Assembly (NCBI RefSeq): GCF_000974445.1
Contig: NZ_BBOJ01000001.1
Span: forward strand, 620,001-684,000
From: Lentzea aerocolonigenes
GTDB taxonomy: Bacteria > Actinomycetota > Actinomycetes > Mycobacteriales > Pseudonocardiaceae
DNA: 64,000 bases
Direction: 5' to 3'
Shown here: in pieces, positions 1-64,000 of the stretch
Layout: every line of letters begins with the position of its first letter
Position numbering within the stretch: the first letter of the stretch is position 1
Translations under genes and position numbers: made by a program
Notes under the pieces: generated by a model
Databases searched by the model: none
What the model was told of the DNA's origin: nothing
The model's input: the letters and a program-made list of their open reading frames with translations, nothing else

Positions 1-88
1 GCCCGGCTGGCAGGCGAGTCCCGTCGGGCTCGAAGACCTGGTCCTGTCCTACCTGCGTCAGCCCGCGCGGAAAGAGGTGGCGGCATGA
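1..88 (+). CDS. ABC transporter ATP-binding protein, C-terminal end (partial)
   Basis: Only the last 28 codons are inside the window, in the frame that ends with TGA at 86-88. They read ...SPVGLEDLVLSYLRQPARKEVAA, which resembles the usual tail of ABC-2 exporter ATPases (a conserved LED-hydrophobic-Y stretch close to the stop). The stop overlaps the ATG of the following permease (ATGA), so the two are translationally coupled subunits of one exporter. The substrate cannot be told from this fragment. Confidence 0.7.
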   Translation, partial: PGWQASPVGLEDLVLSYLRQPARKEVAA

Positions 89-1062
89 CCTGGCTGACCT
101 GGCGCCAGCACCGCGCCGAGATGTACGCGCTCGGCCTGCTGGTCGCGGCGATCGGAGCCTTCCTGCTCGCGGTCGGGCTGCAGATGCACTCGCTGTTCCC
201 CGGCGGCGCGGGGCAGTGCACGGGCATCGACCTCACCGAGGCGTGCTCGACCGCGATCAGGCGGTTGAACGACGAGCACGGCTACGCCTCCAAGATGCTG
301 AACCTGTTCAGCCTGGTGCCGTTCCTGATCGGCGCCTTCTTCGGCGCACCGCTCGTGGCCCGCGAGCTGGAGGCCGGCACCTGGCAGTTCGCCTGGACCC
401 AGTCCGTGCCCCGGATGCGCTGGCTGGCGGTCAAACTGGGTGCGCTGGGCTTCGCGACCGCGCTGCTCGCCGGCGTCTTCTCAGCCGTGATCACGTGGTA
501 CCGGCAGCCGATGGACGTGCTCGACGGCCGGTTCGGGGCTGACGCGTTCGACCTGGAAGGGCTCGCTCCCGCCGGGTACGCGCTGTTCGCGTTCGCCGCC
601 GCCACGGCCGCGGGCGCGGTGCTGCGGCGCAGTCTGCCCGCGCTCGCGGTCGCGCTCGGCGCCTTCCTCGCGGTCCGCGTCCTCGTGGCGGGCTGGCTGC
701 GGCCTAACTACCAGGACACGCAACGTCTCGTGGAGCTCGTGGCCGTCGGCGATCCCGCGGATGTCGGCAACCCGCGGATGTCGACCGGCAACCACCTCGA
801 CTGGACCATCGCGTCCGGCTACACGGACTCGGCGGGCCGGCCGCTGTCGCTCTACGACTCCGCGGCGATGTACTCCGCCGCGGAGAAGGAAGGCGTGAAG
901 TTCAGCGCGTACCTGCACGAGCGCGGCGTCCAGCAGTGGGTCGAGTTCCAGCCCGCCGAACGGTTCTGGACGTTCCAGCTCGTCGAGACCACGATCTTCG
1001 CCGGTCTCGCCGCGGCACTGCTCGCGCTCGTCGTGTGGCGGTTCCGGCGCCGCGTCTTCTAG
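85..1062 (+). CDS. ABC-2 type transporter permease
   Basis: This 325-residue protein is the membrane subunit partnering the ATPase that ends just upstream (4-nt ATGA overlap). Hydrophobic segments lie near residues 16-36, 72-92, 112-137, 164-206 and 300-318, with a long polar extracytoplasmic loop at about 207-295. The sequence MTWLTWRQHR at the start and ARELEAGTWQFAWTQS near residue 92 are characteristic of actinobacterial exporter permeases. Probably exports a drug or peptide; substrate unknown. It converges on the next gene with a 4-nt overlap at CTAG. Confidence 0.8.
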   Translation: MTWLTWRQHRAEMYALGLLVAAIGAFLLAVGLQMHSLFPGGAGQCTGIDLTEACSTAIRRLNDEHGYASKMLNLFSLVPFLIGAFFGAPLVARELEAGTWQFAWTQSVPRMRWLAVKLGALGFATALLAGVFSAVITWYRQPMDVLDGRFGADAFDLEGLAPAGYALFAFAAATAAGAVLRRSLPALAVALGAFLAVRVLVAGWLRPNYQDTQRLVELVAVGDPADVGNPRMSTGNHLDWTIASGYTDSAGRPLSLYDSAAMYSAAEKEGVKFSAYLHERGVQQWVEFQPAERFWTFQLVETTIFAGLAAALLALVVWRFRRRVF

Positions 1063-1826
1063 AAGCGCACCCGGTCCAGGAGGAGATCGAGCAGCTCTGC
1101 GTCCCCGAACACCTCCAGGCCTTCCACGGGTCGCCGCCGGTACACCGCGAGCACCAGCTCGACGATCAGCCCGCGCACCGCGACGGCGGCCTTCTCGTGG
1201 CCGTGCCGCACGACCGGTCGCGAGCCGGTGAGATCGATCACCAGCTCGGCGTCGGCGTCGGTGGCGTGCAGGTGCACGGTCCGCCCCGGACCGACCAGGG
1301 GAGCGGTTTGCTCGGGCCACCGGTAGAAGGCGAACGGCAGCGCCAGGTCGGTCCACTCGACCAGCGTGTCGCGGGCGACCTCCGGATCCAGCTCGAAGGG
1401 CACTCCCAGCGCGTTCGTCACGTCCCAGCGGTGCAGCACGGTCTCGTGCGTCATCCGCCGCGACCACACGCGCGGGCCGGGATGCCCGCCGAGGACCGCG
1501 ATCATCTCGTCCGGATCGACCTCGGACAGCGCCTCCGACAACGACTTGGCGCCCTCCACCAGCCACGGGACGACCTCGGAGGTCTTCTCGCCGACGTAGG
1601 AGTCGAGTTGCTGGGCCTCGTTGCGGTCGTACGGGATCTCCGCGACTCTCTCGCGGATCATCAGATCCGTCCACCGGTGCGCGAGGCCGACGTGGCGGAT
1701 GAGCTGGTTCAACGTCCAGTCGGGGGTCGACGGCACCTGGACGCCCAGGTCGGCGCCGTCCAGCGACGACACGAGGAGCGAGGTCTGGTGGATGATCTCG
1801 GCGCAGCGGCGCTCGTAGGTCAGCAT
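1059..1826 (-). CDS. Maleylpyruvate isomerase family mycothiol-dependent enzyme (DinB-like)
   Basis: The 255-residue product has the DinB-like four-helix fold signature of the mycothiol-dependent maleylpyruvate isomerase family: a TPDWTLNQLIRHVGLAHRW motif near residue 33-52 and HETVLHRWDV near residue 145, which supply metal-binding His residues. The C-terminal part resembles the sterol-carrier-like extension common in the family. I chose the ATG at 1826 because homology starts at MLTYERRCAEI; the reading frame is open further upstream to about 1913 but that stretch lies in the promoter region. A -10-like TATGCT (1892-1897) and a perfect LexA box (1906-1921) lie upstream. Substrate unknown. 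Confidence 0.75.
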   Translation of the reverse strand: MLTYERRCAEIIHQTSLLVSSLDGADLGVQVPSTPDWTLNQLIRHVGLAHRWTDLMIRERVAEIPYDRNEAQQLDSYVGEKTSEVVPWLVEGAKSLSEALSEVDPDEMIAVLGGHPGPRVWSRRMTHETVLHRWDVTNALGVPFELDPEVARDTLVEWTDLALPFAFYRWPEQTAPLVGPGRTVHLHATDADAELVIDLTGSRPVVRHGHEKAAVAVRGLIVELVLAVYRRRPVEGLEVFGDAELLDLLLDRVRF

Positions 1827-1843
1827 GCCCTCAAACGTAGGGA

Positions 1844-1880
1844 CGCCGGCCGGTGCCTGGGAGGGGTTCACCGGCCGGCG
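1844..1880 (-). promoter_or_regulatory. 12-bp perfect inverted repeat in the 5' leader of the DinB-like gene
   Basis: CGCCGGCCGGTG at 1844-1855 and CACCGGCCGGCG at 1869-1880 pair perfectly around a 13-nt loop. On the minus strand the hairpin lies between the predicted transcription start (about 1885) and the ATG at 1826. It has no T-run after it, so it is more likely a leader structure than a terminator. Confidence 0.5.
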
Positions 1881-1891
1881 TTCCGAAATCG

Positions 1892-1897
1892 AGCATA
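1892..1897 (-). promoter_or_regulatory. Predicted -10 element of the DinB-like gene
   Basis: The minus strand reads TATGCT here, a good TANNNT -10 match. A 17-18 nt spacer would put the -35 region at about 1915-1921, inside the LexA box, so LexA binding would block this promoter. Prediction only. Confidence 0.45.
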
Positions 1898-1905
1898 CAC
1901 CATGA

Positions 1906-1921
1906 TCGAACACTTGTTCGA
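1906..1921. promoter_or_regulatory. LexA SOS box (TCGAAC-N4-GTTCGA)
   Basis: TCGAACACTTGTTCGA is a perfect match to the actinobacterial SOS box TCGAAC-N4-GTTCGA recognised by LexA. It lies between the divergent DinB-like gene (start 1826) and the secreted nuclease (start 2027), 80 nt from the first and 105 nt from the second. It covers the predicted -35 region of the minus-strand promoter, so the DinB-like gene is the more likely target; the nuclease could also be affected. Confidence 0.7.
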
Positions 1922-1928
1922 GTGATCA

Positions 1929-1958
1929 TTGATGGGCCAACCGGTTAACCGTTAGTAA
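1929..1958 (+). promoter_or_regulatory. Weak promoter candidate for the nuclease gene, with a CGGTTAACCG palindrome
   Basis: TTGATG at 1929-1934 and TAGTAA at 1953-1958 are separated by 18 nt and are moderate -35/-10 matches on the plus strand. The spacer holds the perfect palindrome CGGTTAACCG (1942-1951), which could be an operator. Low certainty. Confidence 0.3.
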
Positions 1959-1991
1959 CAACGCCTTCCAAACGTCACTCGATCGAGGAAA

Positions 1992-2012
1992 GATGCGGCG
2001 GTCCGCCGCATC
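1992..2012 (+). promoter_or_regulatory. Hairpin in the 5' leader of the nuclease gene
   Basis: GATGCGGCGG (1992-2001) and CCGCCGCATC (2003-2012) are exact reverse complements around one base; about 8-9 pairs can form with a small loop. The structure ends six bases before the Shine-Dalgarno GGAGGA (2018-2023), where it could affect translation initiation or mRNA stability. Confidence 0.45.
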
Positions 2013-2026
2013 CCCTGGAGGAAGTT

Positions 2027-4459
2027 TTGAGACCCACCCTGCCCGGCGTCGGGACAGCGGTGGCGGCGCTCGTGTTCGCCGCCGTCCCCGCCGTTGCCGC
2101 ACCCAGCACCGACGCCTTGATCTCCGAGGTCTACGGAGGCGGCGGCAACTCCGGCGCCACGCTCAAGCAGGACTTCGTCGAGCTCGCCAACAAGAGCGCG
2201 AGCGCGATCAGCCTGGACGGCTACAGCGTCCAGTACATCTCGGCCAGCCCCGGTGCGACGACGCAGTGGGGCGTGACCCCGCTCGCCGGTTCGATCGCGC
2301 CCGGCAAGACGTTCCTCGTCGCCGAGGCCAAGGGCACGGGCGGCACCGTCGACCTGCCGACGCCGGACGCCGTCGGCACGATCGCCATGGGCGGCACCAG
2401 CGGCACGATCGCGCTGGTCAACGGCACCGCGCCGCTCACCTGCAAGACGGCGGCCGACTGCGCGGCCGACTCGCGGATCAAGGACCTCGTCGGCTACGGC
2501 ACCGCCGTGGTCAGGGAAGGCACCGCGGCCAACGTCCTGAGCAACACCACGTCGGCGTTCCGCAACATCGAGCTCGGCGACACCGACGACAACGCGACCG
2601 ACTTCAAGGTCGGCGACCCGAACCCGACCAACTCCAAGGGCGAGACGCCGGGCGGCGGCAACCCGGATCCCGACCCCGACCCCGTGCCCGGTGACAAGCG
2701 CATCCACGACATCCAGGGCGTCACGCGCATCTCGCCGCTGCTCGGCCAGAAGGTCAGCAACGTCCCCGGCGTCGTCACCGGCACGCGCGCCACGGGTGAC
2801 CGCGGCTTCTGGATCCAGGACACGGTCAGCCCGGACGCCGACCCGCGCACCAGCGAAGGCGTCTTCGTCTACACGGCCGGCAGCGCGCCGACCGTGGCCG
2901 TCGGCGACAACGTGCTGGTCAGCGGCACGATCGCGGAGTACCGGCCGGGCGGTGAGACGGGCTCCAACCAGACCCTCACCGAGATCACCCAGGCGACCAC
3001 GATCACGGTCTCCAAGGGCAACCCGGTCCCGGCGCCGGTGGTCGTGAAGAACATCCCGACCGGCTACCTGCCCGCGCCCGGCGGCAGCATCGAGCAGCTC
3101 CCGCTGGAGCCGGAGAAGTACGGCCTCGACTACCTCGAGTCGCTCGAAGGCACGCTGGTCCAGGTCAACGACGCCCGCGTCGTCGGCCCGAGCAACTCGT
3201 TCGGCGAGGTCTGGGTGACGGTGAACCCCGACCAGAACAAGAACGAGCGCGGCGGCACCACCTACACCGCCTACGACCAGCCCAACAGCGGCCGGTTGAA
3301 GATCAAGGCGAGCCCGCTGCCCGCGTCGAACGTCGGTGACGTGTTCACCGGCGCGACCGTCGGTGCCATCGAGTACACGAACTTCGGCGGCTACACGCTG
3401 GCTGCTCTGACGCTCGGCACCCACACGTCCTCCAACCTGCAGCGCGAGATCACCGCGCAGCAGAAGGAGAGCGAGCTGTCGGTCGCGACCTACAACGTCG
3501 AGAACCTCGACCCGTCCGACCCGCAGGAGAAGTTCGACCGGCTCGCCGAGGGCGTGACCACGAACCTGCGCAGCCCGGACGTCGTCGTGCTGGAAGAGAT
3601 CCAGGACAACAACGGCGCCACCAACGACGGCACCGTCGCAGCCGACCAGACGCTGCAGAAGTTCTCCGACACGATCGTCGCCAAGGGCGGCCCGCGCTAC
3701 CAGTGGCGGCAGATCGACCCGGAGAACCTCAAGGACGGTGGCGAGCCCGGCGGCAACATCCGCGTCGGCTTCTTCTTCAACCCGCAGCGGGTGTCCTTCG
3801 TGGACCGTCCCGGCGGCGACTTCAAGACCCCGGTCGAGGTCGTCAAGAAGAACGGCCGTGCCGCGCTTTCCGTGTCACCGGGCCGGATCGACCCGCTGAA
3901 CGACGCGTGGGCGAACAGCCGCAAGCCGCTCGCCGGTGAGTTCAAGTTCCGCGGCCGCACGGTCTTCGTGGTCGCGAACCACTTCAACTCCAAGGGTGGC
4001 GACGAGGCGATGCACGGCCGCAACCAGCCGCCGACGCGTTCGTCCGAGGTGCAGCGCGCCAAGCAGGCCGCGGCGCTGAAGACGTTCACCGAGCAGATCC
4101 GCGCGATCGACAAGGGCGCCAACGTGGTCCTCGCGGGCGACCTGAACGACTACCAGTTCTCGCCCGCGGTGAAGGCGCTGACCGGTGACGGCAACCTCAA
4201 GGCGCTGATCGAGACGCTGCCCGTGAACGAGCGGTACAGCTACGTCTTCGAGGGCAACTCGCAGACGCTCGACCACCTGATCATGAGCAGGAACATCACG
4301 CGGTTCAGCTACGACGTGGTGCACATCAACGCCGAGTTCGCTGACCAGGCGAGCGACCACGACCCGCAGATCGTCCGCGCCCGCCCGTCCACGGGTGACG
4401 CGAACATCGACAAGATCGTGTTCGCGCTCGAGGACATCCTCGACTGCCTGAAGAAGTAA
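2027..4459 (+). CDS. Secreted ExeM/NucH-type extracellular nuclease with lamin-tail domain
   Basis: The 810-residue protein starts at TTG, set by a strong Shine-Dalgarno GGAGGAAG (2018-2025). A signal peptide (residues about 1-25, ending AVAA) is followed by a lamin-tail domain (LISEVYGGGGNSGA..DFVELAN, about 28-200), a Pro/Asp linker near 210-225, an OB-like domain (about 226-480) and an endonuclease/exonuclease/phosphatase domain (about 484-795). Catalytic motifs are ATYNVEN, VVVLEEIQDN, NHFNSKGGD, LAGDLNDYQ and ASDHDPQ. This is the architecture of ExeM-like secreted DNases, which degrade extracellular DNA for phosphate or carbon. It is monocistronic, ending at a strong bidirectional hairpin. 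Confidence 0.9.
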   Translation: MRPTLPGVGTAVAALVFAAVPAVAAPSTDALISEVYGGGGNSGATLKQDFVELANKSASAISLDGYSVQYISASPGATTQWGVTPLAGSIAPGKTFLVAEAKGTGGTVDLPTPDAVGTIAMGGTSGTIALVNGTAPLTCKTAADCAADSRIKDLVGYGTAVVREGTAANVLSNTTSAFRNIELGDTDDNATDFKVGDPNPTNSKGETPGGGNPDPDPDPVPGDKRIHDIQGVTRISPLLGQKVSNVPGVVTGTRATGDRGFWIQDTVSPDADPRTSEGVFVYTAGSAPTVAVGDNVLVSGTIAEYRPGGETGSNQTLTEITQATTITVSKGNPVPAPVVVKNIPTGYLPAPGGSIEQLPLEPEKYGLDYLESLEGTLVQVNDARVVGPSNSFGEVWVTVNPDQNKNERGGTTYTAYDQPNSGRLKIKASPLPASNVGDVFTGATVGAIEYTNFGGYTLAALTLGTHTSSNLQREITAQQKESELSVATYNVENLDPSDPQEKFDRLAEGVTTNLRSPDVVVLEEIQDNNGATNDGTVAADQTLQKFSDTIVAKGGPRYQWRQIDPENLKDGGEPGGNIRVGFFFNPQRVSFVDRPGGDFKTPVEVVKKNGRAALSVSPGRIDPLNDAWANSRKPLAGEFKFRGRTVFVVANHFNSKGGDEAMHGRNQPPTRSSEVQRAKQAAALKTFTEQIRAIDKGANVVLAGDLNDYQFSPAVKALTGDGNLKALIETLPVNERYSYVFEGNSQTLDHLIMSRNITRFSYDVVHINAEFADQASDHDPQIVRARPSTGDANIDKIVFALEDILDCLKK

Positions 4460-4467
4460 CCGCTGCT

Positions 4468-4501
4468 CCGCCGCCGCGTCATTCCCCTGACGCGGCGGCG
4501 G
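4468..4501. terminator. Bidirectional 14-bp perfect hairpin terminator
   Basis: CCGCCGCCGCGTCA (4468-4481) pairs perfectly with TGACGCGGCGGCGG (4488-4501) around a 6-nt loop. It separates the convergent nuclease and GPP34 genes. The GPP34 stop codon (complement of 4479-4481) lies inside the stem. Confidence 0.75.
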
Positions 4502-5114
4502 TGGCCGCAGCCGCCACTCCGGCCTGCACCGCCGCGACCGCCCTGCGCACCGCGTCGCCTGCCCAGTTGCCCGCGGCGATCCCCTTCGCACGTTTCTTCA
4601 GCTCGCGCCTGTCGCCGTCGAACACCCGGTGCACGGCGTCCACCGCGTACAGCAGCGTGATCAACGCCCCCGTGCGCTCGTCCGCTCCCCGGTGCCCGGC
4701 CGCGACCTCGCCGACCGCCTCGCGCACCTCACCGTGCGCCCGCTCGTCGGTGATCACGTACCTCTTCGCGGGAAAGATCCCGAGCACCTTCCGCGGTTCC
4801 ACGCGCACGGCACCGCGATCGACCAGCCGCGCGATGACGTTGTCCTGCAACCGCTTCCTGATGCGTTCCACCGCGCGTTGCGGCCTCATCGGCCGGTCGA
4901 ACCGCGACATCGCCTCGTACAGCACCGGATCGTTCAACGGCGTCGGGTCGACGACCTGGAGCTTCTTCCCGTTGGGCTCGAACGCGACGCGCCCCGAGTT
5001 CACCAGCTCGATCAGCACGGCGCCGGCGAGCGCGTTCTCCGCCGGGGAGAAGCCGCTCCGCACCCTGCCGGTCCGCTGGTCGATGAACAGCAGCATGAGG
5101 TCGTCGTGCAACAT
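4479..5114 (-). CDS. GPP34 family phosphoprotein (GOLPH3-like), copy 1
   Basis: This 211-residue protein belongs to the GPP34/GOLPH3 (Vps74) family: it opens with the family hallmark DDLMLLFIDQRTGR, then an ENALAGAVLIELVNSGRV helix, and later GALITLLYAVDAVHRVF near residue 155. Eukaryotic members bind phosphatidylinositol-4-phosphate; the role in actinomycetes is unknown. A second copy lies immediately upstream on the same strand (5162-5815), separated by 47 nt, so they are probably co-transcribed. The C-terminus is Ala-rich and hydrophobic. Confidence 0.85.
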   Translation of the reverse strand: MLHDDLMLLFIDQRTGRVRSGFSPAENALAGAVLIELVNSGRVAFEPNGKKLQVVDPTPLNDPVLYEAMSRFDRPMRPQRAVERIRKRLQDNVIARLVDRGAVRVEPRKVLGIFPAKRYVITDERAHGEVREAVGEVAAGHRGADERTGALITLLYAVDAVHRVFDGDRRELKKRAKGIAAGNWAGDAVRRAVAAVQAGVAAAATAAASGE

Positions 5115-5161
5115 GAAGTCACGGTAGGTGCGCGGCCTGCGCCAGCAATCCCACTTTCGTC

Positions 5162-5815
5162 TCAGCTGCTGCTCACCGAAGTAGCGGCCACCGTCGTGGC
5201 CACCATCATCGCCATCAGCGCGACCTGGACCGCCTCCAGCGCCTTCTTCACCGCGACCCCGGCCCAGTTCCCGGCGGCGATCTCCTTCGCCCGCGCGTTC
5301 ATCTCCCGCCGGTCGCCGTCGAACACCTTGTGCAGGCCCTTCACCGCGTACAGCAGCGAGATCAACGCCCCGGTGCGGTCGTCCGGCGCGCGATGTCCCA
5401 GTGCGACGCCGCCCACCGCGTCCCGGAGGTCGCTGACCGCCTGCGGGTCCTGGATCACGTAGCTCGTCGTCGGGAAGATCCCGAGCATCTTCGTCTTCTC
5501 GACGGACAGCACGCCCCGGCCTTCGAGCTGGGCCATCACGTTGTCCCGCACGTGGGTCCGCAGCTTCTCGACCGCCTGCTGCGGCTTCATCGGCTTGGTG
5601 AGTCTGCTGAGCGACTCCTGCAGGAACTCGTTGGGCAGCGGTGCCGGGTCCACGACCGCGAGCCTCTTGCCGTCCGCGTCGAAGGCGACCCGTCCGGAGT
5701 TGACGAGCTCCAGCAGCACGGCGCCGGCGAGGGCGTTGTGGATGGACGTCGTGTCCATGAGCACGCGGCCGGTCTCCTCGTCGAGGAAGAGCAGCATCAG
5801 ATCTTCGGGCAGCAT
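5162..5815 (-). CDS. GPP34 family phosphoprotein (GOLPH3-like), copy 2
   Basis: The 217-residue product starts MLPEDLMLLFLDEETGR and aligns over its whole length with the neighbouring copy 1 (for example ALAGAVLLELVNSGRVAFDADGK and GALISLLYAVKGLHKVFDGDRRE). The frame stays open upstream through the tRNA-Ser gene, but homology and a GAGG motif just before it fix the start at the ATG at 5815. The C-terminal 25 residues are strongly hydrophobic and may anchor the protein in the membrane. The pair is a tandem duplication; function unknown in bacteria. Confidence 0.85.
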   Translation of the reverse strand: MLPEDLMLLFLDEETGRVLMDTTSIHNALAGAVLLELVNSGRVAFDADGKRLAVVDPAPLPNEFLQESLSRLTKPMKPQQAVEKLRTHVRDNVMAQLEGRGVLSVEKTKMLGIFPTTSYVIQDPQAVSDLRDAVGGVALGHRAPDDRTGALISLLYAVKGLHKVFDGDRREMNARAKEIAAGNWAGVAVKKALEAVQVALMAMMVATTVAATSVSSS

Positions 5816-5830
5816 GGCCTCATAACGCCA

Positions 5831-5864
5831 GAAGGGCGCCGACTGTTGCAAGTCGACGCCCTTC
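5831..5864 (-). terminator. Hairpin terminator downstream of tRNA-Ser
   Basis: GAAGGGCGCCGAC (5831-5843) pairs with GTCGACGCCCTTC (5852-5864), with one mismatch and an 8-nt loop. On the minus strand it follows the 3' end of tRNA-Ser by 8 nt and precedes the GPP34 start, so it probably ends the tRNA transcript. Confidence 0.65.
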
Positions 5865-5872
5865 GCAGCGAG

Positions 5873-5957
5873 CGGAGGATACGGGATTTGAACCCGTGAG
5901 GGGGTGAACCCAACACGATTTCCAGTCGTGCGCACTAGGCCGCTATGCGAATCCTCC
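5873..5957 (-). tRNA. tRNA-Ser (anticodon GGA)
   Basis: The minus strand begins GGAGGAT and ends ATCCTCCG, giving a complete 7-bp acceptor stem. The anticodon arm reads CGACT-GGA-AATCG, a long variable arm typical of serine tRNAs follows, and the T-arm holds GGGTTCAAATCCC. Length is 85 nt. The 3' CCA is not encoded and must be added post-transcriptionally. The GGA anticodon reads UCC/UCU codons. Confidence 0.93.
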
Positions 5958-6086
5958 GTGGAGAACCTTACCGGACAGGTGTTCCGCGACCCAAAACGGG
6001 GGTCGCCGGAAAAACTCCGGGGGCGGTGTCGATCTGGCGGGTGCCCGCTCGTCGTGATCCCGTAAGACCGACCGAGGAGGACCTTC

Positions 6087-6419
6087 GTGAAGTACATGCT
6101 GATGATCTACGCGGCCTCTGACCAGCAGGCCACCTGCACCGTCGAGGACTGGATCGCCCACGAGAAGGAGATGCGGGACGCGGGCGTGCTCGTCTCCGGC
6201 CACTCGCTCGCCGACCTCGTCACGGCGACCACCGTCCAGGTCGGCCAGGACGGCAGGCGCACGGTCACCGACGGGCCGTTCGCCGAGACCCGCGAGGTGC
6301 TGGGCGGCTACGAGGTCATCGACGTTCCTGACCTCGACGCGGCGCTGGAGTGGGCGGCGAAGTGTCCTGGTTCACGTGACGGCGGCGCTGTCGTCGTGAG
6401 GCCGATCGCCGAGTTCTGA
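6087..6419 (+). CDS. YCII-related (DGPF domain) protein
   Basis: This 110-residue protein has the YCII/DGPF fold, with the eponymous TVTDGPFAETREVLGGYEVID near residue 65. Start GTG at 6087 is preceded by GAGGAGG. It overlaps the following sigma-factor gene by 1 nt (TGATG). DGPF proteins are the standard partner of ECF42-type sigma factors, where they are thought to act in signal perception or as part of the response; the mechanism is not established. Confidence 0.85.
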   Translation: MKYMLMIYAASDQQATCTVEDWIAHEKEMRDAGVLVSGHSLADLVTATTVQVGQDGRRTVTDGPFAETREVLGGYEVIDVPDLDAALEWAAKCPGSRDGGAVVVRPIAEF

Positions 6420-7600
6420 TGAACGTCGAGCAGGTGTTCCGGGAGGAACGCGGCAGGCTGCTCGCCACCCTGGTCAAGCGCTTCGGCGACCTCGACCTCG
6501 CCGAGGAGGTCACCTCCGACGCGATCGAGGCGGCGCTGCGGCACTGGCCGGTGGACGGGGTGCCGGACCGGCCCGGCGCGTGGTTGCTCACGACCGCGCG
6601 CCGCAAGGCCGTCGACCGCCTGCGCCGCGACCAGGCCTACGCGGCGCGCCTGGCGTTGCTGCAGGTGGAGGTCGACCGGGCGGATCCGCCGGCGACGGAC
6701 GCGCTGCCGGACGAGCGGCTGGAGTTGTTCTTCACGTGCGCGCACCCCGCGCTGGCGGCGGAGGACCGGGGCGCCCTGGTCCTGCGTTGCCTGGCCGGTT
6801 TCACGACGCCCGAGGTCGCGCGGGCCTACCTGGTGCCGGTCACGACGATGCAGCAACGGATCGTGCGGGCGAAGAAGAAGATCAGCCAGGCGCGCATCCC
6901 GTTCCGCGTGCCGGACCCGCACGAGCTGCCGGAACGCCTGCCCGGCGTGCTGCAGGCCGTCTACTCGATCTTCACCGAGGGCTACGCGGCCCAGCGCACC
7001 GATCTCGCGGACGAGGCGATCCGGCTGGCCAGGATCCTGCGCTCGCTGATGCCGGGAGAACGCGAGGTCACGGGCCTGCTGGCGTTGATGTTGCTCGTCC
7101 ACGCACGCCGGGACGCGCGCGCTGAGCTGCTGGAGGACCAGGACCGCACGCTGTGGGACCAGGACATGATCGCCGAGGGCAGCGCGCTCACGGAGCTGGC
7201 GCTGACCGGCGGCCACGGCCCGTACGGGGTGCAGGCCGCGATCAACGCGCTGCACGACCAGGCCGAGGACTTCACGAGCACCGACTGGCCGCAGATCGTC
7301 GCGCTCTACGACGTGCTGGACGGCCTCGCGCCGTCGCCGGTGGTCGCGCTGAACAGGGCCGCCGCCGTCGCGATGCGCGACGGTCCGGAGGCAGGGCTCG
7401 CGTTGCTCGACGAGCTCGCCGGCGAACCCAGGTTGCGCGACTACCACCCGTTCCGGGCGGCCCGCGCCGACCTGCTGCACCGCCTGGGCCGCTCCGAGGA
7501 GGCCGCACAGGCCTACCGCGAGGCGATCGCGCTCGCGGGCACCGAATCCGAACAGGACTTCCTGCGTCGCAGGCTGAGCGTCGTCGAGGGGCGATCATGA
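6419..7600 (+). CDS. ECF42-type RNA polymerase sigma factor with C-terminal helical extension
   Basis: The 393-residue protein has sigma region 2 (about 1-80, with WLLTTARRKAVDRLRRD) and region 4 (about 115-165, FTTPEVARAYLVPVTTMQQRIVRAKKKI), then a roughly 220-residue C-terminal region of TPR-like helices. The extension (LLALMLLVHARRDAR, ALNRAAAVAMRDGPEAGLALLDEL) and the adjacent DGPF gene fit group ECF42, whose members work without a classical anti-sigma factor and need the extension for activity. The stop overlaps the next ATG by 4 nt. Target genes are not evident. Confidence 0.85.
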   Translation: MNVEQVFREERGRLLATLVKRFGDLDLAEEVTSDAIEAALRHWPVDGVPDRPGAWLLTTARRKAVDRLRRDQAYAARLALLQVEVDRADPPATDALPDERLELFFTCAHPALAAEDRGALVLRCLAGFTTPEVARAYLVPVTTMQQRIVRAKKKISQARIPFRVPDPHELPERLPGVLQAVYSIFTEGYAAQRTDLADEAIRLARILRSLMPGEREVTGLLALMLLVHARRDARAELLEDQDRTLWDQDMIAEGSALTELALTGGHGPYGVQAAINALHDQAEDFTSTDWPQIVALYDVLDGLAPSPVVALNRAAAVAMRDGPEAGLALLDELAGEPRLRDYHPFRAARADLLHRLGRSEEAAQAYREAIALAGTESEQDFLRRRLSVVEGRS

Positions 7601-8130
7601 TCATGAAGTGGCTGGAGGCGGAACGGCTGGGCGTCGCCGACCTGCTCGAGGACCTGACCGACGACGAGTGGCGGCGCGAGACGCTCTGCGCCGGCTGGAC
7701 GATGCAGGAGATGGCCGCTCACCTGACCACGTCGACCCGCACCGGGTGGCGTGACGTGCTCACGGGAGCGGTGAAGGCGCGGTTCGACTGGAACCGCATG
7801 GAGGACGAGAAGGCTCGCGCGATCGCCGCGCGGTGCACGCGGCCGGAGCTGATCGCGCAGATCAGGGAGACGGCCGGGTCGCCGAAGCGGGCGCCGATGG
7901 CCGCGCCGATCGACCCGTTGGTGGACTTCCTCGTCCACGGCCAGGACATCGCCCGGCCGTTGGGCCGCGTCCGCGAGATGCCGCTCGAACCGGCCCAGGC
8001 CGCCCTGGAGCACGTGCTGAAGAGCCCGTTCTGGGGTGCGCGCAAGCGTTTCCGCGAGTCGGGGGTCCCGGACCTGCCGACCCCCGACCTGCTGATGCTC
8101 GCCACCGGACGTCACATCTCCGGCGCCTGA
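7597..8130 (+). CDS. Mycothiol-dependent maleylpyruvate isomerase family protein (DinB-like)
   Basis: The 177-residue product carries the DinB-like N-terminal domain: LEDLTDDEWRRETLCAGWTMQEMAAHLTTS near residue 18-47 and DFLVHGQDIARPLG near residue 110, with the His residues expected to bind a metal. ATG at 7597 overlaps the sigma-factor stop, making this the third gene of the YCII-sigma-DinB unit and suggesting it acts in the response controlled by that sigma factor. Substrate unknown. The 3' end overlaps the convergent glycosidase gene by 19 nt. Confidence 0.75.
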   Translation: MIMKWLEAERLGVADLLEDLTDDEWRRETLCAGWTMQEMAAHLTTSTRTGWRDVLTGAVKARFDWNRMEDEKARAIAARCTRPELIAQIRETAGSPKRAPMAAPIDPLVDFLVHGQDIARPLGRVREMPLEPAQAALEHVLKSPFWGARKRFRESGVPDLPTPDLLMLATGRHISGA

Positions 8131-9845
8131 TCCAGGAACTTCTCCAGCTTGCCGTCGCCCGTCTTCAGCTTCTTGTCGAGCCGCTTCACCAGCTCGTCGG
8201 AGTCGGCGAAGCGCTCGCGGTTGCCGCCCAGCCCGTCCGCCGTGGCCTGGAGCGCCTTGCCGAGCAGCTCGGACTGGTCGAGCCACGGCGCGGAGTCCGT
8301 GACGAACCCGGGGTGCGCCTTCTCCCGGATCAGCTTCGCGGCGCCGGCCAGCACGTCCGCGTAGGCGCGCAACCCGGCCACCGCGGTTCCCTTGTCCCCG
8401 GCCCGCCACTTCTCCGTGAACTCGTCGAGCTCCCCGGCGAGGCGCGGCGCCGTCCACGAGTTGAGGTCGAAGAACGCCAGCAGCGCCGTCGTCAGCTTCT
8501 CGTCGCCGCCCGCGAGCAGCCGGGCGTAGGCGTCTTCCGAGCGGTGTTCGTCGTACGCCGCGTCGTTCCAGGCGTAGTCGGCCATCTCGAACATCGCGAC
8601 CCGGCTCGCGTAGGCCTGGCTCATGGGGTTCGCGAGGAGCCCCTCGACCTGCAGACCCGGTTCGCGGTCCGAGTACGAGCCCAGGAACAGCCGCCCCGCC
8701 GCGTCCGGGTAGTCGTTGACCGGGTAGTTGTCCCAGATCAGGGTCTTGCGGCCCCACAGCTCCCTGGCGCGCTCGGACTCCTTCCTGGTGATCGCCCTGG
8801 GCACCACCGCGGTGCCGGTCCACATGACGACGACGGACTTGTCCAGGCCGTCGCGGAAGACCTTCTTGTACGGCGTCGGGGTGATGTCGCCGTACTCGGT
8901 GAGCACGGTGATCAGCGGTCCGACGTCCGGCATCTGGTTGCGGATGGTCAGCGCGGTGTCGTTGAGCAGGTCGTTCTGCGCGCGGGCGGCGTTCGTTCGG
9001 TTCGGCGGCCCGTACTCGGCCTGGTCCTCGGCGCAGTTCCACTTCGCGTAGTCGATGTCGTCCAGCAGCAAGGCGAACGACTTGATGCCCGCGTTGTGCA
9101 GCTGCGCGAGCTTGGCCCCGATCGCGTCGCGGTCGGCGTCCTTCGAGTAGCACATGGAGAGGCCTGGAGCGAGTGAGTAGGTGAACTGGACGTGCGAGGC
9201 GGCGGCCCGTTTCGCCAGCTCACCGAGCTCGGCCAGGCGGTCGGCCGGGTAGAGCTCGCGCCAGCGGTCGCGGTGGTACGGGTCGTCCTTGGGCGCGTAC
9301 ACGTACGAGTTGGACTTCACGGAGGCCGCGAAGTCGATCTGGTCCTGCTGCTCGGCGTAGGTCCAGCGCCGTCCGTAGAAGCCCTCGACGATGCCGCGCA
9401 GGCGCAGCGACGGGTGGTCGTCGATCTTCACGCCCAGGACCTTGCCCTGTTTGACCAGCTGGCGGAGGGTCTGCGCGGCGTAGAACGCGCCTGACGGGTC
9501 CGCGCTGGCGATGCTGATCTCGTCCCGCCCGACGTTCAGCGCGTAGCCCTCGGCCGGCAGCGACTTGTCGGTGCGGAACCGAACCTTGAGCTCGCCGTCA
9601 CCGGTGCCACCCGTCAGTGCCTTCTCGACCACCTGACGGGTGATCGCCTCGACGCCACCCTCGACGGTGACGGAGGCAGGGATCGGGACGTCGTCGCCCA
9701 CGCGTTCGCTCGCCTGAGGCGTTGGCCACACGTCCACGTCGCTGGCGCGCTTGGGAGCGGCGGTCTCCCGTGTGGCCCAGAACCCGACCGCACCCGCCGC
9801 CACCAGCACGATCACGGCCACGAAGATCAGGCCTTTTTTGCGCAT
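8112..9845 (-). CDS. GH84-type beta-N-acetylglucosaminidase, membrane-anchored
   Basis: The 577-residue protein starts at the ATG at 9845 (MRKKGLIFVAVIVLVAAGA), a signal anchor at about residues 4-24. A GH20b-like N-terminal domain (about 35-145) leads to the catalytic barrel, marked by LRGIVEGFYGRRWT (about 150), a YVYAPKDDPYHRDRWRELY stretch and the LLLDDID motif near residue 262 that supplies the paired catalytic aspartates of family GH84. It likely removes GlcNAc from glycans or wall fragments outside the cell by substrate-assisted catalysis. The second SOS box is 74 nt upstream of the start. Confidence 0.85.
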   Translation of the reverse strand: MRKKGLIFVAVIVLVAAGAVGFWATRETAAPKRASDVDVWPTPQASERVGDDVPIPASVTVEGGVEAITRQVVEKALTGGTGDGELKVRFRTDKSLPAEGYALNVGRDEISIASADPSGAFYAAQTLRQLVKQGKVLGVKIDDHPSLRLRGIVEGFYGRRWTYAEQQDQIDFAASVKSNSYVYAPKDDPYHRDRWRELYPADRLAELGELAKRAAASHVQFTYSLAPGLSMCYSKDADRDAIGAKLAQLHNAGIKSFALLLDDIDYAKWNCAEDQAEYGPPNRTNAARAQNDLLNDTALTIRNQMPDVGPLITVLTEYGDITPTPYKKVFRDGLDKSVVVMWTGTAVVPRAITRKESERARELWGRKTLIWDNYPVNDYPDAAGRLFLGSYSDREPGLQVEGLLANPMSQAYASRVAMFEMADYAWNDAAYDEHRSEDAYARLLAGGDEKLTTALLAFFDLNSWTAPRLAGELDEFTEKWRAGDKGTAVAGLRAYADVLAGAAKLIREKAHPGFVTDSAPWLDQSELLGKALQATADGLGGNRERFADSDELVKRLDKKLKTGDGKLEKFLDQAPEM

Positions 9846-9918
9846 GATCGCCAGTCTGCACGACTCGGGTCGTGGCCCGGGAGTGTTGTCCACAGGTGGG
9901 GACAACACTGTGGGCAAC

Positions 9919-9934
9919 TCGAACACCCGTTCGA
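9919..9934. promoter_or_regulatory. LexA SOS box (TCGAAC-N4-GTTCGA) upstream of ffs-dnaX
   Basis: TCGAACACCCGTTCGA is a perfect match to the actinobacterial LexA consensus. It sits 15-30 nt upstream of a good -10 element (TACACT, 9949-9954), so it overlaps the -35 region of the SRP RNA/dnaX promoter. It is also 74 nt upstream of the GH84 start on the other strand. Confidence 0.7.
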
Positions 9935-9948
9935 GTCGAACCCTTCGC

Positions 9949-9954
9949 TACACT
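9949..9954 (+). promoter_or_regulatory. ffs: -10 element of the ffs (and possibly dnaX) promoter
   Basis: TACACT matches the TANNNT -10 consensus and ends six bases before the first paired base of the SRP RNA (9961), the right distance for transcription to start at the mature 5' end. No clear TTGACA -35 is visible; that region is occupied by the SOS box. Confidence 0.6.
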
Positions 9955-9958
9955 TGCT

Positions 9959-10049
9959 GCGGACCTCGTGCGGCACACATCTCGCGAACCTCCCCAGGGC
10001 CGGAAGGCAGCAAGGATAAGCGGGCTCTGGTGGGTGCACGGGGTCCCCT
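9959..10049 (+). ncRNA. ffs: Signal recognition particle 4.5S RNA (small bacterial SRP RNA)
   Basis: The sequence folds as a single hairpin: GGACC (from 9961) and CGTGC pair with GCACG and GGTCC (to about 10046), and the apical domain has the conserved core CCAGGGCCGGAAGGCAGCAA, with the GGAA tetraloop region that binds Ffh. A run of five T at 10049-10053 follows the stem and probably ends the transcript. Location just upstream of dnaX is the usual actinobacterial arrangement. Confidence 0.93.
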
Positions 10050-10053
10050 TTTT
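10042..10053 (+). terminator. ffs: End of ffs: closing stem followed by T5
   Basis: The 3' half of the SRP RNA closing stem (GGTCC) is followed by CC and five T residues. This works as an intrinsic terminator, with readthrough possibly feeding dnaX, whose GTG is 31 nt further on. Confidence 0.5.
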
Positions 10054-10083
10054 GTGTCGGTGCCCACCGGTACTGTCTGCGGC

Positions 10084-12123
10084 GTGGCGCTCGCTCTGTA
10101 TCGCAAGTACCGTCCGGCCACGTTCTCCGAGGTCGTCGGCCAGGAGCACGTGACCGATCCCCTGCGCGTCGCCTTGTCGGCGGGCCGGGTGAACCACGCG
10201 TACCTGTTCAGCGGCCCGCGCGGCTGCGGCAAGACGTCGTCCGCCCGCATCCTGGCCCGCTCGCTGAACTGCGTGAAGGGCCCGACACCCGACCCGTGCG
10301 GCGAGTGCAACTCGTGCATCGGCCTGGCGCCGAACGGCACGGGCAGCGTCGACGTGGTGGAGCTCGACGCCGCGTCCCACGGTGGTGTGGAGGACGCCCG
10401 CGAACTCCGTGACAAGGCCTTCTACGCCCCGGCCGAGTCCAAGTACCGCGTCTTCATCATCGACGAGGCCCACATGGTCACCACGCAGGGCTTCAACGCC
10501 CTGCTGAAGATCGTCGAAGAGCCGCCGGACCACCTGATCTTCATCTTCGCCACCACCGAGCCGGACAAGGTCCTCCCGACCATCCGCTCGCGCACGCACC
10601 ACTACCCGTTCCGCCTGATCCCGCCCGGCGTGATGCGCGGCCTGCTCGAACGCAACTGCGCGGCGGAGGGCGTGGCCGTCGAACCGGCCGTCTTCCCGCT
10701 GGTGATCCGCGCGGGCGGCGGCTCGGCCCGCGACACCCAGTCGGTCATGGACCAGCTCCTCTCCGGCGCGGGCCCGGACGGCGTGAAGTACGAGCGGGCC
10801 ATCACGCTCCTCGGAGTCACCGACTCGGCCCTGATCAACGACGTGATCGACGGCCTGGCGGCAGGCGACGGCGCCGCGGTCTTCGGCACCATCGACCGCC
10901 TGGTCGAAGCCGGCCACGACCCCCGCCGCTTCGCCTCGGACCTGCTGGACCGCCTCCGCGACCTGGTCCTGCTCTGCGCCGTCCCGGACGCCGCGGACCG
11001 CAACCTGGTCAGCGCCCCGGAAGACGAGCTGGCCACCATGTCGGCGCAGGCCCAGCGAATCGGCCCGGCGGCCCTCACCCGCTACGCCGAGATCGTCCAC
11101 ACCGGCTTGGTCGAAATGCGCGGCGCCACGGCCCCGCGCCTCCTGCTGGAACTCCTCGTCTCCCGCATGCTGCTTCCGTCGGTGAGCCAGTCGGAAGCAG
11201 CCCTGCTCCAACGCCTGGAACAGCTGGAACGCCGCCCACCAGCAGCAATCGCCGCACCGGGCGAGCCCCAGGCAGCCGCCCCCGCGGGCGGCCCGGTCTT
11301 CACCCGCAAGTCGCAACAGCCGACGGACCCGGCGCCCGCGGAACAGCCGCGCCAGCCCGCGCCCGCACCGGCCCAGGCGGTGGCCCCCGCGCCTCAGGCC
11401 GCCGCTCCCGTTCAGCGTCCGACAGTTCCAAGTCAGCCTGCGCCTGCTCCGGCCGCTCAGCCCCCGGCTGCCGCGCCGACTCCAGTCGCCGCCCCACCCC
11501 AGGCCGCAGCTCCGCCCTCCGAGCCCGCCGCCCCGGCCCCCACCACCGGCGGCATGGACGCGACCGCGGTCCGCCGGGTCTGGTCCGAGCTGCTCGCCGC
11601 GGTCCGCGCCTCCAGCCGCAGCACCGAGGCGATGCTGACCAACGCCATGGTCAGCGAGGTGGACGGCAACGTCGTCACCATCACCCACACCTCGGCCCCC
11701 CTGGCCCGCCGCCTGGCGGAGCCCCGCAACACCGAGGCCATCGCCAACGCCCTGGCCACGGTCCTGGGCGGCACCTGGCAGGTCCGCTGCACCCACGGCA
11801 CTCCCAGCGCCGCCCCACAGGCCGCAGCCCCCGCCAAGGCCCCGCGCCCGGCCCCGACCCGCCCGAGCCAGGCCCAGACCGCCAGGCAGCCCGAGCCCCA
11901 ACGCCAGGCCCCGCGCCCACCGGCAGACGACGTCCCACCGCCCCCGGAACCCCCGGAGCCAGACGAACCCCTCCCGCCGGAACCCGACGACGAAGAGGCG
12001 ATGCTGGCCGAAGCCGCCCGCCCGATCGACCCGGACAGCGTGAACGAGGCCCAAGACCCGGAAGCCGTGATGCTCAAACTCCTGGCCGACGAACTGGGCG
12101 CCCGCCCGCTCAAGAAGGCCTGA
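10084..12123 (+). CDS. dnaX: DNA polymerase III subunit gamma/tau
   Basis: The 679-residue clamp-loader ATPase starts at GTG 10084 (VALALYRKYRPATFSEVVGQ, the universal DnaX N-terminus); the frame is open upstream but runs through ffs. It has Walker A GPRGCGKTSS (44-53), a zinc module with Cys 63, 72, 75 and 78, Walker B IIDEAH (about 125) and an SRC-like sensor TIRSRTHHY. From about residue 395 to 490 and again 565-650 it is Pro/Ala/Gln-rich, flanking a tau domain near 500-560. It loads beta clamps and links polymerase to helicase. The SOS box upstream is unexpected. Confidence 0.97.
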   Translation: MALALYRKYRPATFSEVVGQEHVTDPLRVALSAGRVNHAYLFSGPRGCGKTSSARILARSLNCVKGPTPDPCGECNSCIGLAPNGTGSVDVVELDAASHGGVEDARELRDKAFYAPAESKYRVFIIDEAHMVTTQGFNALLKIVEEPPDHLIFIFATTEPDKVLPTIRSRTHHYPFRLIPPGVMRGLLERNCAAEGVAVEPAVFPLVIRAGGGSARDTQSVMDQLLSGAGPDGVKYERAITLLGVTDSALINDVIDGLAAGDGAAVFGTIDRLVEAGHDPRRFASDLLDRLRDLVLLCAVPDAADRNLVSAPEDELATMSAQAQRIGPAALTRYAEIVHTGLVEMRGATAPRLLLELLVSRMLLPSVSQSEAALLQRLEQLERRPPAAIAAPGEPQAAAPAGGPVFTRKSQQPTDPAPAEQPRQPAPAPAQAVAPAPQAAAPVQRPTVPSQPAPAPAAQPPAAAPTPVAAPPQAAAPPSEPAAPAPTTGGMDATAVRRVWSELLAAVRASSRSTEAMLTNAMVSEVDGNVVTITHTSAPLARRLAEPRNTEAIANALATVLGGTWQVRCTHGTPSAAPQAAAPAKAPRPAPTRPSQAQTARQPEPQRQAPRPPADDVPPPPEPPEPDEPLPPEPDDEEAMLAEAARPIDPDSVNEAQDPEAVMLKLLADELGARPLKKA

Positions 12124-12134
12124 CCACCCGCGCT

Positions 12135-12162
12135 GCCGCCGCGAGCAAGCAAACGCGGCGGC
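12135..12162 (+). terminator. Hairpin after dnaX
   Basis: GCCGCCGCG (12135-12143) pairs perfectly with CGCGGCGGC (12154-12162), 12 nt after the dnaX stop. There is no T-run, so termination would be of the GC-hairpin type common in actinomycetes. Confidence 0.5.
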
Positions 12163-12298
12163 GCGAGCCGAGTAGCCAGGCAACGCGAGCGCGCCGGGAA
12201 ACGCCCACCGGCGCCTCGGGCCGAGCGAGCGCAACGCCCGCGAAGGCCGGTGAGACGCCACCGGCCGGAAGCATGGTCGAGCCGGACGGGGGAGCACA

Positions 12299-13456
12299 GT
12301 GGCCACGGCAACCACGATCGTCAACGCAAGGGTGTTCGACGGCACGAAGCTCCAAGCCTGGACCTCGGTCCGCTTCGCCAACGGCGTGATCACCGACTGC
12401 GCGCCCACCTCAACCGCCCAAGAGGGCGACGAGGTCATCGACGCACAGGGCAGCACCCTCCTCCCAGGCCTGATCGACACCCACGTCCACCTCCTTCCCG
12501 GCGCCCTGGCCAAATCCCTGAACTTCGGCGTCACCACGGTCCTGGACATGTTCAGCAAGCCCGACCAGCTGACCACCGCCAAGCACCAGGCCGCCTCAAA
12601 CCAGCACGTGGCCGACGTGCGCTCCTCCGGCATCGGCGCCACCGCCCCAGGCGGCCACCCGTCCCTGATCTACGCCCCGCTCCCCACCCTCACGACCCCG
12701 GACCAGGCCGACCGCTTCGTCGCGGACAGAGCCGCCGAGGGCTCGGACTACCTGAAAGTCATCGCTGCCCCAGGCGGCCTCTGGCCGTCACTGAACTCCG
12801 AAACCATCAGCGCCCTGGTAGCCGCCGCCCACGCCCGCAACCTGCTGGTAGTCGCCCACGTGAACTCAAGGGCAGGCGTAGAACAGGTCGTCTCGGCAGG
12901 CGTAGACGTGATCGCCCACGTCCCAGCAACCGCCGAACTGGACCAGCCCCTCGTAGACCGCATCGCCGAGGCCGGAATCGCAGTGGGCCCAACCCTCGTC
13001 ACCGCCGAAAACACCCTCGGCACCTCCCAAGCCGAGGCCAACGCGCGCCGCCTGGCCACCGCAGGCGTCACCCTCCTGGCAGGCACCGACGCCCCCAACC
13101 CGGGCACCGTCTACGGCGAAAGCCTTCACCGCGAACTGGAGCTCCTGGTCAGATGCGGCCTGAGCCCGACCCAGGCCCTCTCCGCCGCCACCGCCGAACC
13201 GGCACGAGTCTTCGGCCTCGACGACCGAGGCCAAATCGCACCAGGCAAACAAGCAGACCTGCTCCTGGTGACCGGCGACCCGCTGACCGACATCACCGCA
13301 ACCCGCGCCATCGAACGAATCTGGCGAGCAGGCACCCCGCACGAGCGAACCGAATTCGTCCCGACCAAGCCAGAAGCCGAGCAACTGGAAGCCTTCGACA
13401 CACAGGTCGCGAAGGCAGTGGCAGCAGTGCGCAAGGCGATGGCCAACAGGCTTTGA
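12299..13456 (+). CDS. Amidohydrolase family protein
   Basis: The 385-residue enzyme starts at GTG 12299 behind GGGGGAG. It has the amidohydrolase layout: N-terminal beta-sandwich, [13 protein letters not shown] with metal ligands His62 and His64, further His in VVAHVNS (about 185) and DVIAHVP (about 207), LLAGTDAP (about 262) with the catalytic Asp, and a C-terminal [14 protein letters not shown] strand typical of imidazolonepropionase/prolidase-like members. Exact substrate unknown. It sits between dnaX and ybaB-recR, which are normally adjacent. Codon third positions include more A (CCA, GCA, GTA) than in its neighbours, hinting at later insertion. Confidence 0.8.
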
Positions 13457-13475
13457 GCAAGACCACTTCACCCAC

Positions 13476-13506
13476 CGCACCGGGGACGACCAGCACAACC
13501 GGTGCG
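13476..13506 (+). terminator. Possible hairpin terminator after the amidohydrolase
   Basis: CGCACCGG (13476-13483) pairs with CCGGTGCG (13499-13506) with a 15-nt loop, between the amidohydrolase stop and ybaB. No T-run; weak evidence. Confidence 0.3.
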
Positions 13507-13572
13507 CCCGGAAAAACCCACCCCCGTACGCTGGAGACACCACAAAAACCACCGGAGAGGACGGACCACGCG

Positions 13573-13896
13573 GTGCAACCCGGTCAGTTCGACATGCAGG
13601 CCCTGCTCCAGCAGGCCCAGAACATGCAGCAGCAGATGGCGACCGCTCAGGAAGAGCTGGCCAACACCGAGGTCACCGGCAACGCGGGCAACGGCCTGGT
13701 CACCGCCACCGTCACCGGCGGCGGCGAGCTGGTCAACCTCGCCATCGACCCCAAGATCGTCGACCCGGAGGACGTGGAAACCCTCCAGGACCTCGTGATC
13801 GCCGCGATCAAGGACGCCAACCAGAAGGCGCAGAGCCTGGTGGAGCAGAAGCTCGGCCCACTGGCCCAGGGCGGCCTCGGCGGACTGCTCGGCTGA
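13573..13896 (+). CDS. ybaB: YbaB/EbfC family nucleoid-associated protein
   Basis: The 107-residue protein has the YbaB/EbfC pattern: a helix [22 protein letters not shown], then [33 protein letters not shown] and a C-terminal helix. The family forms dimers that bind DNA and coat the nucleoid. GTG 13573 follows GGAGAGG; an ATG at residue 8 is an alternative. Its position directly before recR, downstream of dnaX, is the conserved bacterial order. Confidence 0.9.
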
Positions 13897-13926
13897 CCGA
13901 GCGCGAACGAAGAAACGGGCAGAGAG

Positions 13927-14535
13927 ATGTACGAGGGCCCGGTACAGGACCTGATCGACGAACTGGGCAGACTCCCAGGCGTGGGCCCCAAGAGCGCCCA
14001 GCGCATCGCCTTCCACCTCCTGGCAACGGAACCGGCTGACATCGAGCGGCTCCAGCACGCGCTCCAGAAGGTCAAGGAAGGCGTCGTCTTCTGCGACGTC
14101 TGCGGCAACGTGTCCGCCGAGACCAGGTGCCGCATCTGCCGAGACCCCAAGCGGGACCTCAGCCTGGTCTGCGTGGTCGAGGAGCCGAAGGACGTCCAGG
14201 CCATCGAGCGCACCAGGGAGTTCAAGGGGCGCTACCACGTCCTGGGCGGCGCGCTCGATCCGTTGAGCGGTGTCGGGCCGGACCAGCTCCGCATCCGGCA
14301 GCTGCTGAACCGGATCGGCACGACGACCGACGGCGTGGACATCTCCGAGGTCATCATCGCCACGGATCCCAACACCGAGGGCGAGGCCACGGCCACCTAC
14401 CTGGTCCGGATGCTCAGGGACTTCCCGGGGCTCACCGTCACTCGGCTGGCCAGCGGTCTGCCGATGGGTGGCGACCTGGAGTTCGCGGACGAGCTCACCC
14501 TGGGGCGTGCGCTATCTGGTCGCCGGAGCATGTGA
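13927..14535 (+). CDS. recR: Recombination protein RecR
   Basis: The 202-residue product has the N-terminal helix-hairpin-helix [17 protein letters not shown] (16-32), a C4 zinc motif (Cys 56, 59, 68, 71), a Toprim domain with [13 protein letters not shown] and [15 protein letters not shown], and the C-terminal [24 protein letters not shown] Walker-like segment. It acts with RecO and RecF to load RecA at single-strand gaps. Length is normal. The stop overlaps the next GTG (GTGA). Confidence 0.97.
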
Positions 14536-15053
14536 CCAACGCTCCACCGCGGCTGGGCACCACCCGCCTGGTCGCGGTGGACGGCCCGTCCGGCGCAGGC
14601 AAGTCGACGTTCGCCAGGGACCTCGCCGAGCAGCTGAACGCCCAGCTGATCAGCACCGACCACTTCGCGACGTGGGACGACCCGACGACGCGGTGGTGGC
14701 CGCGGCTCACCCAGGCCCTCGACGACGTCGCAAACGGCAAACCTGGTCGCTACCGCAAAACCGACTGGTCCCAAGGCTTTCCGTGCGTAGCAGAAGGCAA
14801 CGAGGTCACGATCAGTCCACAAGGGACCATCATCCTGGAAGGCTTCTCGTCAGCCAGGAAAGCAAACGCCACAAGGCTGAGCCTGGCGATCTTCGTCGAC
14901 CACGGAGACGAAGCAACCCGCCTGGAACGCGCCGTCGCACGAGACGGTGAGAACGAAAGAGAACACTTCATCCGTTGGCAGCAGTACGAACGAGGCTGGT
15001 TCGCGGTCGACGAGACGAAGGCCAGAGCGGACTACGTCGTCACCTCGAGCTGA
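14532..15053 (+). CDS. Uridine kinase-like P-loop NTPase
   Basis: The 173-residue product starts at GTG 14532, overlapping the recR stop. Walker A is [16 protein letters not shown] (about 15-30), followed by a [20 protein letters not shown] acceptor region and a [14 protein letters not shown] strand, as in uridine kinase-like small kinases. The C-terminal part ([24 protein letters not shown]) carries an Arg-rich lid. Substrate uncertain. It converges with the SARP regulator, overlapping by 22 nt. Confidence 0.75.
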
Positions 15054-18000
15054 GCGCGGACGACCGAGGCCTCCGGCGTTCCGATCGCGCTCAACACCTC
15101 CAACGCGGACGACCAGTGCGTCCGGGCCGCGTCGATGTCGCCCAGCGCGCCGTACGCGTCGCCGGCCAGCAGGAGGGCGCGTCCGAACACCCAGCGGTGG
15201 CCGGAGTCCGAGCCGACCGAGGCCGCGCGCAACGCGCATTCCAGGGCACCGGAGGCGTCCGAGGTGTCGAGGTGGATGCGCCCGAGCACGAGCAGCACCT
15301 CCATCTCGGCCAGGCGGAACTGCGAACGGCCCGCCTCGACCAGCGCCGAGGTGGCCATCGACATCGCTTCCTCGTACCGGCCGCTGCCCCGGTACGAGGC
15401 CGCCAGACCGCGTCGCGCCGAGCAGATGCCCCACGAGTAGCCGGTCTCCACGGCGATCGTCAGCGCCGACGAGAACTGCTCGACGGCGTCCTCGAAGCGG
15501 CCGGCGCCCTCCAGGGCACGGCCGAGCAGGTTCATCGCGTCGCAGACGCTCTTGGCGTTGTCGAGGTCCTGGGCGATCTGCATCGCGGCCGACGCCTCGA
15601 CCGCGGCTTCCTCGTACCGGCCGCGCATGATCAGCGTGATGGCCATGCCCTCGTGCATGGTGTGGCCGAAGTTGCGGGCGGCCGCGCGTTCGTACAGCTC
15701 GCTCGCCTGCGCGAAGTAGGAGGCGCCGAGGTCGGGCTCGCCGCGCCACGCGTGCACCTCGCCCAGCGCGCGCATCGAGTTGGCCTGGGTGATCCACGAG
15801 TCGAGGCGCGTGCCGACCTCCAGGGCCTCCTCGAACGTCGACGCCGCGCGGTCGAGCTGGCCCAGCTGCATGTAGACGCCGCCGAGGTTGAACAGCGCGT
15901 TGGCCTGGACCTGGAACGCGCCGATCCGGCGGGTGATCACCAGGGCGCGTTCGAGGTGATCGGCGGCGTGTTCCAGCTCGCCGAGGTCGATGTTGACGCT
16001 GCCCGCGTTGGACAGCACCGCCGCCTCGGCCTCCGGCAGGTCGATGTGCTCCTGCAGGGCGATGGCCTGCTGGTAGTAGCCCAGGGCGTTGCGGTGCTGG
16101 CCCGTCACCCAGTAGAGCGTGCCCAGCGACGACAGCATCGCGAGCTGGCCGAGCTCGTCGCGCGGCGCGCGGGCGCCGAGCAGGCCCGCCTTCGCCGTCT
16201 CGCGCCACTCCGCGGTCAGGCCCTGCGTGTAGAAGTAGCCGCGCAGGGCGTCGGCCAGCTGCCACGGCGAGTTCTCGGGATCGCGTTCCACGGCGTGCGC
16301 CACCAGGGCCACGAGGTTGGCGCGTTCGACGTCGAGCCACGTCAGCGCCTCGGTGGAGCTGCTGAACGTCCGCGGCAGCACGCCGTCGAGCGGGGTCGGG
16401 CGCGGGAAGCGGAACAGCGTCGACTTCATCGCCGACGTGGCGTTGTCGACCGAGCGCACCGCCCAGTCCAGCAACCGCCGCAGCGCCAGCCTGGAGTCTG
16501 CGCGACCGTCCTCGAAGGCCAGACGTTCGGCCGCGTAGTCGCGCAGCAGGTCGTGGAACTGGTAGCGGGACGGCGCGTGGTTCGCGATCAGGTTCGCCGT
16601 CGCCAGGCGGTCCAGCCGACGGCGAGCGTCCTGTGTGGTCAGTCCGGACAGCGCCGCCGCCATCTCGGGGGTGAAGTCCGTGCCCGGCACCAGCGACAGC
16701 AACCGGAACATGTGCGCCAGCTCGGGTTTCAGCGCCGTGTAGGACAGGTCGAACGCCGCGTGCACCGCGACCCGCTCGTCGCCCTCGACCGCGAGTGCCG
16801 CCAGCCGGTTGCCCGCGCGGAGCTCCTCCACGTAGTCCGCAATGGACAGTTCGGGGCGTGACACCAGGTTCGCGGCAGCGATACGCAAAGCCAATGGCAG
16901 ATGCGCGCACAGCTTGGCCAGCTCGAGCGCGGCGTCCTCCTGGGACGCGACTTCGTCCGCACCCAAAATGCCTGCGAGGAGTGACTGCGTCTCGCTCCAG
17001 TCGAGCACGTCGAGCCGCACGTTCGACGCCGCGTGCGAGACGGCCAGACCGCGCAGCGTGTCCCGCGAGGTCACCAGCACCGCGCACCCCGGCGAGCCGG
17101 GCAGCAGCGGCCGGATCTGCTCGGCCGACGACGCGTTGTCGAGCAGCAGCAGCACGCGCTGGCCGGTCAGCGTCGACCGGAACATCGCCTCCTGCTCGTC
17201 CTGGTCGAGCGGCACCTGGTCCGGCTCGGTCCCCAGCGCGCGCAGGAACCGCGGCAGCACGTCGACGGCGCTCAGCGGCGGGCCGGGAGCGTACCCGCGC
17301 AGGTTGACGTACAGCTGACCGTCCGGGAAGTCCGCCCGCATCCGGTGCGCGGCGTGGACGGCCAGCGCCGTCTTGCCCACGCCCGGCGGTCCGGCCAGCG
17401 TCACGACCGGCACGCCCTGCGCGGTCCGCAGCAGCGCGACGATCAGGGAAACCGCCTCGTCGCGGCCGACGAAGTCCGGGATGTCGGCGGGCAGCTGCGA
17501 CGGCACGACCCGTTCGGGCTTCGCGGCCACGACCGGCGCACCGGACGACGCCGCGGCCACCGCGTCGATCGACCCGGACAGCACCTGGCTGTGCACGCGC
17601 CGCAGCTCGTCGCCGGGATCGATGCCCAGCTCGTCCCCCAGCAACCGGGAAACCCGCTGGTAGGCGGCCAGCGCCTCGCTCTGCCGGCCGGAGCGGTACA
17701 GCGCCACCATGAGCTGCGCCCAGAACCGCTCGCGCAACGGATATTCGCTGGTCAGCCGGGACAGCTCCGCGACGAGCTCGCCGTGGCGGCCCAGTTCGAG
17801 ATCGACCTCGACCCGGCGTTCCAGCACGTGCAGACGACGTTCGTCGAGGCGCGGCACCTCGTCGCGGTGCAGGATCTCCGACGGCACGTCGACCAGCGCC
17901 GGGCCTCGCCAGAGCCCCAGGGCGGCGGCGAACGCGGCCGAGGCGGCCTGCAGGTTCCCGGCGGCGCGCTCCTGCTCGCCCTGTTCGATCAACGGCTCGA

Positions 18001-18310
18001 AGCGCATCAGGTCGATGGACTTCTCGTCGACGTCGATCAGGTAGCCGTCCGGGACGGTCCGGATGGGCACCGACGGCCCGAGGAGCTGTCTGAGACGCAT
18101 CACGTACGTCTGAAGAGTGGCTCTCGCGCGGGCAGGAGGCTCGTCGCCCCACACGTTCCCGGCGAGCTCGTCCACGGACACCGAAGTGCCCGCACGCAGC
18201 AACAACGACACCAGCAGCGCTCGCTGGCGACCCGCGCGGACGAGCAGTGGTTCGGAGTCGATGAGGACCTGGAGGGGGCCGAGCACGCGGAACTCGACCT
18301 GCCTGTTCAT
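15032..18310 (-). CDS. AfsR/SARP family transcriptional regulator with NB-ARC and TPR domains
   Basis: A 1092-residue regulator starting at ATG 18310 behind AGGAGGT. The N-terminus is an OmpR-like winged-helix DNA-binding domain (EFRVLGPLQVLID.., about 5-95) followed by a BTAD domain (about 100-245). An NB-ARC ATPase follows with Walker A LAGPPGVGKTALAVHAAHRM (about 308-327) and LLLLDNASSAEQIRPLLPG (about 392). The C-terminal 450 residues are TPR repeats. Proteins of this layout are often pathway activators for secondary metabolism, but no biosynthetic genes are adjacent; the divergent neighbour is a peptide importer, a plausible target. Confidence 0.9.
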   Translation of the reverse strand: MNRQVEFRVLGPLQVLIDSEPLLVRAGRQRALLVSLLLRAGTSVSVDELAGNVWGDEPPARARATLQTYVMRLRQLLGPSVPIRTVPDGYLIDVDEKSIDLMRFEPLIEQGEQERAAGNLQAASAAFAAALGLWRGPALVDVPSEILHRDEVPRLDERRLHVLERRVEVDLELGRHGELVAELSRLTSEYPLRERFWAQLMVALYRSGRQSEALAAYQRVSRLLGDELGIDPGDELRRVHSQVLSGSIDAVAAASSGAPVVAAKPERVVPSQLPADIPDFVGRDEAVSLIVALLRTAQGVPVVTLAGPPGVGKTALAVHAAHRMRADFPDGQLYVNLRGYAPGPPLSAVDVLPRFLRALGTEPDQVPLDQDEQEAMFRSTLTGQRVLLLLDNASSAEQIRPLLPGSPGCAVLVTSRDTLRGLAVSHAASNVRLDVLDWSETQSLLAGILGADEVASQEDAALELAKLCAHLPLALRIAAANLVSRPELSIADYVEELRAGNRLAALAVEGDERVAVHAAFDLSYTALKPELAHMFRLLSLVPGTDFTPEMAAALSGLTTQDARRRLDRLATANLIANHAPSRYQFHDLLRDYAAERLAFEDGRADSRLALRRLLDWAVRSVDNATSAMKSTLFRFPRPTPLDGVLPRTFSSSTEALTWLDVERANLVALVAHAVERDPENSPWQLADALRGYFYTQGLTAEWRETAKAGLLGARAPRDELGQLAMLSSLGTLYWVTGQHRNALGYYQQAIALQEHIDLPEAEAAVLSNAGSVNIDLGELEHAADHLERALVITRRIGAFQVQANALFNLGGVYMQLGQLDRAASTFEEALEVGTRLDSWITQANSMRALGEVHAWRGEPDLGASYFAQASELYERAAARNFGHTMHEGMAITLIMRGRYEEAAVEASAAMQIAQDLDNAKSVCDAMNLLGRALEGAGRFEDAVEQFSSALTIAVETGYSWGICSARRGLAASYRGSGRYEEAMSMATSALVEAGRSQFRLAEMEVLLVLGRIHLDTSDASGALECALRAASVGSDSGHRWVFGRALLLAGDAYGALGDIDAARTHWSSALEVLSAIGTPEASVVRAQLEVTT

Positions 18311-18526
18311 ACGACCTCCTCCGCGTGTCGTTGTCGTTTCTACAGCCTAGGAGAGCGTTCGACGCATCTGCCGTGCTCACGTTGGGTCAGCGGGCATGCG
18401 CCAGACGTATCAGAATGCCTGGTCTAGTGGCCGGATCGTGACCTGAGTTGACCCGGAGGGGTCATGAACAACGGTTATGGTCGGCGACCACACCGTGAGA
18501 TGTGCGGATTGTCCAAGGGGTGTTTG

Positions 18527-20206
18527 ATGGTCCACTCAGTAACGGCTCGCCGCCGTTGGGTCGCCGCGATCGGCTTCCTCAGCGTCAGCGCGCTGGCCCT
18601 GTCCGGTTGCGCGCAATCCCAGCGCGACTCCGGTGGTGGCGGTAAGCAAGGCGGAACGCTGACCTTCGGTGCCGCAGGCGCGCCGAAGCTCTTCGACCCG
18701 TTCTACGCGACGGACGGCGAGACCTTCCGGGTCTCTCGCCAGATGTACGAGGGCCTGGTCGGCTTCAAGCCGGGTACCGCCGAGGTCGAGCCCGCTCTGG
18801 CCAGCAAGTACGAGCCCAGCGCGGATGGCAAGACGTGGACCTTCACCCTCCGGGAGGGCGTGAAGTTCCACGACGGCACCGCCTTCAACGCCGAGGCCGT
18901 CTGCTTCAACTTCGAGCGCTGGTACAACCAGAAGGGTGCCGCGCAGAGCGACGCCGTCTCGCAGTACTGGCTGGACAACTTCGGCGGGTTCAAGGACACG
19001 CCGGACAAGCCCTCGCTGTACAAGTCCTGCACGGCCAAGGACGCCAAGACCGCGGTCATCGAGCTGAACGAGGTCACCTCGCAGTTCCCGTCGGTCCTCG
19101 GCTTCACGTCGTTCTCGATCTCCAGCCCCGAGGCGCTGAAGAAGTACGACGCCGACAACGTCGTGGCCGCCGGTGACGCGTTCACCTACCCGGCCTACGC
19201 GAACGAGCACCCGACCGGTACGGGCCCGTTCAAGTTCGGCAAGTACGACAAGGCCAACAACACGGTGGAACTCGTGCGCAACGAGGACTACTGGGGCAAC
19301 AAGGCCAAGCTGGACAAGATCGTCTTCAAGATCATCCCGGACGAGACCGCCCGCAAGCAGGCGCTCAAGGCCGGCGACATCGACGGTTACGACCTGCCGA
19401 ACGCGGCCGACTGGGCCGGCCTGAAGTCCGACGGCTTCAACGTCGCGATCCGCCCGGCGTTCAACGTGTTCTACCTGGGCATCAACCAGAAGAACAACCC
19501 GAAGCTCGCCGACCTCAAGGTCCGCCAGGCGATCATGTACGCGATCAACCGCGAGCAGCTGGTCAAGTCGCAGCTGCCCGAGGGTGCCAAGGTCGCGACG
19601 CAGTTCATGCCCGACACCGTGAACGGCTACAACAAGGACATCAAGGCCGTCGGCTACGACCTCGAGAAGGCCAAGTCCCTGTTGAAGGAGGCCGGTGCGG
19701 AGAACCTCAAGCTGAAGTTCTACTGGCCGTCCGAGGTCACCCGCCCGTACATGCCGTCGCCGAAGGACCTCTTCGGTGCGATCTCCGGTGACCTGGAGAA
19801 GGCCGGCATCACGTTCGAGGTCGTCACCAAGCCGTGGAACGGCGGCTACCTGACCGACGTCGACAACAGCATCCCGGACCTGTTCCTGCTCGGCTGGACC
19901 GGTGACAACGGCACCGCGCACAACTGGGTCGGCACCTTCTTCGGCCGCACCGACAACCGCTTCAACACCGGTGTGTCGGCGTGGGGCAACACGCTGAAGA
20001 CGGACCTGGCGAAGGCCAACTCCGAGCCGGACGAGGGCAAGCGCACCAAGCTGTACGAGGACATCAACAAGCGGATCATGGAGGAGTACCTCCCCGCGAT
20101 CCCGATCTCGCACTCCCCGCCCGCTCTGGTGTTGAAGTCGGACATCAAGGGTGTCGTCCCGAGCCCGTTGACCGACGAGAAGTTCGGCCCGGCCTCCAAG
20201 GGCTGA
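18527..20206 (+). CDS. Oligopeptide ABC transporter substrate-binding lipoprotein
   Basis: A 559-residue family-5 solute-binding protein. I start it at ATG 18527 (SD AAGGGG, signal peptide beginning MVHSVTARRRW); an upstream ATG at 18464 with GGAGGGG would add 21 polar residues before the signal peptide. The lipobox LALSGC places the acylated Cys at residue 28. Typical features: KQGGTLTFGA start, YEGLVGF, EPALASKYEPSADGKTWTF, and HPTGTGPFKFGKYDKANNTV. Binds peptides outside the membrane and hands them to the two permeases downstream. Confidence 0.9.
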   Translation: MVHSVTARRRWVAAIGFLSVSALALSGCAQSQRDSGGGGKQGGTLTFGAAGAPKLFDPFYATDGETFRVSRQMYEGLVGFKPGTAEVEPALASKYEPSADGKTWTFTLREGVKFHDGTAFNAEAVCFNFERWYNQKGAAQSDAVSQYWLDNFGGFKDTPDKPSLYKSCTAKDAKTAVIELNEVTSQFPSVLGFTSFSISSPEALKKYDADNVVAAGDAFTYPAYANEHPTGTGPFKFGKYDKANNTVELVRNEDYWGNKAKLDKIVFKIIPDETARKQALKAGDIDGYDLPNAADWAGLKSDGFNVAIRPAFNVFYLGINQKNNPKLADLKVRQAIMYAINREQLVKSQLPEGAKVATQFMPDTVNGYNKDIKAVGYDLEKAKSLLKEAGAENLKLKFYWPSEVTRPYMPSPKDLFGAISGDLEKAGITFEVVTKPWNGGYLTDVDNSIPDLFLLGWTGDNGTAHNWVGTFFGRTDNRFNTGVSAWGNTLKTDLAKANSEPDEGKRTKLYEDINKRIMEEYLPAIPISHSPPALVLKSDIKGVVPSPLTDEKFGPASKG

Positions 20207-20248
20207 GCTGACTAGCTCCCACCACAAGAGAACAACGGGGTAGCTCAA

Positions 20249-21253
20249 GTGCTCCGCTACACGATTCGACGGCTGATTCAGCTGGTCGGCGTGGTGCTGG
20301 TGCTCTCGCTGCTGCTCTTCGCGTGGTTGCGACTTCTCCCAGGAGGGCCGGTTTCGGCCCTCCTGGGAGAACGCGCTACGCCGGAGTCGCGCGCAGCCCT
20401 CACCAAGCAGCTCGGCCTCGACCAGCCGATCGTGGTCCAGTACTTCAAGTTCCTCGGTCGCGCGGCGACCGGTGACTTCGGCGTCTCCACCGGTGTTCAG
20501 CCCGGTGACTCGGCGCTCGACATCTTCCTCCAGCGGTTCCCCGCGACGCTCGAGCTGAGCTTCTTCGCGATCCTGATCGCGATCGCGATCGGCGTTCCGC
20601 TCGGGTACCTCGCCGCGAAGCGCCGCGGCAGCTGGTTCGACAACCTCAGCGTGGTCGGCTCGCTCATCGGCGTCGCCGTTCCGGTGTTCTTCCTGGCCTA
20701 CGTGCTCAAGGACGTGGCGGCCTCCGGGCTCGGCCTGCCGTCCAGCGGTCGTCAGGACGCCATCGACGCCACGCGCGTCACCGGGTTCTTCACGCTCGAC
20801 GGCATCATCACCGGTGAGTGGGACGCGACGTTCAACGCGCTGGAACACCTGATCCTGCCCGCGATCGCGCTGGCCACCATCCCGTTCGCGGTGATCTTCC
20901 GGATCACCCGTGCCGCCGTGCTCGACGTGCTCGACGAGGACTTCGTGCGCACGGCCGAGTCGAAGGGCCTCACCGCACCGGTGATCCGCCGCCGGCACGT
21001 GCTGCGCAACGCGATGCTTCCGGTCGTCACGACGATCGGTCTGCAGACGGGCGCGCTGCTGTCCGGCGCGGTGCTCACCGAGAAGGTGTTCTCGTTCGCC
21101 GGTGTCGGCGAGGCGCTCGCCATCGGGTTCGAACGCCGTGACTACCCGGTGCTGCTGTTGCTGATCATCATGGCGACCATCGTCTACGTCGTGGTCAACC
21201 TGCTGGTCGACCTGTCGTACGCGGTCATCGACCCGCGCATCAGGACGAGGTGA
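20249..21253 (+). CDS. Oligopeptide ABC transporter permease (DppB/OppB type)
   Basis: A 334-residue inner-membrane protein beginning MLRYTIRRLIQLVGVVLVLSL (GTG start). It has the characteristic N-terminal TM followed by PGGPVSALLGERATPESRAALTKQLGLDQP, then five more TM segments and an EAA loop (RTAESKGLTAPVIRRRHVLRNAMLPVV, about 230-256) that docks on the ATPase. The 3' end overlaps the next permease by 4 nt. Confidence 0.92.
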   Translation: MLRYTIRRLIQLVGVVLVLSLLLFAWLRLLPGGPVSALLGERATPESRAALTKQLGLDQPIVVQYFKFLGRAATGDFGVSTGVQPGDSALDIFLQRFPATLELSFFAILIAIAIGVPLGYLAAKRRGSWFDNLSVVGSLIGVAVPVFFLAYVLKDVAASGLGLPSSGRQDAIDATRVTGFFTLDGIITGEWDATFNALEHLILPAIALATIPFAVIFRITRAAVLDVLDEDFVRTAESKGLTAPVIRRRHVLRNAMLPVVTTIGLQTGALLSGAVLTEKVFSFAGVGEALAIGFERRDYPVLLLLIIMATIVYVVVNLLVDLSYAVIDPRIRTR

Positions 21254-22185
21254 GCGCTGTGGTTCTCGGACTTTCCTCCAAGAAGGACAAGATCGACGGT
21301 CTCGCCGAGACTGCGGGCGTCTCGCTGGCCGCGAGCGCGTGGAAGAGGCTGCGCCGCAGTCCGGTGTTCCTCACCGGCGCGGTGATCATCGGCATCTTCA
21401 TCGCGATCTCGCTGCTCTCGCCGTGGCTCGCCCCGCACAACCCGGCCGATCCGATGCTGATCGACCAGGTCGTGAAGGCGCGCAACGAGATCCCGCCCGC
21501 TCAGCCGGGCCACCCGCTCGGTGGTGACCTCCAGGGCCGCGACTTCCTGTCGCGACTGCTGGTCGGCTCGCAGCAGACGTTGATCGTCGGTGTCGGTGCG
21601 ACGCTGATCGGCCTGTCCGGCGGCCTGATCCTGGGCACGCTCGCGGGCGCCATCGGCGGTTGGGTCGACTCGGCCGTCATGCGTCTGGTCGACGTCATGC
21701 TCTCGCTGCCGTCGCTGCTGCTGGCGTTCTCGATCGCGGCGATGTTCGCGCGGCCCAGCCAGTTCACCGTGATCCTCGCGGTCGCGATCGTGCAGATCCC
21801 GGTGTTCGCCCGGTTGCTGCGCGGCTCGATGCTGGCGCAACGGCACAGCGACCACGTGCTGGCGGCGACGGCGCTCGGCGTGAAGAAGGGCGCGATCGTG
21901 TTCCGGCACATGCTGCCGAACTCGCTCGGCCCGGTGATCGTGCAGTCCACCCTGGTGCTCGCCACCGCGATCATCGAGGCGGCGGCGCTGTCGTTCCTCG
22001 GCCTCGGCAACCCGGACGACCGGGTGCCGGAGTGGGGTCAGATGCTCGGTGACGTGCAGAAGGTGTTCGACACCCACCCGCACCTCGCCGCGTGGCCCGC
22101 GATCTGCATCATCATCGTCGCGCTCGGCTTCACGCTCATGGGCGAGACGCTGCGCGAAGCCCTCGACCCGAAGAACAGGCGGTGA
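21250..22185 (+). CDS. Oligopeptide ABC transporter permease (DppC/OppC type)
   Basis: A 311-residue permease with the OppC-type N-terminal polar stretch, TM at about 36-58, the PHNPADPMLIDQ loop, and GTDxxGRD-like HPLGGDLQGRDFLSRLLVG. The EAA loop ATALGVKKGAIVFRHMLPNSLGPV is near residue 205. GTG 21250 overlaps the dppB-like stop; a second GTG lies nine bases on. Forms the pore heterodimer with the preceding protein. Confidence 0.92.
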   Translation: MSAVVLGLSSKKDKIDGLAETAGVSLAASAWKRLRRSPVFLTGAVIIGIFIAISLLSPWLAPHNPADPMLIDQVVKARNEIPPAQPGHPLGGDLQGRDFLSRLLVGSQQTLIVGVGATLIGLSGGLILGTLAGAIGGWVDSAVMRLVDVMLSLPSLLLAFSIAAMFARPSQFTVILAVAIVQIPVFARLLRGSMLAQRHSDHVLAATALGVKKGAIVFRHMLPNSLGPVIVQSTLVLATAIIEAAALSFLGLGNPDDRVPEWGQMLGDVQKVFDTHPHLAAWPAICIIIVALGFTLMGETLREALDPKNRR

Positions 22186-22191
22186 GTCGTC

Positions 22192-23190
22192 GTGGCACTG
22201 CTCGAAGTTCGTGACCTCACCGTCGTGTTCCAGCGCAAGGGCGAGGAGCCGTTCCGCGCGGTCGACGGCGTCAGCTTCGACGTCGAGCCCGGCCAGACGG
22301 TCGGTCTCGTCGGCGAGTCGGGCTGCGGCAAGTCCGTGACATCGTTGGCGATCATGGGTCTGCTGCCCAAGCGCGGCGCCAAGATCACCGGCACCGTCTC
22401 CTACGACGGCACGGACCTGCTGAAGCTCTCGGACAAGGAGATGCGCGACCGTCGTGGCCGCGATCTCGGCATGGTCTTCCAGGACCCGCTGTCCTCGCTC
22501 AACCCCGTCGTCCCGATCGGCCTGCAGGTCACCGAGGTGCTCGAACGGCACCGCGGCATGCCCCGCAAGGAGGCCATGATCGAGGCGAAGAACCTGCTCG
22601 ACAAGGTCGGCATCCCTGACCCGAACCGCCGGCTCAAGGAGTACCCGCACCAGCTCTCCGGCGGCATGCGGCAGCGCGCGCTCATCGCGATCGCGCTGGC
22701 GTGCCGGCCGAAGCTGCTGATCGCGGACGAGCCGACGACGGCGCTGGACGTGACCATCCAGGCCCAGATCCTGTCGCTTATGAAGGAACTGGTGCAGGAC
22801 CTCGGCACCGCACTCGTGATGATCACCCACGACCTGGGTGTCGTCGCGGGCCTGTGCGACGAGGTCAACGTGCTGTACGGCGGCAAGGTCGTCGAGAAGG
22901 CCATGCGGCACAAGCTCTTCGCCGAGCCGCGCCACCCGTACACGCACGGCCTGCTGTCCTCGATCCCGCGCCTGGACGCGGCGCCCGGCGAGAAGCTGAC
23001 GCCGATCAAGGGTTCCGTCGCCGACAACATCCCGTGGTCGGAGGGGTGCGCGTTCGCACCCCGCTGCCCGAACGCGCTGGACATCTGCGTTCAGGTCACG
23101 CCCGCGGAAGAGGACCAGCTGGGTCGCCTGCTCCGCTGCCACAACCCGGTGGTGCCGGGAACTCCCGCCGCCGAGGAGGTGCCGGTATGA
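22192..23190 (+). CDS. Oligopeptide ABC transporter ATPase (OppD/DppD type)
   Basis: A 332-residue ATPase: Walker [18 protein letters not shown] (about 38-54), Q-loop [12 protein letters not shown], signature [19 protein letters not shown] (about 158) and Walker [16 protein letters not shown]-loop MITHDLGV. The C-terminal oligopeptide-transporter extension has Cys in [16 protein letters not shown], which in this family can bind an iron-sulfur cluster. GTG start is six bases after the permease stop. Confidence 0.93.
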
Positions 23191-24293
23191 GCGAGACCCT
23201 GGTCTCGGTCCAGGACATGAAGGTGCACTTCCCGATCAAGCGGGGCGTGTTCTTCGACAAGACCGTCGGCTACGTCTACGCGGTGGACGGCGTCGACCTG
23301 GAGATCAAGCGCGGCGAGACGTACGGCCTGGTCGGCGAGTCCGGCTGCGGCAAGTCCACCCTCGGGCGGGCGATGCTGCGGCTGAACGAGCCCACGGCCG
23401 GGAAGATGGTCTTCGACGGGCACGACTTCTCGACCCTGAAGGGCGAGGAGCTGCGCAAGATGCGGCGCCGGATCCAGATGGTCTTCCAGGACCCGCTGTC
23501 GTCGCTCGACCCGCGCCAGTCCGTGGAGTCGATCCTGGTCGAGGGCCTGCGGGCGCACGACCTGGACGAGGGCAAGGAATCCACGTCGAAGCGGCTCCGC
23601 GAGCTGCTGTCGGCCGTGGGCCTGCCGACGACGGCGCTGCGCAAGTACCCGCACGAGTTCTCCGGCGGTCAGCGGCAGCGCATCGGCATCGCCCGCGCGC
23701 TGGCGCTCAACCCGGACCTGATCGTCGCCGACGAGCCGGTGTCCGCTCTGGACGTCTCGGTGCAGGCCCAGGTCGTGAACCTGCTGGAAGAGCTGCAGGA
23801 GCAGTTCGGCCTGACCTACCTGGTGATCGCGCACGACCTCGCCGTCGTGAAGCACATCTCCGACCGGGTCGGCGTGATGTACCTCGGCGGACTGGTCGAG
23901 GAGGCCACGTCCGAGGACCTCTACGCCGAGCCGCTGCACCCGTACACGCGGGCGCTGCTGTCGGCGATCCCGGTGCCCGACCCGGTGGTCGAGGACCGGC
24001 GCGAACGGATCCTGCTCGCCGGTGACCTCCCGTCGCCCGCGAACCCGCCGAACGGCTGCCGGTTCCACACCCGGTGCCCGTGGCGGCAGCAGACCCGGTG
24101 CGACACCGAACGCCCGGCGCTGCGCGAGCTCAAGCCGGGTCACAAGGTGGCGTGCCACTGGGCCGAGCAGATCCAGTCCGGCGAGATCCAGCCGCACGAG
24201 GTGAAGCCGATCCTGATCGAGGAGGACGACGGCATCTCCCCAGACGTCCCTCTGGTAGGCCCAGCCTCAGTAACCGAGGCCCTCAACCCCTAG
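23187..24293 (+). CDS. Oligopeptide ABC transporter ATPase (OppF/DppF type)
   Basis: A 368-residue ATPase starting at ATG 23187, overlapping the previous stop. It has the OppF-type [26 protein letters not shown] start, Walker [27 protein letters not shown]-loop, [19 protein letters not shown] signature and [18 protein letters not shown] Walker B. A Cys-containing C-terminal motif ([17 protein letters not shown]) follows, then an unconserved tail of about 40 residues. Last gene of the importer operon, ended by a 21-bp hairpin. Confidence 0.93.
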
Positions 24294-24303
24294 TTTCAAA
24301 GTT

Positions 24304-24352
24304 CACGCGGGAGCCCCGCGTACCGAAAAAGGGTACGCGGGGCTCCCGCGTG
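24304..24352. terminator. 21-bp perfect palindromic terminator after the peptide importer
   Basis: CACGCGGGAGCCCCGCGTACC (from 24304) pairs perfectly with its complement ending at 24352; the loop is GAAAAAG. It starts 11 nt after the operppF-like stop, so it ends the importer operon. Each arm is itself partly palindromic. A related element lies at 47031-47076. Confidence 0.8.
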
Positions 24353-24403
24353 TCTCACGCCAGTGGCGAGTGGGGCTCTAGTGGGTGACGGTTCAGTGGT
24401 GCG

Positions 24404-24985
24404 GTGGACAGTCGCGGGGCGATATTGCTGAGGGCCGCCGAGATCGCGTCCGTCGAAGGGCTCGAAGGAGTCACGATTGGGCGGCTCGCGGTCGAGCTCG
24501 GCATGAGCAAGAGCGGGGTGTTCTCGCACTTCGGCGCCAAGGAAGAACTGCAGATCGCGACCGTCCACACAGCTGCGGAGATCTTCGCGCGCGAGGTCGT
24601 GACCGCCGGCGGCACCGCACTGGACCTGTGCGAACGCTGGCTCGACTACTCGAAGCGCCGCGTGTTCCCCGGCGGCTGCTTCTTCGTGGTGACGCGCTCC
24701 GAGTTCGCAGCACGCCCCGGCCGCGTGCGCGAGGTGCTCATGCTCTTCACCCTGCGCTGGTTCTCACTGCTGGAACGGCTGACCGGCGACGCGCAGCTGG
24801 CGTTCGAGCTCGACGCCCTCCTGACCGCCGCGGACCGGTTCGCGGTGCTCTACGACGACGCCTCGGCGTACGAGAGGGTGCGGCTGGCGTTGCGCGCACG
24901 GATCGCCATGCCGACCGGGATGGAGATGAGCGTGGCCACGGCGAACGACAGCAGCATCGCGAGCCAGGCGTCGTCGATGATCTGA
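24404..24985 (+). CDS. TetR/AcrR family transcriptional regulator
   Basis: A 193-residue regulator starting at GTG 24404. The N-terminal HTH (LLRAAEIASVEGLEGVTIGRLAVELGMSKSGVFSHFGAKEELQ cut across about 8-52) is a clear TetR domain with the conserved GMSKSGVFSHFGAKE; the rest is a helical ligand-binding domain with several aromatic residues. The last 45 codons are antisense to the 3' end of the DedA gene, a 136-nt tail-to-tail overlap. Length is normal for the family, so the overlap may be genuine. Ligand and targets unknown. Confidence 0.8.
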   Translation: MDSRGAILLRAAEIASVEGLEGVTIGRLAVELGMSKSGVFSHFGAKEELQIATVHTAAEIFAREVVTAGGTALDLCERWLDYSKRRVFPGGCFFVVTRSEFAARPGRVREVLMLFTLRWFSLLERLTGDAQLAFELDALLTAADRFAVLYDDASAYERVRLALRARIAMPTGMEMSVATANDSSIASQASSMI

Positions 24986-25428
24986 CCGCCGATGTACCCG
25001 ACGGTGGCGGGGTAGACGCTCCACAGCGTCGACCCGACCGCGGCGACCGGCACGAACCTGCGCAGCGGCCACTTCAGCGCACCCGCCAGCAACGCCCCGA
25101 CGATCCCACCCGCGGGCAGGAACCGCGCCGCGATGAGGATGGTCTCGCCCTTGGACGCGAGCTGGTCCGCCGTCCACACGACCATGGCCCGCGCCTTGGC
25201 GTTCTTGTTGACCTTGTCGAGGGCCTTCATGCCCATCCGCCGACCCGCGGTAAAGTTGATCATGTCGGCGATCAGGCAGCCGGCCGCGGCGACCGCGACC
25301 ACGAGGTACAGCGGAACCTCACCGGACGCAGCCAGGACACCGGCGCCGATGAGCACGGCCTCCGTCGGTGCCAGTGGCACGACGGCGACCAGGAACAGCA
25401 CGACGAGACTGGCGGCTGTGGTGCTCAT
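24850..25428 (-). CDS. DedA family (VTT domain) membrane protein
   Basis: A 192-residue multi-pass protein with the VTT/DedA pattern: N-terminal hydrophobic region, EAVLIGAGVLAASGEVPLY, GRRMGMKAL, and the RFLPAGGIVGALLAGALKWPLRRF motif (about 103-127) that matches the family's F(F/L)xR(F/L)xPxxR region. Family members transport or scramble phospholipids such as C55-isoprenyl phosphate and support envelope integrity. Three to four more TM helices follow. Tail overlaps the TetR gene. Confidence 0.85.
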   Translation of the reverse strand: MSTTAASLVVLFLVAVVPLAPTEAVLIGAGVLAASGEVPLYLVVAVAAAGCLIADMINFTAGRRMGMKALDKVNKNAKARAMVVWTADQLASKGETILIAARFLPAGGIVGALLAGALKWPLRRFVPVAAVGSTLWSVYPATVGYIGGQIIDDAWLAMLLSFAVATLISIPVGMAIRARNASRTLSYAEASS

Positions 25429-25510
25429 GATCCGTGAACGTACGTGACGCAGATGAACAATCCCGACCTGGGTGTTTCTTCAGCGTGCCCACAGGTGGCG
25501 GAGTCGATCC

Positions 25511-25615
25511 AGGGCCGCAACCGGCAGCCTTCACCGCGTCTTCCGGCGCCCAGCAGGGCGCGATGCACCCGTCTGAACGTCGAAATACGGGGCAAAGGCT
25601 GCCGGTTGCGGCCCT
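25511..25615. repeat. 21-bp perfect inverted repeat enclosing 63 nt
   Basis: AGGGCCGCAACCGGCAGCCTT (25511-25531, shown here only to 20 by its ends AGGGC..GCCTT) is repeated in exact inverse orientation at 25595-25615. The interior holds a small second hairpin (GCGCCC-AGCA-GGGCGC, near 25547-25562). It lies between the divergent DedA gene and DUF4184 gene. No matching direct repeats flank it, so a mobile-element origin is not supported; a cruciform, operator array or structured small RNA is possible. Confidence 0.6.
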
Positions 25616-25626
25616 AGGCTGGTCAC

Positions 25627-26343
25627 GTGCCGTTCACGCTCGCGCATCCGGCCGCCGTGCTGCCGTTGCGCCGGCACCTCTGGTTCCCAGGGCTCGTGGC
25701 GGGCGCCGTAGCACCCGACGTGGGCTACTACCTGCCGTTCCTGCCGACCCACGACGTGCTCGGCGGATCCCTCGCCGCGGTGGTGTTGCTGCTGGCCGGA
25801 CGGGTGATGCTGCCTTCGCTGATGGCGTTGGCGCCGACGTTCGTGCGGGACCGCGTGCAACGCCCCGGTGGCTTCCGTCAGCCGTTCGTGCGCGCGTTGT
25901 CCATCGTGGTGGGCGTGCTCACGCATCTGCTGTGGGACGGCTTCACGCAGACGGACGGGTGGTTCGTTCAGCGGTGGGACTGGCTGAACGTGTCGGTCAT
26001 CGGACCGCACCGCCTCTACAACGTGGTCGGGTACGTGTCGTCCCTCGGAGGCCTGGCGCTGCTCGCCTGGACAGCGCGCCGGGCTGCTCCGAACGGCCCT
26101 GCCCGCTGTTCGAACGGGCATGACTGGCCGTCACGCACCGGGAATTCCCGGTACCAGTTCCGGATCTTCATCGGGCTCGCCGCCGTGGTCGGCGCCGTCG
26201 TTTCACTGTCCGATCCGGTCAGTCAGGTCAGCTCGTATGACTGGGTGCGCTGCCTCCTGCTGGGCCTGATCCAGGGTGCGGCCGCGGGTTTGGTCGCGCA
26301 CGCCGTTCTGTGGCGCTTCAACCAGTCAGTGCGTGACACGTGA
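25627..26343 (+). CDS. DUF4184 family membrane protein
   Basis: A 238-residue protein beginning MPFTLAHPAAVLPLRR (GTG start), the hallmark of DUF4184, with APDVGYYLPF near residue 28 and THLLWDGFTQTDGW near residue 98: conserved His/Asp residues reminiscent of membrane hydrolases such as the LexA-regulated YdjM group. TM segments lie near 20-40, 48-65, 88-105, 130-150 and 178-232. Function unknown. Confidence 0.75.
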   Translation: MPFTLAHPAAVLPLRRHLWFPGLVAGAVAPDVGYYLPFLPTHDVLGGSLAAVVLLLAGRVMLPSLMALAPTFVRDRVQRPGGFRQPFVRALSIVVGVLTHLLWDGFTQTDGWFVQRWDWLNVSVIGPHRLYNVVGYVSSLGGLALLAWTARRAAPNGPARCSNGHDWPSRTGNSRYQFRIFIGLAAVVGAVVSLSDPVSQVSSYDWVRCLLLGLIQGAAAGLVAHAVLWRFNQSVRDT

Positions 26344-26405
26344 TGACTGCTCGGTTCTGCCGGTAAAGCTCCGATCTGTCACGCGTTCAACGGCCAGTTC
26401 CGCCG

Positions 26406-26435
26406 TTGACCTGTGTCCTGGGCCACAACTAGCCT
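26406..26435 (+). promoter_or_regulatory. Strong sigma70-type promoter of the secreted phosphoesterase
   Basis: TTGACC (26406-26411) and TAGCCT (26430-26435) are separated by 18 nt, the best housekeeping promoter in this intergenic region. Transcription would start near 26442. Confidence 0.6.
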
Positions 26436-26445
26436 CCGAAATCAA

Positions 26446-26462
26446 TTAGGAAAGCTTCTTTA
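26446..26462 (+). promoter_or_regulatory. AGGAAAG/CTTCTTT imperfect palindrome at the start of the phosphoesterase transcript
   Basis: TTAGGAAAGCTTCTTTA lies just after the predicted transcription start. AGGAAA-N-TTTCCT-type palindromes near the start site are described for actinomycete secreted hydrolase genes controlled by ROK-family repressors (chitosanase is the case I recall). The right half here is imperfect, so this is a candidate only. Confidence 0.35.
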
Positions 26463-26501
26463 CCAATACTTCGAGCCGCTGCCCTTGCCCAGGAGGACGA
26501 A

Positions 26502-28070
26502 GTGATCAGAAAACACACCCGAACAGGCGTCGTGGTGGCGGTGTTGGCGCTGGTGATACCGCCTCTCGCGGCATCAGGCACCGCCAACGCGGCCGACGTC
26601 CTGCTCTCCGCCAACAAGCCCACCACCGTGTCGTCGGTCGAAGCGGCGACCTTCGGCGGTGCCAACGCAGTCGACGGCAGCACGACGACCCGCTGGGCGA
26701 GCCTCGAAGGCCACGACCCCGAGTGGATCGCCGTCGACCTCGGCGGCAACGCCACCATCTCCAGGATCAAGCTGAACTGGGAGGTCGCGTACGCGTCGGA
26801 GTACAAGATCCAGACTTCGACCGACGGGTCGACGTGGAGCACGAAGAAGACGATGACCGGCCAGAACGGTGGCATCGACGACGTCGCCATCGCCACGTCC
26901 GGCCGCTACGTGCGGATCTACGGCACCAAGCGCGGTACGTCCTACGGCTACTCGCTGTGGGAGATGGAGGTCTACGGCAGCAACCCCAACGGTGACAACA
27001 CCGCCCCGACGGCACCCACCGGCCTCGTCTCGACCGGCACCACGTCGAGCTCGGTGAGTCTGCAGTGGACGGCCGCGACCGACAACGTCGGCGTGACCGG
27101 CTACGACGTCCTGCGCAACGGCAGCGTCGTCGGCTCACCCACCGGCACGTCGTTCACCGACACGGGCCTGGCGTCCGGCACGGCGTTCACCTACACCGTT
27201 CGCGCCCGTGACGCGGCGGGCAACCTCGGTCCCGCGAGCAACGCGGTGCAGGTGACGACCCAGCCGGCCGGACCCGGCGACACCATCACGGTCGTCGTCG
27301 CCGGCGACATCGCGTCGCTGACGAACACCGAGCACTACGAGACCGCGAAGCTCATCGACCAGATCAAGCCGAACCACATCCTGACGGTCGGCGACAACCA
27401 GTACGACAGCGGCAAGCTCACGGAGTTCATGGCCCACTACGACAAGTCGTGGGGCAAGTACAAGAGCATCACGCACCCCGCGACCGGCAACCACGAGTGG
27501 GAGGACAACCTCAACGGCTACAAGTCGTACTTCGGCACGCAGGCCTACCCGCAGGGAAAGCCGTACTACAGCTGGGAAGCCGGCGAGTTCCACTTCGTGT
27601 CGTTCGACTCGAACACGCTCTACGAGACCGGTAGCGACTCCACCCAGCTGACCTGGCTGAAGAACGACCTGGCTGCGAACACCAAGCCGTGCGTCGTCGG
27701 CTACTGGCACCACCCGCGGTTCAACTCCGGCCAGTACGGCGACAAGTCCGTGATGGCACCGCTGTGGAACGCGTTCGCGGACGCCAAGGCCGACGTCGTG
27801 TTCAACGGTCACGACCACCACTACGAGCGCCTGAAGCCGTTGAACAAGAGCGGTTCGGTGGACGAGACCAACGGCATGCGCGCGGCGATCGTCGGCATCG
27901 GCGGCGACTACCTCTACGACGAGGTCAACCCGCGCACCGGCGTCGAGAAGTGGTTCGCGGACAGCCACGGCGTCATGAAGCTCACCCTCTCCGGCCGCTC
28001 CTACTCGTGGGAGGTCATCGACACGGCCGGAACGGTGCGCGACAAGGCCGGTCCGTACACCTGTCGTTGA
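26502..28070 (+). CDS. Secreted metallophosphoesterase with F5/8 type C and fibronectin III domains
   Basis: A 522-residue exoprotein starting at GTG 26502 behind AGGAGG. A signal peptide (about 1-30, ending ANAA) is followed by an F5/8 type C carbohydrate-binding domain (about 33-163), a fibronectin III domain (about 170-258, SSVSLQWTAATDNVGVTGYDV) and a calcineurin-like phosphoesterase domain (about 264-515). Metal ligands are in VVAGDIAS, TVGDNQYD, ATGNHEWE, GYWHHPRF and FNGHDHHYE. Probably releases phosphate from organic phosphoesters at polysaccharide surfaces. Confidence 0.9.
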   Translation: MIRKHTRTGVVVAVLALVIPPLAASGTANAADVLLSANKPTTVSSVEAATFGGANAVDGSTTTRWASLEGHDPEWIAVDLGGNATISRIKLNWEVAYASEYKIQTSTDGSTWSTKKTMTGQNGGIDDVAIATSGRYVRIYGTKRGTSYGYSLWEMEVYGSNPNGDNTAPTAPTGLVSTGTTSSSVSLQWTAATDNVGVTGYDVLRNGSVVGSPTGTSFTDTGLASGTAFTYTVRARDAAGNLGPASNAVQVTTQPAGPGDTITVVVAGDIASLTNTEHYETAKLIDQIKPNHILTVGDNQYDSGKLTEFMAHYDKSWGKYKSITHPATGNHEWEDNLNGYKSYFGTQAYPQGKPYYSWEAGEFHFVSFDSNTLYETGSDSTQLTWLKNDLAANTKPCVVGYWHHPRFNSGQYGDKSVMAPLWNAFADAKADVVFNGHDHHYERLKPLNKSGSVDETNGMRAAIVGIGGDYLYDEVNPRTGVEKWFADSHGVMKLTLSGRSYSWEVIDTAGTVRDKAGPYTCR

Positions 28071-28083
28071 TTCGGAGGCCGTC

Positions 28084-29213
28084 GTGTACATCGCAACAGC
28101 TCGACAAGCTCCCGCCGCGGGTGGCACCGGCAGGATCGCCGCGAACGTGCTCGCTCTGGGCGCGGTGTCACTGCTCACGGACGTCTCGTCCGAGATGGTG
28201 ACCGCGATCCTGCCGCTCTACCTCGTGCTGGGGCTGGGATTCTCCCCGCTGCAGTTCGGTGTGCTCGACGGCATCTACACCGGTGTCACGGCACTGGTTC
28301 GTGTTGCCGGCGGTCATGCGGCCGACCGCTGGCAACGGCGCAAGCTCGTGGCCGGTCTGGGTTACGGGATCTCGGCGGTGGGCAAACTCGGACTGCTCGC
28401 CGCCGGGACCTCCGCCACCGCGATGGGGCTCGTGCTGGCCGGTGACCGGACCGGCAAGGGCTTGCGCACCGCGCCGAGGGACGCGCTGATCACGTTGAGC
28501 AGCGAGCCCTCCGCGCTCGGACGCGCCTTCGGTGTCCACCGCGCCATGGACACCGTCGGTGCGTTCCTCGGCCCGCTGGTGGCGTTCTGTCTCTTGTGGA
28601 CGCTCCCGGCGCGTTACGACGTGGTGTTCGTCGTCAGTTTCTGCTTCGCGGCACTGGGTTTCCTGGTGCTCGTGCTCTTCGTCCGCGACCACCGTGACGT
28701 GTTGCCACGCGTCGCGGTGTCGCTGAGGAACGCCTTCGGGCTGCTGCGGTCCAGGCCGTTCCGGCGGGTCTGCCTGGTCGCGTGCGGACTCGGGTTCCTG
28801 ACGCTGGGCGACGGGTTCATCTACCTGTTGCTGCAGAAGAAGCTGAACGTCGAGGTCGCCTACATCGCGTTGCTGCCCCTCGGCACGGCCGGCGTGTACC
28901 TGCTCGCCGCCGTGCCGATGGGGGCGCTCGCCGACCGGGTCGGGCGGTGGCGGATCTTCCTCGCCGGTCACCTCGCGCTGTTCGGGGCGTACGTGCTGCT
29001 CGCCGGCACGTCCGGGATTTCTTTGCTCGTCGGTGTTCTGCTGCTGCACGGGTTGTTCTACGCGTGCACGGACGGCGTGCTGATGGCCGTCGCAGGTCCG
29101 TTGATGCCCGACGAACTGCGCACGTCCGGTCTGGCCCTGCTCCAGACCGGCCAGGTGCTCGCTCGGGCCTGCTCCTCGGTCCTGTTCGGTGCCCTGTGGA
29201 CGTGGTTCGCGTG

Positions 29214-29217
<4 letters not shown>
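28084..29217 (+). CDS. MFS transporter
   Basis: A 377-residue major facilitator with about 11-12 TM segments. It has LTDVSSEMVTAILPLYL near residue 31 and the motif-A-like GGHAADRWQRRKLVAG after TM2, repeated in the second half as MGALADRVGRWRIFLAG. The DVSSEM and DRTGKGLRTAPRDALI stretches are typical of a bacterial MFS subgroup of unknown substrate. GTG start is 13 nt after the phosphoesterase stop, and its own stop overlaps the next gene's GTG, suggesting one operon. Confidence 0.85.
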
Positions 29218-31983
<2,766 letters not shown>

Positions 31984-31993
31984 TCATGGGAAC

Positions 31994-32043
31994 GACCGGC
32001 GGCAACGCTGAATCCCGCGACGGGGGGCCGGTCTGATCAGACC
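31994..32043 (-). promoter_or_regulatory. leuA attenuator region: alternative hairpins after the leader peptide
   Basis: Two mutually exclusive structures are visible. GGTCTGATCAGACC (32030-32043) is a perfect 14-nt palindrome that includes the leader stop codon. GACCGGC (31994-32000) pairs with GCCGGTC (32027-32033), overlapping the palindrome. Ribosome stalling on the leucine codons would favour one over the other. The exact terminator stem is not certain by eye. Confidence 0.45.
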
Positions 32044-32078
32044 CCGTCACGGCAGCGAAGCAGGAGGGAACGCCACAC
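32037..32078 (-). CDS. leuL: leuA leader (attenuator) peptide, 13 residues
   Basis: On the minus strand GTG at 32078 opens a 13-codon reading frame, VWRSLLLRCRDGV, ending with TGA at 32037-32039. Three consecutive leucine codons (CTC CTG CTT) lie at positions 5-7. It is 77 nt upstream of leuA. No Shine-Dalgarno is present, but a -10 element TACCCT (32086-32091) ends 7 nt before the GTG, so the transcript should be leaderless. Leucine leader peptides before leuA are known in Actinobacteria. Confidence 0.75.
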   Translation of the reverse strand: MWRSLLLRCRDGV

Positions 32079-32085
32079 GAGGGAC

Positions 32086-32091
32086 AGGGTA
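32086..32091 (-). promoter_or_regulatory. -10 element of the leaderless leuL-leuA promoter
   Basis: The minus strand reads GTGACTACCCTGTCC (32082-32096), with TACCCT as the -10. The spacing of 7 nt to the GTG of the leader peptide is that of leaderless actinobacterial transcripts. The same 15-nt motif with one change precedes the gene at 33910-35133. Confidence 0.6.
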
Positions 32092-32251
32092 GTCACAGAT
32101 TGGGCTGTTGTGGAACTCGGGGACCGGATCGTGGGATGTTTTGGGTTCGCTCTGGTTCCGTAAGCCGTGCCGAGGTCGCCTTCAGCCTCGGCCTCGGGGT
32201 AGTGGTCGGTCCGCAAGTTTTGCCGGGCTCGAATCCGGGAAAAGCTCATGT

Positions 32252-32548
32252 ATGTCCAGATTACGTACGACCAGTGGCCGCGGCACGGCTTCCCGCGTGA
32301 TCAGCGGCATCGGCGCGCTCTTCGCCCTCATCGAGGTCCTCTACATCCTGATGATCGTGCTTGGCGCTAACCAGGCCAACGCGTTCTTCAAGTTCATCCA
32401 GTCCCTCGCCGAGCCCCTCGCCCTGTTCTTCCCGGGGTTGTTCAACACCGGCAACTACAACGTCGACGTGTTCTTGAACTACGGTCTGGCCGCCGTGTTC
32501 TGGCTGGTCGTGACTGGTTTGCTCGCACGTGCGGTGTCTCGCTACTGA
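32252..32548 (+). CDS. Small membrane protein, paralogue of the next gene, with a TTA codon
   Basis: A 98-residue protein with two TM segments (about 15-38 and 65-92) separated by ANAFFKFIQSLAEPLALFFPGLFNTGNYNVDVFLNYGLAAVFWLVV cut at about 42-88. ATG 32252 is chosen because it is the first in frame close to the conserved part; GTG at residue 16 is an alternative. Codon 4 is TTA (32261-32263), the rare leucine codon that needs the bldA tRNA in streptomycetes. It shares the AEPLAL...FNYGLAAVFWLVV pattern with the following protein. Function unknown. Confidence 0.65.
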   Translation: MSRLRTTSGRGTASRVISGIGALFALIEVLYILMIVLGANQANAFFKFIQSLAEPLALFFPGLFNTGNYNVDVFLNYGLAAVFWLVVTGLLARAVSRY

Positions 32549-32566
32549 GTAGTAGATTCCTGACCT

Positions 32567-32854
32567 ATGCGAACGCGCGTGGTCGGGATCGCCGCAGCGG
32601 TTGTCAGTTGGGTCGGCCTCGCGCTGGCGGTCGTGCTCGTCGTTCACGTCGTGCTGACCGTCGGCGGGGCCAACCCCGACAACCCCATCACCAGCACGGT
32701 CAAGGCCGTGGCTGAACCTGTGGCGCTGGCGTTCAAGGATCTGTTCTCGCCTGCTGATGCCGAGTTGAGGGTCATCGTCAACTTCGGGCTCGCGGCGGTG
32801 TTCTGGTTGGTCGTTCGAGCGATCGTCCTGAGGCTCGTTAGGCGCCTGAACTAG
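32567..32854 (+). CDS. Small membrane protein, paralogue of the previous gene
   Basis: A 95-residue protein with TM segments at about 6-32 and 68-88 and a loop containing VKAVAEPVALAFKDLFSPADAEL. The second TM (VNFGLAAVFWLVVRAIVL) aligns with LNYGLAAVFWLVVTGLLA of its neighbour, 18 nt upstream, so the pair arose by tandem duplication. Related small proteins occur in Pseudonocardiales; function unknown. Confidence 0.7.
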   Translation: MRTRVVGIAAAVVSWVGLALAVVLVVHVVLTVGGANPDNPITSTVKAVAEPVALAFKDLFSPADAELRVIVNFGLAAVFWLVVRAIVLRLVRRLN

Positions 32855-32863
32855 GTTTTGACC

Positions 32864-33364
32864 ATGGCGCGCGACGACTTCTGCAACAGCTGTGGGGCCC
32901 GGTATGAGGACACGGCTGGTTACCCGCGCACGTGCGGTGGGTGTGGGCACGTGGTGTGGGCCAACCCGGTGCCTGTCGTGGTGCTGCTCGTGCCGGTCAA
33001 GGACGGGGCGCGGACTGGGCTGTTGACTGTGCGGCGGGCCATTCCGCCGGTGGGGGAGCTGGCGTTCGTCAGCGGGTTCATGGACTACGGGGAGTCGTGG
33101 CAGCAGAGTGCTGCTCGCGAGTTGGAGGAAGAGGCCGGGGTTCGGGTTGATCCCGACGGGTTGCGGCCCCTGCACTTCGTGTCGACGCCGGATGGTGGCA
33201 CGGTGCTGTTGTTCGCCACGGCGCCCGCGATCGGTGTTGAGGACCTGCCGCCGTTCGTGCCCAACGACGAGGCTTCTGAGCGCAAGGTCATCTTCGAGTG
33301 GGAGCCGTTGGCGTTTCCGCTGCACGACGATGTCGCGTCGCGGTACTTCTCAGCCGAACAGTGA
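32864..33364 (+). CDS. Nudix hydrolase with N-terminal zinc ribbon
   Basis: The 166-residue protein opens with a zinc ribbon (FCNSCGARY...TCGGCGHVVW, Cys near 8, 11, 27, 30) as in NudC-type enzymes, followed by a Nudix box GFMDYGESWQQSAARELEEEAG (about 68-89, given by its ends GFMDYGES and RELEEEAG). Probably cleaves a nucleoside diphosphate linked to another moiety. ATG 32864 is preferred; a TTG six bases earlier is possible. Overlaps the nitroreductase tail by 15 nt. Confidence 0.85.
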   Translation: MARDDFCNSCGARYEDTAGYPRTCGGCGHVVWANPVPVVVLLVPVKDGARTGLLTVRRAIPPVGELAFVSGFMDYGESWQQSAARELEEEAGVRVDPDGLRPLHFVSTPDGGTVLLFATAPAIGVEDLPPFVPNDEASERKVIFEWEPLAFPLHDDVASRYFSAEQ

Positions 33365-33910
33365 CTGGCCCCAGGTGTCGGTGAAGACCGTTTCCGAGAG
33401 CGGGTGGCGGCGGCGTTCTCGCTGTTCGCGGGCTTGAAGGTCCTCGGGGAGGTCTTCGAGATCGCCCTGGCGGCCGATGGCCATGGCCACCAGGGGGCGG
33501 ACGTCGTCGGGCATCGAGAAGGTGTCGTGGGCGGCTTGCTTGTCGAAGCCGCCCATCATGTGGGCGATGAGGCCCAGGTCCACTGCTTGGAGAGCGATGT
33601 TCTCCATGGCCAGGCCCAGGCCGAACTCCACGTTGGGGAGGTCGCCCCGGTCGTCCTGGGTGATCACGCAGCCGATCAGGAGGATCGACGCGCGGTGGGC
33701 CCAGGTCTTGTTGCCTGGGCGGAGGGTTTCGAAGATCTTCGTGAACGTGGCCGTGCCTCGGTGGCCGACCACGAAGCGGGCCGGCTGGCTGTTGCCGTGG
33801 GACGGGGCCCAGCGGGCTGCTTCCAGCAGGGTGCGGAGTTCGTCGTCGGAGACGGTGGCCTCAGCGTCGAAGGCTCTTGGGCTTCTGCGGCTCGAGATCA
33901 GCTCGTTCAT
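33350..33910 (-). CDS. Nitroreductase family protein
   Basis: A 186-residue FMN-dependent oxidoreductase. It has the family's SSRRSPRAFD start, LLEAARWAPSHGNSQPARFVVG (about 34-55), and GLGLAMENIALQAVDLGL (about 105-122) followed by GLIAHMMGGFD. Shorter than classical NfsB but normal for the subgroup. ATG 33910 overlaps the stop of the upstream membrane protein by one base, so the two are co-transcribed. Substrate unknown. Confidence 0.85.
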   Translation of the reverse strand: MNELISSRRSPRAFDAEATVSDDELRTLLEAARWAPSHGNSQPARFVVGHRGTATFTKIFETLRPGNKTWAHRASILLIGCVITQDDRGDLPNVEFGLGLAMENIALQAVDLGLIAHMMGGFDKQAAHDTFSMPDDVRPLVAMAIGRQGDLEDLPEDLQAREQRERRRHPLSETVFTDTWGQSLFG

Positions 33911-35133
33911 CAGATCGCATACTGCCAAACGGCCAGGGAGTAGGCGCCGAACCAGGCGCTGAACAGGATGGCCATGCCCAGCACCGTCAGGACCGTGGAC
34001 GGGCGGCGGCGGGCCAGGACCAGGGCCAGTGGGATCAGCAGGGTGAAGGCTGGGAGCAGGAGGCGGGCCTTCGAGTTCATCAGGCCGTTCGAGCCGATGT
34101 CCATGGCCAGGACGCCCAGGCCGTACGCGATCAGCGGCCACTCCAGGCGGCGCTGGAAGGCGTAGAAGACCAGGACGATGGCCAGGGCCAGGAGCCAGAC
34201 CGTGCCGGTTTCGAGGACCGAGCGCGGGTTGCCGAGGTGGCTGAGGCTGAACTCCCAGGTGGCGGCGCCCCCGTCGAACTTCGAGTTCCAGCCGCGTTGC
34301 TGCACGCCGAACCAGCCCGCGAGGTCGCCGGTGCGGAACGAGACCCAGGCCAGGTAGCTGAGCATGCCCAGCGGGGCGATCAGGCCGCCTGCCCACGCGC
34401 GCCAGTCGCGGCGGTTCGCGATCACCGCCACCACGACCGCGAGGCCCACTGCCGCGATGAGGGCCGCTGCGGTGGGGCGGACCAGGCCCGCTGCGGCGCA
34501 GCAGACGCCGGCGAGGATCCAGCGCTTTTTGACCACGCCCACCAGGGACCAGATCGCGAACGCGCAGAACGTGGCCTCGGAGTAGGTCATGGACAGGACC
34601 ACGGCCATGGGGGAGGCGGCGAAGAGCGTGACCAGGATCAGGCCCGCGCGCGAGGAGCCGTCGCGGACCGTGCGGCCCAGGACGAACAGGCCGTACGCGC
34701 AGAACAGGCCGCTGATCAGGCTGACCGCGAAGGCTGCGCCCACCAGGTCCACGCCCGGCAGGCCGTCCACCCACCTGATGAGCGCGGGGTAGCCGGGGAA
34801 GAACGCCAGCGGGGTCTCGGCCGTGCGGTGGCCCGCCGCGTCGGTCAGGCGTTGCGGCACGTCGTTGTAGCCGCCCTGGGCGATGCCGAGGAACCACTCG
34901 CCGTCCCACGACTTCAGGTTGTCGACGGACGTGTCGGTCTTGCCGGTGGTCTTGTTCTGGTACTCGACGACCAGCTGCAGCACGAAGAGACCGACCTGTC
35001 GCACGAACAGGTAGATCAGCGCCGGAGCCGTCCAGAGCGCGGCGGGGTGTCTGAGCGCCTCGGCCAGCCGTGTGCGCGCAGTGCTCTCATGCACGGCTGC
35101 TGGGTCCTCCACGTCAAAGGCGATCGACGACAC
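33910..35133 (-). CDS. Integral membrane glycosyltransferase-like (PIG-V/mannosyltransferase family) protein
   Basis: A 407-residue protein with about 10 TM helices. The first periplasmic loop holds [15 protein letters not shown] (about 86), the Trp-Asp-rich loop typical of GT-C polyprenol-dependent mannosyltransferases related to [24 protein letters not shown] follows, then [25 protein letters not shown] start it at GTG 35133 because a -10 element (TACTCT, 35140-35145) lies 6 nt upstream, giving a leaderless transcript; an ATG at 35175 would place the promoter inside the gene. Exact donor and acceptor unknown. Confidence 0.7.
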
Positions 35134-35139
35134 CCGGAC

Positions 35140-35145
35140 AGAGTA
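35140..35145 (-). promoter_or_regulatory. -10 element of a leaderless promoter
   Basis: The minus strand reads GTGACTACTCTGTCC at 35136-35150, differing by one base from the leuL promoter motif at 32082-32096. TACTCT is the -10, six bases before GTG 35133. Confidence 0.55.
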
Positions 35146-35187
35146 GTCACGCGCGTCACGGCTCCAGAGTCTCACCAGGTGGTCCGG

Positions 35188-35200
35188 GTAGGCTGCCTAC
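35188..35200. promoter_or_regulatory. GTAGGC-T-GCCTAC palindrome upstream of lysC
   Basis: A perfect 6-bp inverted repeat around one base, 38 nt before the lysC start. It contains TAGGCT, a possible -10 for lysC, and so may be an operator or part of the promoter. No known family assigned. Confidence 0.35.
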
Positions 35201-35237
35201 GACGTGCAGTTTTAGTCGCGTGAAGGAGGTTGGGTCG

Positions 35238-36503
35238 GTGGCGCTCGTCGTCCAGAAGTACGGCGGTTCATCGGTTGAGAGTGCCGAGCGGATCAAACGC
35301 GTGGCCGAGCGCATCGTCGCGACCAAAAAGGCGGGGAACGACGTCGTGGTCGTCGTGTCCGCCATGGGTGACACGACCGACGAGCTGCTCGACCTCGCCC
35401 GCCAGGTGTCCCCGGTGCCGCCCGCACGTGAGCTCGACATGCTGCTCACCTCGGGCGAGCGGATCTCGATGTCGCTGCTCGCGATGGCGATCCACTCGCT
35501 CGGTGCCGAGGCGCGCTCGTACACGGGCTCGCAGGCAGGCGTGATCACCACCTCGGTGCACGGCAAAGCCCGGATCATCGACGTGACTCCCAGCCGGATC
35601 CAGGACGCGACGTCCGAGGGGGCCATCGCGATCGTCGCGGGCTTCCAGGGCGTCTCGCAGGACTCGAAGGAGATCACCACGCTCGGCCGTGGCGGCAGCG
35701 ACACCACCGCGGTGGCGCTCGCGGCGGCGACCAAGGCCGACGTGTGCGAGATCTACACCGACGTGGACGGCGTCTACACCGCCGACCCGCGCATCGTGCC
35801 GAACGCGAAGAAGCTCGACACGATCACGTACGAGGAAATGCTCGAGATGGCCGCCTGTGGCGCCAAGGTGCTGATGCTCCGCTGCGTGGAGTACGCCCGG
35901 CGCTACAACGTCCCCGTGCACGTCCGCTCTTCGTTCAGCAACAAGACCGGAACCATCGTGTCCGGTTCAGTGGAGGACCTTCCCGTGGAACAGGCGATGA
36001 TCACCGGCGTCGCGCACGACCGGTCTGAAGCCAAGATCACCGTGACCGCCGTCCCCGACCACCCCGGCATCGCGGCCAAGATCTTCCGGGTCGTGGCGCA
36101 GGCCGAGCTCGACATCGACATGGTCGTGCAGAACGTCTCGCAGGCCGCGTCCGGGCGCACCGACATCACGTTCACGCTGGCCAAGGTCGACGGTCCGCGT
36201 GCCGTCGCGGCGCTCGAGAAGGCGCGCGGCGAGATCGGGTTCGACCAGGTCCTCTACGACGAGCACGTCGGCAAGGTGTCGCTGATCGGCGCGGGCATGC
36301 GTTCGCACCCCGGCGTCACGGCGACGTTCTGCGAGGCGCTGGCCACGGCCGGCGTCAACATCGACATCATCTCCACCTCGGAGATCCGCATCTCGGTCAT
36401 CTGCCGCGACACCCAGCTCGACGACGCCGTCCGTGCCCTGCACGACGCGTTCGAGCTCGGTGGCGACGAAGAGGCCGTCGTTTACGCAGGGACTGGACGA
36501 TGA
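35238..36503 (+). CDS. lysC: Aspartate kinase (alpha subunit)
   Basis: A 421-residue enzyme phosphorylating aspartate, the entry to lysine, threonine, methionine and diaminopimelate synthesis. GTG 35238 follows AAGGAGG (35223-35229) and gives the family N-terminus [20 protein letters not shown]. The kinase domain holds [17 protein letters not shown] (about 148-164) and the [18 protein letters not shown] motif; two ACT domains (about 265-335 and 345-415) mediate feedback inhibition. Length equals the Corynebacterium LysC alpha. It overlaps asd by 4 nt. Confidence 0.97.
35985..36503 (+). CDS. Aspartate kinase beta subunit (internal in-frame start)
   Basis: GTG 35985 is codon 250 of lysC, preceded by its own Shine-Dalgarno GGAGG (35972-35976) with 8-nt spacing. 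Translation from here yields a 172-residue peptide containing only the ACT domains. In corynebacteria lysC is known to encode alpha (421 residues) and beta (172 residues) subunits from nested starts; both lengths match here. Confidence 0.7.
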
Positions 36504-37564
36504 CCGCGCCTGTACTCGCGCTGGTTGGCGCGACCGGTGCCGTCGGCACCGTGATGATCGACATCATGAACACCCGCTCCGACTTCCCGTGGGGCGAGGT
36601 CCGGCTGATCGCGTCGCCGCGGTCGGCGGGCAAGAAGATCAGCGTGCGCGGCCAGGAGCTGACGGTCATCGCGCTCTCGCCAGAGGCGTTCGACGGCGTC
36701 GACATCGCGATGTTCGACGTGCCGGACGAGGTCTCGGCCGAGTGGGCCCCGATCGCCGCTTCCCGCGGTGCCATCGCGATCGACAACTCCGGTGCGTTCC
36801 GGATGGACGCGGACGTGCCGCTGGTCGTGCCCGAGGTCAACGCGGACCAGATCGACAACCGCCCGCGCGGCATCATCTCGAACCCGAACTGCACGACGCT
36901 GTCGATGATGGCGTCGCTCGGTGCCCTGCACCGCGAGTTCGAGCTCAAGGAACTGGTCGTGGCCTCGTACCAGGCCGCGTCCGGCGCAGGGCAGTCCGGC
37001 GTCGACCGCCTGTACGCCGAGGTCAGCGCGCTGGCCGGCAAGGAGGCGGGTGTCGTCGCGGGTGACGTGGCGCAGGCGCTCGCCGCCGCCGGTCTGTCGG
37101 CAGAGGACTCGCCGTTCCCGGCTCCGCTGGTGCTCAACGTGGTGCCGTGGGCGGGTTCGCTCAAGGACGACGGCTGGTCGTCGGAGGAGCTCAAGGTCCG
37201 CAACGAGGCCCGCAAGATCCTCGGCATCCCGGACCTGAAGGTCTCCGCGACGTGCGTGCGCGTCCCGGTCGTCACCACGCACTCGCTGTCCGTCCACGCG
37301 ACGTTCGCCCGCGAGGTCACGGTCGAGGCCGCTCACAAGATCTTCGAGGAGCAGCCGACCATCGTCCTCATCGACGACCCGGCCGCGAAGAAGTTCCCGA
37401 CGCCCGCCGACGTGGTGGGCGGCGACCCGACGTACGTGGGCCGCGTGCGCCAGGCGCTGGACTTCCCGAACACGCTGGACTTCTTCGTGTGCGGTGACAA
37501 CCTGCGCAAGGGCGCGGCGCTGAACACCTACGAGGTCGCGGAAGAACTCGCGAAGCGCCTCTGA
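36500..37564 (+). CDS. asd: Aspartate-semialdehyde dehydrogenase
   Basis: A 354-residue enzyme reducing aspartyl phosphate to aspartate semialdehyde. It has the NADP-binding [16 protein letters not shown] (8-23), the active-site Cys131 in [18 protein letters not shown] near 163 and a C-terminal [17 protein letters not shown] 36500 overlaps the lysC stop by 4 nt, the standard lysC-asd operon. Confidence 0.97.
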
Positions 37565-37607
37565 TCTGTCCCGCTGTCGCCGCCCGGCCAGGTAGGGTCG
37601 GGCGGCG

Positions 37608-38171
37608 ATGGGGGAGATCGAGTGGATCAGGCCGCCCCGCCTCACCGAGGTCGTGGCCGCCTATCAAGGGTTTGCCGCGGGTGCGGGTGTCCGAACAGGA
37701 CTGGTCGACCAGCTGGTCGCGTGTTCTGCCGACGATCCCGCGAAGGCGCTGGCGGAGTGGGCCGCGAAGCCCGCCGTGCAGCCGGATCTGGTGTCCCGGC
37801 AAGGAGCCCGTGACCAGGTCAAGATCCATTACCGCGGCAAGATCAGGTCGCAGGGGCCAGGAGCGTTGATCTGGGCGCTGCCCGCCGCCGTCCAGCGTCT
37901 AGACGAGGACCGGATCCGCGAGCTCGTCGCGCTCACGCACGGCCCGGACTCCCCGGCCGTCGAAGCCGTGGTCCTGCTGGCCGAACACCTCTTCACATCG
38001 TCGGAGCTCGAACCTCCCGACGCCGACCCGTTCACCGCCGCGGGTGCGCTGGCACAGGCCGTGCGCGGTGAGGGCAGGGGTGTCGCGCGAGCGATCGCCG
38101 GTGCGTTGCAGGGCGGGCCGGAGCACGAGATCCGGCACGTCGCCGAAGAGCTGTACCGGAGGTCGTGGTGA
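37608..38171 (+). CDS. Conserved hypothetical protein upstream of the ADP-ribosylglycohydrolase
   Basis: I do not recognise this 187-residue protein. It is soluble, mainly helical by composition, with IEWIRPPRLTEVVAAYQGFAA at the start, a central basic segment (RDQVKIHYRGKIRSQGPGALIW, about 70-90) and a C-terminal stretch rich in Ala/Glu (HEIRHVAEELYRRSW). No cysteine pair, TM segment or P-loop is seen. Its stop overlaps the GTG of the ADP-ribosylglycohydrolase, so the two are coupled and may work together. Confidence 0.6.
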   Translation: MGEIEWIRPPRLTEVVAAYQGFAAGAGVRTGLVDQLVACSADDPAKALAEWAAKPAVQPDLVSRQGARDQVKIHYRGKIRSQGPGALIWALPAAVQRLDEDRIRELVALTHGPDSPAVEAVVLLAEHLFTSSELEPPDADPFTAAGALAQAVRGEGRGVARAIAGALQGGPEHEIRHVAEELYRRSW

Positions 38172-39646
38172 GCAGGCCGTTGACCCCGATGGAACACCTG
38201 CTGGCGAAGTACGAAGGCGACGTCAACGGCTTCGGCCACCACGCGGCGCACGGTGAGTTGCTCGTTCCCGGTGAGTCGCTGCTGACCGACGTCGAGGTGC
38301 TCGACGTCTACACGGACGAGTCGCGGATGCCGGCGGATGTCGAGCAGTGGAACCGCCTCCCGTTGCACACGATCCTCAGCAGACTGGTCAAGATCTCGCC
38401 GCAGCGGCTGCACGTCAATCCCGGTCAGCCGTTCGACACCGAGTTCGATTTCACCGAACTGGGTGACGCCGCCGCGCAGCACATGCGGATCTGCGGGTGC
38501 GGTGAACGGCCGTCCGCCACGCGCGAGGCCCGCCGCTGGGCCGATGCCGCGGGCCGCAGGTTCTTCGTGGTGCGGCACAAGGACAACGCACGGCTGCGCG
38601 GATGCCTGACCGCGGGCGCGATCGGTGACGCGCTCGGTGCGAACACCGAGAACCTGCCGATGGAGGTCATCCATGAACGGCACGGGCCGGACGGCATCAC
38701 GGACCTGCCGGAGAAACCGGACATCACCGACGACACCCAGATGACGCTGTTCACGTTCGAGGCGGTCATCAGGTGGCACGTCCTCGAACGACTCAGCGGT
38801 CCCGCCGATCTCACCGCCGTCACGCAGAACGCCTACCAGCGGTGGCTGCACACGCAGAAAACGCCGTGGGAGAAGGCACGCGGCGCACTGTCCACTCTGG
38901 AGGAACCGGACGGCTGGCTGATCACGCACCGGGACCTGTTCCGGATGCGCGCGCCCGGACTCACGTGCACGAGCGCGTTGCAGGAGTTCGCCCGCACCGG
39001 TGAGCAGGCCTCGATCACCAAGCCCGTCAACAACTCCAAGGGCTGCGGCGGAGCCATGAGGGTCGCGCCGGTCGCGCTCGCCGACGAGGACCCGCAGATG
39101 GTGTTCGCGCTGGCGGCCGCCAACGCGGCGCTGACCCACGGCCACCCGAGCGGCTACCTGTCGGCAGGCGTGTTCGCCGTGCTGGTGCACCAACTGTTGC
39201 GCGGCAAGGGTTTGCCGGAAGCGCTCGAGGTGGCGGTCGACTCGCTCGTCCGGCGTGAGGACCACGAAGAAGTCGTCGCCGCCATCGAGCACGCCGTCGA
39301 ACTGGCCGCGCTGGGGGAGCCGAGCGTGGCGCGCGTCGAGGAACTGGGACGCGGCGGCGTCGGCGACACCGCGCTCGCGATCGCGCTGTACTCGGCGCTC
39401 GTCACCGACGACCCCAACGAGGCGTTGCTGATCTCGGTCAACCACGGCGGCGACAACGACTCGACGGCGTCGATGTGCGGCAACCTCGTCGGCGCGCTGC
39501 ACGGCATCGGCAAGATCCGCCCGGACTGGGTCGAGCGCGTGCAGTTCCGCGACGTCATCGACCGGATGGTCTCCGACTGGGAGCTCGAGAACAGCCCGGC
39601 CGCACCGGTGGCACAGGAGTGGTTCACCCGCTACCCACCGTCCTAG
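38168..39646 (+). CDS. ADP-ribosylglycohydrolase family protein with N-terminal extension
   Basis: A 492-residue protein. Residues about 145-475 form an ADP-ribosylglycohydrolase (ARH/DraG) domain: GCLTAGAIGDALGANTE, the metal-binding DITDDTQMTLFT (about 179), NNSKGCGGAMRVAP, AALTHGHPSGYLSAG and GGDNDSTASMCGNLVGALHG near 420, where the usual GGDxDT is GGDNDS. The first 140 residues are a separate domain with a CGCGE motif that I do not recognise. It would remove ADP-ribose from a protein or small molecule. GTG 38168 overlaps the previous stop; a GTG three bases earlier is also possible. Confidence 0.85.
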   Translation: MSRPLTPMEHLLAKYEGDVNGFGHHAAHGELLVPGESLLTDVEVLDVYTDESRMPADVEQWNRLPLHTILSRLVKISPQRLHVNPGQPFDTEFDFTELGDAAAQHMRICGCGERPSATREARRWADAAGRRFFVVRHKDNARLRGCLTAGAIGDALGANTENLPMEVIHERHGPDGITDLPEKPDITDDTQMTLFTFEAVIRWHVLERLSGPADLTAVTQNAYQRWLHTQKTPWEKARGALSTLEEPDGWLITHRDLFRMRAPGLTCTSALQEFARTGEQASITKPVNNSKGCGGAMRVAPVALADEDPQMVFALAAANAALTHGHPSGYLSAGVFAVLVHQLLRGKGLPEALEVAVDSLVRREDHEEVVAAIEHAVELAALGEPSVARVEELGRGGVGDTALAIALYSALVTDDPNEALLISVNHGGDNDSTASMCGNLVGALHGIGKIRPDWVERVQFRDVIDRMVSDWELENSPAAPVAQEWFTRYPPS

Positions 39647-39656
39647 GGTGAGATCC

Positions 39657-40385
39657 ATGGCGGAGAGCGACGAGCAGTACGACGCGCTGGGTGCGATCTA
39701 CGAGCGCGCCAAGCACATCCCCACCGGCCTGGCCGAGCGCGCCACCCTGCTGTCCGCGGTCGGTGACCTGCGCGGCAAGGCGGTGCTGGACGTGGCGTGC
39801 GGCACCGGGTTCTACGCGCGGCTCTTCCACGACCTGGGCGCGACGACGGTCGTGGGCGTCGACTCGGCCGGCGAGATGATCGGCTACGCCCGCCACGTCG
39901 AGAAGCGCGAACAGCGCGGCATCACCTACGAGCAGCACGACGCGACCACACTGCCGGTGCTCGGCGAGTTCGACGTGGTGACCGCGGTGTGGCTGCTCGG
40001 CTACGCGGACGACGTGCCCGCCCTCGACGCCATGGTCGCGAACCTTGTCGCCAACCTCGCTCCCGGCGGACGGCTCGTCGTGCTCGTGCCGAACCCCGAA
40101 CCGGACTGGGAGCTGTACGCGAAGTACGGCCGCTACGGCTACGAGATCATCCCGACCGGCCCGATGAACCTGAAGCAGCCGGTCAGGGTGCAGGTCCTCG
40201 GCGACCCGCCGTTCGACTTCGACTCCTTCTACTGGGAGCGCGGCGTGTTCGACGGCGCGCTCACCCGTGCGGGACTGGCAGAGGTCACCCGCCAGCCGGT
40301 CGTGGTGCCGGACGAAGAGGAGTCCTGGGACGCACTGCTGCAGTGCCCGAGCTTCGGCGTCTTCACCGCCGTGCGGTCCTCGTGA
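39657..40385 (+). CDS. Class I SAM-dependent methyltransferase
   Basis: A 242-residue enzyme with the SAM-binding motif AVLDVACGTGFYARLFHDLG (about 43-62), acidic motif II VVGVDSAGEM, and EFDVVTAVWLLGYADD motif post-I. The C-terminal half (FDFDSFYWERGVFDGALTRAGL) is the usual substrate-binding cap; substrate unknown. ATG 39657 lies 11 nt after the ARH stop. Its stop overlaps the gluconokinase GTG. Confidence 0.85.
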   Translation: MAESDEQYDALGAIYERAKHIPTGLAERATLLSAVGDLRGKAVLDVACGTGFYARLFHDLGATTVVGVDSAGEMIGYARHVEKREQRGITYEQHDATTLPVLGEFDVVTAVWLLGYADDVPALDAMVANLVANLAPGGRLVVLVPNPEPDWELYAKYGRYGYEIIPTGPMNLKQPVRVQVLGDPPFDFDSFYWERGVFDGALTRAGLAEVTRQPVVVPDEEESWDALLQCPSFGVFTAVRSS

Positions 40386-41797
40386 TCGTCCTCGCGGTGG
40401 ACCTCGGCACCACCGCCACCAAGGTCGTCGCGGTCGACGCGCAGGCTCGCGTCATCGCCTCGACGGAACGCGCGTACCCGATGCGCACCAGCGGTCTCGA
40501 AGCCGTGCACGACCCTCAGCACGTGCTCGACGCCGCGTTCGACGCCCTGCGCGAGCTGGCGTCCGACGACGTGCGGGCCATCGCGCTGACCGGTGCCATG
40601 CACTCGATCATGGGCCTCGACGCCGACCTGCGTCCGGTCACCGAGTCGTTGAGCTGGGCCGACAACCGCGCGGTCGAGCAGACCGAACGCCTGCGCGGGA
40701 CGGCGGAGGGCCGCGAGCTGCACCAGGCGACCGGCGCGCCGATCCACTCGTTCACGCCGCTGATGAAGCTCGCCTGGTTCCACGAGAACGGCGTCCGCGC
40801 CGCGAAGTGGTGCGAGATCAAGGACTTCGTGCACCTCCACCTCACCGGTGCGCTGCTCAACGAGCACTCGTGCGGCTCGGGCACGGGCCTGATGAACGTC
40901 AACACCCTCCAGTGGCACGAGCCGTCGCTGGAGTTCGCGGGCATCACCGCGGACCAGCTCCCGCCGCTCGTCGAACCCACCCACTCGACGCCGCTGAAAG
41001 CCGAGATCCCCGGTCTGCGCCGAGGCATCCCGGTGATCGTCGGCGGCGGTGACGGGCCGCTCGGCAACCTGGGCGTCGGTGCGGCCACCCCCGGCGCCGG
41101 CGCGGTTTCGCTCGGCACGTCGGGCGCACTCCGCGTGGCCCAGCAGGGTCCGGGCGTCGACGCGGAGGGCCGCACGTTCAGCTACGCCATCGCCGAGGGG
41201 CTCTGGGTCCGCGGCGGCGCGATCAGCAACGGCGGTGTCGTCGCGCAGTGGGCTTCGGAGACGTTCGGCATCCCCATCGGTGATCTTCTCGACCAGGCTT
41301 CGACGGCCGACTCGGACGGCCTCGTCGCGCTGCCGTACCTGCTGGGGGAACGCGCGCCGTGGTGGGACCCGACCGCGCACGCCGCGCTGCTGGGCCTGCG
41401 TCGCGAACACACCCCGCAGCAGATCACCAAGGCACTGGTCGAGGGCGTGTGCCAGCAGCTGGCGCTGGTGCTCGAAGCCGTCCCGCACGTGACGTCGTTG
41501 CGGATCACCGGCGGCGCCTTCCGCGCGCCGGTGTGGGCGCAGACCCTGGCGAACGCGCTCGGCACGCCGTTGCACCTCACCGAGGACACCGGTGGGTCGG
41601 CCGTGGGCGCGGCGCTGCTGGCGTGGCGCGCTCTCGACGAGATCCCGAGCTTGACCGTCGACCTCGTGCGGCCGATCCGGACGATCACGCCGGACGAGGA
41701 CGCGATCAGGCGGTATGCGCGGGCACGGCCGTTCGTGGCGAAGGCGTACCGGGCGCTGGAGGAGCTGTACAGCGAGGACACCGGCCCCAGAACGTGA
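40382..41797 (+). CDS. Gluconokinase (FGGY carbohydrate kinase)
   Basis: A 471-residue FGGY kinase. It has the phosphate-binding VIVLAVDLGTTATKVVAVD start, GAMHSIMGLD (about 74), the ATP-site SLGTSGALRVA (about 241) and ITGGAFRAPVWAQTLANALG (about 377) with the FGGY signature region, then GSAVGAALLAW. Best fit is gluconokinase, phosphorylating gluconate to 6-phosphogluconate; other sugar acids are possible. GTG 40382 overlaps the methyltransferase stop. Confidence 0.8.
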   Translation: MIVLAVDLGTTATKVVAVDAQARVIASTERAYPMRTSGLEAVHDPQHVLDAAFDALRELASDDVRAIALTGAMHSIMGLDADLRPVTESLSWADNRAVEQTERLRGTAEGRELHQATGAPIHSFTPLMKLAWFHENGVRAAKWCEIKDFVHLHLTGALLNEHSCGSGTGLMNVNTLQWHEPSLEFAGITADQLPPLVEPTHSTPLKAEIPGLRRGIPVIVGGGDGPLGNLGVGAATPGAGAVSLGTSGALRVAQQGPGVDAEGRTFSYAIAEGLWVRGGAISNGGVVAQWASETFGIPIGDLLDQASTADSDGLVALPYLLGERAPWWDPTAHAALLGLRREHTPQQITKALVEGVCQQLALVLEAVPHVTSLRITGGAFRAPVWAQTLANALGTPLHLTEDTGGSAVGAALLAWRALDEIPSLTVDLVRPIRTITPDEDAIRRYARARPFVAKAYRALEELYSEDTGPRT

Positions 41798-41909
41798 CCT
41801 CGGCACGTTCGACGTGGAACCCGGCGAGCTCGGCCGCCGGCTCGAAGACGCAGTCCACGTCCTCGATCCGCCCGCATTCGCGACACACGAGGTGGTCCAG
41901 AGCTGGCAC
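41706..41909 (-). pseudogene. C-terminal remnant of a FurA/CatR-type Fur family repressor
   Basis: The reading frame encodes LDHLVCRECGRIEDVDC, FHVERAEVTFWG and GRCPRC, which together match the C-terminal dimerisation/metal domain of FurA/CatR-type peroxide-sensing Fur proteins (two CxxC pairs and the DVDC, AEVTFWG stretches). The whole N-terminal winged helix and first part of the hinge (about 90 residues) is absent; upstream sequence does not encode it in any frame. The tail runs antisense into the gluconokinase 3' end. Presumably inactive. Confidence 0.7.
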
Positions 41910-41968
41910 CTGACCACACTAGTACTGCGATCTTGAGCACATCAAGAAAACGAAAGGTTAAACATTTT

Positions 41969-41988
41969 GCCATCCCGGTGAGGATGGC
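41969..41988 (+). promoter_or_regulatory. Hairpin covering the Shine-Dalgarno of the MFS pseudogene
   Basis: GCCATCC (41969-41975) pairs with GGATGGC (41982-41988), loop CGGTGA. The purine-rich SD (GAGGA) is in the loop and right arm, four bases before GTG 41992, so it may limit translation. Confidence 0.35.
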
Positions 41989-41991
41989 CTT

Positions 41992-43182
41992 GTGGATCTC
42001 GCTCCCTTCAAACACGTTCTCATGCTGCCCAGGGTTCGTTCTCTCGCGTTGTTGATGTTCTTCGCGAGGATGCCTCCCGCAGCGACCGGCGTGATCCTCA
42101 CGTTGCACGTCGCGGTCACGCTCGACCAGGGCTACGGCGCCGCCGGACTGGTCGGCGCCGCCGGCACGATCGGCATGGGGCTCGGCGCTCCGATGATGGG
42201 CAGGCTGGTCGACGAACGCGGCCTGCGCGCGATGCTGAGGGTGAGCGTCACGGCGACCGCGGCGTTCTGACTCACCGCGCCGTTGATGGGTTACTGGACG
42301 TTGCTGGTCAGCTCGTTCGTCGTCGGTCTGCTCGGCGTGCCGATGATGTCGATCGGCCGGCAGGTGATCACCGCGCTCGTCCCGGACAGCCAGCGGCGGG
42401 TCGCGTTGTCGGTCGACTCGATCTCGGTCGAGCTGTCGTTCATGGGTGGGCCCGCGCTCGGCGTGTTCGTGGCGACGAAGTTCTCCACCAACGTCGCGTT
42501 GATGTTCATCGGCGTGTCGCTCCTGGTCGCGGGCGTGCTGCTGTACTGGGCGAATCCGCCGACGGTCCACGAGGACGAGGTCGTCGACGGGCCGAAGCCG
42601 AGGATCGTGGAGTGGATGCGCGGCCGGATCGTCGGCGTGCTGGTCGTGTGCACGGGCGCGACCGTGTGCCTCGCCGGCATGGAGGTCTCGGCGATCGCGT
42701 CGCTGGAGCACATCGGCAAGCAGAGCTGGCTCGGTGCGGTGTTCTTCGCGATGTGCGCGGCGTCGATCGTGGGCGGTCTGGTCTACGGCGGCGTGAAGAG
42801 GGCGCCCAGCGTGCTGGTCCTGCTCGCGCTGATGGCCGCGTTGGAGATCCCGGTCGGACTGGGCGACGGCAACGTGCTGCTGCTGTGCCTGCTCCTCGTT
42901 CCGATGAACCTCATGTGCGCGCCGTTGATCGCGGCGTGCGGTGAGCAGATCAGCAGGCTCGCGCCGCCGACCGCCCGTGGCCTGGCGATGGGTCTGCAGG
43001 GGTCGGCGTTCACCGTCGGCGGCGCGATCGGCGCACCGCTCGCCGGTGTCGCGATCGACCGCGGCGGCGCTCCTGCCGGGTTCGCGGTCGTCGGCGTGGC
43101 CGGGCTCGTGGTGGCGGGTGTCGCCTGGGCGCTCGCCCGGCAACGTAAACCCGTTGCCACCGGGGTGACGATGGCACCGTGA
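41992..43182 (+). pseudogene. MFS transporter interrupted by an in-frame TGA
   Basis: The frame from GTG 41992 to 43182 encodes a 12-TM major facilitator closely related to the next gene, but has one TGA at 42268-42270 (after codon 92). At the aligned position the paralogue has Trp (VFWVTAPLMDYY versus AAF*LTAPLMGYW), so a single TGG-to-TGA change explains it. The rest of the frame is intact, indicating a very recent nonsense mutation, a sequencing error, or readthrough. Restored length is about 396 residues. Its stop overlaps the paralogue's GTG. Confidence 0.8.
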
Positions 43183-44354
43183 ACCTCGCCCCGTTCAAGT
43201 CCGTCCTGGCGCTGCCCGGGGTACGACCGCTGATGCTGCTGATGCTGTTCGCCAGGATCCCTCCGACGGCGGCCGGCGTCACAGTGACCCTGCACGTCGT
43301 CACCACGCTCGACGAGGGGTACGCGGCGGCCGGCTCGGTCGGTTTCGCGACCATGATCGGTCTCGGCCTCGGGTCGCCGCTGATGGGCAAGCTGGTCGAC
43401 AGCAAGGGGCTGCGGATCACGCTGATGCTCAGCCTGCTGGAGGGCGTCTTCTGGGTCACCGCGCCGTTGATGGACTACTACGTGCTGCTCGTTCTCGCGT
43501 TCGCCAACGGTCTGGTGGCGGTGCCGGTGATGTCGATCGGCAGGCAGGCGCTCACCGCGATCGTGCCCGAGCCGCAGCGAAGGCCGGCGTTCTCGTTGGA
43601 CTCGATCTCGGTCGAGCTGTCGTTCATGGTCGGGCCCGCTGCGGGTGTGCTGATCGCGACGAAGTTCTCGTCCGGCATCGCGCTGGTCTCGATCGGTGTG
43701 GCGATCCTGGTCGCGAGCGCGGTGCTCTTCGTCGTGAACCCGGTGCTGGTGCACGAGGACGAGGTCGCGGAAGGACCGCCACCGAAGCTGCGGGAGTGGT
43801 TGCGCGGGCCGATGATCGCGGCGTTGATCATCCCGTTCGGCGCCACGATGTCGTTGTCGGGGATGGAGATCGCGTCCATCGCCTCGCTGGAGCACGCGGG
43901 GAAGCAGGCCTGGCTCAGCTTGATCTTCGTGGTGATGTGCGCCGCGTCGGCGTTGGGCGGGCTCGTCTACGGCGGCCTGAAACGGGCGCCGGGAGGACTG
44001 GCCCTGCTGGCGATCATGTCGGCGCTGCTGATCCCGGTCGGCATCGGCGACGGCAACGTGTGGCTGCTGGCGCTCGCGCTCGTTCCGGCGAACCTGGCGT
44101 GCGCGCCGACCATCGCCGCCTCGTCCGAGCAGATCGCCAAGATCGCGCCGCCGACGGCACGCGGGCTGGCGCTGGGACTGCAGGGCTCGGCGTTCACGTT
44201 CGGCGTTGCCGCAGGTCAGCCGCTCGCGGGGGTCGCCGTGGACCACAGCGGACCCCCGCTCGGCTTCGTCGTCGCCGGTCTGGCCGGACTGACGATCGCG
44301 GGACTGGGCCGGGTGCTGTCCCGTCAGCGTCAGGCGGTCTCGGCCACGTCCTGA
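43179..44354 (+). CDS. MFS transporter, intact tandem paralogue
   Basis: A 391-residue 12-TM transporter starting MNLAPFKSVLALPGVRPLML (GTG). It carries GSPLMGKLVDSKGLR after TM2 in place of a classical motif A, DSISVELSFMVGPAAGVLIATKFS in TM5 and a central loop NPVLVHEDEVAEGPPPKLREWLRG. The upstream frame is its paralogue across the full length. Substrate unknown, perhaps a drug or siderophore exporter. Tail overlaps the esterase by 25 nt. Confidence 0.85.
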   Translation: MNLAPFKSVLALPGVRPLMLLMLFARIPPTAAGVTVTLHVVTTLDEGYAAAGSVGFATMIGLGLGSPLMGKLVDSKGLRITLMLSLLEGVFWVTAPLMDYYVLLVLAFANGLVAVPVMSIGRQALTAIVPEPQRRPAFSLDSISVELSFMVGPAAGVLIATKFSSGIALVSIGVAILVASAVLFVVNPVLVHEDEVAEGPPPKLREWLRGPMIAALIIPFGATMSLSGMEIASIASLEHAGKQAWLSLIFVVMCAASALGGLVYGGLKRAPGGLALLAIMSALLIPVGIGDGNVWLLALALVPANLACAPTIAASSEQIAKIAPPTARGLALGLQGSAFTFGVAAGQPLAGVAVDHSGPPLGFVVAGLAGLTIAGLGRVLSRQRQAVSATS

Positions 44355-45382
44355 GCGGAGTTGGCGAGCGCCAGGCCGGTCCGGAGCGCACCGACGGCTT
44401 CGGACACGGCCTCGCGGAAGATCCCGCCGACGCCGAGCACGTTCGCGAAGCCGTGGAAGAGGCCTTCGTGCCTGCGCAGCACGACCGGCACGCCCTCGGC
44501 GGCCAGTCGTTCCGCGAAGGCCTCGCCCTCGTCGCGCAACGGGTCGTAGCCCGCGGTCGCGATGTAGGTGGGCGGCAGGTGCGAGACGTCCTCGGCCAGC
44601 ATGATCGACAGGCGCGGGTCGTGGCGGTCCTTGCCTCCGGCGCTGTACTGGTCGAGGAACCAGTCCATCTTCTCGTCGGTCAGGAAGAACCCGTTGCCGA
44701 AGAGCTCACGCGACCGGCGGCGCACCGACGCGTCGACGCCGGGGTAGAAGAGCAGCAGGAACGCGATGTCGACCTCGGCGGCGTGCGCGGTCACCGCGGC
44801 CAGGTTGCCGCCCGCGCTGTCGCCGCCCAGCGCGATCCGCTTCGGGTCGATGCCCAGGTCCTCCGCCTTCGTGACGGCGTACCGGAGCACCTCGGCGGCG
44901 TCGTCGGCCGCGGCGGGGAACGGCGCCTCGGGGGCGAGCCGGTAGTCGGCCGCCAGCACCCGGACACCGCCCTCCCTCGCGAGGAACCGGCACAGCTGGT
45001 CGTGGCTCTCCAGGCTTCCGGTGACCCAGCCACCACCGTGGTAGAAGATCAACAGCGGCGAGCCCTCCGCGAGGCCGTCCGGCGTGTAGAGACGACCGGC
45101 GAACTCCCCGATCGTGAGCTCCCGCGTGCTCAGTCCGGTGATCTTCGGACCGGCGACGAGCTTCGAACTCAACTCCAGGTCCAGTCGGCTCTCGGATGCT
45201 GACTTCGTGCGCCAGTCCGTCCCGGACAGCTGCTGGAGCTTCAGCAACAGCTGCGCCTCCGGGTGCAGGTCCTGGCCGTCCAGGCGGATCGGGGTACCGG
45301 CGATGAGGCGGCGCACCGGACCGGGAAGACCGAACGCGAAGCGCAGTGCACCGGCCAGCACGGCCGCCTGGAAGTTCGACAT
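44330..45382 (-). CDS. Alpha/beta hydrolase, HSL-type esterase
   Basis: A 350-residue enzyme of the hormone-sensitive-lipase family: oxyanion motif FYHGGGWVTGS (about 115), nucleophile motif ALGGDSAGGNLAA with Ser near residue 190, Asp in TAGYDPLRDEG and His in HEGLFHGFAN. An N-terminal cap of about 90 residues precedes the core. ATG 45382 (MSNFQ) is chosen; GTG 45391 is an alternative. Probably hydrolyses short-chain or aryl esters. Confidence 0.85.
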   Translation of the reverse strand: MSNFQAAVLAGALRFAFGLPGPVRRLIAGTPIRLDGQDLHPEAQLLLKLQQLSGTDWRTKSASESRLDLELSSKLVAGPKITGLSTRELTIGEFAGRLYTPDGLAEGSPLLIFYHGGGWVTGSLESHDQLCRFLAREGGVRVLAADYRLAPEAPFPAAADDAAEVLRYAVTKAEDLGIDPKRIALGGDSAGGNLAAVTAHAAEVDIAFLLLFYPGVDASVRRRSRELFGNGFFLTDEKMDWFLDQYSAGGKDRHDPRLSIMLAEDVSHLPPTYIATAGYDPLRDEGEAFAERLAAEGVPVVLRRHEGLFHGFANVLGVGGIFREAVSEAVGALRTGLALANSAQDVAETA

Positions 45383-45414
45383 GTGTTGCACGTTACTAGC
45401 GAGTAGCGCTGGAT

Positions 45415-45430
45415 CTCCAGATAGCTGGAG
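45415..45430. promoter_or_regulatory. CTCCAG-N4-CTGGAG palindrome between divergent genes
   Basis: A perfect 6-bp inverted repeat with a 4-nt spacer, 33 nt from the esterase start and 17 nt from the FMN reductase start. The position suits an operator for both genes; the cognate regulator is unknown. Confidence 0.35.
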
Positions 45431-45447
45431 GTGGAAGGATCGATGTC

Positions 45448-46023
45448 ATGACGGTGACGGTGGTGGGCATCGGCGGCTCGATCAGGTCCGACTCGCAGTC
45501 CGAGCGGGCGCTGCGGGTGGCGCTCGACGGTGCTCGCGAGCTCGGTGCGCGGACGATCCAGTACAGCGGCCCCGAGCTGGTGCTGCCGTTCTACGACCCG
45601 TCCGTGCCGGAACGCACCGACGTCGCTCTGCGCATGGTGGAGGACCTGCGCCGCGCGGACGGCGTGATCCTCGTGTCGCCCGGCTACCACGGCACCGTGT
45701 CCGGCCTGGTCAAGAACGCCCTCGACTACATCGAGGACCTGCGCGACGACGAACGCCCGTACCTCGACGGCCGCGCGGTGGGCACGATCACCGCCGCGTA
45801 CGGCTGGCAGGCCGCGGTGAACACGCTGTCCGCGGTCCGGTCCATCGTGCACGCGCTGCGCGGCTGGCCGACGCCGCTCGGTGCCGCGATCAACTCCGCG
45901 CAGGTCAAGTTCGACGGCGACGGTGCCTGCTCCGACTCCGACGTGGACCGGAACCTGCGCGTGATCGGCCGCCAGGTGGTGGAGTTCGCGCTGCGCCACG
46001 CGTCTCAACTCGACGTGAACTGA
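45448..46023 (+). CDS. NADPH-dependent FMN reductase family protein
   Basis: A 191-residue flavodoxin-fold reductase: GIGGSIRSDSQSERAL (7-22) forms the FMN phosphate loop, followed by ELVLPFYDPSVPERTD, and LVSPGYHGTVSGLVKNALDYIEDL (about 73-96), the family signature. It reduces FMN, quinones or similar acceptors with NADPH. Divergent from the esterase. Confidence 0.88.
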   Translation: MTVTVVGIGGSIRSDSQSERALRVALDGARELGARTIQYSGPELVLPFYDPSVPERTDVALRMVEDLRRADGVILVSPGYHGTVSGLVKNALDYIEDLRDDERPYLDGRAVGTITAAYGWQAAVNTLSAVRSIVHALRGWPTPLGAAINSAQVKFDGDGACSDSDVDRNLRVIGRQVVEFALRHASQLDVN

Positions 46024-46104
46024 CTCACGATCGGGCAGACAAGTCGCGTGCGATCCGTTGGGTACCAGTGGGTAACAAAAACCACTGACTCAAGGGAGAG
46101 CGGA

Positions 46105-46527
46105 ATGAACACGCTGTACACGGCCGAGGCGACTGCTTACGGCGAAGGCCGCAACGGCGAGGTGCGCTCCTCCGACGGCGTGATCGACGAGGTGCTGTCG
46201 ATCCCGAAGGAGATGGGCGGCCCCGGCGGTGACGCGACCAACCCCGAGCAGCTCTTCGCGGCCGGCTACGCGGCGTGCTTCAACTCCGCCCTCGCCGCCG
46301 TCGCGCGCGCGGGCAAGATTCAACTTCCTTCTTCTGAGGTAACCGCCAAGGTGGGGATCGGCCCGAACGGGACCGGCGGCTTCCAGCTGGCCGTCGAGCT
46401 CGCCGTGCACGTCCCCGGTTTCGAACAGGCGGTCGCGGAGAAGCTCGTCGAGCAGGCCCACCAGGTCTGCCCGTACTCGAACGCGACGCGCGGCAACATC
46501 GAGGTGGCGCTCACCGTCACCGTCTGA
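46105..46527 (+). CDS. ohr: Organic hydroperoxide resistance protein (Ohr, OsmC family)
   Basis: A 140-residue thiol peroxidase. ATG 46105 follows AGGGAGAG. The two catalytic cysteines are in GYAACFNSALAAVA (about residue 56) and QVCPYSNATRGNIEV (about residue 121), exactly as in Ohr; TNPEQLFAAGYAACF is the family signature. It reduces organic hydroperoxides using thiols. It is followed closely by dps, forming a small oxidative-stress unit. No OhrR gene is adjacent. Confidence 0.9.
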   Translation: MNTLYTAEATAYGEGRNGEVRSSDGVIDEVLSIPKEMGGPGGDATNPEQLFAAGYAACFNSALAAVARAGKIQLPSSEVTAKVGIGPNGTGGFQLAVELAVHVPGFEQAVAEKLVEQAHQVCPYSNATRGNIEVALTVTV

Positions 46528-46543
46528 GGAGGCGCGTTCAACC

Positions 46544-47020
46544 ATGGCCAAGAACCCGATCACCAGCCCGCTCTCCGACGCTGATCGCGATGCAGTCGGC
46601 GCCGTGCTGCAGGCAGCACTGGTCGACCTCGTCGATCTGTCCCTGATCGGGAAGCAGGCGCACTGGAACGTGATCGGCAAGAACTTCCGCAGCGTCCACC
46701 TGCAGCTGGACGAACTGGTCGTGCTGGCCCGCAACGCCGCCGACCAGGTCGCCGAGCGCGCGGCCGCCCTCGGCGTGACGCCGAACGGCACGGCGAAGAC
46801 GATCGCCGCGTCGTCCGGCGTGCCCGAGATCGCGACCGGCTGGCTGAAGGAGGACCAGGTCGTCACGGCGATCACGGCCTCGCTGGCCTCGCTGATCACC
46901 CGCATGCGTGCCCGCATCGACGAGACCGACAAGCCGGACCTCGTCACCCAGGACCTGCTGATCGGGATCACGCAGGAACTGGAGCAGGCGCACTGGATGT
47001 GGCAGGCGCAGGCCGCCTAG
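46544..47020 (+). CDS. dps: DNA starvation/stationary phase protection protein Dps
   Basis: A 158-residue ferritin-like protein: LIGKQAHWNVIGKNFRSVHLQLDELV (about 32-57, given by QAHWNV and HLQLDEL) contributes the inter-subunit ferroxidase ligands His and Asp/Glu. It forms a 12-mer that oxidises and stores iron and consumes hydrogen peroxide. Sixteen nt after ohr, ended by a long palindromic hairpin. Confidence 0.92.
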   Translation: MAKNPITSPLSDADRDAVGAVLQAALVDLVDLSLIGKQAHWNVIGKNFRSVHLQLDELVVLARNAADQVAERAAALGVTPNGTAKTIAASSGVPEIATGWLKEDQVVTAITASLASLITRMRARIDETDKPDLVTQDLLIGITQELEQAHWMWQAQAA

Positions 47021-47030
47021 TTCTGCTGAC

Positions 47031-47076
47031 ACGCGGGGGCCCCGCGTTTCCTCCGGGGAACGCGGGGCCCCCGCGT
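47031..47076. terminator. 18-bp palindromic bidirectional terminator
   Basis: ACGCGGGGGCCCCGCGTT (47031-47048) pairs perfectly with AACGCGGGGCCCCCGCGT (47059-47076). It lies between the convergent dps and S9 peptidase genes. It is related to the element at 24304-24352, both built on ACGCGGG(A/G)GCCCCGCGT. Confidence 0.75.
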
Positions 47077-47079
47077 TCC

Positions 47080-48891
47080 TCAGTTCGCGAGGTGCCGGCG
47101 GGCGAAGTCCACCTCGGCCGCCGTCTGCCGCATGGTCTCGGCGACGACCAGCGAGCCGTGCCCGGCGTCGTAGCGGTACATCTCGTACGCGTGGCCGCGC
47201 GCCGCGAGCGCGTCCAGGTAGTTGTCGATCTGCCGGATCGGGCAGCGCGGGTCGTTCTCTCCCGCGAGGATCAGCACCGGCGCGGTGACCTGGTCGACGT
47301 ACGTGAGCGGCGAGCACTCCTTGTACAGCTCGGGCAGTTCCTCCGGCGAGCCGCCGAACAGCGCCCGGTCGAACGCCCGCAGCGGTTCCATCTCGTCCTC
47401 GTACGCGGCGAAGTAGTCCGCGACCGGGACGCCCGCGACGCCGACGCTCCACCGTTCGGGCTGCGTGCCGATGCCGAGCAGGGTCAGGTAGCCGCCCCAC
47501 GACGCGCCGTTGAGGACCGACTTCGACGGGTCCGTGAGCCCGGACTCGACCGCCCAGTCGTGCACGGCGGCGATGTCCTCGAGCTCGGTCAGGCCCGGCC
47601 TGCCCTCGATGGCGTCACGCCACTTCGAGCCGTAGCCGCTGGAACCGCGGTAGTTCACGTGCACGGTGGCGAACCCGGCGTCCAGCCACACCGCGCGGTA
47701 GGCGGAGAAGCGGTCCTCGTCGGAGGAGTGCGGGCCGCCGTGGATCAGGAAGACCGTCGGGAACGGTCCTTCACCCTCCGGCTTCGAGACCAGCGCGTGC
47801 ACGTCGCCGACGAAGACGTCCTCGAGCTTCGCCGACGTCGCGGGCTTCGCGCCCTGCGGCTCCACCAGCACGCTCTCGGTGCCGTCGGTGGCGAGAGCGC
47901 GGATGACCGTGGACCTCTCGGCCGACGACCACGAGTACTCGACGGTGCCGTCCGGCCGCACGCCGGCGGAGCCGATCACGCCGGGCGCGGTGTCCAGAGT
48001 GGACAGTTCGCCGGTCGTGAGGTCGTAGCGGTGCACGGTGTTGCGGGCGTGGTGGGTGTGCACGATCAGCAACGCGGACGCGTCCGGGTACCAGTCGGCG
48101 GAGACCTCACCCGGCAGGTCGAGGACGATCTCGCGCTCGGTGTCGGCGGCGACGTCCCAGATCAGCAGCTCCTCGCGGCCGCGGCGCTCGTGCAGCACGA
48201 GCAGACGCTGGTCGCCGCGCACCGGGCTGAACGAGACGGCGTCGAGCCCCTTGCCCTTGCCGTCCCACTTCTCGGCCCTGGTCTCACCGGTCGCGGCGTC
48301 GAGCGCGCGCAGGGCCATGTGCCGGTTGTCGCCGTGTTCGGAGTGCGCGATCACGACCAGCGACTCGTCCTTGGACAGCGCGGACACGCCGGCGTCGTTG
48401 ACGTGCTGGTAGAGCACCTCGGCCTGCCCGTTGCGGGACAACCAGACCGTGGTGCCGTCGTCGGTCGACGCGGCCACCGCCGTGACGTCGCGCCCGATCT
48501 CCAGCCCGGCCGGGTAACCGGGCGTGACGCCGGCAACCGCGGGCTCGGCCTTGCTCCCGTCGGCCTCGAACGGCTCGCGCACCCAGACGCCGAACTCGTC
48601 GCCGTCGTGGTCGTCGAACCACCAGATCTCGGTGCCGTCCGGGTTCAACGTGCCGTGCGACGTGCCGTTGGGCCGGTCGGTGACCCTGCGGTGCTCGTCC
48701 TTGGCGCGGTCCCAGGCGTAGATCTCCCACACGCCGCTCGCGTTGGAGACGTACAGCGTGCGGTCCGGCGCGTCGTCGGCCCAGCCGGGCAGGCTCATCC
48801 GGGGAGCGGTGAACCGCTCGCGCCACCGGGTCTCGGCGGCGGGATCGTCGAAGAGCTGGTCCGGAACGTTCGGAGAGGGGTGCGTCGTCAC
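47080..48891 (-). CDS. S9 family prolyl oligopeptidase
   Basis: A 603-residue serine peptidase. Residues about 1-350 form a beta-propeller with repeated blades; the C-terminal alpha/beta hydrolase domain begins with FPTVFLIHGGPHSSDED (about 377). Nucleophile Ser is in LNGASWGGYLTLLG (near residue 475), Asp in LILAGENDPRCP and His in RYDAGHGSLV. No signal peptide, so cytoplasmic peptide or acyl-peptide degradation is likely. Confidence 0.88.
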   Translation of the reverse strand: MTTHPSPNVPDQLFDDPAAETRWRERFTAPRMSLPGWADDAPDRTLYVSNASGVWEIYAWDRAKDEHRRVTDRPNGTSHGTLNPDGTEIWWFDDHDGDEFGVWVREPFEADGSKAEPAVAGVTPGYPAGLEIGRDVTAVAASTDDGTTVWLSRNGQAEVLYQHVNDAGVSALSKDESLVVIAHSEHGDNRHMALRALDAATGETRAEKWDGKGKGLDAVSFSPVRGDQRLLVLHERRGREELLIWDVAADTEREIVLDLPGEVSADWYPDASALLIVHTHHARNTVHRYDLTTGELSTLDTAPGVIGSAGVRPDGTVEYSWSSAERSTVIRALATDGTESVLVEPQGAKPATSAKLEDVFVGDVHALVSKPEGEGPFPTVFLIHGGPHSSDEDRFSAYRAVWLDAGFATVHVNYRGSSGYGSKWRDAIEGRPGLTELEDIAAVHDWAVESGLTDPSKSVLNGASWGGYLTLLGIGTQPERWSVGVAGVPVADYFAAYEDEMEPLRAFDRALFGGSPEELPELYKECSPLTYVDQVTAPVLILAGENDPRCPIRQIDNYLDALAARGHAYEMYRYDAGHGSLVVAETMRQTAAEVDFARRHLAN

Positions 48892-48933
48892 GCTTCAACA
48901 CTAGAGTCAGTGGTCGTACTAGGGGGATTTGAT

Positions 48934-49557
48934 ATGACGCAACCACCACCTCAGTGGGGCGCTCGGCCGCCTTACCCACCGCAGGCGAACCCACAGCACC
49001 CACCGCAGACGTATCCGCAGCACCAGCAGCACGGCTATCCGCAGCAGCCGCCCCAGGGGCATCCACAGCAGCCACCGTCGGCCCACCACCAGCAACCCTG
49101 GCCCGGCTGGCTCCCGCCCAAGCCACCTCACCTCACGATCCTCGCGATCCTGAACTGGATCCTGGCCGCCGGTCTGCTGGCCATCGCGGCGTTCGTGCTG
49201 ATGAGCTTCCTGATGTCCGGCGCCACGCTGGTCGTCGGCATCCTGCTCGCGGCCGTGGTCGCCGGGTTCGGGGTGCTCAACGCCCTGGGCGCGCTGTCGG
49301 TGAACCACCCGCACTTCCCGAACACCGTCGCCTCGCAGATGGCGGGCATCTTCACCGCGCTGGTGCTGGCGGTGGCGCTGTTCCGCTCGGTCAGCCGCGG
49401 CGTCGCCGAGCTCGTGCCGTCGATGGCCTCCGCCGTGCTGCTCGCCGTCTGCGTCTTCAGCCTGGTCCTGGCGACGCGCCCGGCCGTGAAGCGCTGGATC
49501 GTGGCGAAGCACCAGCTGTCGCTCTCGCAGGGACACCGGCCGAGGAACCGCCGATGA
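48934..49557 (+). CDS. Membrane protein with Pro/Gln-rich N-terminus
   Basis: A 207-residue protein. The first 65 residues are Pro/Gln/His-rich and low in complexity (MTQPPPQWGARPPYPPQ..), then four TM helices follow at about 68-92, 96-117, 130-147 and 158-180, and a short basic tail. Such Pro-rich cytoplasmic tails are common in actinobacterial membrane proteins of unknown function. Start ATG 48934 is preceded by GGGGGA. Confidence 0.7.
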   Translation: MTQPPPQWGARPPYPPQANPQHPPQTYPQHQQHGYPQQPPQGHPQQPPSAHHQQPWPGWLPPKPPHLTILAILNWILAAGLLAIAAFVLMSFLMSGATLVVGILLAAVVAGFGVLNALGALSVNHPHFPNTVASQMAGIFTALVLAVALFRSVSRGVAELVPSMASAVLLAVCVFSLVLATRPAVKRWIVAKHQLSLSQGHRPRNRR

Positions 49558-49637
49558 CCTCCGAACTGGCTCAAGGATCAATTCGTCCCCGAAGGGAATG
49601 TCTAGGTACCCGGCCGGGTGAGCGTTAATGTTGATAC

Positions 49638-50117
49638 ATGTCCGAAACGATGGATCGCCTCGCCGGCGCCGCCACGTTGGAGGAAGTGCAGCGGATCGTG
49701 CGCACCACGGCCCGCTCCTCGCTGGCCGCCCACGGTGCCACGCTGGTGCTGCTCGACGGCGATCTCTGCTACTACGCGGACGAGGACTCGATGAGTCCTT
49801 TGTGGAAGGGTCAGCGTTTCCCGGCCGTGAACTGCATCAGCGGCTGGTCGATGCTGAACCGCCAGACCGTGGCGATCAGGGACATCCGCTTCGACGCGAG
49901 GATTCCTCAAGAGGCGTACCGGCCGACGTTCGTGCGAAGCCTGCTCATGGCCCCGATCCTGCGCCCCGAACCGCTCGGCGCCATCGGCTGCTACTGGGCC
50001 GTCCCGCACGCCGCGACTCCCGCCGAGACCGAGACGCTGGAGGCTCTGGCGCTCGCGGCCGGTGAGGCGCTCGAACGCTTCCCCGAGGGCCTGCCCGCAC
50101 GGGGCTTCTTCAGCTGA
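49638..50117 (+). CDS. GAF domain-containing protein
   Basis: A 159-residue single-domain GAF protein: ATLEEVQRIVRTTARSSLAAHGATLVLLDGDLCYYADE, then FPAVNCISGWSMLNRQTVAIRDI and TFVRSLLMAPIL, ending in a helix with ALAAGEALERFPEG. GAF domains bind small ligands or form sensor modules; here no output domain is attached. Overlaps the ABM-domain gene tail by 8 nt. Confidence 0.8.
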   Translation: MSETMDRLAGAATLEEVQRIVRTTARSSLAAHGATLVLLDGDLCYYADEDSMSPLWKGQRFPAVNCISGWSMLNRQTVAIRDIRFDARIPQEAYRPTFVRSLLMAPILRPEPLGAIGCYWAVPHAATPAETETLEALALAAGEALERFPEGLPARGFFS

Positions 50118-50406
50118 CGTCCTGGAAGTGCCGCAGCGTCAACGGTTGCTGCAGGTACTCGTCCTCGTCCGGAAAGGTCACCGGATCGGTGCGCCAGCCC
50201 GGTCCCGCGTAGTTCTCGAGCGACTGCTCGTCCCGCCACCGGCTGACGTACTGCACCTTCCGCGGGTCGGCCAGGTCGACGAGCACCTCGTGCCCCTCCA
50301 GGCCGTCGTAGGTGTCGGGGAACGTCCTCACCAGACTCCGCACCCGTTCGACGAACTCCTGCTCTCGCCCCGGCTTCACGAGCGCCTCGGACACACGCGT
50401 CAGCAT
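50110..50406 (-). CDS. Antibiotic biosynthesis monooxygenase (ABM) domain protein
   Basis: A 98-residue ferredoxin-like protein: MLTRVSEALVKPGREQEFVERVR, GLEGHEVLVDLADPRKVQYVSRWRDEQSLENY. The pattern is that of small ABM/quinol monooxygenase-like dimers, which may oxidise aromatics or act as ligand-binding proteins. Last of two genes on the minus strand. Confidence 0.75.
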   Translation of the reverse strand: MLTRVSEALVKPGREQEFVERVRSLVRTFPDTYDGLEGHEVLVDLADPRKVQYVSRWRDEQSLENYAGPGWRTDPVTFPDEDEYLQQPLTLRHFQDVS

Positions 50407-50416
50407 GCGCCCGATC

Positions 50417-50644
50417 CTATTGGCGGGGCAGCTCTTCCTCGAAGATCCGGTCGACCTGCCGCGACGCCCGCGTCAACGCCTTGACCGCGACGACGAGCGC
50501 CACGAAACCGGCGGCCACGGCAACGGTCACCCAGACCGATGTGAGCAGGTAAACGATCGCCAGCGACTGCGACACCACAATGGTCTTGGCCGCCACGACG
50601 AGCCGTGACCTGTGGACAGGATTGACAGCGGAGGCGGAGTTCAT
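50417..50644 (-). CDS. Small membrane protein of unknown function
   Basis: A 75-residue protein with two adjoining hydrophobic stretches (about 15-33 and 37-56) and a charged tail (LTRASRQVDRIFEEELPRQ). It sits 10 nt upstream of the ABM-domain gene, probably in one transcript. No family recognised. Confidence 0.5.
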   Translation of the reverse strand: MNSASAVNPVHRSRLVVAAKTIVVSQSLAIVYLLTSVWVTVAVAAGFVALVVAVKALTRASRQVDRIFEEELPRQ

Positions 50645-50954
50645 CAGACGTCTCCCGACTTTTCAACGAGTGCCGAACGCGCAGTCCGTCTTTCGCGTTG
50701 ATCTCGGAACCCGTTACTTACCGTGAGTTGAATGGTCAACCTTCACTCGAAGGGGTTAACGCTACGTGGACGTTCCGTAAGATTTGGTCCGGAACGGTGG
50801 CGCTGCGTCATACAACCACGGTGGCGTCTACGGCTGCCCGTGTCGAGCCGCGTCACACGATCGAGTGGCTTCTCGGGACGCTTGATGTCTTTTTCCGAAC
50901 ACGGGAAGGACCTTTGACTCTGGAGTGGAAGGGACCTTCTGGCCAAGTCGGCGG
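50645..50954. other. 310-nt region without a recognisable gene
   Basis: Lower in GC than the flanking genes. Short frames are open on both strands but none resembles a known protein or has good coding bias. Visible signals are GTTCCG (50773 region) with CGGAAC 12 nt later, and TTACTTACCGTGAGT near 50711. It may hold the promoter of the small membrane protein; nothing else is seen. Confidence 0.4.
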
Positions 50955-51002
50955 AAAACAAAAATCGGGCCGATTCCACTGCATCGTGGAATCGGCCCGA
51001 TT
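50955..51002 (-). terminator. Intrinsic terminator of tRNA-Pro with T-tract
   Basis: AATCGGGCCGATTCCAC (50963-50979) pairs perfectly with GTGGAATCGGCCCGATT (50986-51002), loop TGCATC. On the minus strand the 17-bp stem is followed by T5GT4 (complement of 50955-50964), a classic Rho-independent terminator five bases after the tRNA. Confidence 0.9.
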
Positions 51003-51007
51003 CTTAA

Positions 51008-51081
<74 letters not shown>

Positions 51082-51100
51082 GCTGGGAACGAGTAGAACT

Positions 51101-52054
51101 CTACATCATGTCCGCGCCAGCTCCGAATCGGACCCCCTCATTTCGCCCCTGACCAGGCGTAACGGGCCGAGGAACGAGGGTCAGCAGCGAAGCCTCCGGA
51201 GGGCAGCAGAACCGCACCGGCGCGTACGGCGAAGTGCCCATGCCCGCGGACACGTTCATCCACATGTGCGAGCCCCAGCGCGACACGCCACGGGCGCGTG
51301 AGCGGTCCAGTTCACAGTTGGTCACCAGGGCGCCGTAGAACGGCACGCGGAGCTGGCCGCCGTGGGTGTGGCCGGCCATCACGAAGTCGTAGCCGTCGGC
51401 GGCGAACGGGTCGAGCACGCGCGGTTCCGGGGAGTGGGTGACTCCCAGGCGCAGCACGGCGTCGGGGTCCGGGGCGCCGGCGATGTCGGCGTAGCGGTCG
51501 CGCTTCAGGTGCGGGTCGTCGAGGCCCGCGCAGAAGATCTCCTGGCCGTTGACCTTGATCGTCTTGCGCACGTGCGTCAGGTCTTCCCAGCCCCGCTCGA
51601 CCATGCCGGCGCGGAGGTCGCGCCACGGCAGCGTCACACCGTGGATGCGCTTGGTCTTGGAGGACGGCAGCAGGTAGCGCACCGGGTTCTTCAGCTTCGG
51701 CGCGTAGTAGTCGTTGCTGCCGAAGACGAACACGCCCGGCTTGTCGAGCAACGGGCCGAGCGCGCGCAGCACACCCGGGACGGCGTCCTTGTGCGCGAGG
51801 TTGTCGCCCGTGTTGACCACGAAGTCCGGGTTCAGGTCGGCGAGCGCGGCGACCCAGCGCTGCTTCGACACCTGGTTCGGCGTCATGTGCAGGTCTGAGA
51901 TGTGCAGCACACGGATCGGCCTGGCTCCCGGCGACAGGACCGGCACGGTCGCCGTGCGCAGGGTCCAGTGCCTTCGTTCGATTCCGGCGGCGTACGCGAT
52001 GGTGGCGGTGCCGACTGCGGCGGTGGCGAGGAGTGCGCGACCGAGCGTGTTCAC
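51101..52054 (-). CDS. Metallophosphoesterase, membrane-anchored
   Basis: A 317-residue calcineurin-like phosphoesterase. An N-terminal hydrophobic segment (about 5-22) anchors it; metal ligands are in LHISDLHMTPNQ (about 50), VVNTGDNLAH, GSNDYY (usual GNHD is GSND), and MAGHTHGGQLRVP (about 230). The gene corresponds in position to the phosphoesterase next to ponA2 in Mycobacterium tuberculosis. Substrate unknown; a role in envelope metabolism is inferred from context. Confidence 0.88.
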   Translation of the reverse strand: MNTLGRALLATAAVGTATIAYAAGIERRHWTLRTATVPVLSPGARPIRVLHISDLHMTPNQVSKQRWVAALADLNPDFVVNTGDNLAHKDAVPGVLRALGPLLDKPGVFVFGSNDYYAPKLKNPVRYLLPSSKTKRIHGVTLPWRDLRAGMVERGWEDLTHVRKTIKVNGQEIFCAGLDDPHLKRDRYADIAGAPDPDAVLRLGVTHSPEPRVLDPFAADGYDFVMAGHTHGGQLRVPFYGALVTNCELDRSRARGVSRWGSHMWMNVSAGMGTSPYAPVRFCCPPEASLLTLVPRPVTPGQGRNEGVRFGAGADMM

Positions 52055-52122
52055 GTGTCAAGGGTACGGAAGGCGGATAACTCGATCGGCGCGGCATCCG
52101 GCGGGCGGTACCGTTCTGCGCC

Positions 52123-52593
52123 ATGGCGGAGTTGAAGACGCGGCTGCAGAACGACCTGACTGCGGCCATGAAGGCCAGGGAGACGGTCACGGCCGGTGCG
52201 CTGCGGATGGCGCTCACGGCGGTCACGAACGAGGAGGTCGCGGGCAAGGAGGCCCGTGAGCTCTCGGACGACGACGTCGTGAAGGTCCTCACGCGCGAGG
52301 CGAAGAAGCGCAAGGAGGCCGCGGAGGCGTTCGACGGTGCCGGCCGGGCCGAGAAGGCCGAGCTGGAGCGCCAGGAGCTCGCCGTGCTGGAGGCCTACCT
52401 CCCCGCCCAGCTCGACGACGCCGCGCTCGCGTCCATTGTGGACAAGGCCGTCGAGGCCGTTGCCGCGCAGCTCGGTGAGGCGCCGGGGCCCAAGCAGATG
52501 GGCCAGGTGATGAAGGCCGTCAACGCCGAGGTCGCCGGGCGTGCCGAGGGTGGCAGGGTGGCCGCCGCGGTGAAGTCCAGGCTCGCGAACTGA
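52123..52593 (+). CDS. GatB/YqeY domain-containing protein
   Basis: A 156-residue YqeY protein: LKTRLQNDLTAAMKARETVTAGALRMALTAV at the start, a long charged helix KKRKEAAEAFDGAGRAEKAELERQELAVLEAYLPAQL, and GPKQMGQVMKAVNAEVAGRAEGGRVAAAVK at the end. It resembles the tRNA-binding tail domain of GatB, but free YqeY proteins have no established role. Ends at a GC hairpin. Confidence 0.9.
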   Translation: MAELKTRLQNDLTAAMKARETVTAGALRMALTAVTNEEVAGKEARELSDDDVVKVLTREAKKRKEAAEAFDGAGRAEKAELERQELAVLEAYLPAQLDDAALASIVDKAVEAVAAQLGEAPGPKQMGQVMKAVNAEVAGRAEGGRVAAAVKSRLAN

Positions 52594-52599
52594 CGAAGC

Positions 52600-52630
52600 G
52601 TGCCGCAGCGGCGGAACCCCGCTGCGGCAC
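52600..52630. terminator. Bidirectional hairpin between yqeY and the HAD gene
   Basis: GTGCCGCAGCGG (52600-52611) pairs perfectly with CCGCTGCGGCAC (52619-52630), loop of 7 nt, followed by CCCTTTCT on the plus strand. It lies between convergent genes. Confidence 0.75.
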
Positions 52631-52636
52631 CCCTTT

Positions 52637-53353
52637 CTAGAACGCCTTGTCGACGGCGTCCGCGAACTCGCCCATCGACCCGAACTCCAGGTCGTAGCTG
52701 TACTCGCCGGACGGCTGCGGCGTCGCGCCCCAGCCCGGCCGCTCGCGCCGCCGGTTGATCCACACCGACGGCAGCCCCTCCCGCTTGGCCGGGACGTGGT
52801 CGTGGAACAGGCTCTGCGCCACGTGCAGCAGGCCGGAACGGTCCACACCCAACGAACCGAGCGTGGTGTCCAGCGCCCGGAAGTGGTTCTCTGCGGGCTT
52901 GTACCCGCCGACGTCCTCCGCGGTGATGATCGCGGCGAAGTCCCCGCGCAGCTGCCGGTTGCTGCCCGCGAACCCCGCGCGGTGCACATTGGACAGAATG
53001 ATCAATTGGTAGCGCGAAGCCAGTCGCGCCAACGCATCGGCGGAGTCGGGGAACGCCGGCCAGTCCGGCACCGACGAGCCCAGCCGCTGCGCCCACTCGT
53101 CGCTCACCTCGCGGCCCAGCGCGGCACCGGTCCGGCGGAACGCCGTGGCCAGCACGTCCGGGTACAGCCTGAACGGCGTCTCCGCCTCCACCGCTGCCTC
53201 GTGCGGGGCGTACGCGAGCAGCAGTTCCTCGTCGGGAAGATCGAGTCCCTGTTCGCGCGCCCACGGTGAGAGCACGGCGGCGATGCCAGCCTCCCAGTCG
53301 ATGAGCGTGCCGTAGCAGTCGAAGCTGAGTGCCTGGAACTTCGTCAGATCCAT
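52637..53353 (-). CDS. Haloacid dehalogenase type II (HAD hydrolase)
   Basis: A 238-residue HAD protein with motif I ALSFDCYGTLIDWEAG (nucleophile Asp11 region), motif II LIILSNVH, Lys motif GGYKPAENHF and motif IV region LFHDHVPAKREGL, which together identify the 2-haloacid dehalogenase type II group; many act on other phosphoesters. It diverges from the GntR gene with a 52-nt intergenic region holding an operator-like palindrome, so the regulator probably controls it. Confidence 0.85.
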   Translation of the reverse strand: MDLTKFQALSFDCYGTLIDWEAGIAAVLSPWAREQGLDLPDEELLLAYAPHEAAVEAETPFRLYPDVLATAFRRTGAALGREVSDEWAQRLGSSVPDWPAFPDSADALARLASRYQLIILSNVHRAGFAGSNRQLRGDFAAIITAEDVGGYKPAENHFRALDTTLGSLGVDRSGLLHVAQSLFHDHVPAKREGLPSVWINRRRERPGWGATPQPSGEYSYDLEFGSMGEFADAVDKAF

Positions 53354-53359
53354 GACCCG

Positions 53360-53374
53360 AACTGTAATACAGTT
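53360..53374. promoter_or_regulatory. GntR-type operator AACTGTAATACAGTT
   Basis: A 15-nt palindrome around a central base, with a further AACTGTA copy in direct orientation at 53375-53381 region (TTGAACTGTAGG). It lies in the 52-nt gap between the divergent HAD and GntR genes and suits a FadR/GntR-family dimer controlling both. Confidence 0.55.
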
Positions 53375-53405
53375 GAACTGTAGGGCAACTGGTTAAACTA
53401 GCCGC

Positions 53406-54056
53406 ATGTCAGCCCTGGACGGTCTCGAGGTGCGCCGCACGACGACGGCCCAGCAGCTCGCCGACGGCCTCGCCGAACGGATCATGGCCGGTGCCTTCGG
53501 CCCTGGTGACAGGCTCAGGGAGAGCGCGATCGCGGCCGAGCTGGGCGTCGCGCGCAACACCATCCGCGAGGCCGTCCGCATCCTCGAGCTCACCGGTCTG
53601 GTCCGCTACGAGGTCAACCGCGGCGCCGTCGTCATCGCACCCACGCCGGAGAACGTCGAGGCGCTCTACACCGCCCGCGAACGGCTGGAGACCGCCGCGG
53701 TCGCCCGCACCCCGCGCCCGGAGCAGCTCGACGCGATCACCGCGGCGTTCGAGGAGCTGCGCGCAGCTGCGGAAGCCGGCGACCTGCGCGCGATCGTCGA
53801 CCGCGATCTCGCGTTCCACCAGGCGATCGTCGCGTTGCTCGACAGCTCCCGGCTCGACGAGTTCTTCGCCGCGTTGACCAAGGAGCTGCGCTTCTACCTC
53901 ACGGTCCTGACCAGGTCCGAGACGCCGGACGAGGTCGTCGCCGAGCACCAGGTCATCCTCGACGCCATCCGTCTCGGCGACCGCGACAGGGCGGTCGCCG
54001 AGATCCGCGCCCACGTCGACGCGAGCGTTCAGCGCCTCAAGGCGATGCTGGCCTGA
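53406..54056 (+). CDS. GntR family transcriptional regulator (FCD domain)
   Basis: A 216-residue regulator with an N-terminal winged helix (TAQQLADGLAERIMAGAFGPGDRLRESAIAAELGVARNTIREAVRILE, about 12-60) and an all-helical FCD ligand-binding domain (about 85-210) with HQAIVALLDSSRLDEFF and EHQVILDAIRLGDRDRAVAEIRAHV, supplying the metal-binding His residues. It probably represses the divergent HAD gene in response to a small acid. The HAD/GntR pair interrupts the conserved yqeY-ponA2 neighbourhood. Confidence 0.88.
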   Translation: MSALDGLEVRRTTTAQQLADGLAERIMAGAFGPGDRLRESAIAAELGVARNTIREAVRILELTGLVRYEVNRGAVVIAPTPENVEALYTARERLETAAVARTPRPEQLDAITAAFEELRAAAEAGDLRAIVDRDLAFHQAIVALLDSSRLDEFFAALTKELRFYLTVLTRSETPDEVVAEHQVILDAIRLGDRDRAVAEIRAHVDASVQRLKAMLA

Positions 54057-54057
54057 G

Positions 54058-56517
54058 CTATCTGGGTTCCCCGGGCTCGGTCGGCAGTGTGATCGGCGGT
54101 GGCTCGTTCGGGTTGCCGGGATTGCCCGGCTGGCCCGGTGGGGCCGGCGGCTGGTTCGACGGTTCCGTCGCCACGGGAGGTGGCACGTACCCCGAGCTCA
54201 CCGAGAGCGTGATCACCGTGCCGCGCAACGCGTTGCCGCGCGGCGACTGGCTCACGACCGTCCCCTTCGACTGTTCGGAGTTGACCGTCTGCTGGCTCAC
54301 CTTGTAGCCGGCCTGTTCCAGGATCCGCACGGCGTCGTTGACCTGCCTGCCCACGACGTCCGGCACCTGGATCTCCCTGCCGCCCTTGAGGTAGCGCTGC
54401 TCGACCGGCGCCAGCTGCTTCACCGGCAACGACGCGTGCATCTTCGTCATGGTGTCGAACCACGTCCTTGCGGGGATCGTGCCGCCGAAGATGTTGCCGT
54501 TGCCGCACAACCGTGGTGCGCCCGCACCCGCCAGGCAGATCGGGCGTGGCGAGGTGCCGTCGTTGAACGTCTGCACGGCGCCCGCGAAGTCGGGGGTCGC
54601 GCCGATGAACGCGGCCGACTTGTACTCCTCGGTGGTGCCCGTCTTCGCGATCATCGGGCGGGTCCACTTGGCGGCGCGGGCGGCCGCGGCGGCGGTGCCG
54701 CTGCCCTGGTCGTCCTTGCTCATGCCGGCGGCGAGACCGTTCGCCAGGCCCTCGGCCACGACCTGCTCGCACGGTGCCTCGTTGACCGGGACGGCCTTGC
54801 CGTTGCGGTCGAGCACCTTGGCGATCGGGGTCGGCGGGCACCACTTGCCGCCGCTCACGATGGTCGCGACGACGTTCGCGAGCTCCAGAGTGGACACCGG
54901 TGCCGGTGACAGCGTGAACGACGCGTTGCCGCCGTTCTGCTTGTAGAACTCGGTCTGCGAGATGCGGTTCTGCTTGTCCTTGGCCTTCGGGTCCGGCCGG
55001 GTGCCCTGCAGGTTCGTCGCCATCGTCTCGCGCATGCCCAGACGCGACGCCATGTCGACCACGGCGTCCATGCCGGTCTGTTCCTCGAGGATCACGAAGC
55101 CGGTGTTCGGCGAGGTTGCGAGGGCCTGCTGCAACGACATCGACGACGGGTAGCTGCCGTCGAAGTTCGAGAGGCAGTACCAGCGCGTGCCGGGCTCACC
55201 GGTGCTCGGGCAGCGCTGGGCGCCACCCTTGAACACGCGGGAGACGTGGTGGGTCGGCGTCGCGATGGTGTTCTCGATGCCGAGACCCTTCTCCAGCGCC
55301 GCCGCGGCCGTGAAGACCTTGTAGACCGAACCCGCGCCGAACTTGTTCTCCACACCGCTCGGCAGGTCGTAGGTCGTCTGCCGCTGGTCGGCCTTCAGGC
55401 CGTAGTCGCGGTTCGCGACGAGCGCCAGCACCTCGTGGCGTTCCTTGCCCGGCCGGACGATCGCCATCGTGTTCGCGATGCCGTCGATGTTCTTGCCGAC
55501 ACCCGCCTCCGCCGCGGCCTTCGCGGTCGAGGTGGCTGCTCTGTCCAAAGTGGTCTGAATGGTGTAGCCGCCGGTGCGGAGCTGTTCTTCGCTGAACCCG
55601 GCGCGTTGCAGGTAATTCACAACGTACGAACAGAAGAAACCGTTTTCCGGACCGGCGCCGACACAACCGTTCGGTGGTGTGCGAACAGGGTTCGCGAGTC
55701 CGAGTCCTTCCTTCTTCGCCGCCTCGCCCGCGTCGCGCGACAGCTTGTCGTTCTCGACCATCCTGTCGATCACTTTGTTGCGCCGCTCCAGCGCTTTGTC
55801 CGGATACGCTTCGGGGTCGAGTGCTGACGGACTGTTCACCATTCCGGCGAGCATCGCGGCCTGAGGGACCGTCAACTTGTCCGGCGTGGTGTTGAAGTAA
55901 GCCTGGGACGCCGCCGCGATGCCGTAAATGGTGGAACCGAATGGCACGACGTTCAGGTACCTGGCGAGGATCTCCTCCTTGCCGAGCTTTCGCTCCAGCT
56001 GCAGGGAGATCCGGGCCTCGCGCATCTTGCGCGCGATGGTCTGCTCCTGGGCCTTGGCCTGCTCCAGCTTGTTGTTCCGCGCCACGACGTGGACCAGGTA
56101 GTTCTTGACGTACTGCTGCGTCAGCGTCGAGGCGCCCTGCGACACCGAGCCGCTGACCTGGTTCGTCAGACCGGCACGGATGGTGCCCTTCCAGTCCACG
56201 CCCTGGTGCTCGTAGAACCGGCGGTCCTCGACCGAGATCAGCGCCGCCTTCATGGTCGGCGAGATCTTCTCGGGAGGTGTCAGCACTCTGTACTGGTCGA
56301 ACAGGTAGGCGATCGGCGCCCCGTCCTTGTCGGTGACCGTCGTGATCAGCGGGGGGTCCGTGGTCACGAGGTCGGCCGAGATGCTGTCCACCGTGTCGCT
56401 GGCGCGGTTGGACACGAGGCCCGTCGCGCCCACCACTGGGAACAGCATGCCGGCGAGGAGAACCCCAGCCAGCAGGCACAGGCCGAGCATCTTGAGCACG
56501 CCATTCCTGACTCGCAC
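54058..56517 (-). CDS. ponA2: Bifunctional penicillin-binding protein with PASTA domain (PonA2-like)
   Basis: An 819-residue class A PBP starting at GTG 56517. One TM helix (about 10-32) precedes the GT51 transglycosylase domain (about 60-235: EDRRFYEHQGVDWKGT, GASTLTQQYVKN, RKMREARISLQLERKLGKEEIL). The transpeptidase domain (about 330-650) has SVYK (near 395), SPNTG and IAKTGTTEEYKSAAF. One PASTA domain (about 700-765, VPDVVGRQVNDAVRILEQAGYKV) and a Pro-rich tail follow. It polymerises and crosslinks peptidoglycan. Next to whiB4, as ponA2 is in Mycobacterium tuberculosis. Confidence 0.93.
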   Translation of the reverse strand: MRVRNGVLKMLGLCLLAGVLLAGMLFPVVGATGLVSNRASDTVDSISADLVTTDPPLITTVTDKDGAPIAYLFDQYRVLTPPEKISPTMKAALISVEDRRFYEHQGVDWKGTIRAGLTNQVSGSVSQGASTLTQQYVKNYLVHVVARNNKLEQAKAQEQTIARKMREARISLQLERKLGKEEILARYLNVVPFGSTIYGIAAASQAYFNTTPDKLTVPQAAMLAGMVNSPSALDPEAYPDKALERRNKVIDRMVENDKLSRDAGEAAKKEGLGLANPVRTPPNGCVGAGPENGFFCSYVVNYLQRAGFSEEQLRTGGYTIQTTLDRAATSTAKAAAEAGVGKNIDGIANTMAIVRPGKERHEVLALVANRDYGLKADQRQTTYDLPSGVENKFGAGSVYKVFTAAAALEKGLGIENTIATPTHHVSRVFKGGAQRCPSTGEPGTRWYCLSNFDGSYPSSMSLQQALATSPNTGFVILEEQTGMDAVVDMASRLGMRETMATNLQGTRPDPKAKDKQNRISQTEFYKQNGGNASFTLSPAPVSTLELANVVATIVSGGKWCPPTPIAKVLDRNGKAVPVNEAPCEQVVAEGLANGLAAGMSKDDQGSGTAAAAARAAKWTRPMIAKTGTTEEYKSAAFIGATPDFAGAVQTFNDGTSPRPICLAGAGAPRLCGNGNIFGGTIPARTWFDTMTKMHASLPVKQLAPVEQRYLKGGREIQVPDVVGRQVNDAVRILEQAGYKVSQQTVNSEQSKGTVVSQSPRGNALRGTVITLSVSSGYVPPPVATEPSNQPPAPPGQPGNPGNPNEPPPITLPTEPGEPR

Positions 56518-56623
56518 GCAGGTCAGCGTACGCCGTACACGAACGGGTGAAGGTGATCAGTAAGGCCCGTTACGCAGCATGAGTAGAAGTGCGCAAGACA
56601 GGTAACAGTCGGGTGACCCAGGG

Positions 56624-56652
56624 TTGGACGTGGAACCGAACGGCACTACAGT
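56624..56652 (+). promoter_or_regulatory. Strong sigma70-type promoter of whiB4
   Basis: TTGGAC (56624-56629) and TACAGT (56647-56652) are separated by exactly 17 nt. Transcription would start near 56659, leaving a leader of about 97 nt before the ATG. Confidence 0.6.
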
Positions 56653-56673
56653 CCGTCAACGTCCAAGGAATGT

Positions 56674-56697
56674 TGCCGTAGCTCGAACGCTACGGCA
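56674..56697 (+). promoter_or_regulatory. 9-bp hairpin in the whiB4 leader
   Basis: TGCCGTAGC (56674-56682) pairs perfectly with GCTACGGCA (56689-56697), loop TCGAAC. It lies in the predicted untranslated leader of whiB4, 58 nt before the start codon. Confidence 0.45.
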
Positions 56698-56755
56698 TCC
56701 GTGGCAGGGGTGTGGCGGATTTTCCACATTTGGACAGCACTGAGGAGTGGGGGAT

Positions 56756-57046
56756 ATGAACCAGGGGGATTGGCGTATCAACGCTTCGTGCCGAGATGAG
56801 GAGCCCGACCAGCTCTTCGTCCGAGGTGCGGAGCAGCGCAAGGCGAAGCTCGTGTGCCTGGGTTGCCCAGTTCGCATGGAATGCCTGGCCGAAGCGCTGG
56901 ACAACAGGATCGAGTTCGGGGTCTGGGGAGGCATGACCGAGCGCGAACGCCGCGCTCTGCTGCGCCGCCGTCCGGACGTCGAATCGTGGCTCGAGCTCCT
57001 CGACAACGCACGTCAGGAGCACCTCGAGGACACGAGGGTCGGCTAG
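56756..57046 (+). CDS. whiB4: WhiB family iron-sulfur regulator (WhiB4-like)
   Basis: A 96-residue WhiB protein with the four cluster-ligating cysteines Cys12, Cys34, Cys37 and Cys43 (CxxC spacing intact), the GVWGGMTERERRALLRRRP turn (about 56-74) and DEEPDQLFVRG. The sequence and the ponA2/ArsA context match WhiB4 of Mycobacterium tuberculosis, a redox-responsive regulator. ATG 56756 is set by GAGTGGGGG; a GTG 9 bases earlier is in frame. Confidence 0.9.
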   Translation: MNQGDWRINASCRDEEPDQLFVRGAEQRKAKLVCLGCPVRMECLAEALDNRIEFGVWGGMTERERRALLRRRPDVESWLELLDNARQEHLEDTRVG

Positions 57047-57050
57047 CAGC

Positions 57051-58175
57051 TCACTCCCCGGCGAGCCGCCGACCTATCTCCCGGAGGCCGTCCAGGTCGT
57101 GCACGTCCGCGGGCAACGCGGGCACGCCGACCAGCGAAACACCGGGGTGAGCACGTGTGAACCGGGCCAGCAGCCGCTTTTCCCGATCAGCGACTGCTAC
57201 CCGGTCCGCATGCAGCCGGAGAACCGCCGCGGCGAGCGGCGCCTCACCGGAGCGGTCCAGGTCGTCCGCTGCGGCGATCGCCTTCGCCGCGGGCAGGTCC
57301 GCCGCGAGCACGGGATGAGTCCTGTTCGCGACCAGCCCGCACAACGGCATGCCCTCGGCGCTGAGCCGTTCCACGAAGTAGCTCGCTTCGCGCAACGCGT
57401 CCGGTTCCGCCGCCGCCACCACCACGAACCCGGTGCCCGGTGAGCGGAGCAGCTCGTACGTGCGCTGGGCACGTTCGCGGAATCCGCCGAACATGCTGTC
57501 GAAAGCCTGCACGAACGTCGACGCGTCCTGCAGCAGCTGACCGCCGACGATCGTGGACACCGCACGCGTGAAGAGGCTGAAGCCGGTACCGACGATCTTG
57601 AGCAGGCCGCGGCCGCTCGCCCGTGCCGGCGCCGACAGCATCCTGATGAACTTGCCGTCGAGCACCGTCGACAGCCGCTGCGGCGCGTCCAGGAAGTCCA
57701 GCGCCGACCGCGACGGCGGGGTGTCGACGATGATCAGGTCCCACTCGTCCTGCGCGACCAGCTGACCCAGCTTCTCCATCGCCATGTACTCCTGCGTGCC
57801 GGAGAACGACGAGGAAATGGTCTGGTAGAAGGGGTTCGACAGGATCTGGTCGGCCCGGTCGCGGCCCGCGTGGGTCAGCACCATGTCGTCGAACGTGCGA
57901 CGCATGTCCAGCATCATCGCGAACAGCTCGCCCTTGGGCTCGAAGCCCTCGACGACGACCTCGCGCGGGTGGTTGTCGAGCTCCCGCAGGCCGAGCGACT
58001 GCGCGAGCCTGCGCGCCGGGTCGATCGTCAGCACGACGACGCGCCGGCCCCGTTCCGCCGCTCGCAACGCCAGCGCCGCGGCCGTGGTCGTCTTGCCGAC
58101 ACCGCCCGAGCCGCAGCACACGAGCACGCGGGTCGCCGGGTCGTCCAGCAACGGGTCGAACTCGAGCTTGTTCAC
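57051..58175 (-). CDS. ArsA-like anion-transporting ATPase, second copy
   Basis: A 374-residue P-loop ATPase of the ArsA/GET3 group with a deviant Walker [24 protein letters not shown] (about 20-42), switch region [15 protein letters not shown], and [19 protein letters not shown] (about 141). It lacks the ArsA metal-site cysteines, so arsenite transport is unlikely; a role in membrane protein or envelope homeostasis is inferred. Overlaps the upstream copy by 4 nt (GTGA). Confidence 0.88.
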
Positions 58176-59164
58176 CGCACACCCGCCGTGACCAGCACCT
58201 CGGCCAGTTCGTAGAGCGCGGCCACGTCCACCCCGTCCGTCAGCTCAGGCAGCTCCAGCGTCGGCAGGTCCGACTCGCTGAGCAGTTCCATCGCTTCCTT
58301 CTCCGACTGCACCCGGATGGCGTGCTCCACCGTCTCGTCGGCCAGACCTTCGAGCGTGAACTCGTCGAGGTCGAGACCCGCGGCCTGCAACCCGGCGCGC
58401 ACCCGCGACTCGTCGACCCTGCCTTCGGCGGCGACCGAGATCGAACGGGCGGGCAGCCGGATCGGGTTGACCCGGTTGACCAGCACCGCACCCGGTCGCA
58501 GATCGGCGGCGTCCAGCTCGGCGACCGCGTCCAGGGTCTCGCGCACGGGCATCTCCTCCAGCAGCGCCACCAGGTGCACCGCGGTGTCACCGGAGTGCAG
58601 CAGCCGGACCACGCCCTCGCTCTGCCCCTTGATCGGCCCGACCTTCGCCAGGTCGGCCATGGCCTTGGTGACGTCGAGGAACTTCACCACGCGGCCCGTC
58701 GGCGGCGCGTCCAGCACGACGGCGTCGTAGAGGTGGCGTCCGTCGGGACCCGTCCGGTTCACGCACTCCTTGACCTTGCCGGTCAGCAGGACGTCCCGCA
58801 GGCCGGGTGCGAGCGTGGTCGCGAACTCGATGGCGCCCATCTTGCGCAGCGTCCTGCCCGCGAAGCCGAGGTTGTAGAACATCGCCAGGTACTCGAGCAG
58901 CGCGGCCTCCGCGTCGACGGCGAGCGCGTGCACCTCACCGCCGCCCGGCGCGGACGCGATCCGTTCCTCGGAGTAGGGCAGCGGGGCGCGGTCGAAGAGC
59001 TGGGCGATGCCCTGCCGGCCCTCGACCTCCACCAGCAGCACCCGGCGGCCTCCGGTGGCGAGCGCGAGCGCCAGCGCGGCCGCGATCGTGGTCTTGCCGG
59101 TGCCGCCCTTGCCGGAGACCACGTGCAGACGGGCTCGGGTCAGCTCCTCGGTCCACGACGTCAC
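58172..59164 (-). CDS. ArsA-like anion-transporting ATPase, first copy
   Basis: A 330-residue paralogue of the next gene with [25 protein letters not shown] (about 15-39) and [18 protein letters not shown] (about 148). In Mycobacterium tuberculosis the corresponding pair (Rv3679-Rv3680) forms a complex affecting redox and glycerol stress tolerance, as I recall; here the tight coupling supports a heterodimer. Confidence 0.88.
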
Positions 59165-59208
59165 ACCTCCAGACTAGGTGCGAAACCGGTCAGGCGTGGA
59201 CCAGCCGG

Positions 59209-59460
59209 TCAATCAGCCATGGTGAGGAAGAGAACGGCCATGGCGGTGGCGGCGACCAGCGCCCAGGCCACGACCGACGGCAGCCACAGCGCGATGCTGG
59301 CCGTGATGACGACCACGACCGCCAGTCCGATCAACCCGGCCTGCACGACGGCCGCGCGCTGGCTGTGCTTGCGGTCACGCACCTGCGCCATGGCGACGAG
59401 CACCATCACCAGCCCGCCCACGGCGAACAGGCTGGTGGCGACGATCCGCCAGGTCTCCAT
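59209..59460 (-). CDS. Small two- to three-TM membrane protein
   Basis: An 83-residue protein starting at ATG 59460 (METWRIVATSLFAVGGLVMV), with hydrophobic segments at about 6-22, 35-52 and 58-80. It lies 44 nt upstream of the ArsA pair on the same strand and may be part of the operon. Family not identified. Confidence 0.65.
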   Translation of the reverse strand: METWRIVATSLFAVGGLVMVLVAMAQVRDRKHSQRAAVVQAGLIGLAVVVVITASIALWLPSVVAWALVAATAMAVLFLTMAD

Positions 59461-59528
59461 GTGATCAAGGTAGCCCGAACGGCCGGAACCACGCATAGGT
59501 CGATCGGGTGGCGCGTTAGGCTCGGCGC

Positions 59529-59684
59529 ATGACGAAGTGGGAGTACGCGACCGTGCCGTTGTTGATCCACGCCACGAAGCAGATCCTCGACCAGTGGGGC
59601 GAGGACGGCTGGGAGCTGGTCACCGTGCTGACGAACCCGACCGGTGAGCAGCACGTCGCGTACCTGAAGCGGGTGAAGGGATGA
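59529..59684 (+). CDS. DUF4177 domain-containing small protein
   Basis: A 51-residue protein, MTKWEYATVPLLIHATKQIL then LDQWGEDGWELVTVL, which is the DUF4177 signature (WEYATVPL..LNxxGxxGWELV). ATG 59529; the stop overlaps the RidA ATG by 4 nt. The same small gene occupies this position in mycobacterial genomes. Function unknown. Confidence 0.85.
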   Translation: MTKWEYATVPLLIHATKQILDQWGEDGWELVTVLTNPTGEQHVAYLKRVKG

Positions 59685-60133
59685 CCTGGAGCACGCGCCT
59701 GAAGGAGCTCGGCGTCGAGCTCCCCGGAGTCGCCGCCCCGCTCGCCGCCTACGTGCCCGCCACGCAGAGCGGTCCCTGGGTCTTCACCTCGGGCCAGCTG
59801 CCGTTCGTCGACGGGAAGCTGCCCGCCACCGGCAAGGTCGGCGCGGAGGTCTCCCCCGAGGAGGCCAAGCAGTACGCCGCGACCTGCATCCTCAACGCCT
59901 TGGCCGCGGTCCACGCGCTCGTGGGGATTGACTCGATCAAGCGAGTCGTGAAGGTTGTCGGCTTTGTGGCCTCCGCTGAGGGCTTCACCGGTCAGCCGGG
60001 CGTCGTGAACGGTGCCTCGGAGCTGCTCGGCGAGATCTTCGGCGACGCGGGCAAGCACGCCCGGTCGGCCGTGGGGGTGGCCGAGCTGCCGATCGGCGCT
60101 CCGGTGGAGATCGAACTCATCGTCGAGGTGTGA
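59681..60133 (+). CDS. RidA family protein
   Basis: A 150-residue member of the YjgF/RidA family: [43 protein letters not shown] (about 29-72), [49 protein letters not shown] (ending [17 protein letters not shown]). It belongs to the long actinobacterial subgroup and may lack the Arg needed for imine deaminase activity (position occupied by K/H ARS AVG), so its reaction is uncertain. Confidence 0.88.
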
Positions 60134-60134
60134 C

Positions 60135-60737
60135 ATGTCGGACACGTGCCACGAACTGCTGCTGCGACTCGCCGGCCGGCTGCCGGACGAGCTGCTGTGG
60201 CGGTACCGGGACTGGGCGGCCTCGGACGCATACGCGGTGCTCGCGCGGTCGTTGCCGCGCACTCTGCTGCACGGACGCATCCCTCTGACGGATCACGAGA
60301 TGCGCCTTTTGCAGGACGCGCTCGTGCCCTACGGGGCCGAACCGGGTGCTGTCAGTTCGGTCAAAGGGCTGGACGAACTGCCCCCCACCGACTACACCTT
60401 TTCCCCGGAGTCACCCGATCGGGTGCCGATGGGGGATTCCGCGACCGTCGTTCTCGGTGCCACGCTGCGAGGCCGGCACGGGGTCGGTGAGGTTCGCTCC
60501 TGCTGGCGCATCGGTCCGTCCGGGGTCAACCGCGTCCTGCTGGTCGCGGCGACCACCGGCCACGCCAGGCTGACCGGTGAGCTGCAGCGGGTTCTGCGGG
60601 CGTTGGGCGAACACGACCCGTGTGTCGAGGTCGTGCCGTCCGGTCTGGACCTGCCGCCCTACCACCGGGCGGCGCTGGCGGCATCGGAGCTGGTCTGCGC
60701 CGGCGCCGAGTCCGATGAGCACCTGGTGCTCAGCTAA
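60135..60737 (+). CDS. Conserved actinobacterial protein of unknown function, member 1 of a pair
   Basis: A 200-residue soluble protein starting two bases after the ridA stop. It opens [20 protein letters not shown] and continues with a helical N-terminal domain (about 1-70) and an alpha/beta C-terminal domain (about 95-195) with [26 protein letters not shown] and [12 protein letters not shown]. The N-terminus aligns with the next protein (LLLSMAGRVDDDAL). I recognise no catalytic motif. Confidence 0.65.
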
Positions 60738-60748
60738 GGAGAGTTGAC

Positions 60749-61927
60749 GTGACGAACGACGGTGTCGGCCTGCCGGTCCGTCTCCACGATCTCCTGCTGT
60801 CGATGGCCGGGCGTGTCGACGACGACGCCCTGTCGCAGGCCCGCGAGTTCCTCGCGGTCGGAGAACTGGACCGCTCGATCGAACTGCTCGTCGGCACGCT
60901 CCTCGCCGGCGGCATCCCGGTGCTGCCCGACGAGAGGGCGGCGATCACGTGGATCCTCCACGAGGTCCGCTCGGACGCCTCCCTGACCGACCGCCTGCCG
61001 GTCGTCGAGATGCTGCCGTTCCTGCGCCACCGCTTCACGTCCGAGACCGACCCGGCCTCTGACGTCGCGAGCCTGCTGACCCGCGCGGTGTCGGTGCTGC
61101 CCGACGTCCGTTCGGTGCGGTGCGTCTGGCGTTCGTCGCCGGCCGGTGCCACGCCGGGCCCGTTGCCGCAGCGCGTGGTCCTCGTGGACATCGGTCCGCA
61201 GGGCTTCGCGCCCGCGACGGCCTACCGGGTCGACGCGGTGCTGCGGAAGGCCGGCGTCCGCGCCTCGGTCGAGGTGCTGACCACCGGCACGCAGCTCAGC
61301 GACTACCACGCGTCGGCGGTGACGTCCTCACGGGCGGTGCCGATGTCCGGCGCTCCGGTGACGCCGGCCCCTCCAGCACAGCCGGCCATGGCTCATGAGC
61401 CGGCGGCGACCTGGTTCGACCAGTCGGAAGAACTTCCCGCTCCGGCGCCGGTGGCAGAGCCGACACCGGCGCCGGAGCCCGTGGAAGAGACCGGCTCACG
61501 TCGCACGCGTTCGTCTTCGTCGAATCTCGAAGGCTCGCAGCCCTTTCCTCCCAAGCCCGTGAAGCGCATCCCGATCGTGCCGACCGAGGCCGGGATCGAG
61601 CTGCTCCCCGGACCCTCGCCGATCGACCGGGCCGAGATGCTCCCCGAGCCCACGCCGATCAACAGGGCCGAGGTGACCACCGAGCTCAAGGCCGACGAGC
61701 TGGCGGCGCTGCAGGCCGCGCTGGCCGAGTCGCCCGCCGAACCGTCGTCCGTGGACGCGAACCTCAGCGAGCGCGAGCGCGCCCTGTTGCAGCAGCTGCA
61801 CGAGGAGCTGGCGCAGCGGGAGCAGACCGGTGCCAAGACGACCGACTCCGGTCGCTGGCAGATCGACAGGTCCTCGTCGCGTCAGTCGGCGTTCGGGGTG
61901 GCGAACAACGGGCACCAGCCTCAGTAG
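60749..61927 (+). CDS. Conserved actinobacterial protein of unknown function, member 2 of a pair
   Basis: A 392-residue protein starting at GTG 60749 behind AAGGAGAG. Residues about 1-190 are a folded domain related to the preceding protein (LHDLLLSMAGRVDDDALSQARE, RSVRCVWRSSPAGATPGPLPQRVVLVDIGPQG). Residues 195-330 are disordered, Pro/Ala/Glu-rich and include tandem-like IELLPGPSPIDRAEMLPEPTPINRAEV. The C-terminus has a short helix NLSERERALLQQLHEEL. Function unknown; possibly a scaffold. Confidence 0.65.
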   Translation: MTNDGVGLPVRLHDLLLSMAGRVDDDALSQAREFLAVGELDRSIELLVGTLLAGGIPVLPDERAAITWILHEVRSDASLTDRLPVVEMLPFLRHRFTSETDPASDVASLLTRAVSVLPDVRSVRCVWRSSPAGATPGPLPQRVVLVDIGPQGFAPATAYRVDAVLRKAGVRASVEVLTTGTQLSDYHASAVTSSRAVPMSGAPVTPAPPAQPAMAHEPAATWFDQSEELPAPAPVAEPTPAPEPVEETGSRRTRSSSSNLEGSQPFPPKPVKRIPIVPTEAGIELLPGPSPIDRAEMLPEPTPINRAEVTTELKADELAALQAALAESPAEPSSVDANLSERERALLQQLHEELAQREQTGAKTTDSGRWQIDRSSSRQSAFGVANNGHQPQ

Positions 61928-62730
61928 CCGGTGCGCAGGTACTCCAGCTGGGCCCGCACCGACCACTCGGCGGCGGGCCACAGCACCCTGTCCACGTCCG
62001 CGTAGACGATCTCGACGACCTGGCGCGGTGTCGGTGCGCCGCCCAGTTCCTCGACCGCCCTGCGGACCTGGTCCAGCCGAAGCTTCCGGTGGGCGAGGTA
62101 CATCCGCGCGGCCTCGCCGGCGTCCGCGAGCTCGGGGCCGTGGCCGGGCAGCACGGCGGTGTGCTCGGGCAGTTCGGCGAGCAGCCTGAGGGACTCGAAG
62201 TAGTCGCCGAGCTTGCCGTCGGGGTGAGCCACGATCGTCGTGCCGCGGCCGAGGACCGTGTCGCCGGTCAGCACGGCCTCACCGTCGATCACGAAGCACA
62301 GCGAGTCGCTGGTGTGGCCGGGCGTGCCCAGGACGCGCAGCTCCAGGCCGGCGCTGGTGATCACGTCGCCGTCCACGAGCCCTTCGGAGCCGTAGGTGAA
62401 CGTCGGGTCGAGCGCGCGCACCGGGGCGTTGACGAGCTCTGCGAACTGACGGGCGCCCTCGGAGTGGTCGGGGTGTCCGTGCGTCAGCAGGATTTCCGCG
62501 ATCGGGCCGAACGACGCGATGCGTTTGAGGTGGGCCTCGTCGAGAGGGCCGGGGTCGATGACGACGTACTCGTCGGCGTCCGGTGCCTTGAGCAGCCACG
62601 TGTTGGTGCCGTCGAGCGTCATCGGTGACGGGTTGTCGGCCAGCAGCACCGCGGCGTGCGGCGTGACCTGGCGCAGTTCGCCGTACTGCGGGTGCGCGGC
62701 GCGGGCGCCGATCAGCGGGGAGCCGCTCAC
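61921..62730 (-). CDS. MBL-fold metallo-hydrolase
   Basis: A 269-residue metallo-beta-lactamase fold hydrolase with the metal motif LLTHGHPDHSEGARQ (about 98-112), His in GTPGHTSDSLCF (about 145), the bridging Asp in LTGDTVLGRGTT and the last His in AVLPGHGPELADAG. The C-terminal winged-helix-like tail is typical of the LACTB2 group. Its gene in Mycobacterium tuberculosis (Rv3677c) is at the same place. Substrate unknown; LACTB2-type enzymes can be nucleases. Overlaps the Nudix stop by 4 nt. Confidence 0.88.
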   Translation of the reverse strand: MSGSPLIGARAAHPQYGELRQVTPHAAVLLADNPSPMTLDGTNTWLLKAPDADEYVVIDPGPLDEAHLKRIASFGPIAEILLTHGHPDHSEGARQFAELVNAPVRALDPTFTYGSEGLVDGDVITSAGLELRVLGTPGHTSDSLCFVIDGEAVLTGDTVLGRGTTIVAHPDGKLGDYFESLRLLAELPEHTAVLPGHGPELADAGEAARMYLAHRKLRLDQVRRAVEELGGAPTPRQVVEIVYADVDRVLWPAAEWSVRAQLEYLRTGY

Positions 62731-63521
62731 GGGAGCACCACCCGGATGACGTCGCCGTCGCGGATGAGCTTCGGGATGATCTTCTCGACGCTGCGCTGCT
62801 CGGCCATGACCTTCTCAACGCTGCCGAGAGCGCCGATCTCGTCGAGGGTGCGCCAGGTGGGCGGCATGAGCATCCGGCGGCCTTCCTGGGCGTCCTGGAC
62901 GGCTTCCGCGGGGGTCTGCCACGACGCGTCGGAGGCCTCGGTCGTCTCGCCGTCGGCGCGTTGCCCGGTCGGCAGGGCGGCGACGAAGAACCGGGTGTCG
63001 TAGCGGCGCGGTTCCTCGTACGGGGTGACCCAGTTCGCCCACGGCCTCAGCAGGTCCGCGCGCAGCACGAGGCCGTTGGCGGTGAGGAACTGGGCGAGGG
63101 AGATCTCGCGGTCGACGAGCTGCCGCCGTGCCTCGCTGAAGATCGACGTGTCGGCGACGACGGAGGTGGCGTCGGGCCCCGCGAGCAGGACACCGGACTC
63201 CTCGAACGTCTCGCGCACGGCCGCGCACACGAAGGCGCGGGCCGTCGACTCGTCCACCCCGAAGGCGTCGGCCCACCACTGCGGCGGCGGACCGGCCCAG
63301 GCGACGGACGTGTCGGCGTCGCGCCGGTCGACACCACCACCGGGGAAGACGGTCATGCCGCCCGCGAACGCCATGCCCTTCACACGGCGCAGGAGGAAGG
63401 CCTCCACGCCCTGGTCACCGTCCCGCAGCAGCACGACGGTGACGGCGTCGCGGGCCTGCGCGGGTTGGGAAGCGGGCGAGCTGGGTACCAGGTTCCCCGG
63501 CAAGGTCATGTCGTCGGGCAT
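62727..63521 (-). CDS. Nudix hydrolase (NUDT19/YeaB-like)
   Basis: A 264-residue hydrolase. It has VVLLRDGDQGVEAFLLRRVKGMAFAGGMTVFPGGGVDRRD near residue 30-70 and, further on, ARAFVCAAVRETFEESGVLLAG (about 95-116), which is the Nudix box separated from the GG strand as in NUDT7/NUDT19-type CoA-diphosphatase relatives. It forms a coupled pair with the MBL-fold gene. Confidence 0.85.
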   Translation of the reverse strand: MPDDMTLPGNLVPSSPASQPAQARDAVTVVLLRDGDQGVEAFLLRRVKGMAFAGGMTVFPGGGVDRRDADTSVAWAGPPPQWWADAFGVDESTARAFVCAAVRETFEESGVLLAGPDATSVVADTSIFSEARRQLVDREISLAQFLTANGLVLRADLLRPWANWVTPYEEPRRYDTRFFVAALPTGQRADGETTEASDASWQTPAEAVQDAQEGRRMLMPPTWRTLDEIGALGSVEKVMAEQRSVEKIIPKLIRDGDVIRVVLP

Positions 63522-63560
63522 CCTCCGAGCGTACGACCGCGCTTACCCGAGGATGGTGTG

Positions 63561-63917
63561 ATGGCGACGAAGGTCTCCGGTTGTCTGGTGCAGATCCTGT
63601 TGTTCCTGCTCGGCGCGGTGCTGGGCACCGGCCTGACCGCGGTGGCGGGCGTGGTGATGTTCGTGCCCGACCGCACGACCGTGATCAGCGTGGACCCGAC
63701 GTCCACTGCTCCTGGCGTGTACGTGAAGAAGGTCGAACGGCTCGTTGGCGGCACCTACTACGAGATCTGGCTCGGCCCGACACCGGACCGCGGCCACGTC
63801 GTCACCGTGCCCGCCGGCTGGGACCACGACCCGAAACGGGAGACGACGAGCGACGGCATGCGCCTGAAGTTCGGCAACGGCGGCGAGATCTTCGTCCCCA
63901 AGGCCAGTTACTCCTGA
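63561..63917 (+). CDS. Membrane-anchored small protein of unknown function
   Basis: A 118-residue protein with an N-terminal signal anchor (CLVQILLFLLGAVLGTGLTAVAGVVMFV, about 8-34) and an extracytoplasmic beta-rich domain (residues 40-118) with VYVKKVERLVGGTYYEIWLG and RGHVVTVPAGWDHDP. No family recognised. It is divergent from the Nudix gene. Confidence 0.65.
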   Translation: MATKVSGCLVQILLFLLGAVLGTGLTAVAGVVMFVPDRTTVISVDPTSTAPGVYVKKVERLVGGTYYEIWLGPTPDRGHVVTVPAGWDHDPKRETTSDGMRLKFGNGGEIFVPKASYS

Positions 63918-63931
63918 GGCAGGATGTGCGA

Positions 63932-64000
63932 GTGGACGAACAGCTGCGCGTAGGACTTGTCGGCGCCGGACCGTGGGCGGAGATGATCCACGCCCCCGGC
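63932..64000 (+). CDS. Gfo/Idh/MocA family oxidoreductase, N-terminal start (partial)
   Basis: The GTG at 63932 opens VDEQLRVGLVGAGPWAEMIHAPG, a Rossmann dinucleotide-binding start (GLVGAGPWA) typical of Gfo/Idh/MocA NAD(P)-dependent oxidoreductases. The gene runs off the window end, so substrate class cannot be told. Confidence 0.7.
   Translation, partial: MDEQLRVGLVGAGPWAEMIHAPG

Follow-up and report, generated by a model that had tools for sequence, protein, structure and literature searches.

Among described systems, the one closest to the locus reported here is the promoter uvrBp3 of Escherichia coli, where uvrB is repressed by DnaA as well as by LexA and the two proteins compete. DARS1 lies within this promoter, and the LexA site known as LexA-box4 overlaps its DnaA boxes, according to the account in PMC6015884. 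Both DARS1 and DARS2 have a core of three DnaA boxes, of which box I points the opposite way to boxes II and III (PMC5742627); measured on the E. coli chromosome (NC_000913), boxes I and II are 5 bp apart and boxes II and III 3 bp apart in both elements. Joint regulation of uvrB and recN by DnaA and LexA is noted in a review (PMC8203912), and E. coli DnaA is described as preferring pairs of boxes spaced by 2-3 bp (PMC11317965). For actinobacteria, the described LexA regulon of Streptomyces venezuelae includes recA, lexA, dnaE2-dinP, ruvCA, alkB and a radical-SAM gene (PMC9380542).

Neither dnaX nor the RNA of the signal recognition particle (SRP) is mentioned in the main text of the S. venezuelae study (PMC9380542), from which dnaX, ffs, SRP, signal recognition, 4.5S and scRNA are all absent as terms; dnaX, dnaZX, Rv3721c, ffs, SRP and 4.5S are likewise absent from the main text of a Mycobacterium tuberculosis mitomycin C paper (PMC8151990). 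Judged by titles and the beginnings of abstracts, the literature holds no description of LexA control of ffs that we could find. SRP RNA is essential and is usually regarded as the product of a housekeeping gene; we know of no earlier damage-responsive SRP RNA, and ffs of Lentzea would be the first. Here, we describe a conserved SOS box at this gene and argue, mainly from comparison of sequences, that the Lentzea ffs promoter is probably a genus-specific composite module, made up of a trio of DnaA-type boxes, a LexA operator and a -10 element, and controlled by LexA with an input from DnaA.

The window, the whole 64-kb stretch of Lentzea DNA under analysis, spans 620001-684000 of contig C55 and contains two perfect SOS boxes. 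The box at ffs, TCGAACACCCGTTCGA (9919-9934, no strand assigned), fits the palindrome TCGAAC-N4-GTTCGA with 0 mismatches and is a putative LexA operator; the other box, at 1906-1921, differs from it solely in N4 (ACTT versus ACCC). Letters, coordinates and the restriction of the difference to N4 are all exactly as the original prediction gave them. The same prediction placed the box immediately upstream of the ffs -10, TACACT (9949-9954, plus strand), and here the upstream position stands but the immediacy does not, since 14 bp intervene and the box covers the -35 region, not the -10. When up to 2 mismatches are allowed, the window yields 16 matches, compared with 3.68 +/- 2.06 after shuffling, and 0 of 100 shuffles reach 16. 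The 1906-1921 box stands 5' of a gene (2027-4459) whose product, an ExeM/NucH-like secreted nuclease, matches NF033681 below the cut-off; among the genomes listed, G001-G005 have a 16-mer identical to this box at 5.6-6.3 kb from their ffs box.

Perfect boxes are likewise in excess across the 10.69-Mb genome, where there are 13 against 1 match of the reversed-motif control, or 127 against 28 with up to 1 mismatch. Each of 24 Lentzea genomes carries 8 to 15 perfect boxes, as opposed to 0 or 1 when the pattern is reversed. The neighbours of the perfect boxes in this genome, which are simple frame-composition calls confirmed only in part by Pfam or NCBIfam, include a lexA gene (paralogue 1), a dinB-type polymerase gene, an imuA'-imuB-like pair of ORFs, the second of which encodes an IMS-family polymerase, an Rv2578c-family radical SAM gene (L001), a DUF3072 gene and an NMN transporter gene; recA was not located. 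No SOS gene was recognisable among the box neighbours of L002, L006, L008 and L011, and the perfect boxes of L004, in a coding frame, and L009, in the frame of a Vsr-like endonuclease, are not promoter-like. The boxes are of the same 16-bp type as those described for S. venezuelae, where a radical-SAM gene is also among the targets. The Rv2578c-type gene (L001, 3005-4981) contains an intein (NF038136). Around the in-frame box of L009, genes for a NaeI-type endonuclease, the Vsr-like endonuclease and a cytosine methylase are clustered (2082-4911).

LexA itself is encoded twice in this genome, by two TIGR00498 matches that both contain LexA_DNA_bind and Peptidase_S24. The paralogues are found at L138 (C54:180146) and L139 (C52:130330); one has a perfect upstream SOS box, and the other has none, even with 1 mismatch allowed, over the stretch examined. 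A genus-specific LexA paralogue as the cause of the module is ruled out by the presence of at least two lexA matches in 41 of the 60 family genomes searched, 3 of these 41 being Lentzea.

The ffs box is fixed within the genus. All 24 Lentzea genomes of our set, the present one among them, have a match to RF00169, and in every one a perfect SOS box precedes TACACT at a distance of 14 bp. All 12 defined columns of the box are invariant, against 1 of 14 in the spacer and none of the 4 in N4, which takes 5 forms among the 24 genomes; the difference between box and spacer (Fisher p 2.7e-6) is one among related sequences and not among independent events, with 23 of the 24 module sequences distinct. 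A stretch of 88 nt aligns without gaps in all 24. Because the position of the box is fixed in 24/24 genomes, and because its sister boxes adjoin lexA, dinB-type, imuB-like and Rv2578c-type genes, the 9919-9934 box is very probably a LexA operator on the ffs promoter, and ffs is the gene at which the original prediction had located it.

A second copy of the trio and box lies upstream in four genomes, G003, G007, G011 and G022 (loci L034, L026, L142 and L143, respectively), at 57 bp to ~1.8 kb. These copies retain perfect boxes with no ffs -10 adjoining, and they may be young duplicates or additional LexA/DnaA sites. The two copies of G011 flank a GH84 gene, an arrangement that suggests gain or loss of this gene by recombination between modules. 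A pattern consisting of the end of the trio plus the box, with up to 3 mismatches, has a single match in this genome and one or two matches in every genome of the 24; the second matches are near ffs in the same four genomes, whereas G006, G008 and G018 have single 3-mismatch matches elsewhere. With the pattern present only once or twice per genome, a dispersed repeat is ruled out.

Beyond the genus, we sampled the family and the order. In the family sample, ffs was found in 118 of 120 genomes, 5 of them Lentzea, and 70 of the other 113 loci were examined, with every one of the 44 other matching genera represented. Over 250 nt on the upstream side of the SRP core (222 nt in L051), none of these 70 loci has a box or a DnaA-type 9-mer, even with 1 mismatch allowed, and the genera nearest by DnaX are also devoid of the module. 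The order sample contained ffs in 88 of 91 genomes, 11 from the same family; among the other 77, 44 loci were examined, with every one of the 14 other matching families represented, and the 44 contain neither a box at up to 1 mismatch nor a perfect DnaA 9-mer. Sites with 2 mismatches were found in L064 of the family, at -200, and in L174 of the order, neither at the promoter position. Finally, 84,980 species genomes were scanned for the box followed by 13-17 bp, TANACT, 4-9 bp and GGACC, a pattern that misses other spacings. The scan returned 23 stretches, whose records overlap the 24-genome set: 21 titled Lentzea, including one record (L128) that stops before the SRP core, 'Nocardia sp. NRRL S-836', with a module sequence equal to that of the genus member L036, and one Nocardia MAG (L127), with no SRP core near the match. 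As far as examined, the module is Lentzea-specific, and the comparison with relatives on which the original prediction turned has a divided outcome: the box is present across the genus (24/24) and absent from the other genera examined.

Three DnaA-type 9-mers (9886-9917) abut the SOS box on its upstream side; they and the separate dnaX promoter considered below are additions to the original prediction. Box I (9886-9894, plus strand) reads TTGTCCACA, which we take to be the actinobacterial DnaA-box consensus and which it matches plainly and perfectly. Boxes II (9897-9905) and III (9909-9917), both on the minus strand, where they read TTGTCCCCA and TTGCCCACA, have one mismatch each in the window. 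Box I is thus forward and boxes II and III reverse, with gaps of 2 bp (I-II) and 3 bp (II-III), and boxes I and II together form a near-perfect palindrome. The trio aligns gap-free in 24/24 Lentzea genomes and is invariant at 18 of 27 positions; boxes I and II are kept with up to 1 mismatch in all 24 and box III in 21, the exceptions being L026, L036 and L040, in which box III is degenerate (2 mismatches). The head-to-head pair of boxes I and II has its sole 0-mismatch match in this genome at the ffs locus. In the dnaA-dnaN region, a putative oriC (L137, 3406-3604), the stretch of this genome contains no perfect TTGTCCACA; the consensus is found there only as the 1-mismatch forms TTGTCCCCA, the 9-mer of box II, TCGTCCACA, TTGTGCACA and TAGTCCACA. 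The trio is accordingly put forward as a set of putative DnaA sites on the basis of the general actinobacterial consensus. Since dnaA is on the same contig, ~236 kb away, ffs is probably not far from the replication origin. On a different, 72-kb contig, two tandem head-to-head DnaA-type pairs occur near 4271-4312 of L012 (C19:55370-55411), between an ORF and another with a sigma-factor-like translation.

The likeness to uvrBp3/DARS1 is in the orientation of box I opposite to boxes II and III, the 3-bp gap between II and III, and the adjoining LexA site. The differences are that uvrBp3 controls a repair gene, uvrB, whereas the Lentzea module is at the SRP RNA gene; that the gap between boxes I and II is 5 bp in E. 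coli and 2 bp in Lentzea; that the E. coli LexA site is described as weak and overlapping, whereas the Lentzea box is a perfect actinobacterial one that abuts the trio; and that the lineage and the LexA motif are different. The orientation of the boxes is therefore that of a DARS core and the I-II spacing is not; because of this spacing, and because the Lentzea trio is known here from its sequence, we do not file it as a DARS. By analogy, the Lentzea module plausibly works like uvrBp3. Compared with the sites described for the E. coli DnaA regulon, it shares a same-orientation pair (II-III) at 3 bp and the putative role of DnaA as a promoter regulator, and adds a third, head-to-head box and a LexA site; the DnaA consensus is TTATCCACA in E. 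coli as against TTGTCCACA in the Lentzea module.

Three genes lie around the module in the window, and the original prediction considered all of them as targets. The gene ffs, encoding a small bacterial SRP RNA (9958-10052, plus strand; Rfam RF00169, 65 bits), likely has its 5' end near 9961; no consensus -35 was found, no site of sigma-70 type was reported by the promoter scanner, and the fold is of ordinary stability for its composition (z -0.81). The divergent gene for a GH84-type beta-N-acetylglucosaminidase (8112-9845, minus strand; PF07555), with a start codon at 9845 of our choosing, adjoins ffs in just 2 of the 24 Lentzea genomes (~1.5 kb searched on either side) and is thereby ruled out as the target, its proposed control by LexA being unsupported; the module accompanies ffs whatever the upstream gene. 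It is doubtful, too, that the module serves dnaX (DNA polymerase III gamma/tau; 10084-12123, plus strand, GTG start at 10084; NF005846, NF011513 and TIGR02397) through an ffs-dnaX transcript, with LexA and DnaA co-regulating the clamp loader. Such a transcript would accord with the adjacency of the two genes, whose short separation is identical in 19 of 24 Lentzea genomes, and with the terminator scanner, which lists nothing between them. Against it, the SRP RNA closes in a terminal helix followed by a U-run, as seen in fold and sequence, and dnaX has a -10-like element of its own, TACTGT (10071-10076, plus strand), conforming to TAnnnT 13 nt before the GTG in 24/24 Lentzea genomes, including the 5 with a longer ffs-dnaX distance. 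In other genera, TAnnnT is found 12-14 nt before the dnaX start at 36/36 loci for which a start was found, the pattern used having found none at 34 of 70. This leaderless-type element disfavours dnaX as the main target, and control of dnaX as originally proposed was not borne out. The module belongs to ffs, on account of the separate dnaX element, the helix and U-run of the SRP RNA and the rarity of GH84 as a neighbour. Whether LexA matters at ffs is a separate question, as the box could be a decoy or leftover, bound by LexA but outcompeted by the polymerase, with ffs not detectably regulated. The need for ffs to stay high, the location of some LexA sites elsewhere outside promoters, and the perfect boxes of the upstream module copies, away from any ffs -10, would all fit; the conservation of 12/12 positions and of the exact 14-bp spacing in 24/24 genomes argues for selection at the promoter, and we consider a functionless box rather improbable.

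The conserved letters might, on another reading, belong to a protein. In 16 of 24 genomes, the reading frame of an upstream MDMPI-like ORF extends into the module, a stop codon often follows just past the box, and the upstream duplicate modules likewise follow an MDMPI-like gene, all of which could be expected if the module were kept as the C-terminal tail of this protein and the SOS box were incidental. In those 16 genomes, however, the third codon positions are invariant in 15/15 module codons as against 4/27 just upstream (p 3.9e-8; L037, in which the module is out of that register, was left out), and the upstream codons with an invariant amino acid keep their third base in only 3 of 12 cases. 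A longer upstream stretch, with the register that far up unchecked, gives 6/57 invariant third positions (p 4.7e-11), and four-fold sites alone are uninformative (4/4 versus 0/1, p 0.2, in a set that includes the out-of-register L037). Furthermore, the amino acid encoded by the N4 codon varies, and the module is kept where the ffs-adjacent copy is not an MDMPI-like tail. The pattern indicates that the constraint acts on DNA, and retention as a protein tail is highly improbable. A more serious, if still unlikely, alternative accepts the palindrome as a LexA operator and assigns the trio to another regulator. The dnaA-dnaN region has TTGTCCACA at 1 mismatch only, and the near-perfect palindrome of boxes I and II is of the kind bound by dimeric regulators; conversely, box I is a plain actinobacterial DnaA 9-mer, and box II equals a 9-mer of the dnaA-dnaN region. 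Box III, moreover, follows box II in the same orientation at 3 bp, within the spacing that E. coli DnaA is described as preferring (PMC11317965).

The reading that we prefer, a composite module controlled by LexA with DnaA input, would operate as follows. In an undamaged cell, a LexA dimer would occupy about -42 to -27 relative to the ffs start, over the -35, and limit access of RNA polymerase; RecA-triggered cleavage of LexA would then lead to more SRP RNA. With an RNA that is essential and normally abundant, such repression could only be partial. DnaA, at about -75 to -44, would provide a second, replication-linked input, and would most likely cooperate or compete with LexA, as at E. coli uvrBp3/DARS1. 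The dnaX gene would be driven mainly by its own leaderless-type promoter and be at most a secondary target through read-through, and GH84 would not be a conserved target. Counting against the composite module are the degeneration of box III in 3/24 genomes, the lack of a sigma-70-type site, the in-frame overlap in 16/24, the in-frame boxes of L004 and L009 and the four upstream copies without an ffs -10.

A bolder evolutionary scenario, which we regard as a long shot, is that a DnaA-exchange element resembling DARS1, fused to a LexA operator, arose a single time in the ancestor of Lentzea, at the promoter of the SRP RNA. If so, a single module would couple DNA damage, the nucleotide state of DnaA and replication initiation, and the targeting of membrane proteins, and would stand beside E. 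coli uvrBp3/DARS1 as its independently evolved actinobacterial equivalent.

The box is real and conserved, and regulation of ffs by LexA and DnaA is a prediction. If our reading is correct, Lentzea provides a second promoter shared by DnaA and LexA, apparently independent of the first, with the three-box orientation of DARS1. Such an arrangement suggests that, in this genus, signals of DNA damage and of replication would reach the protein-export machinery.
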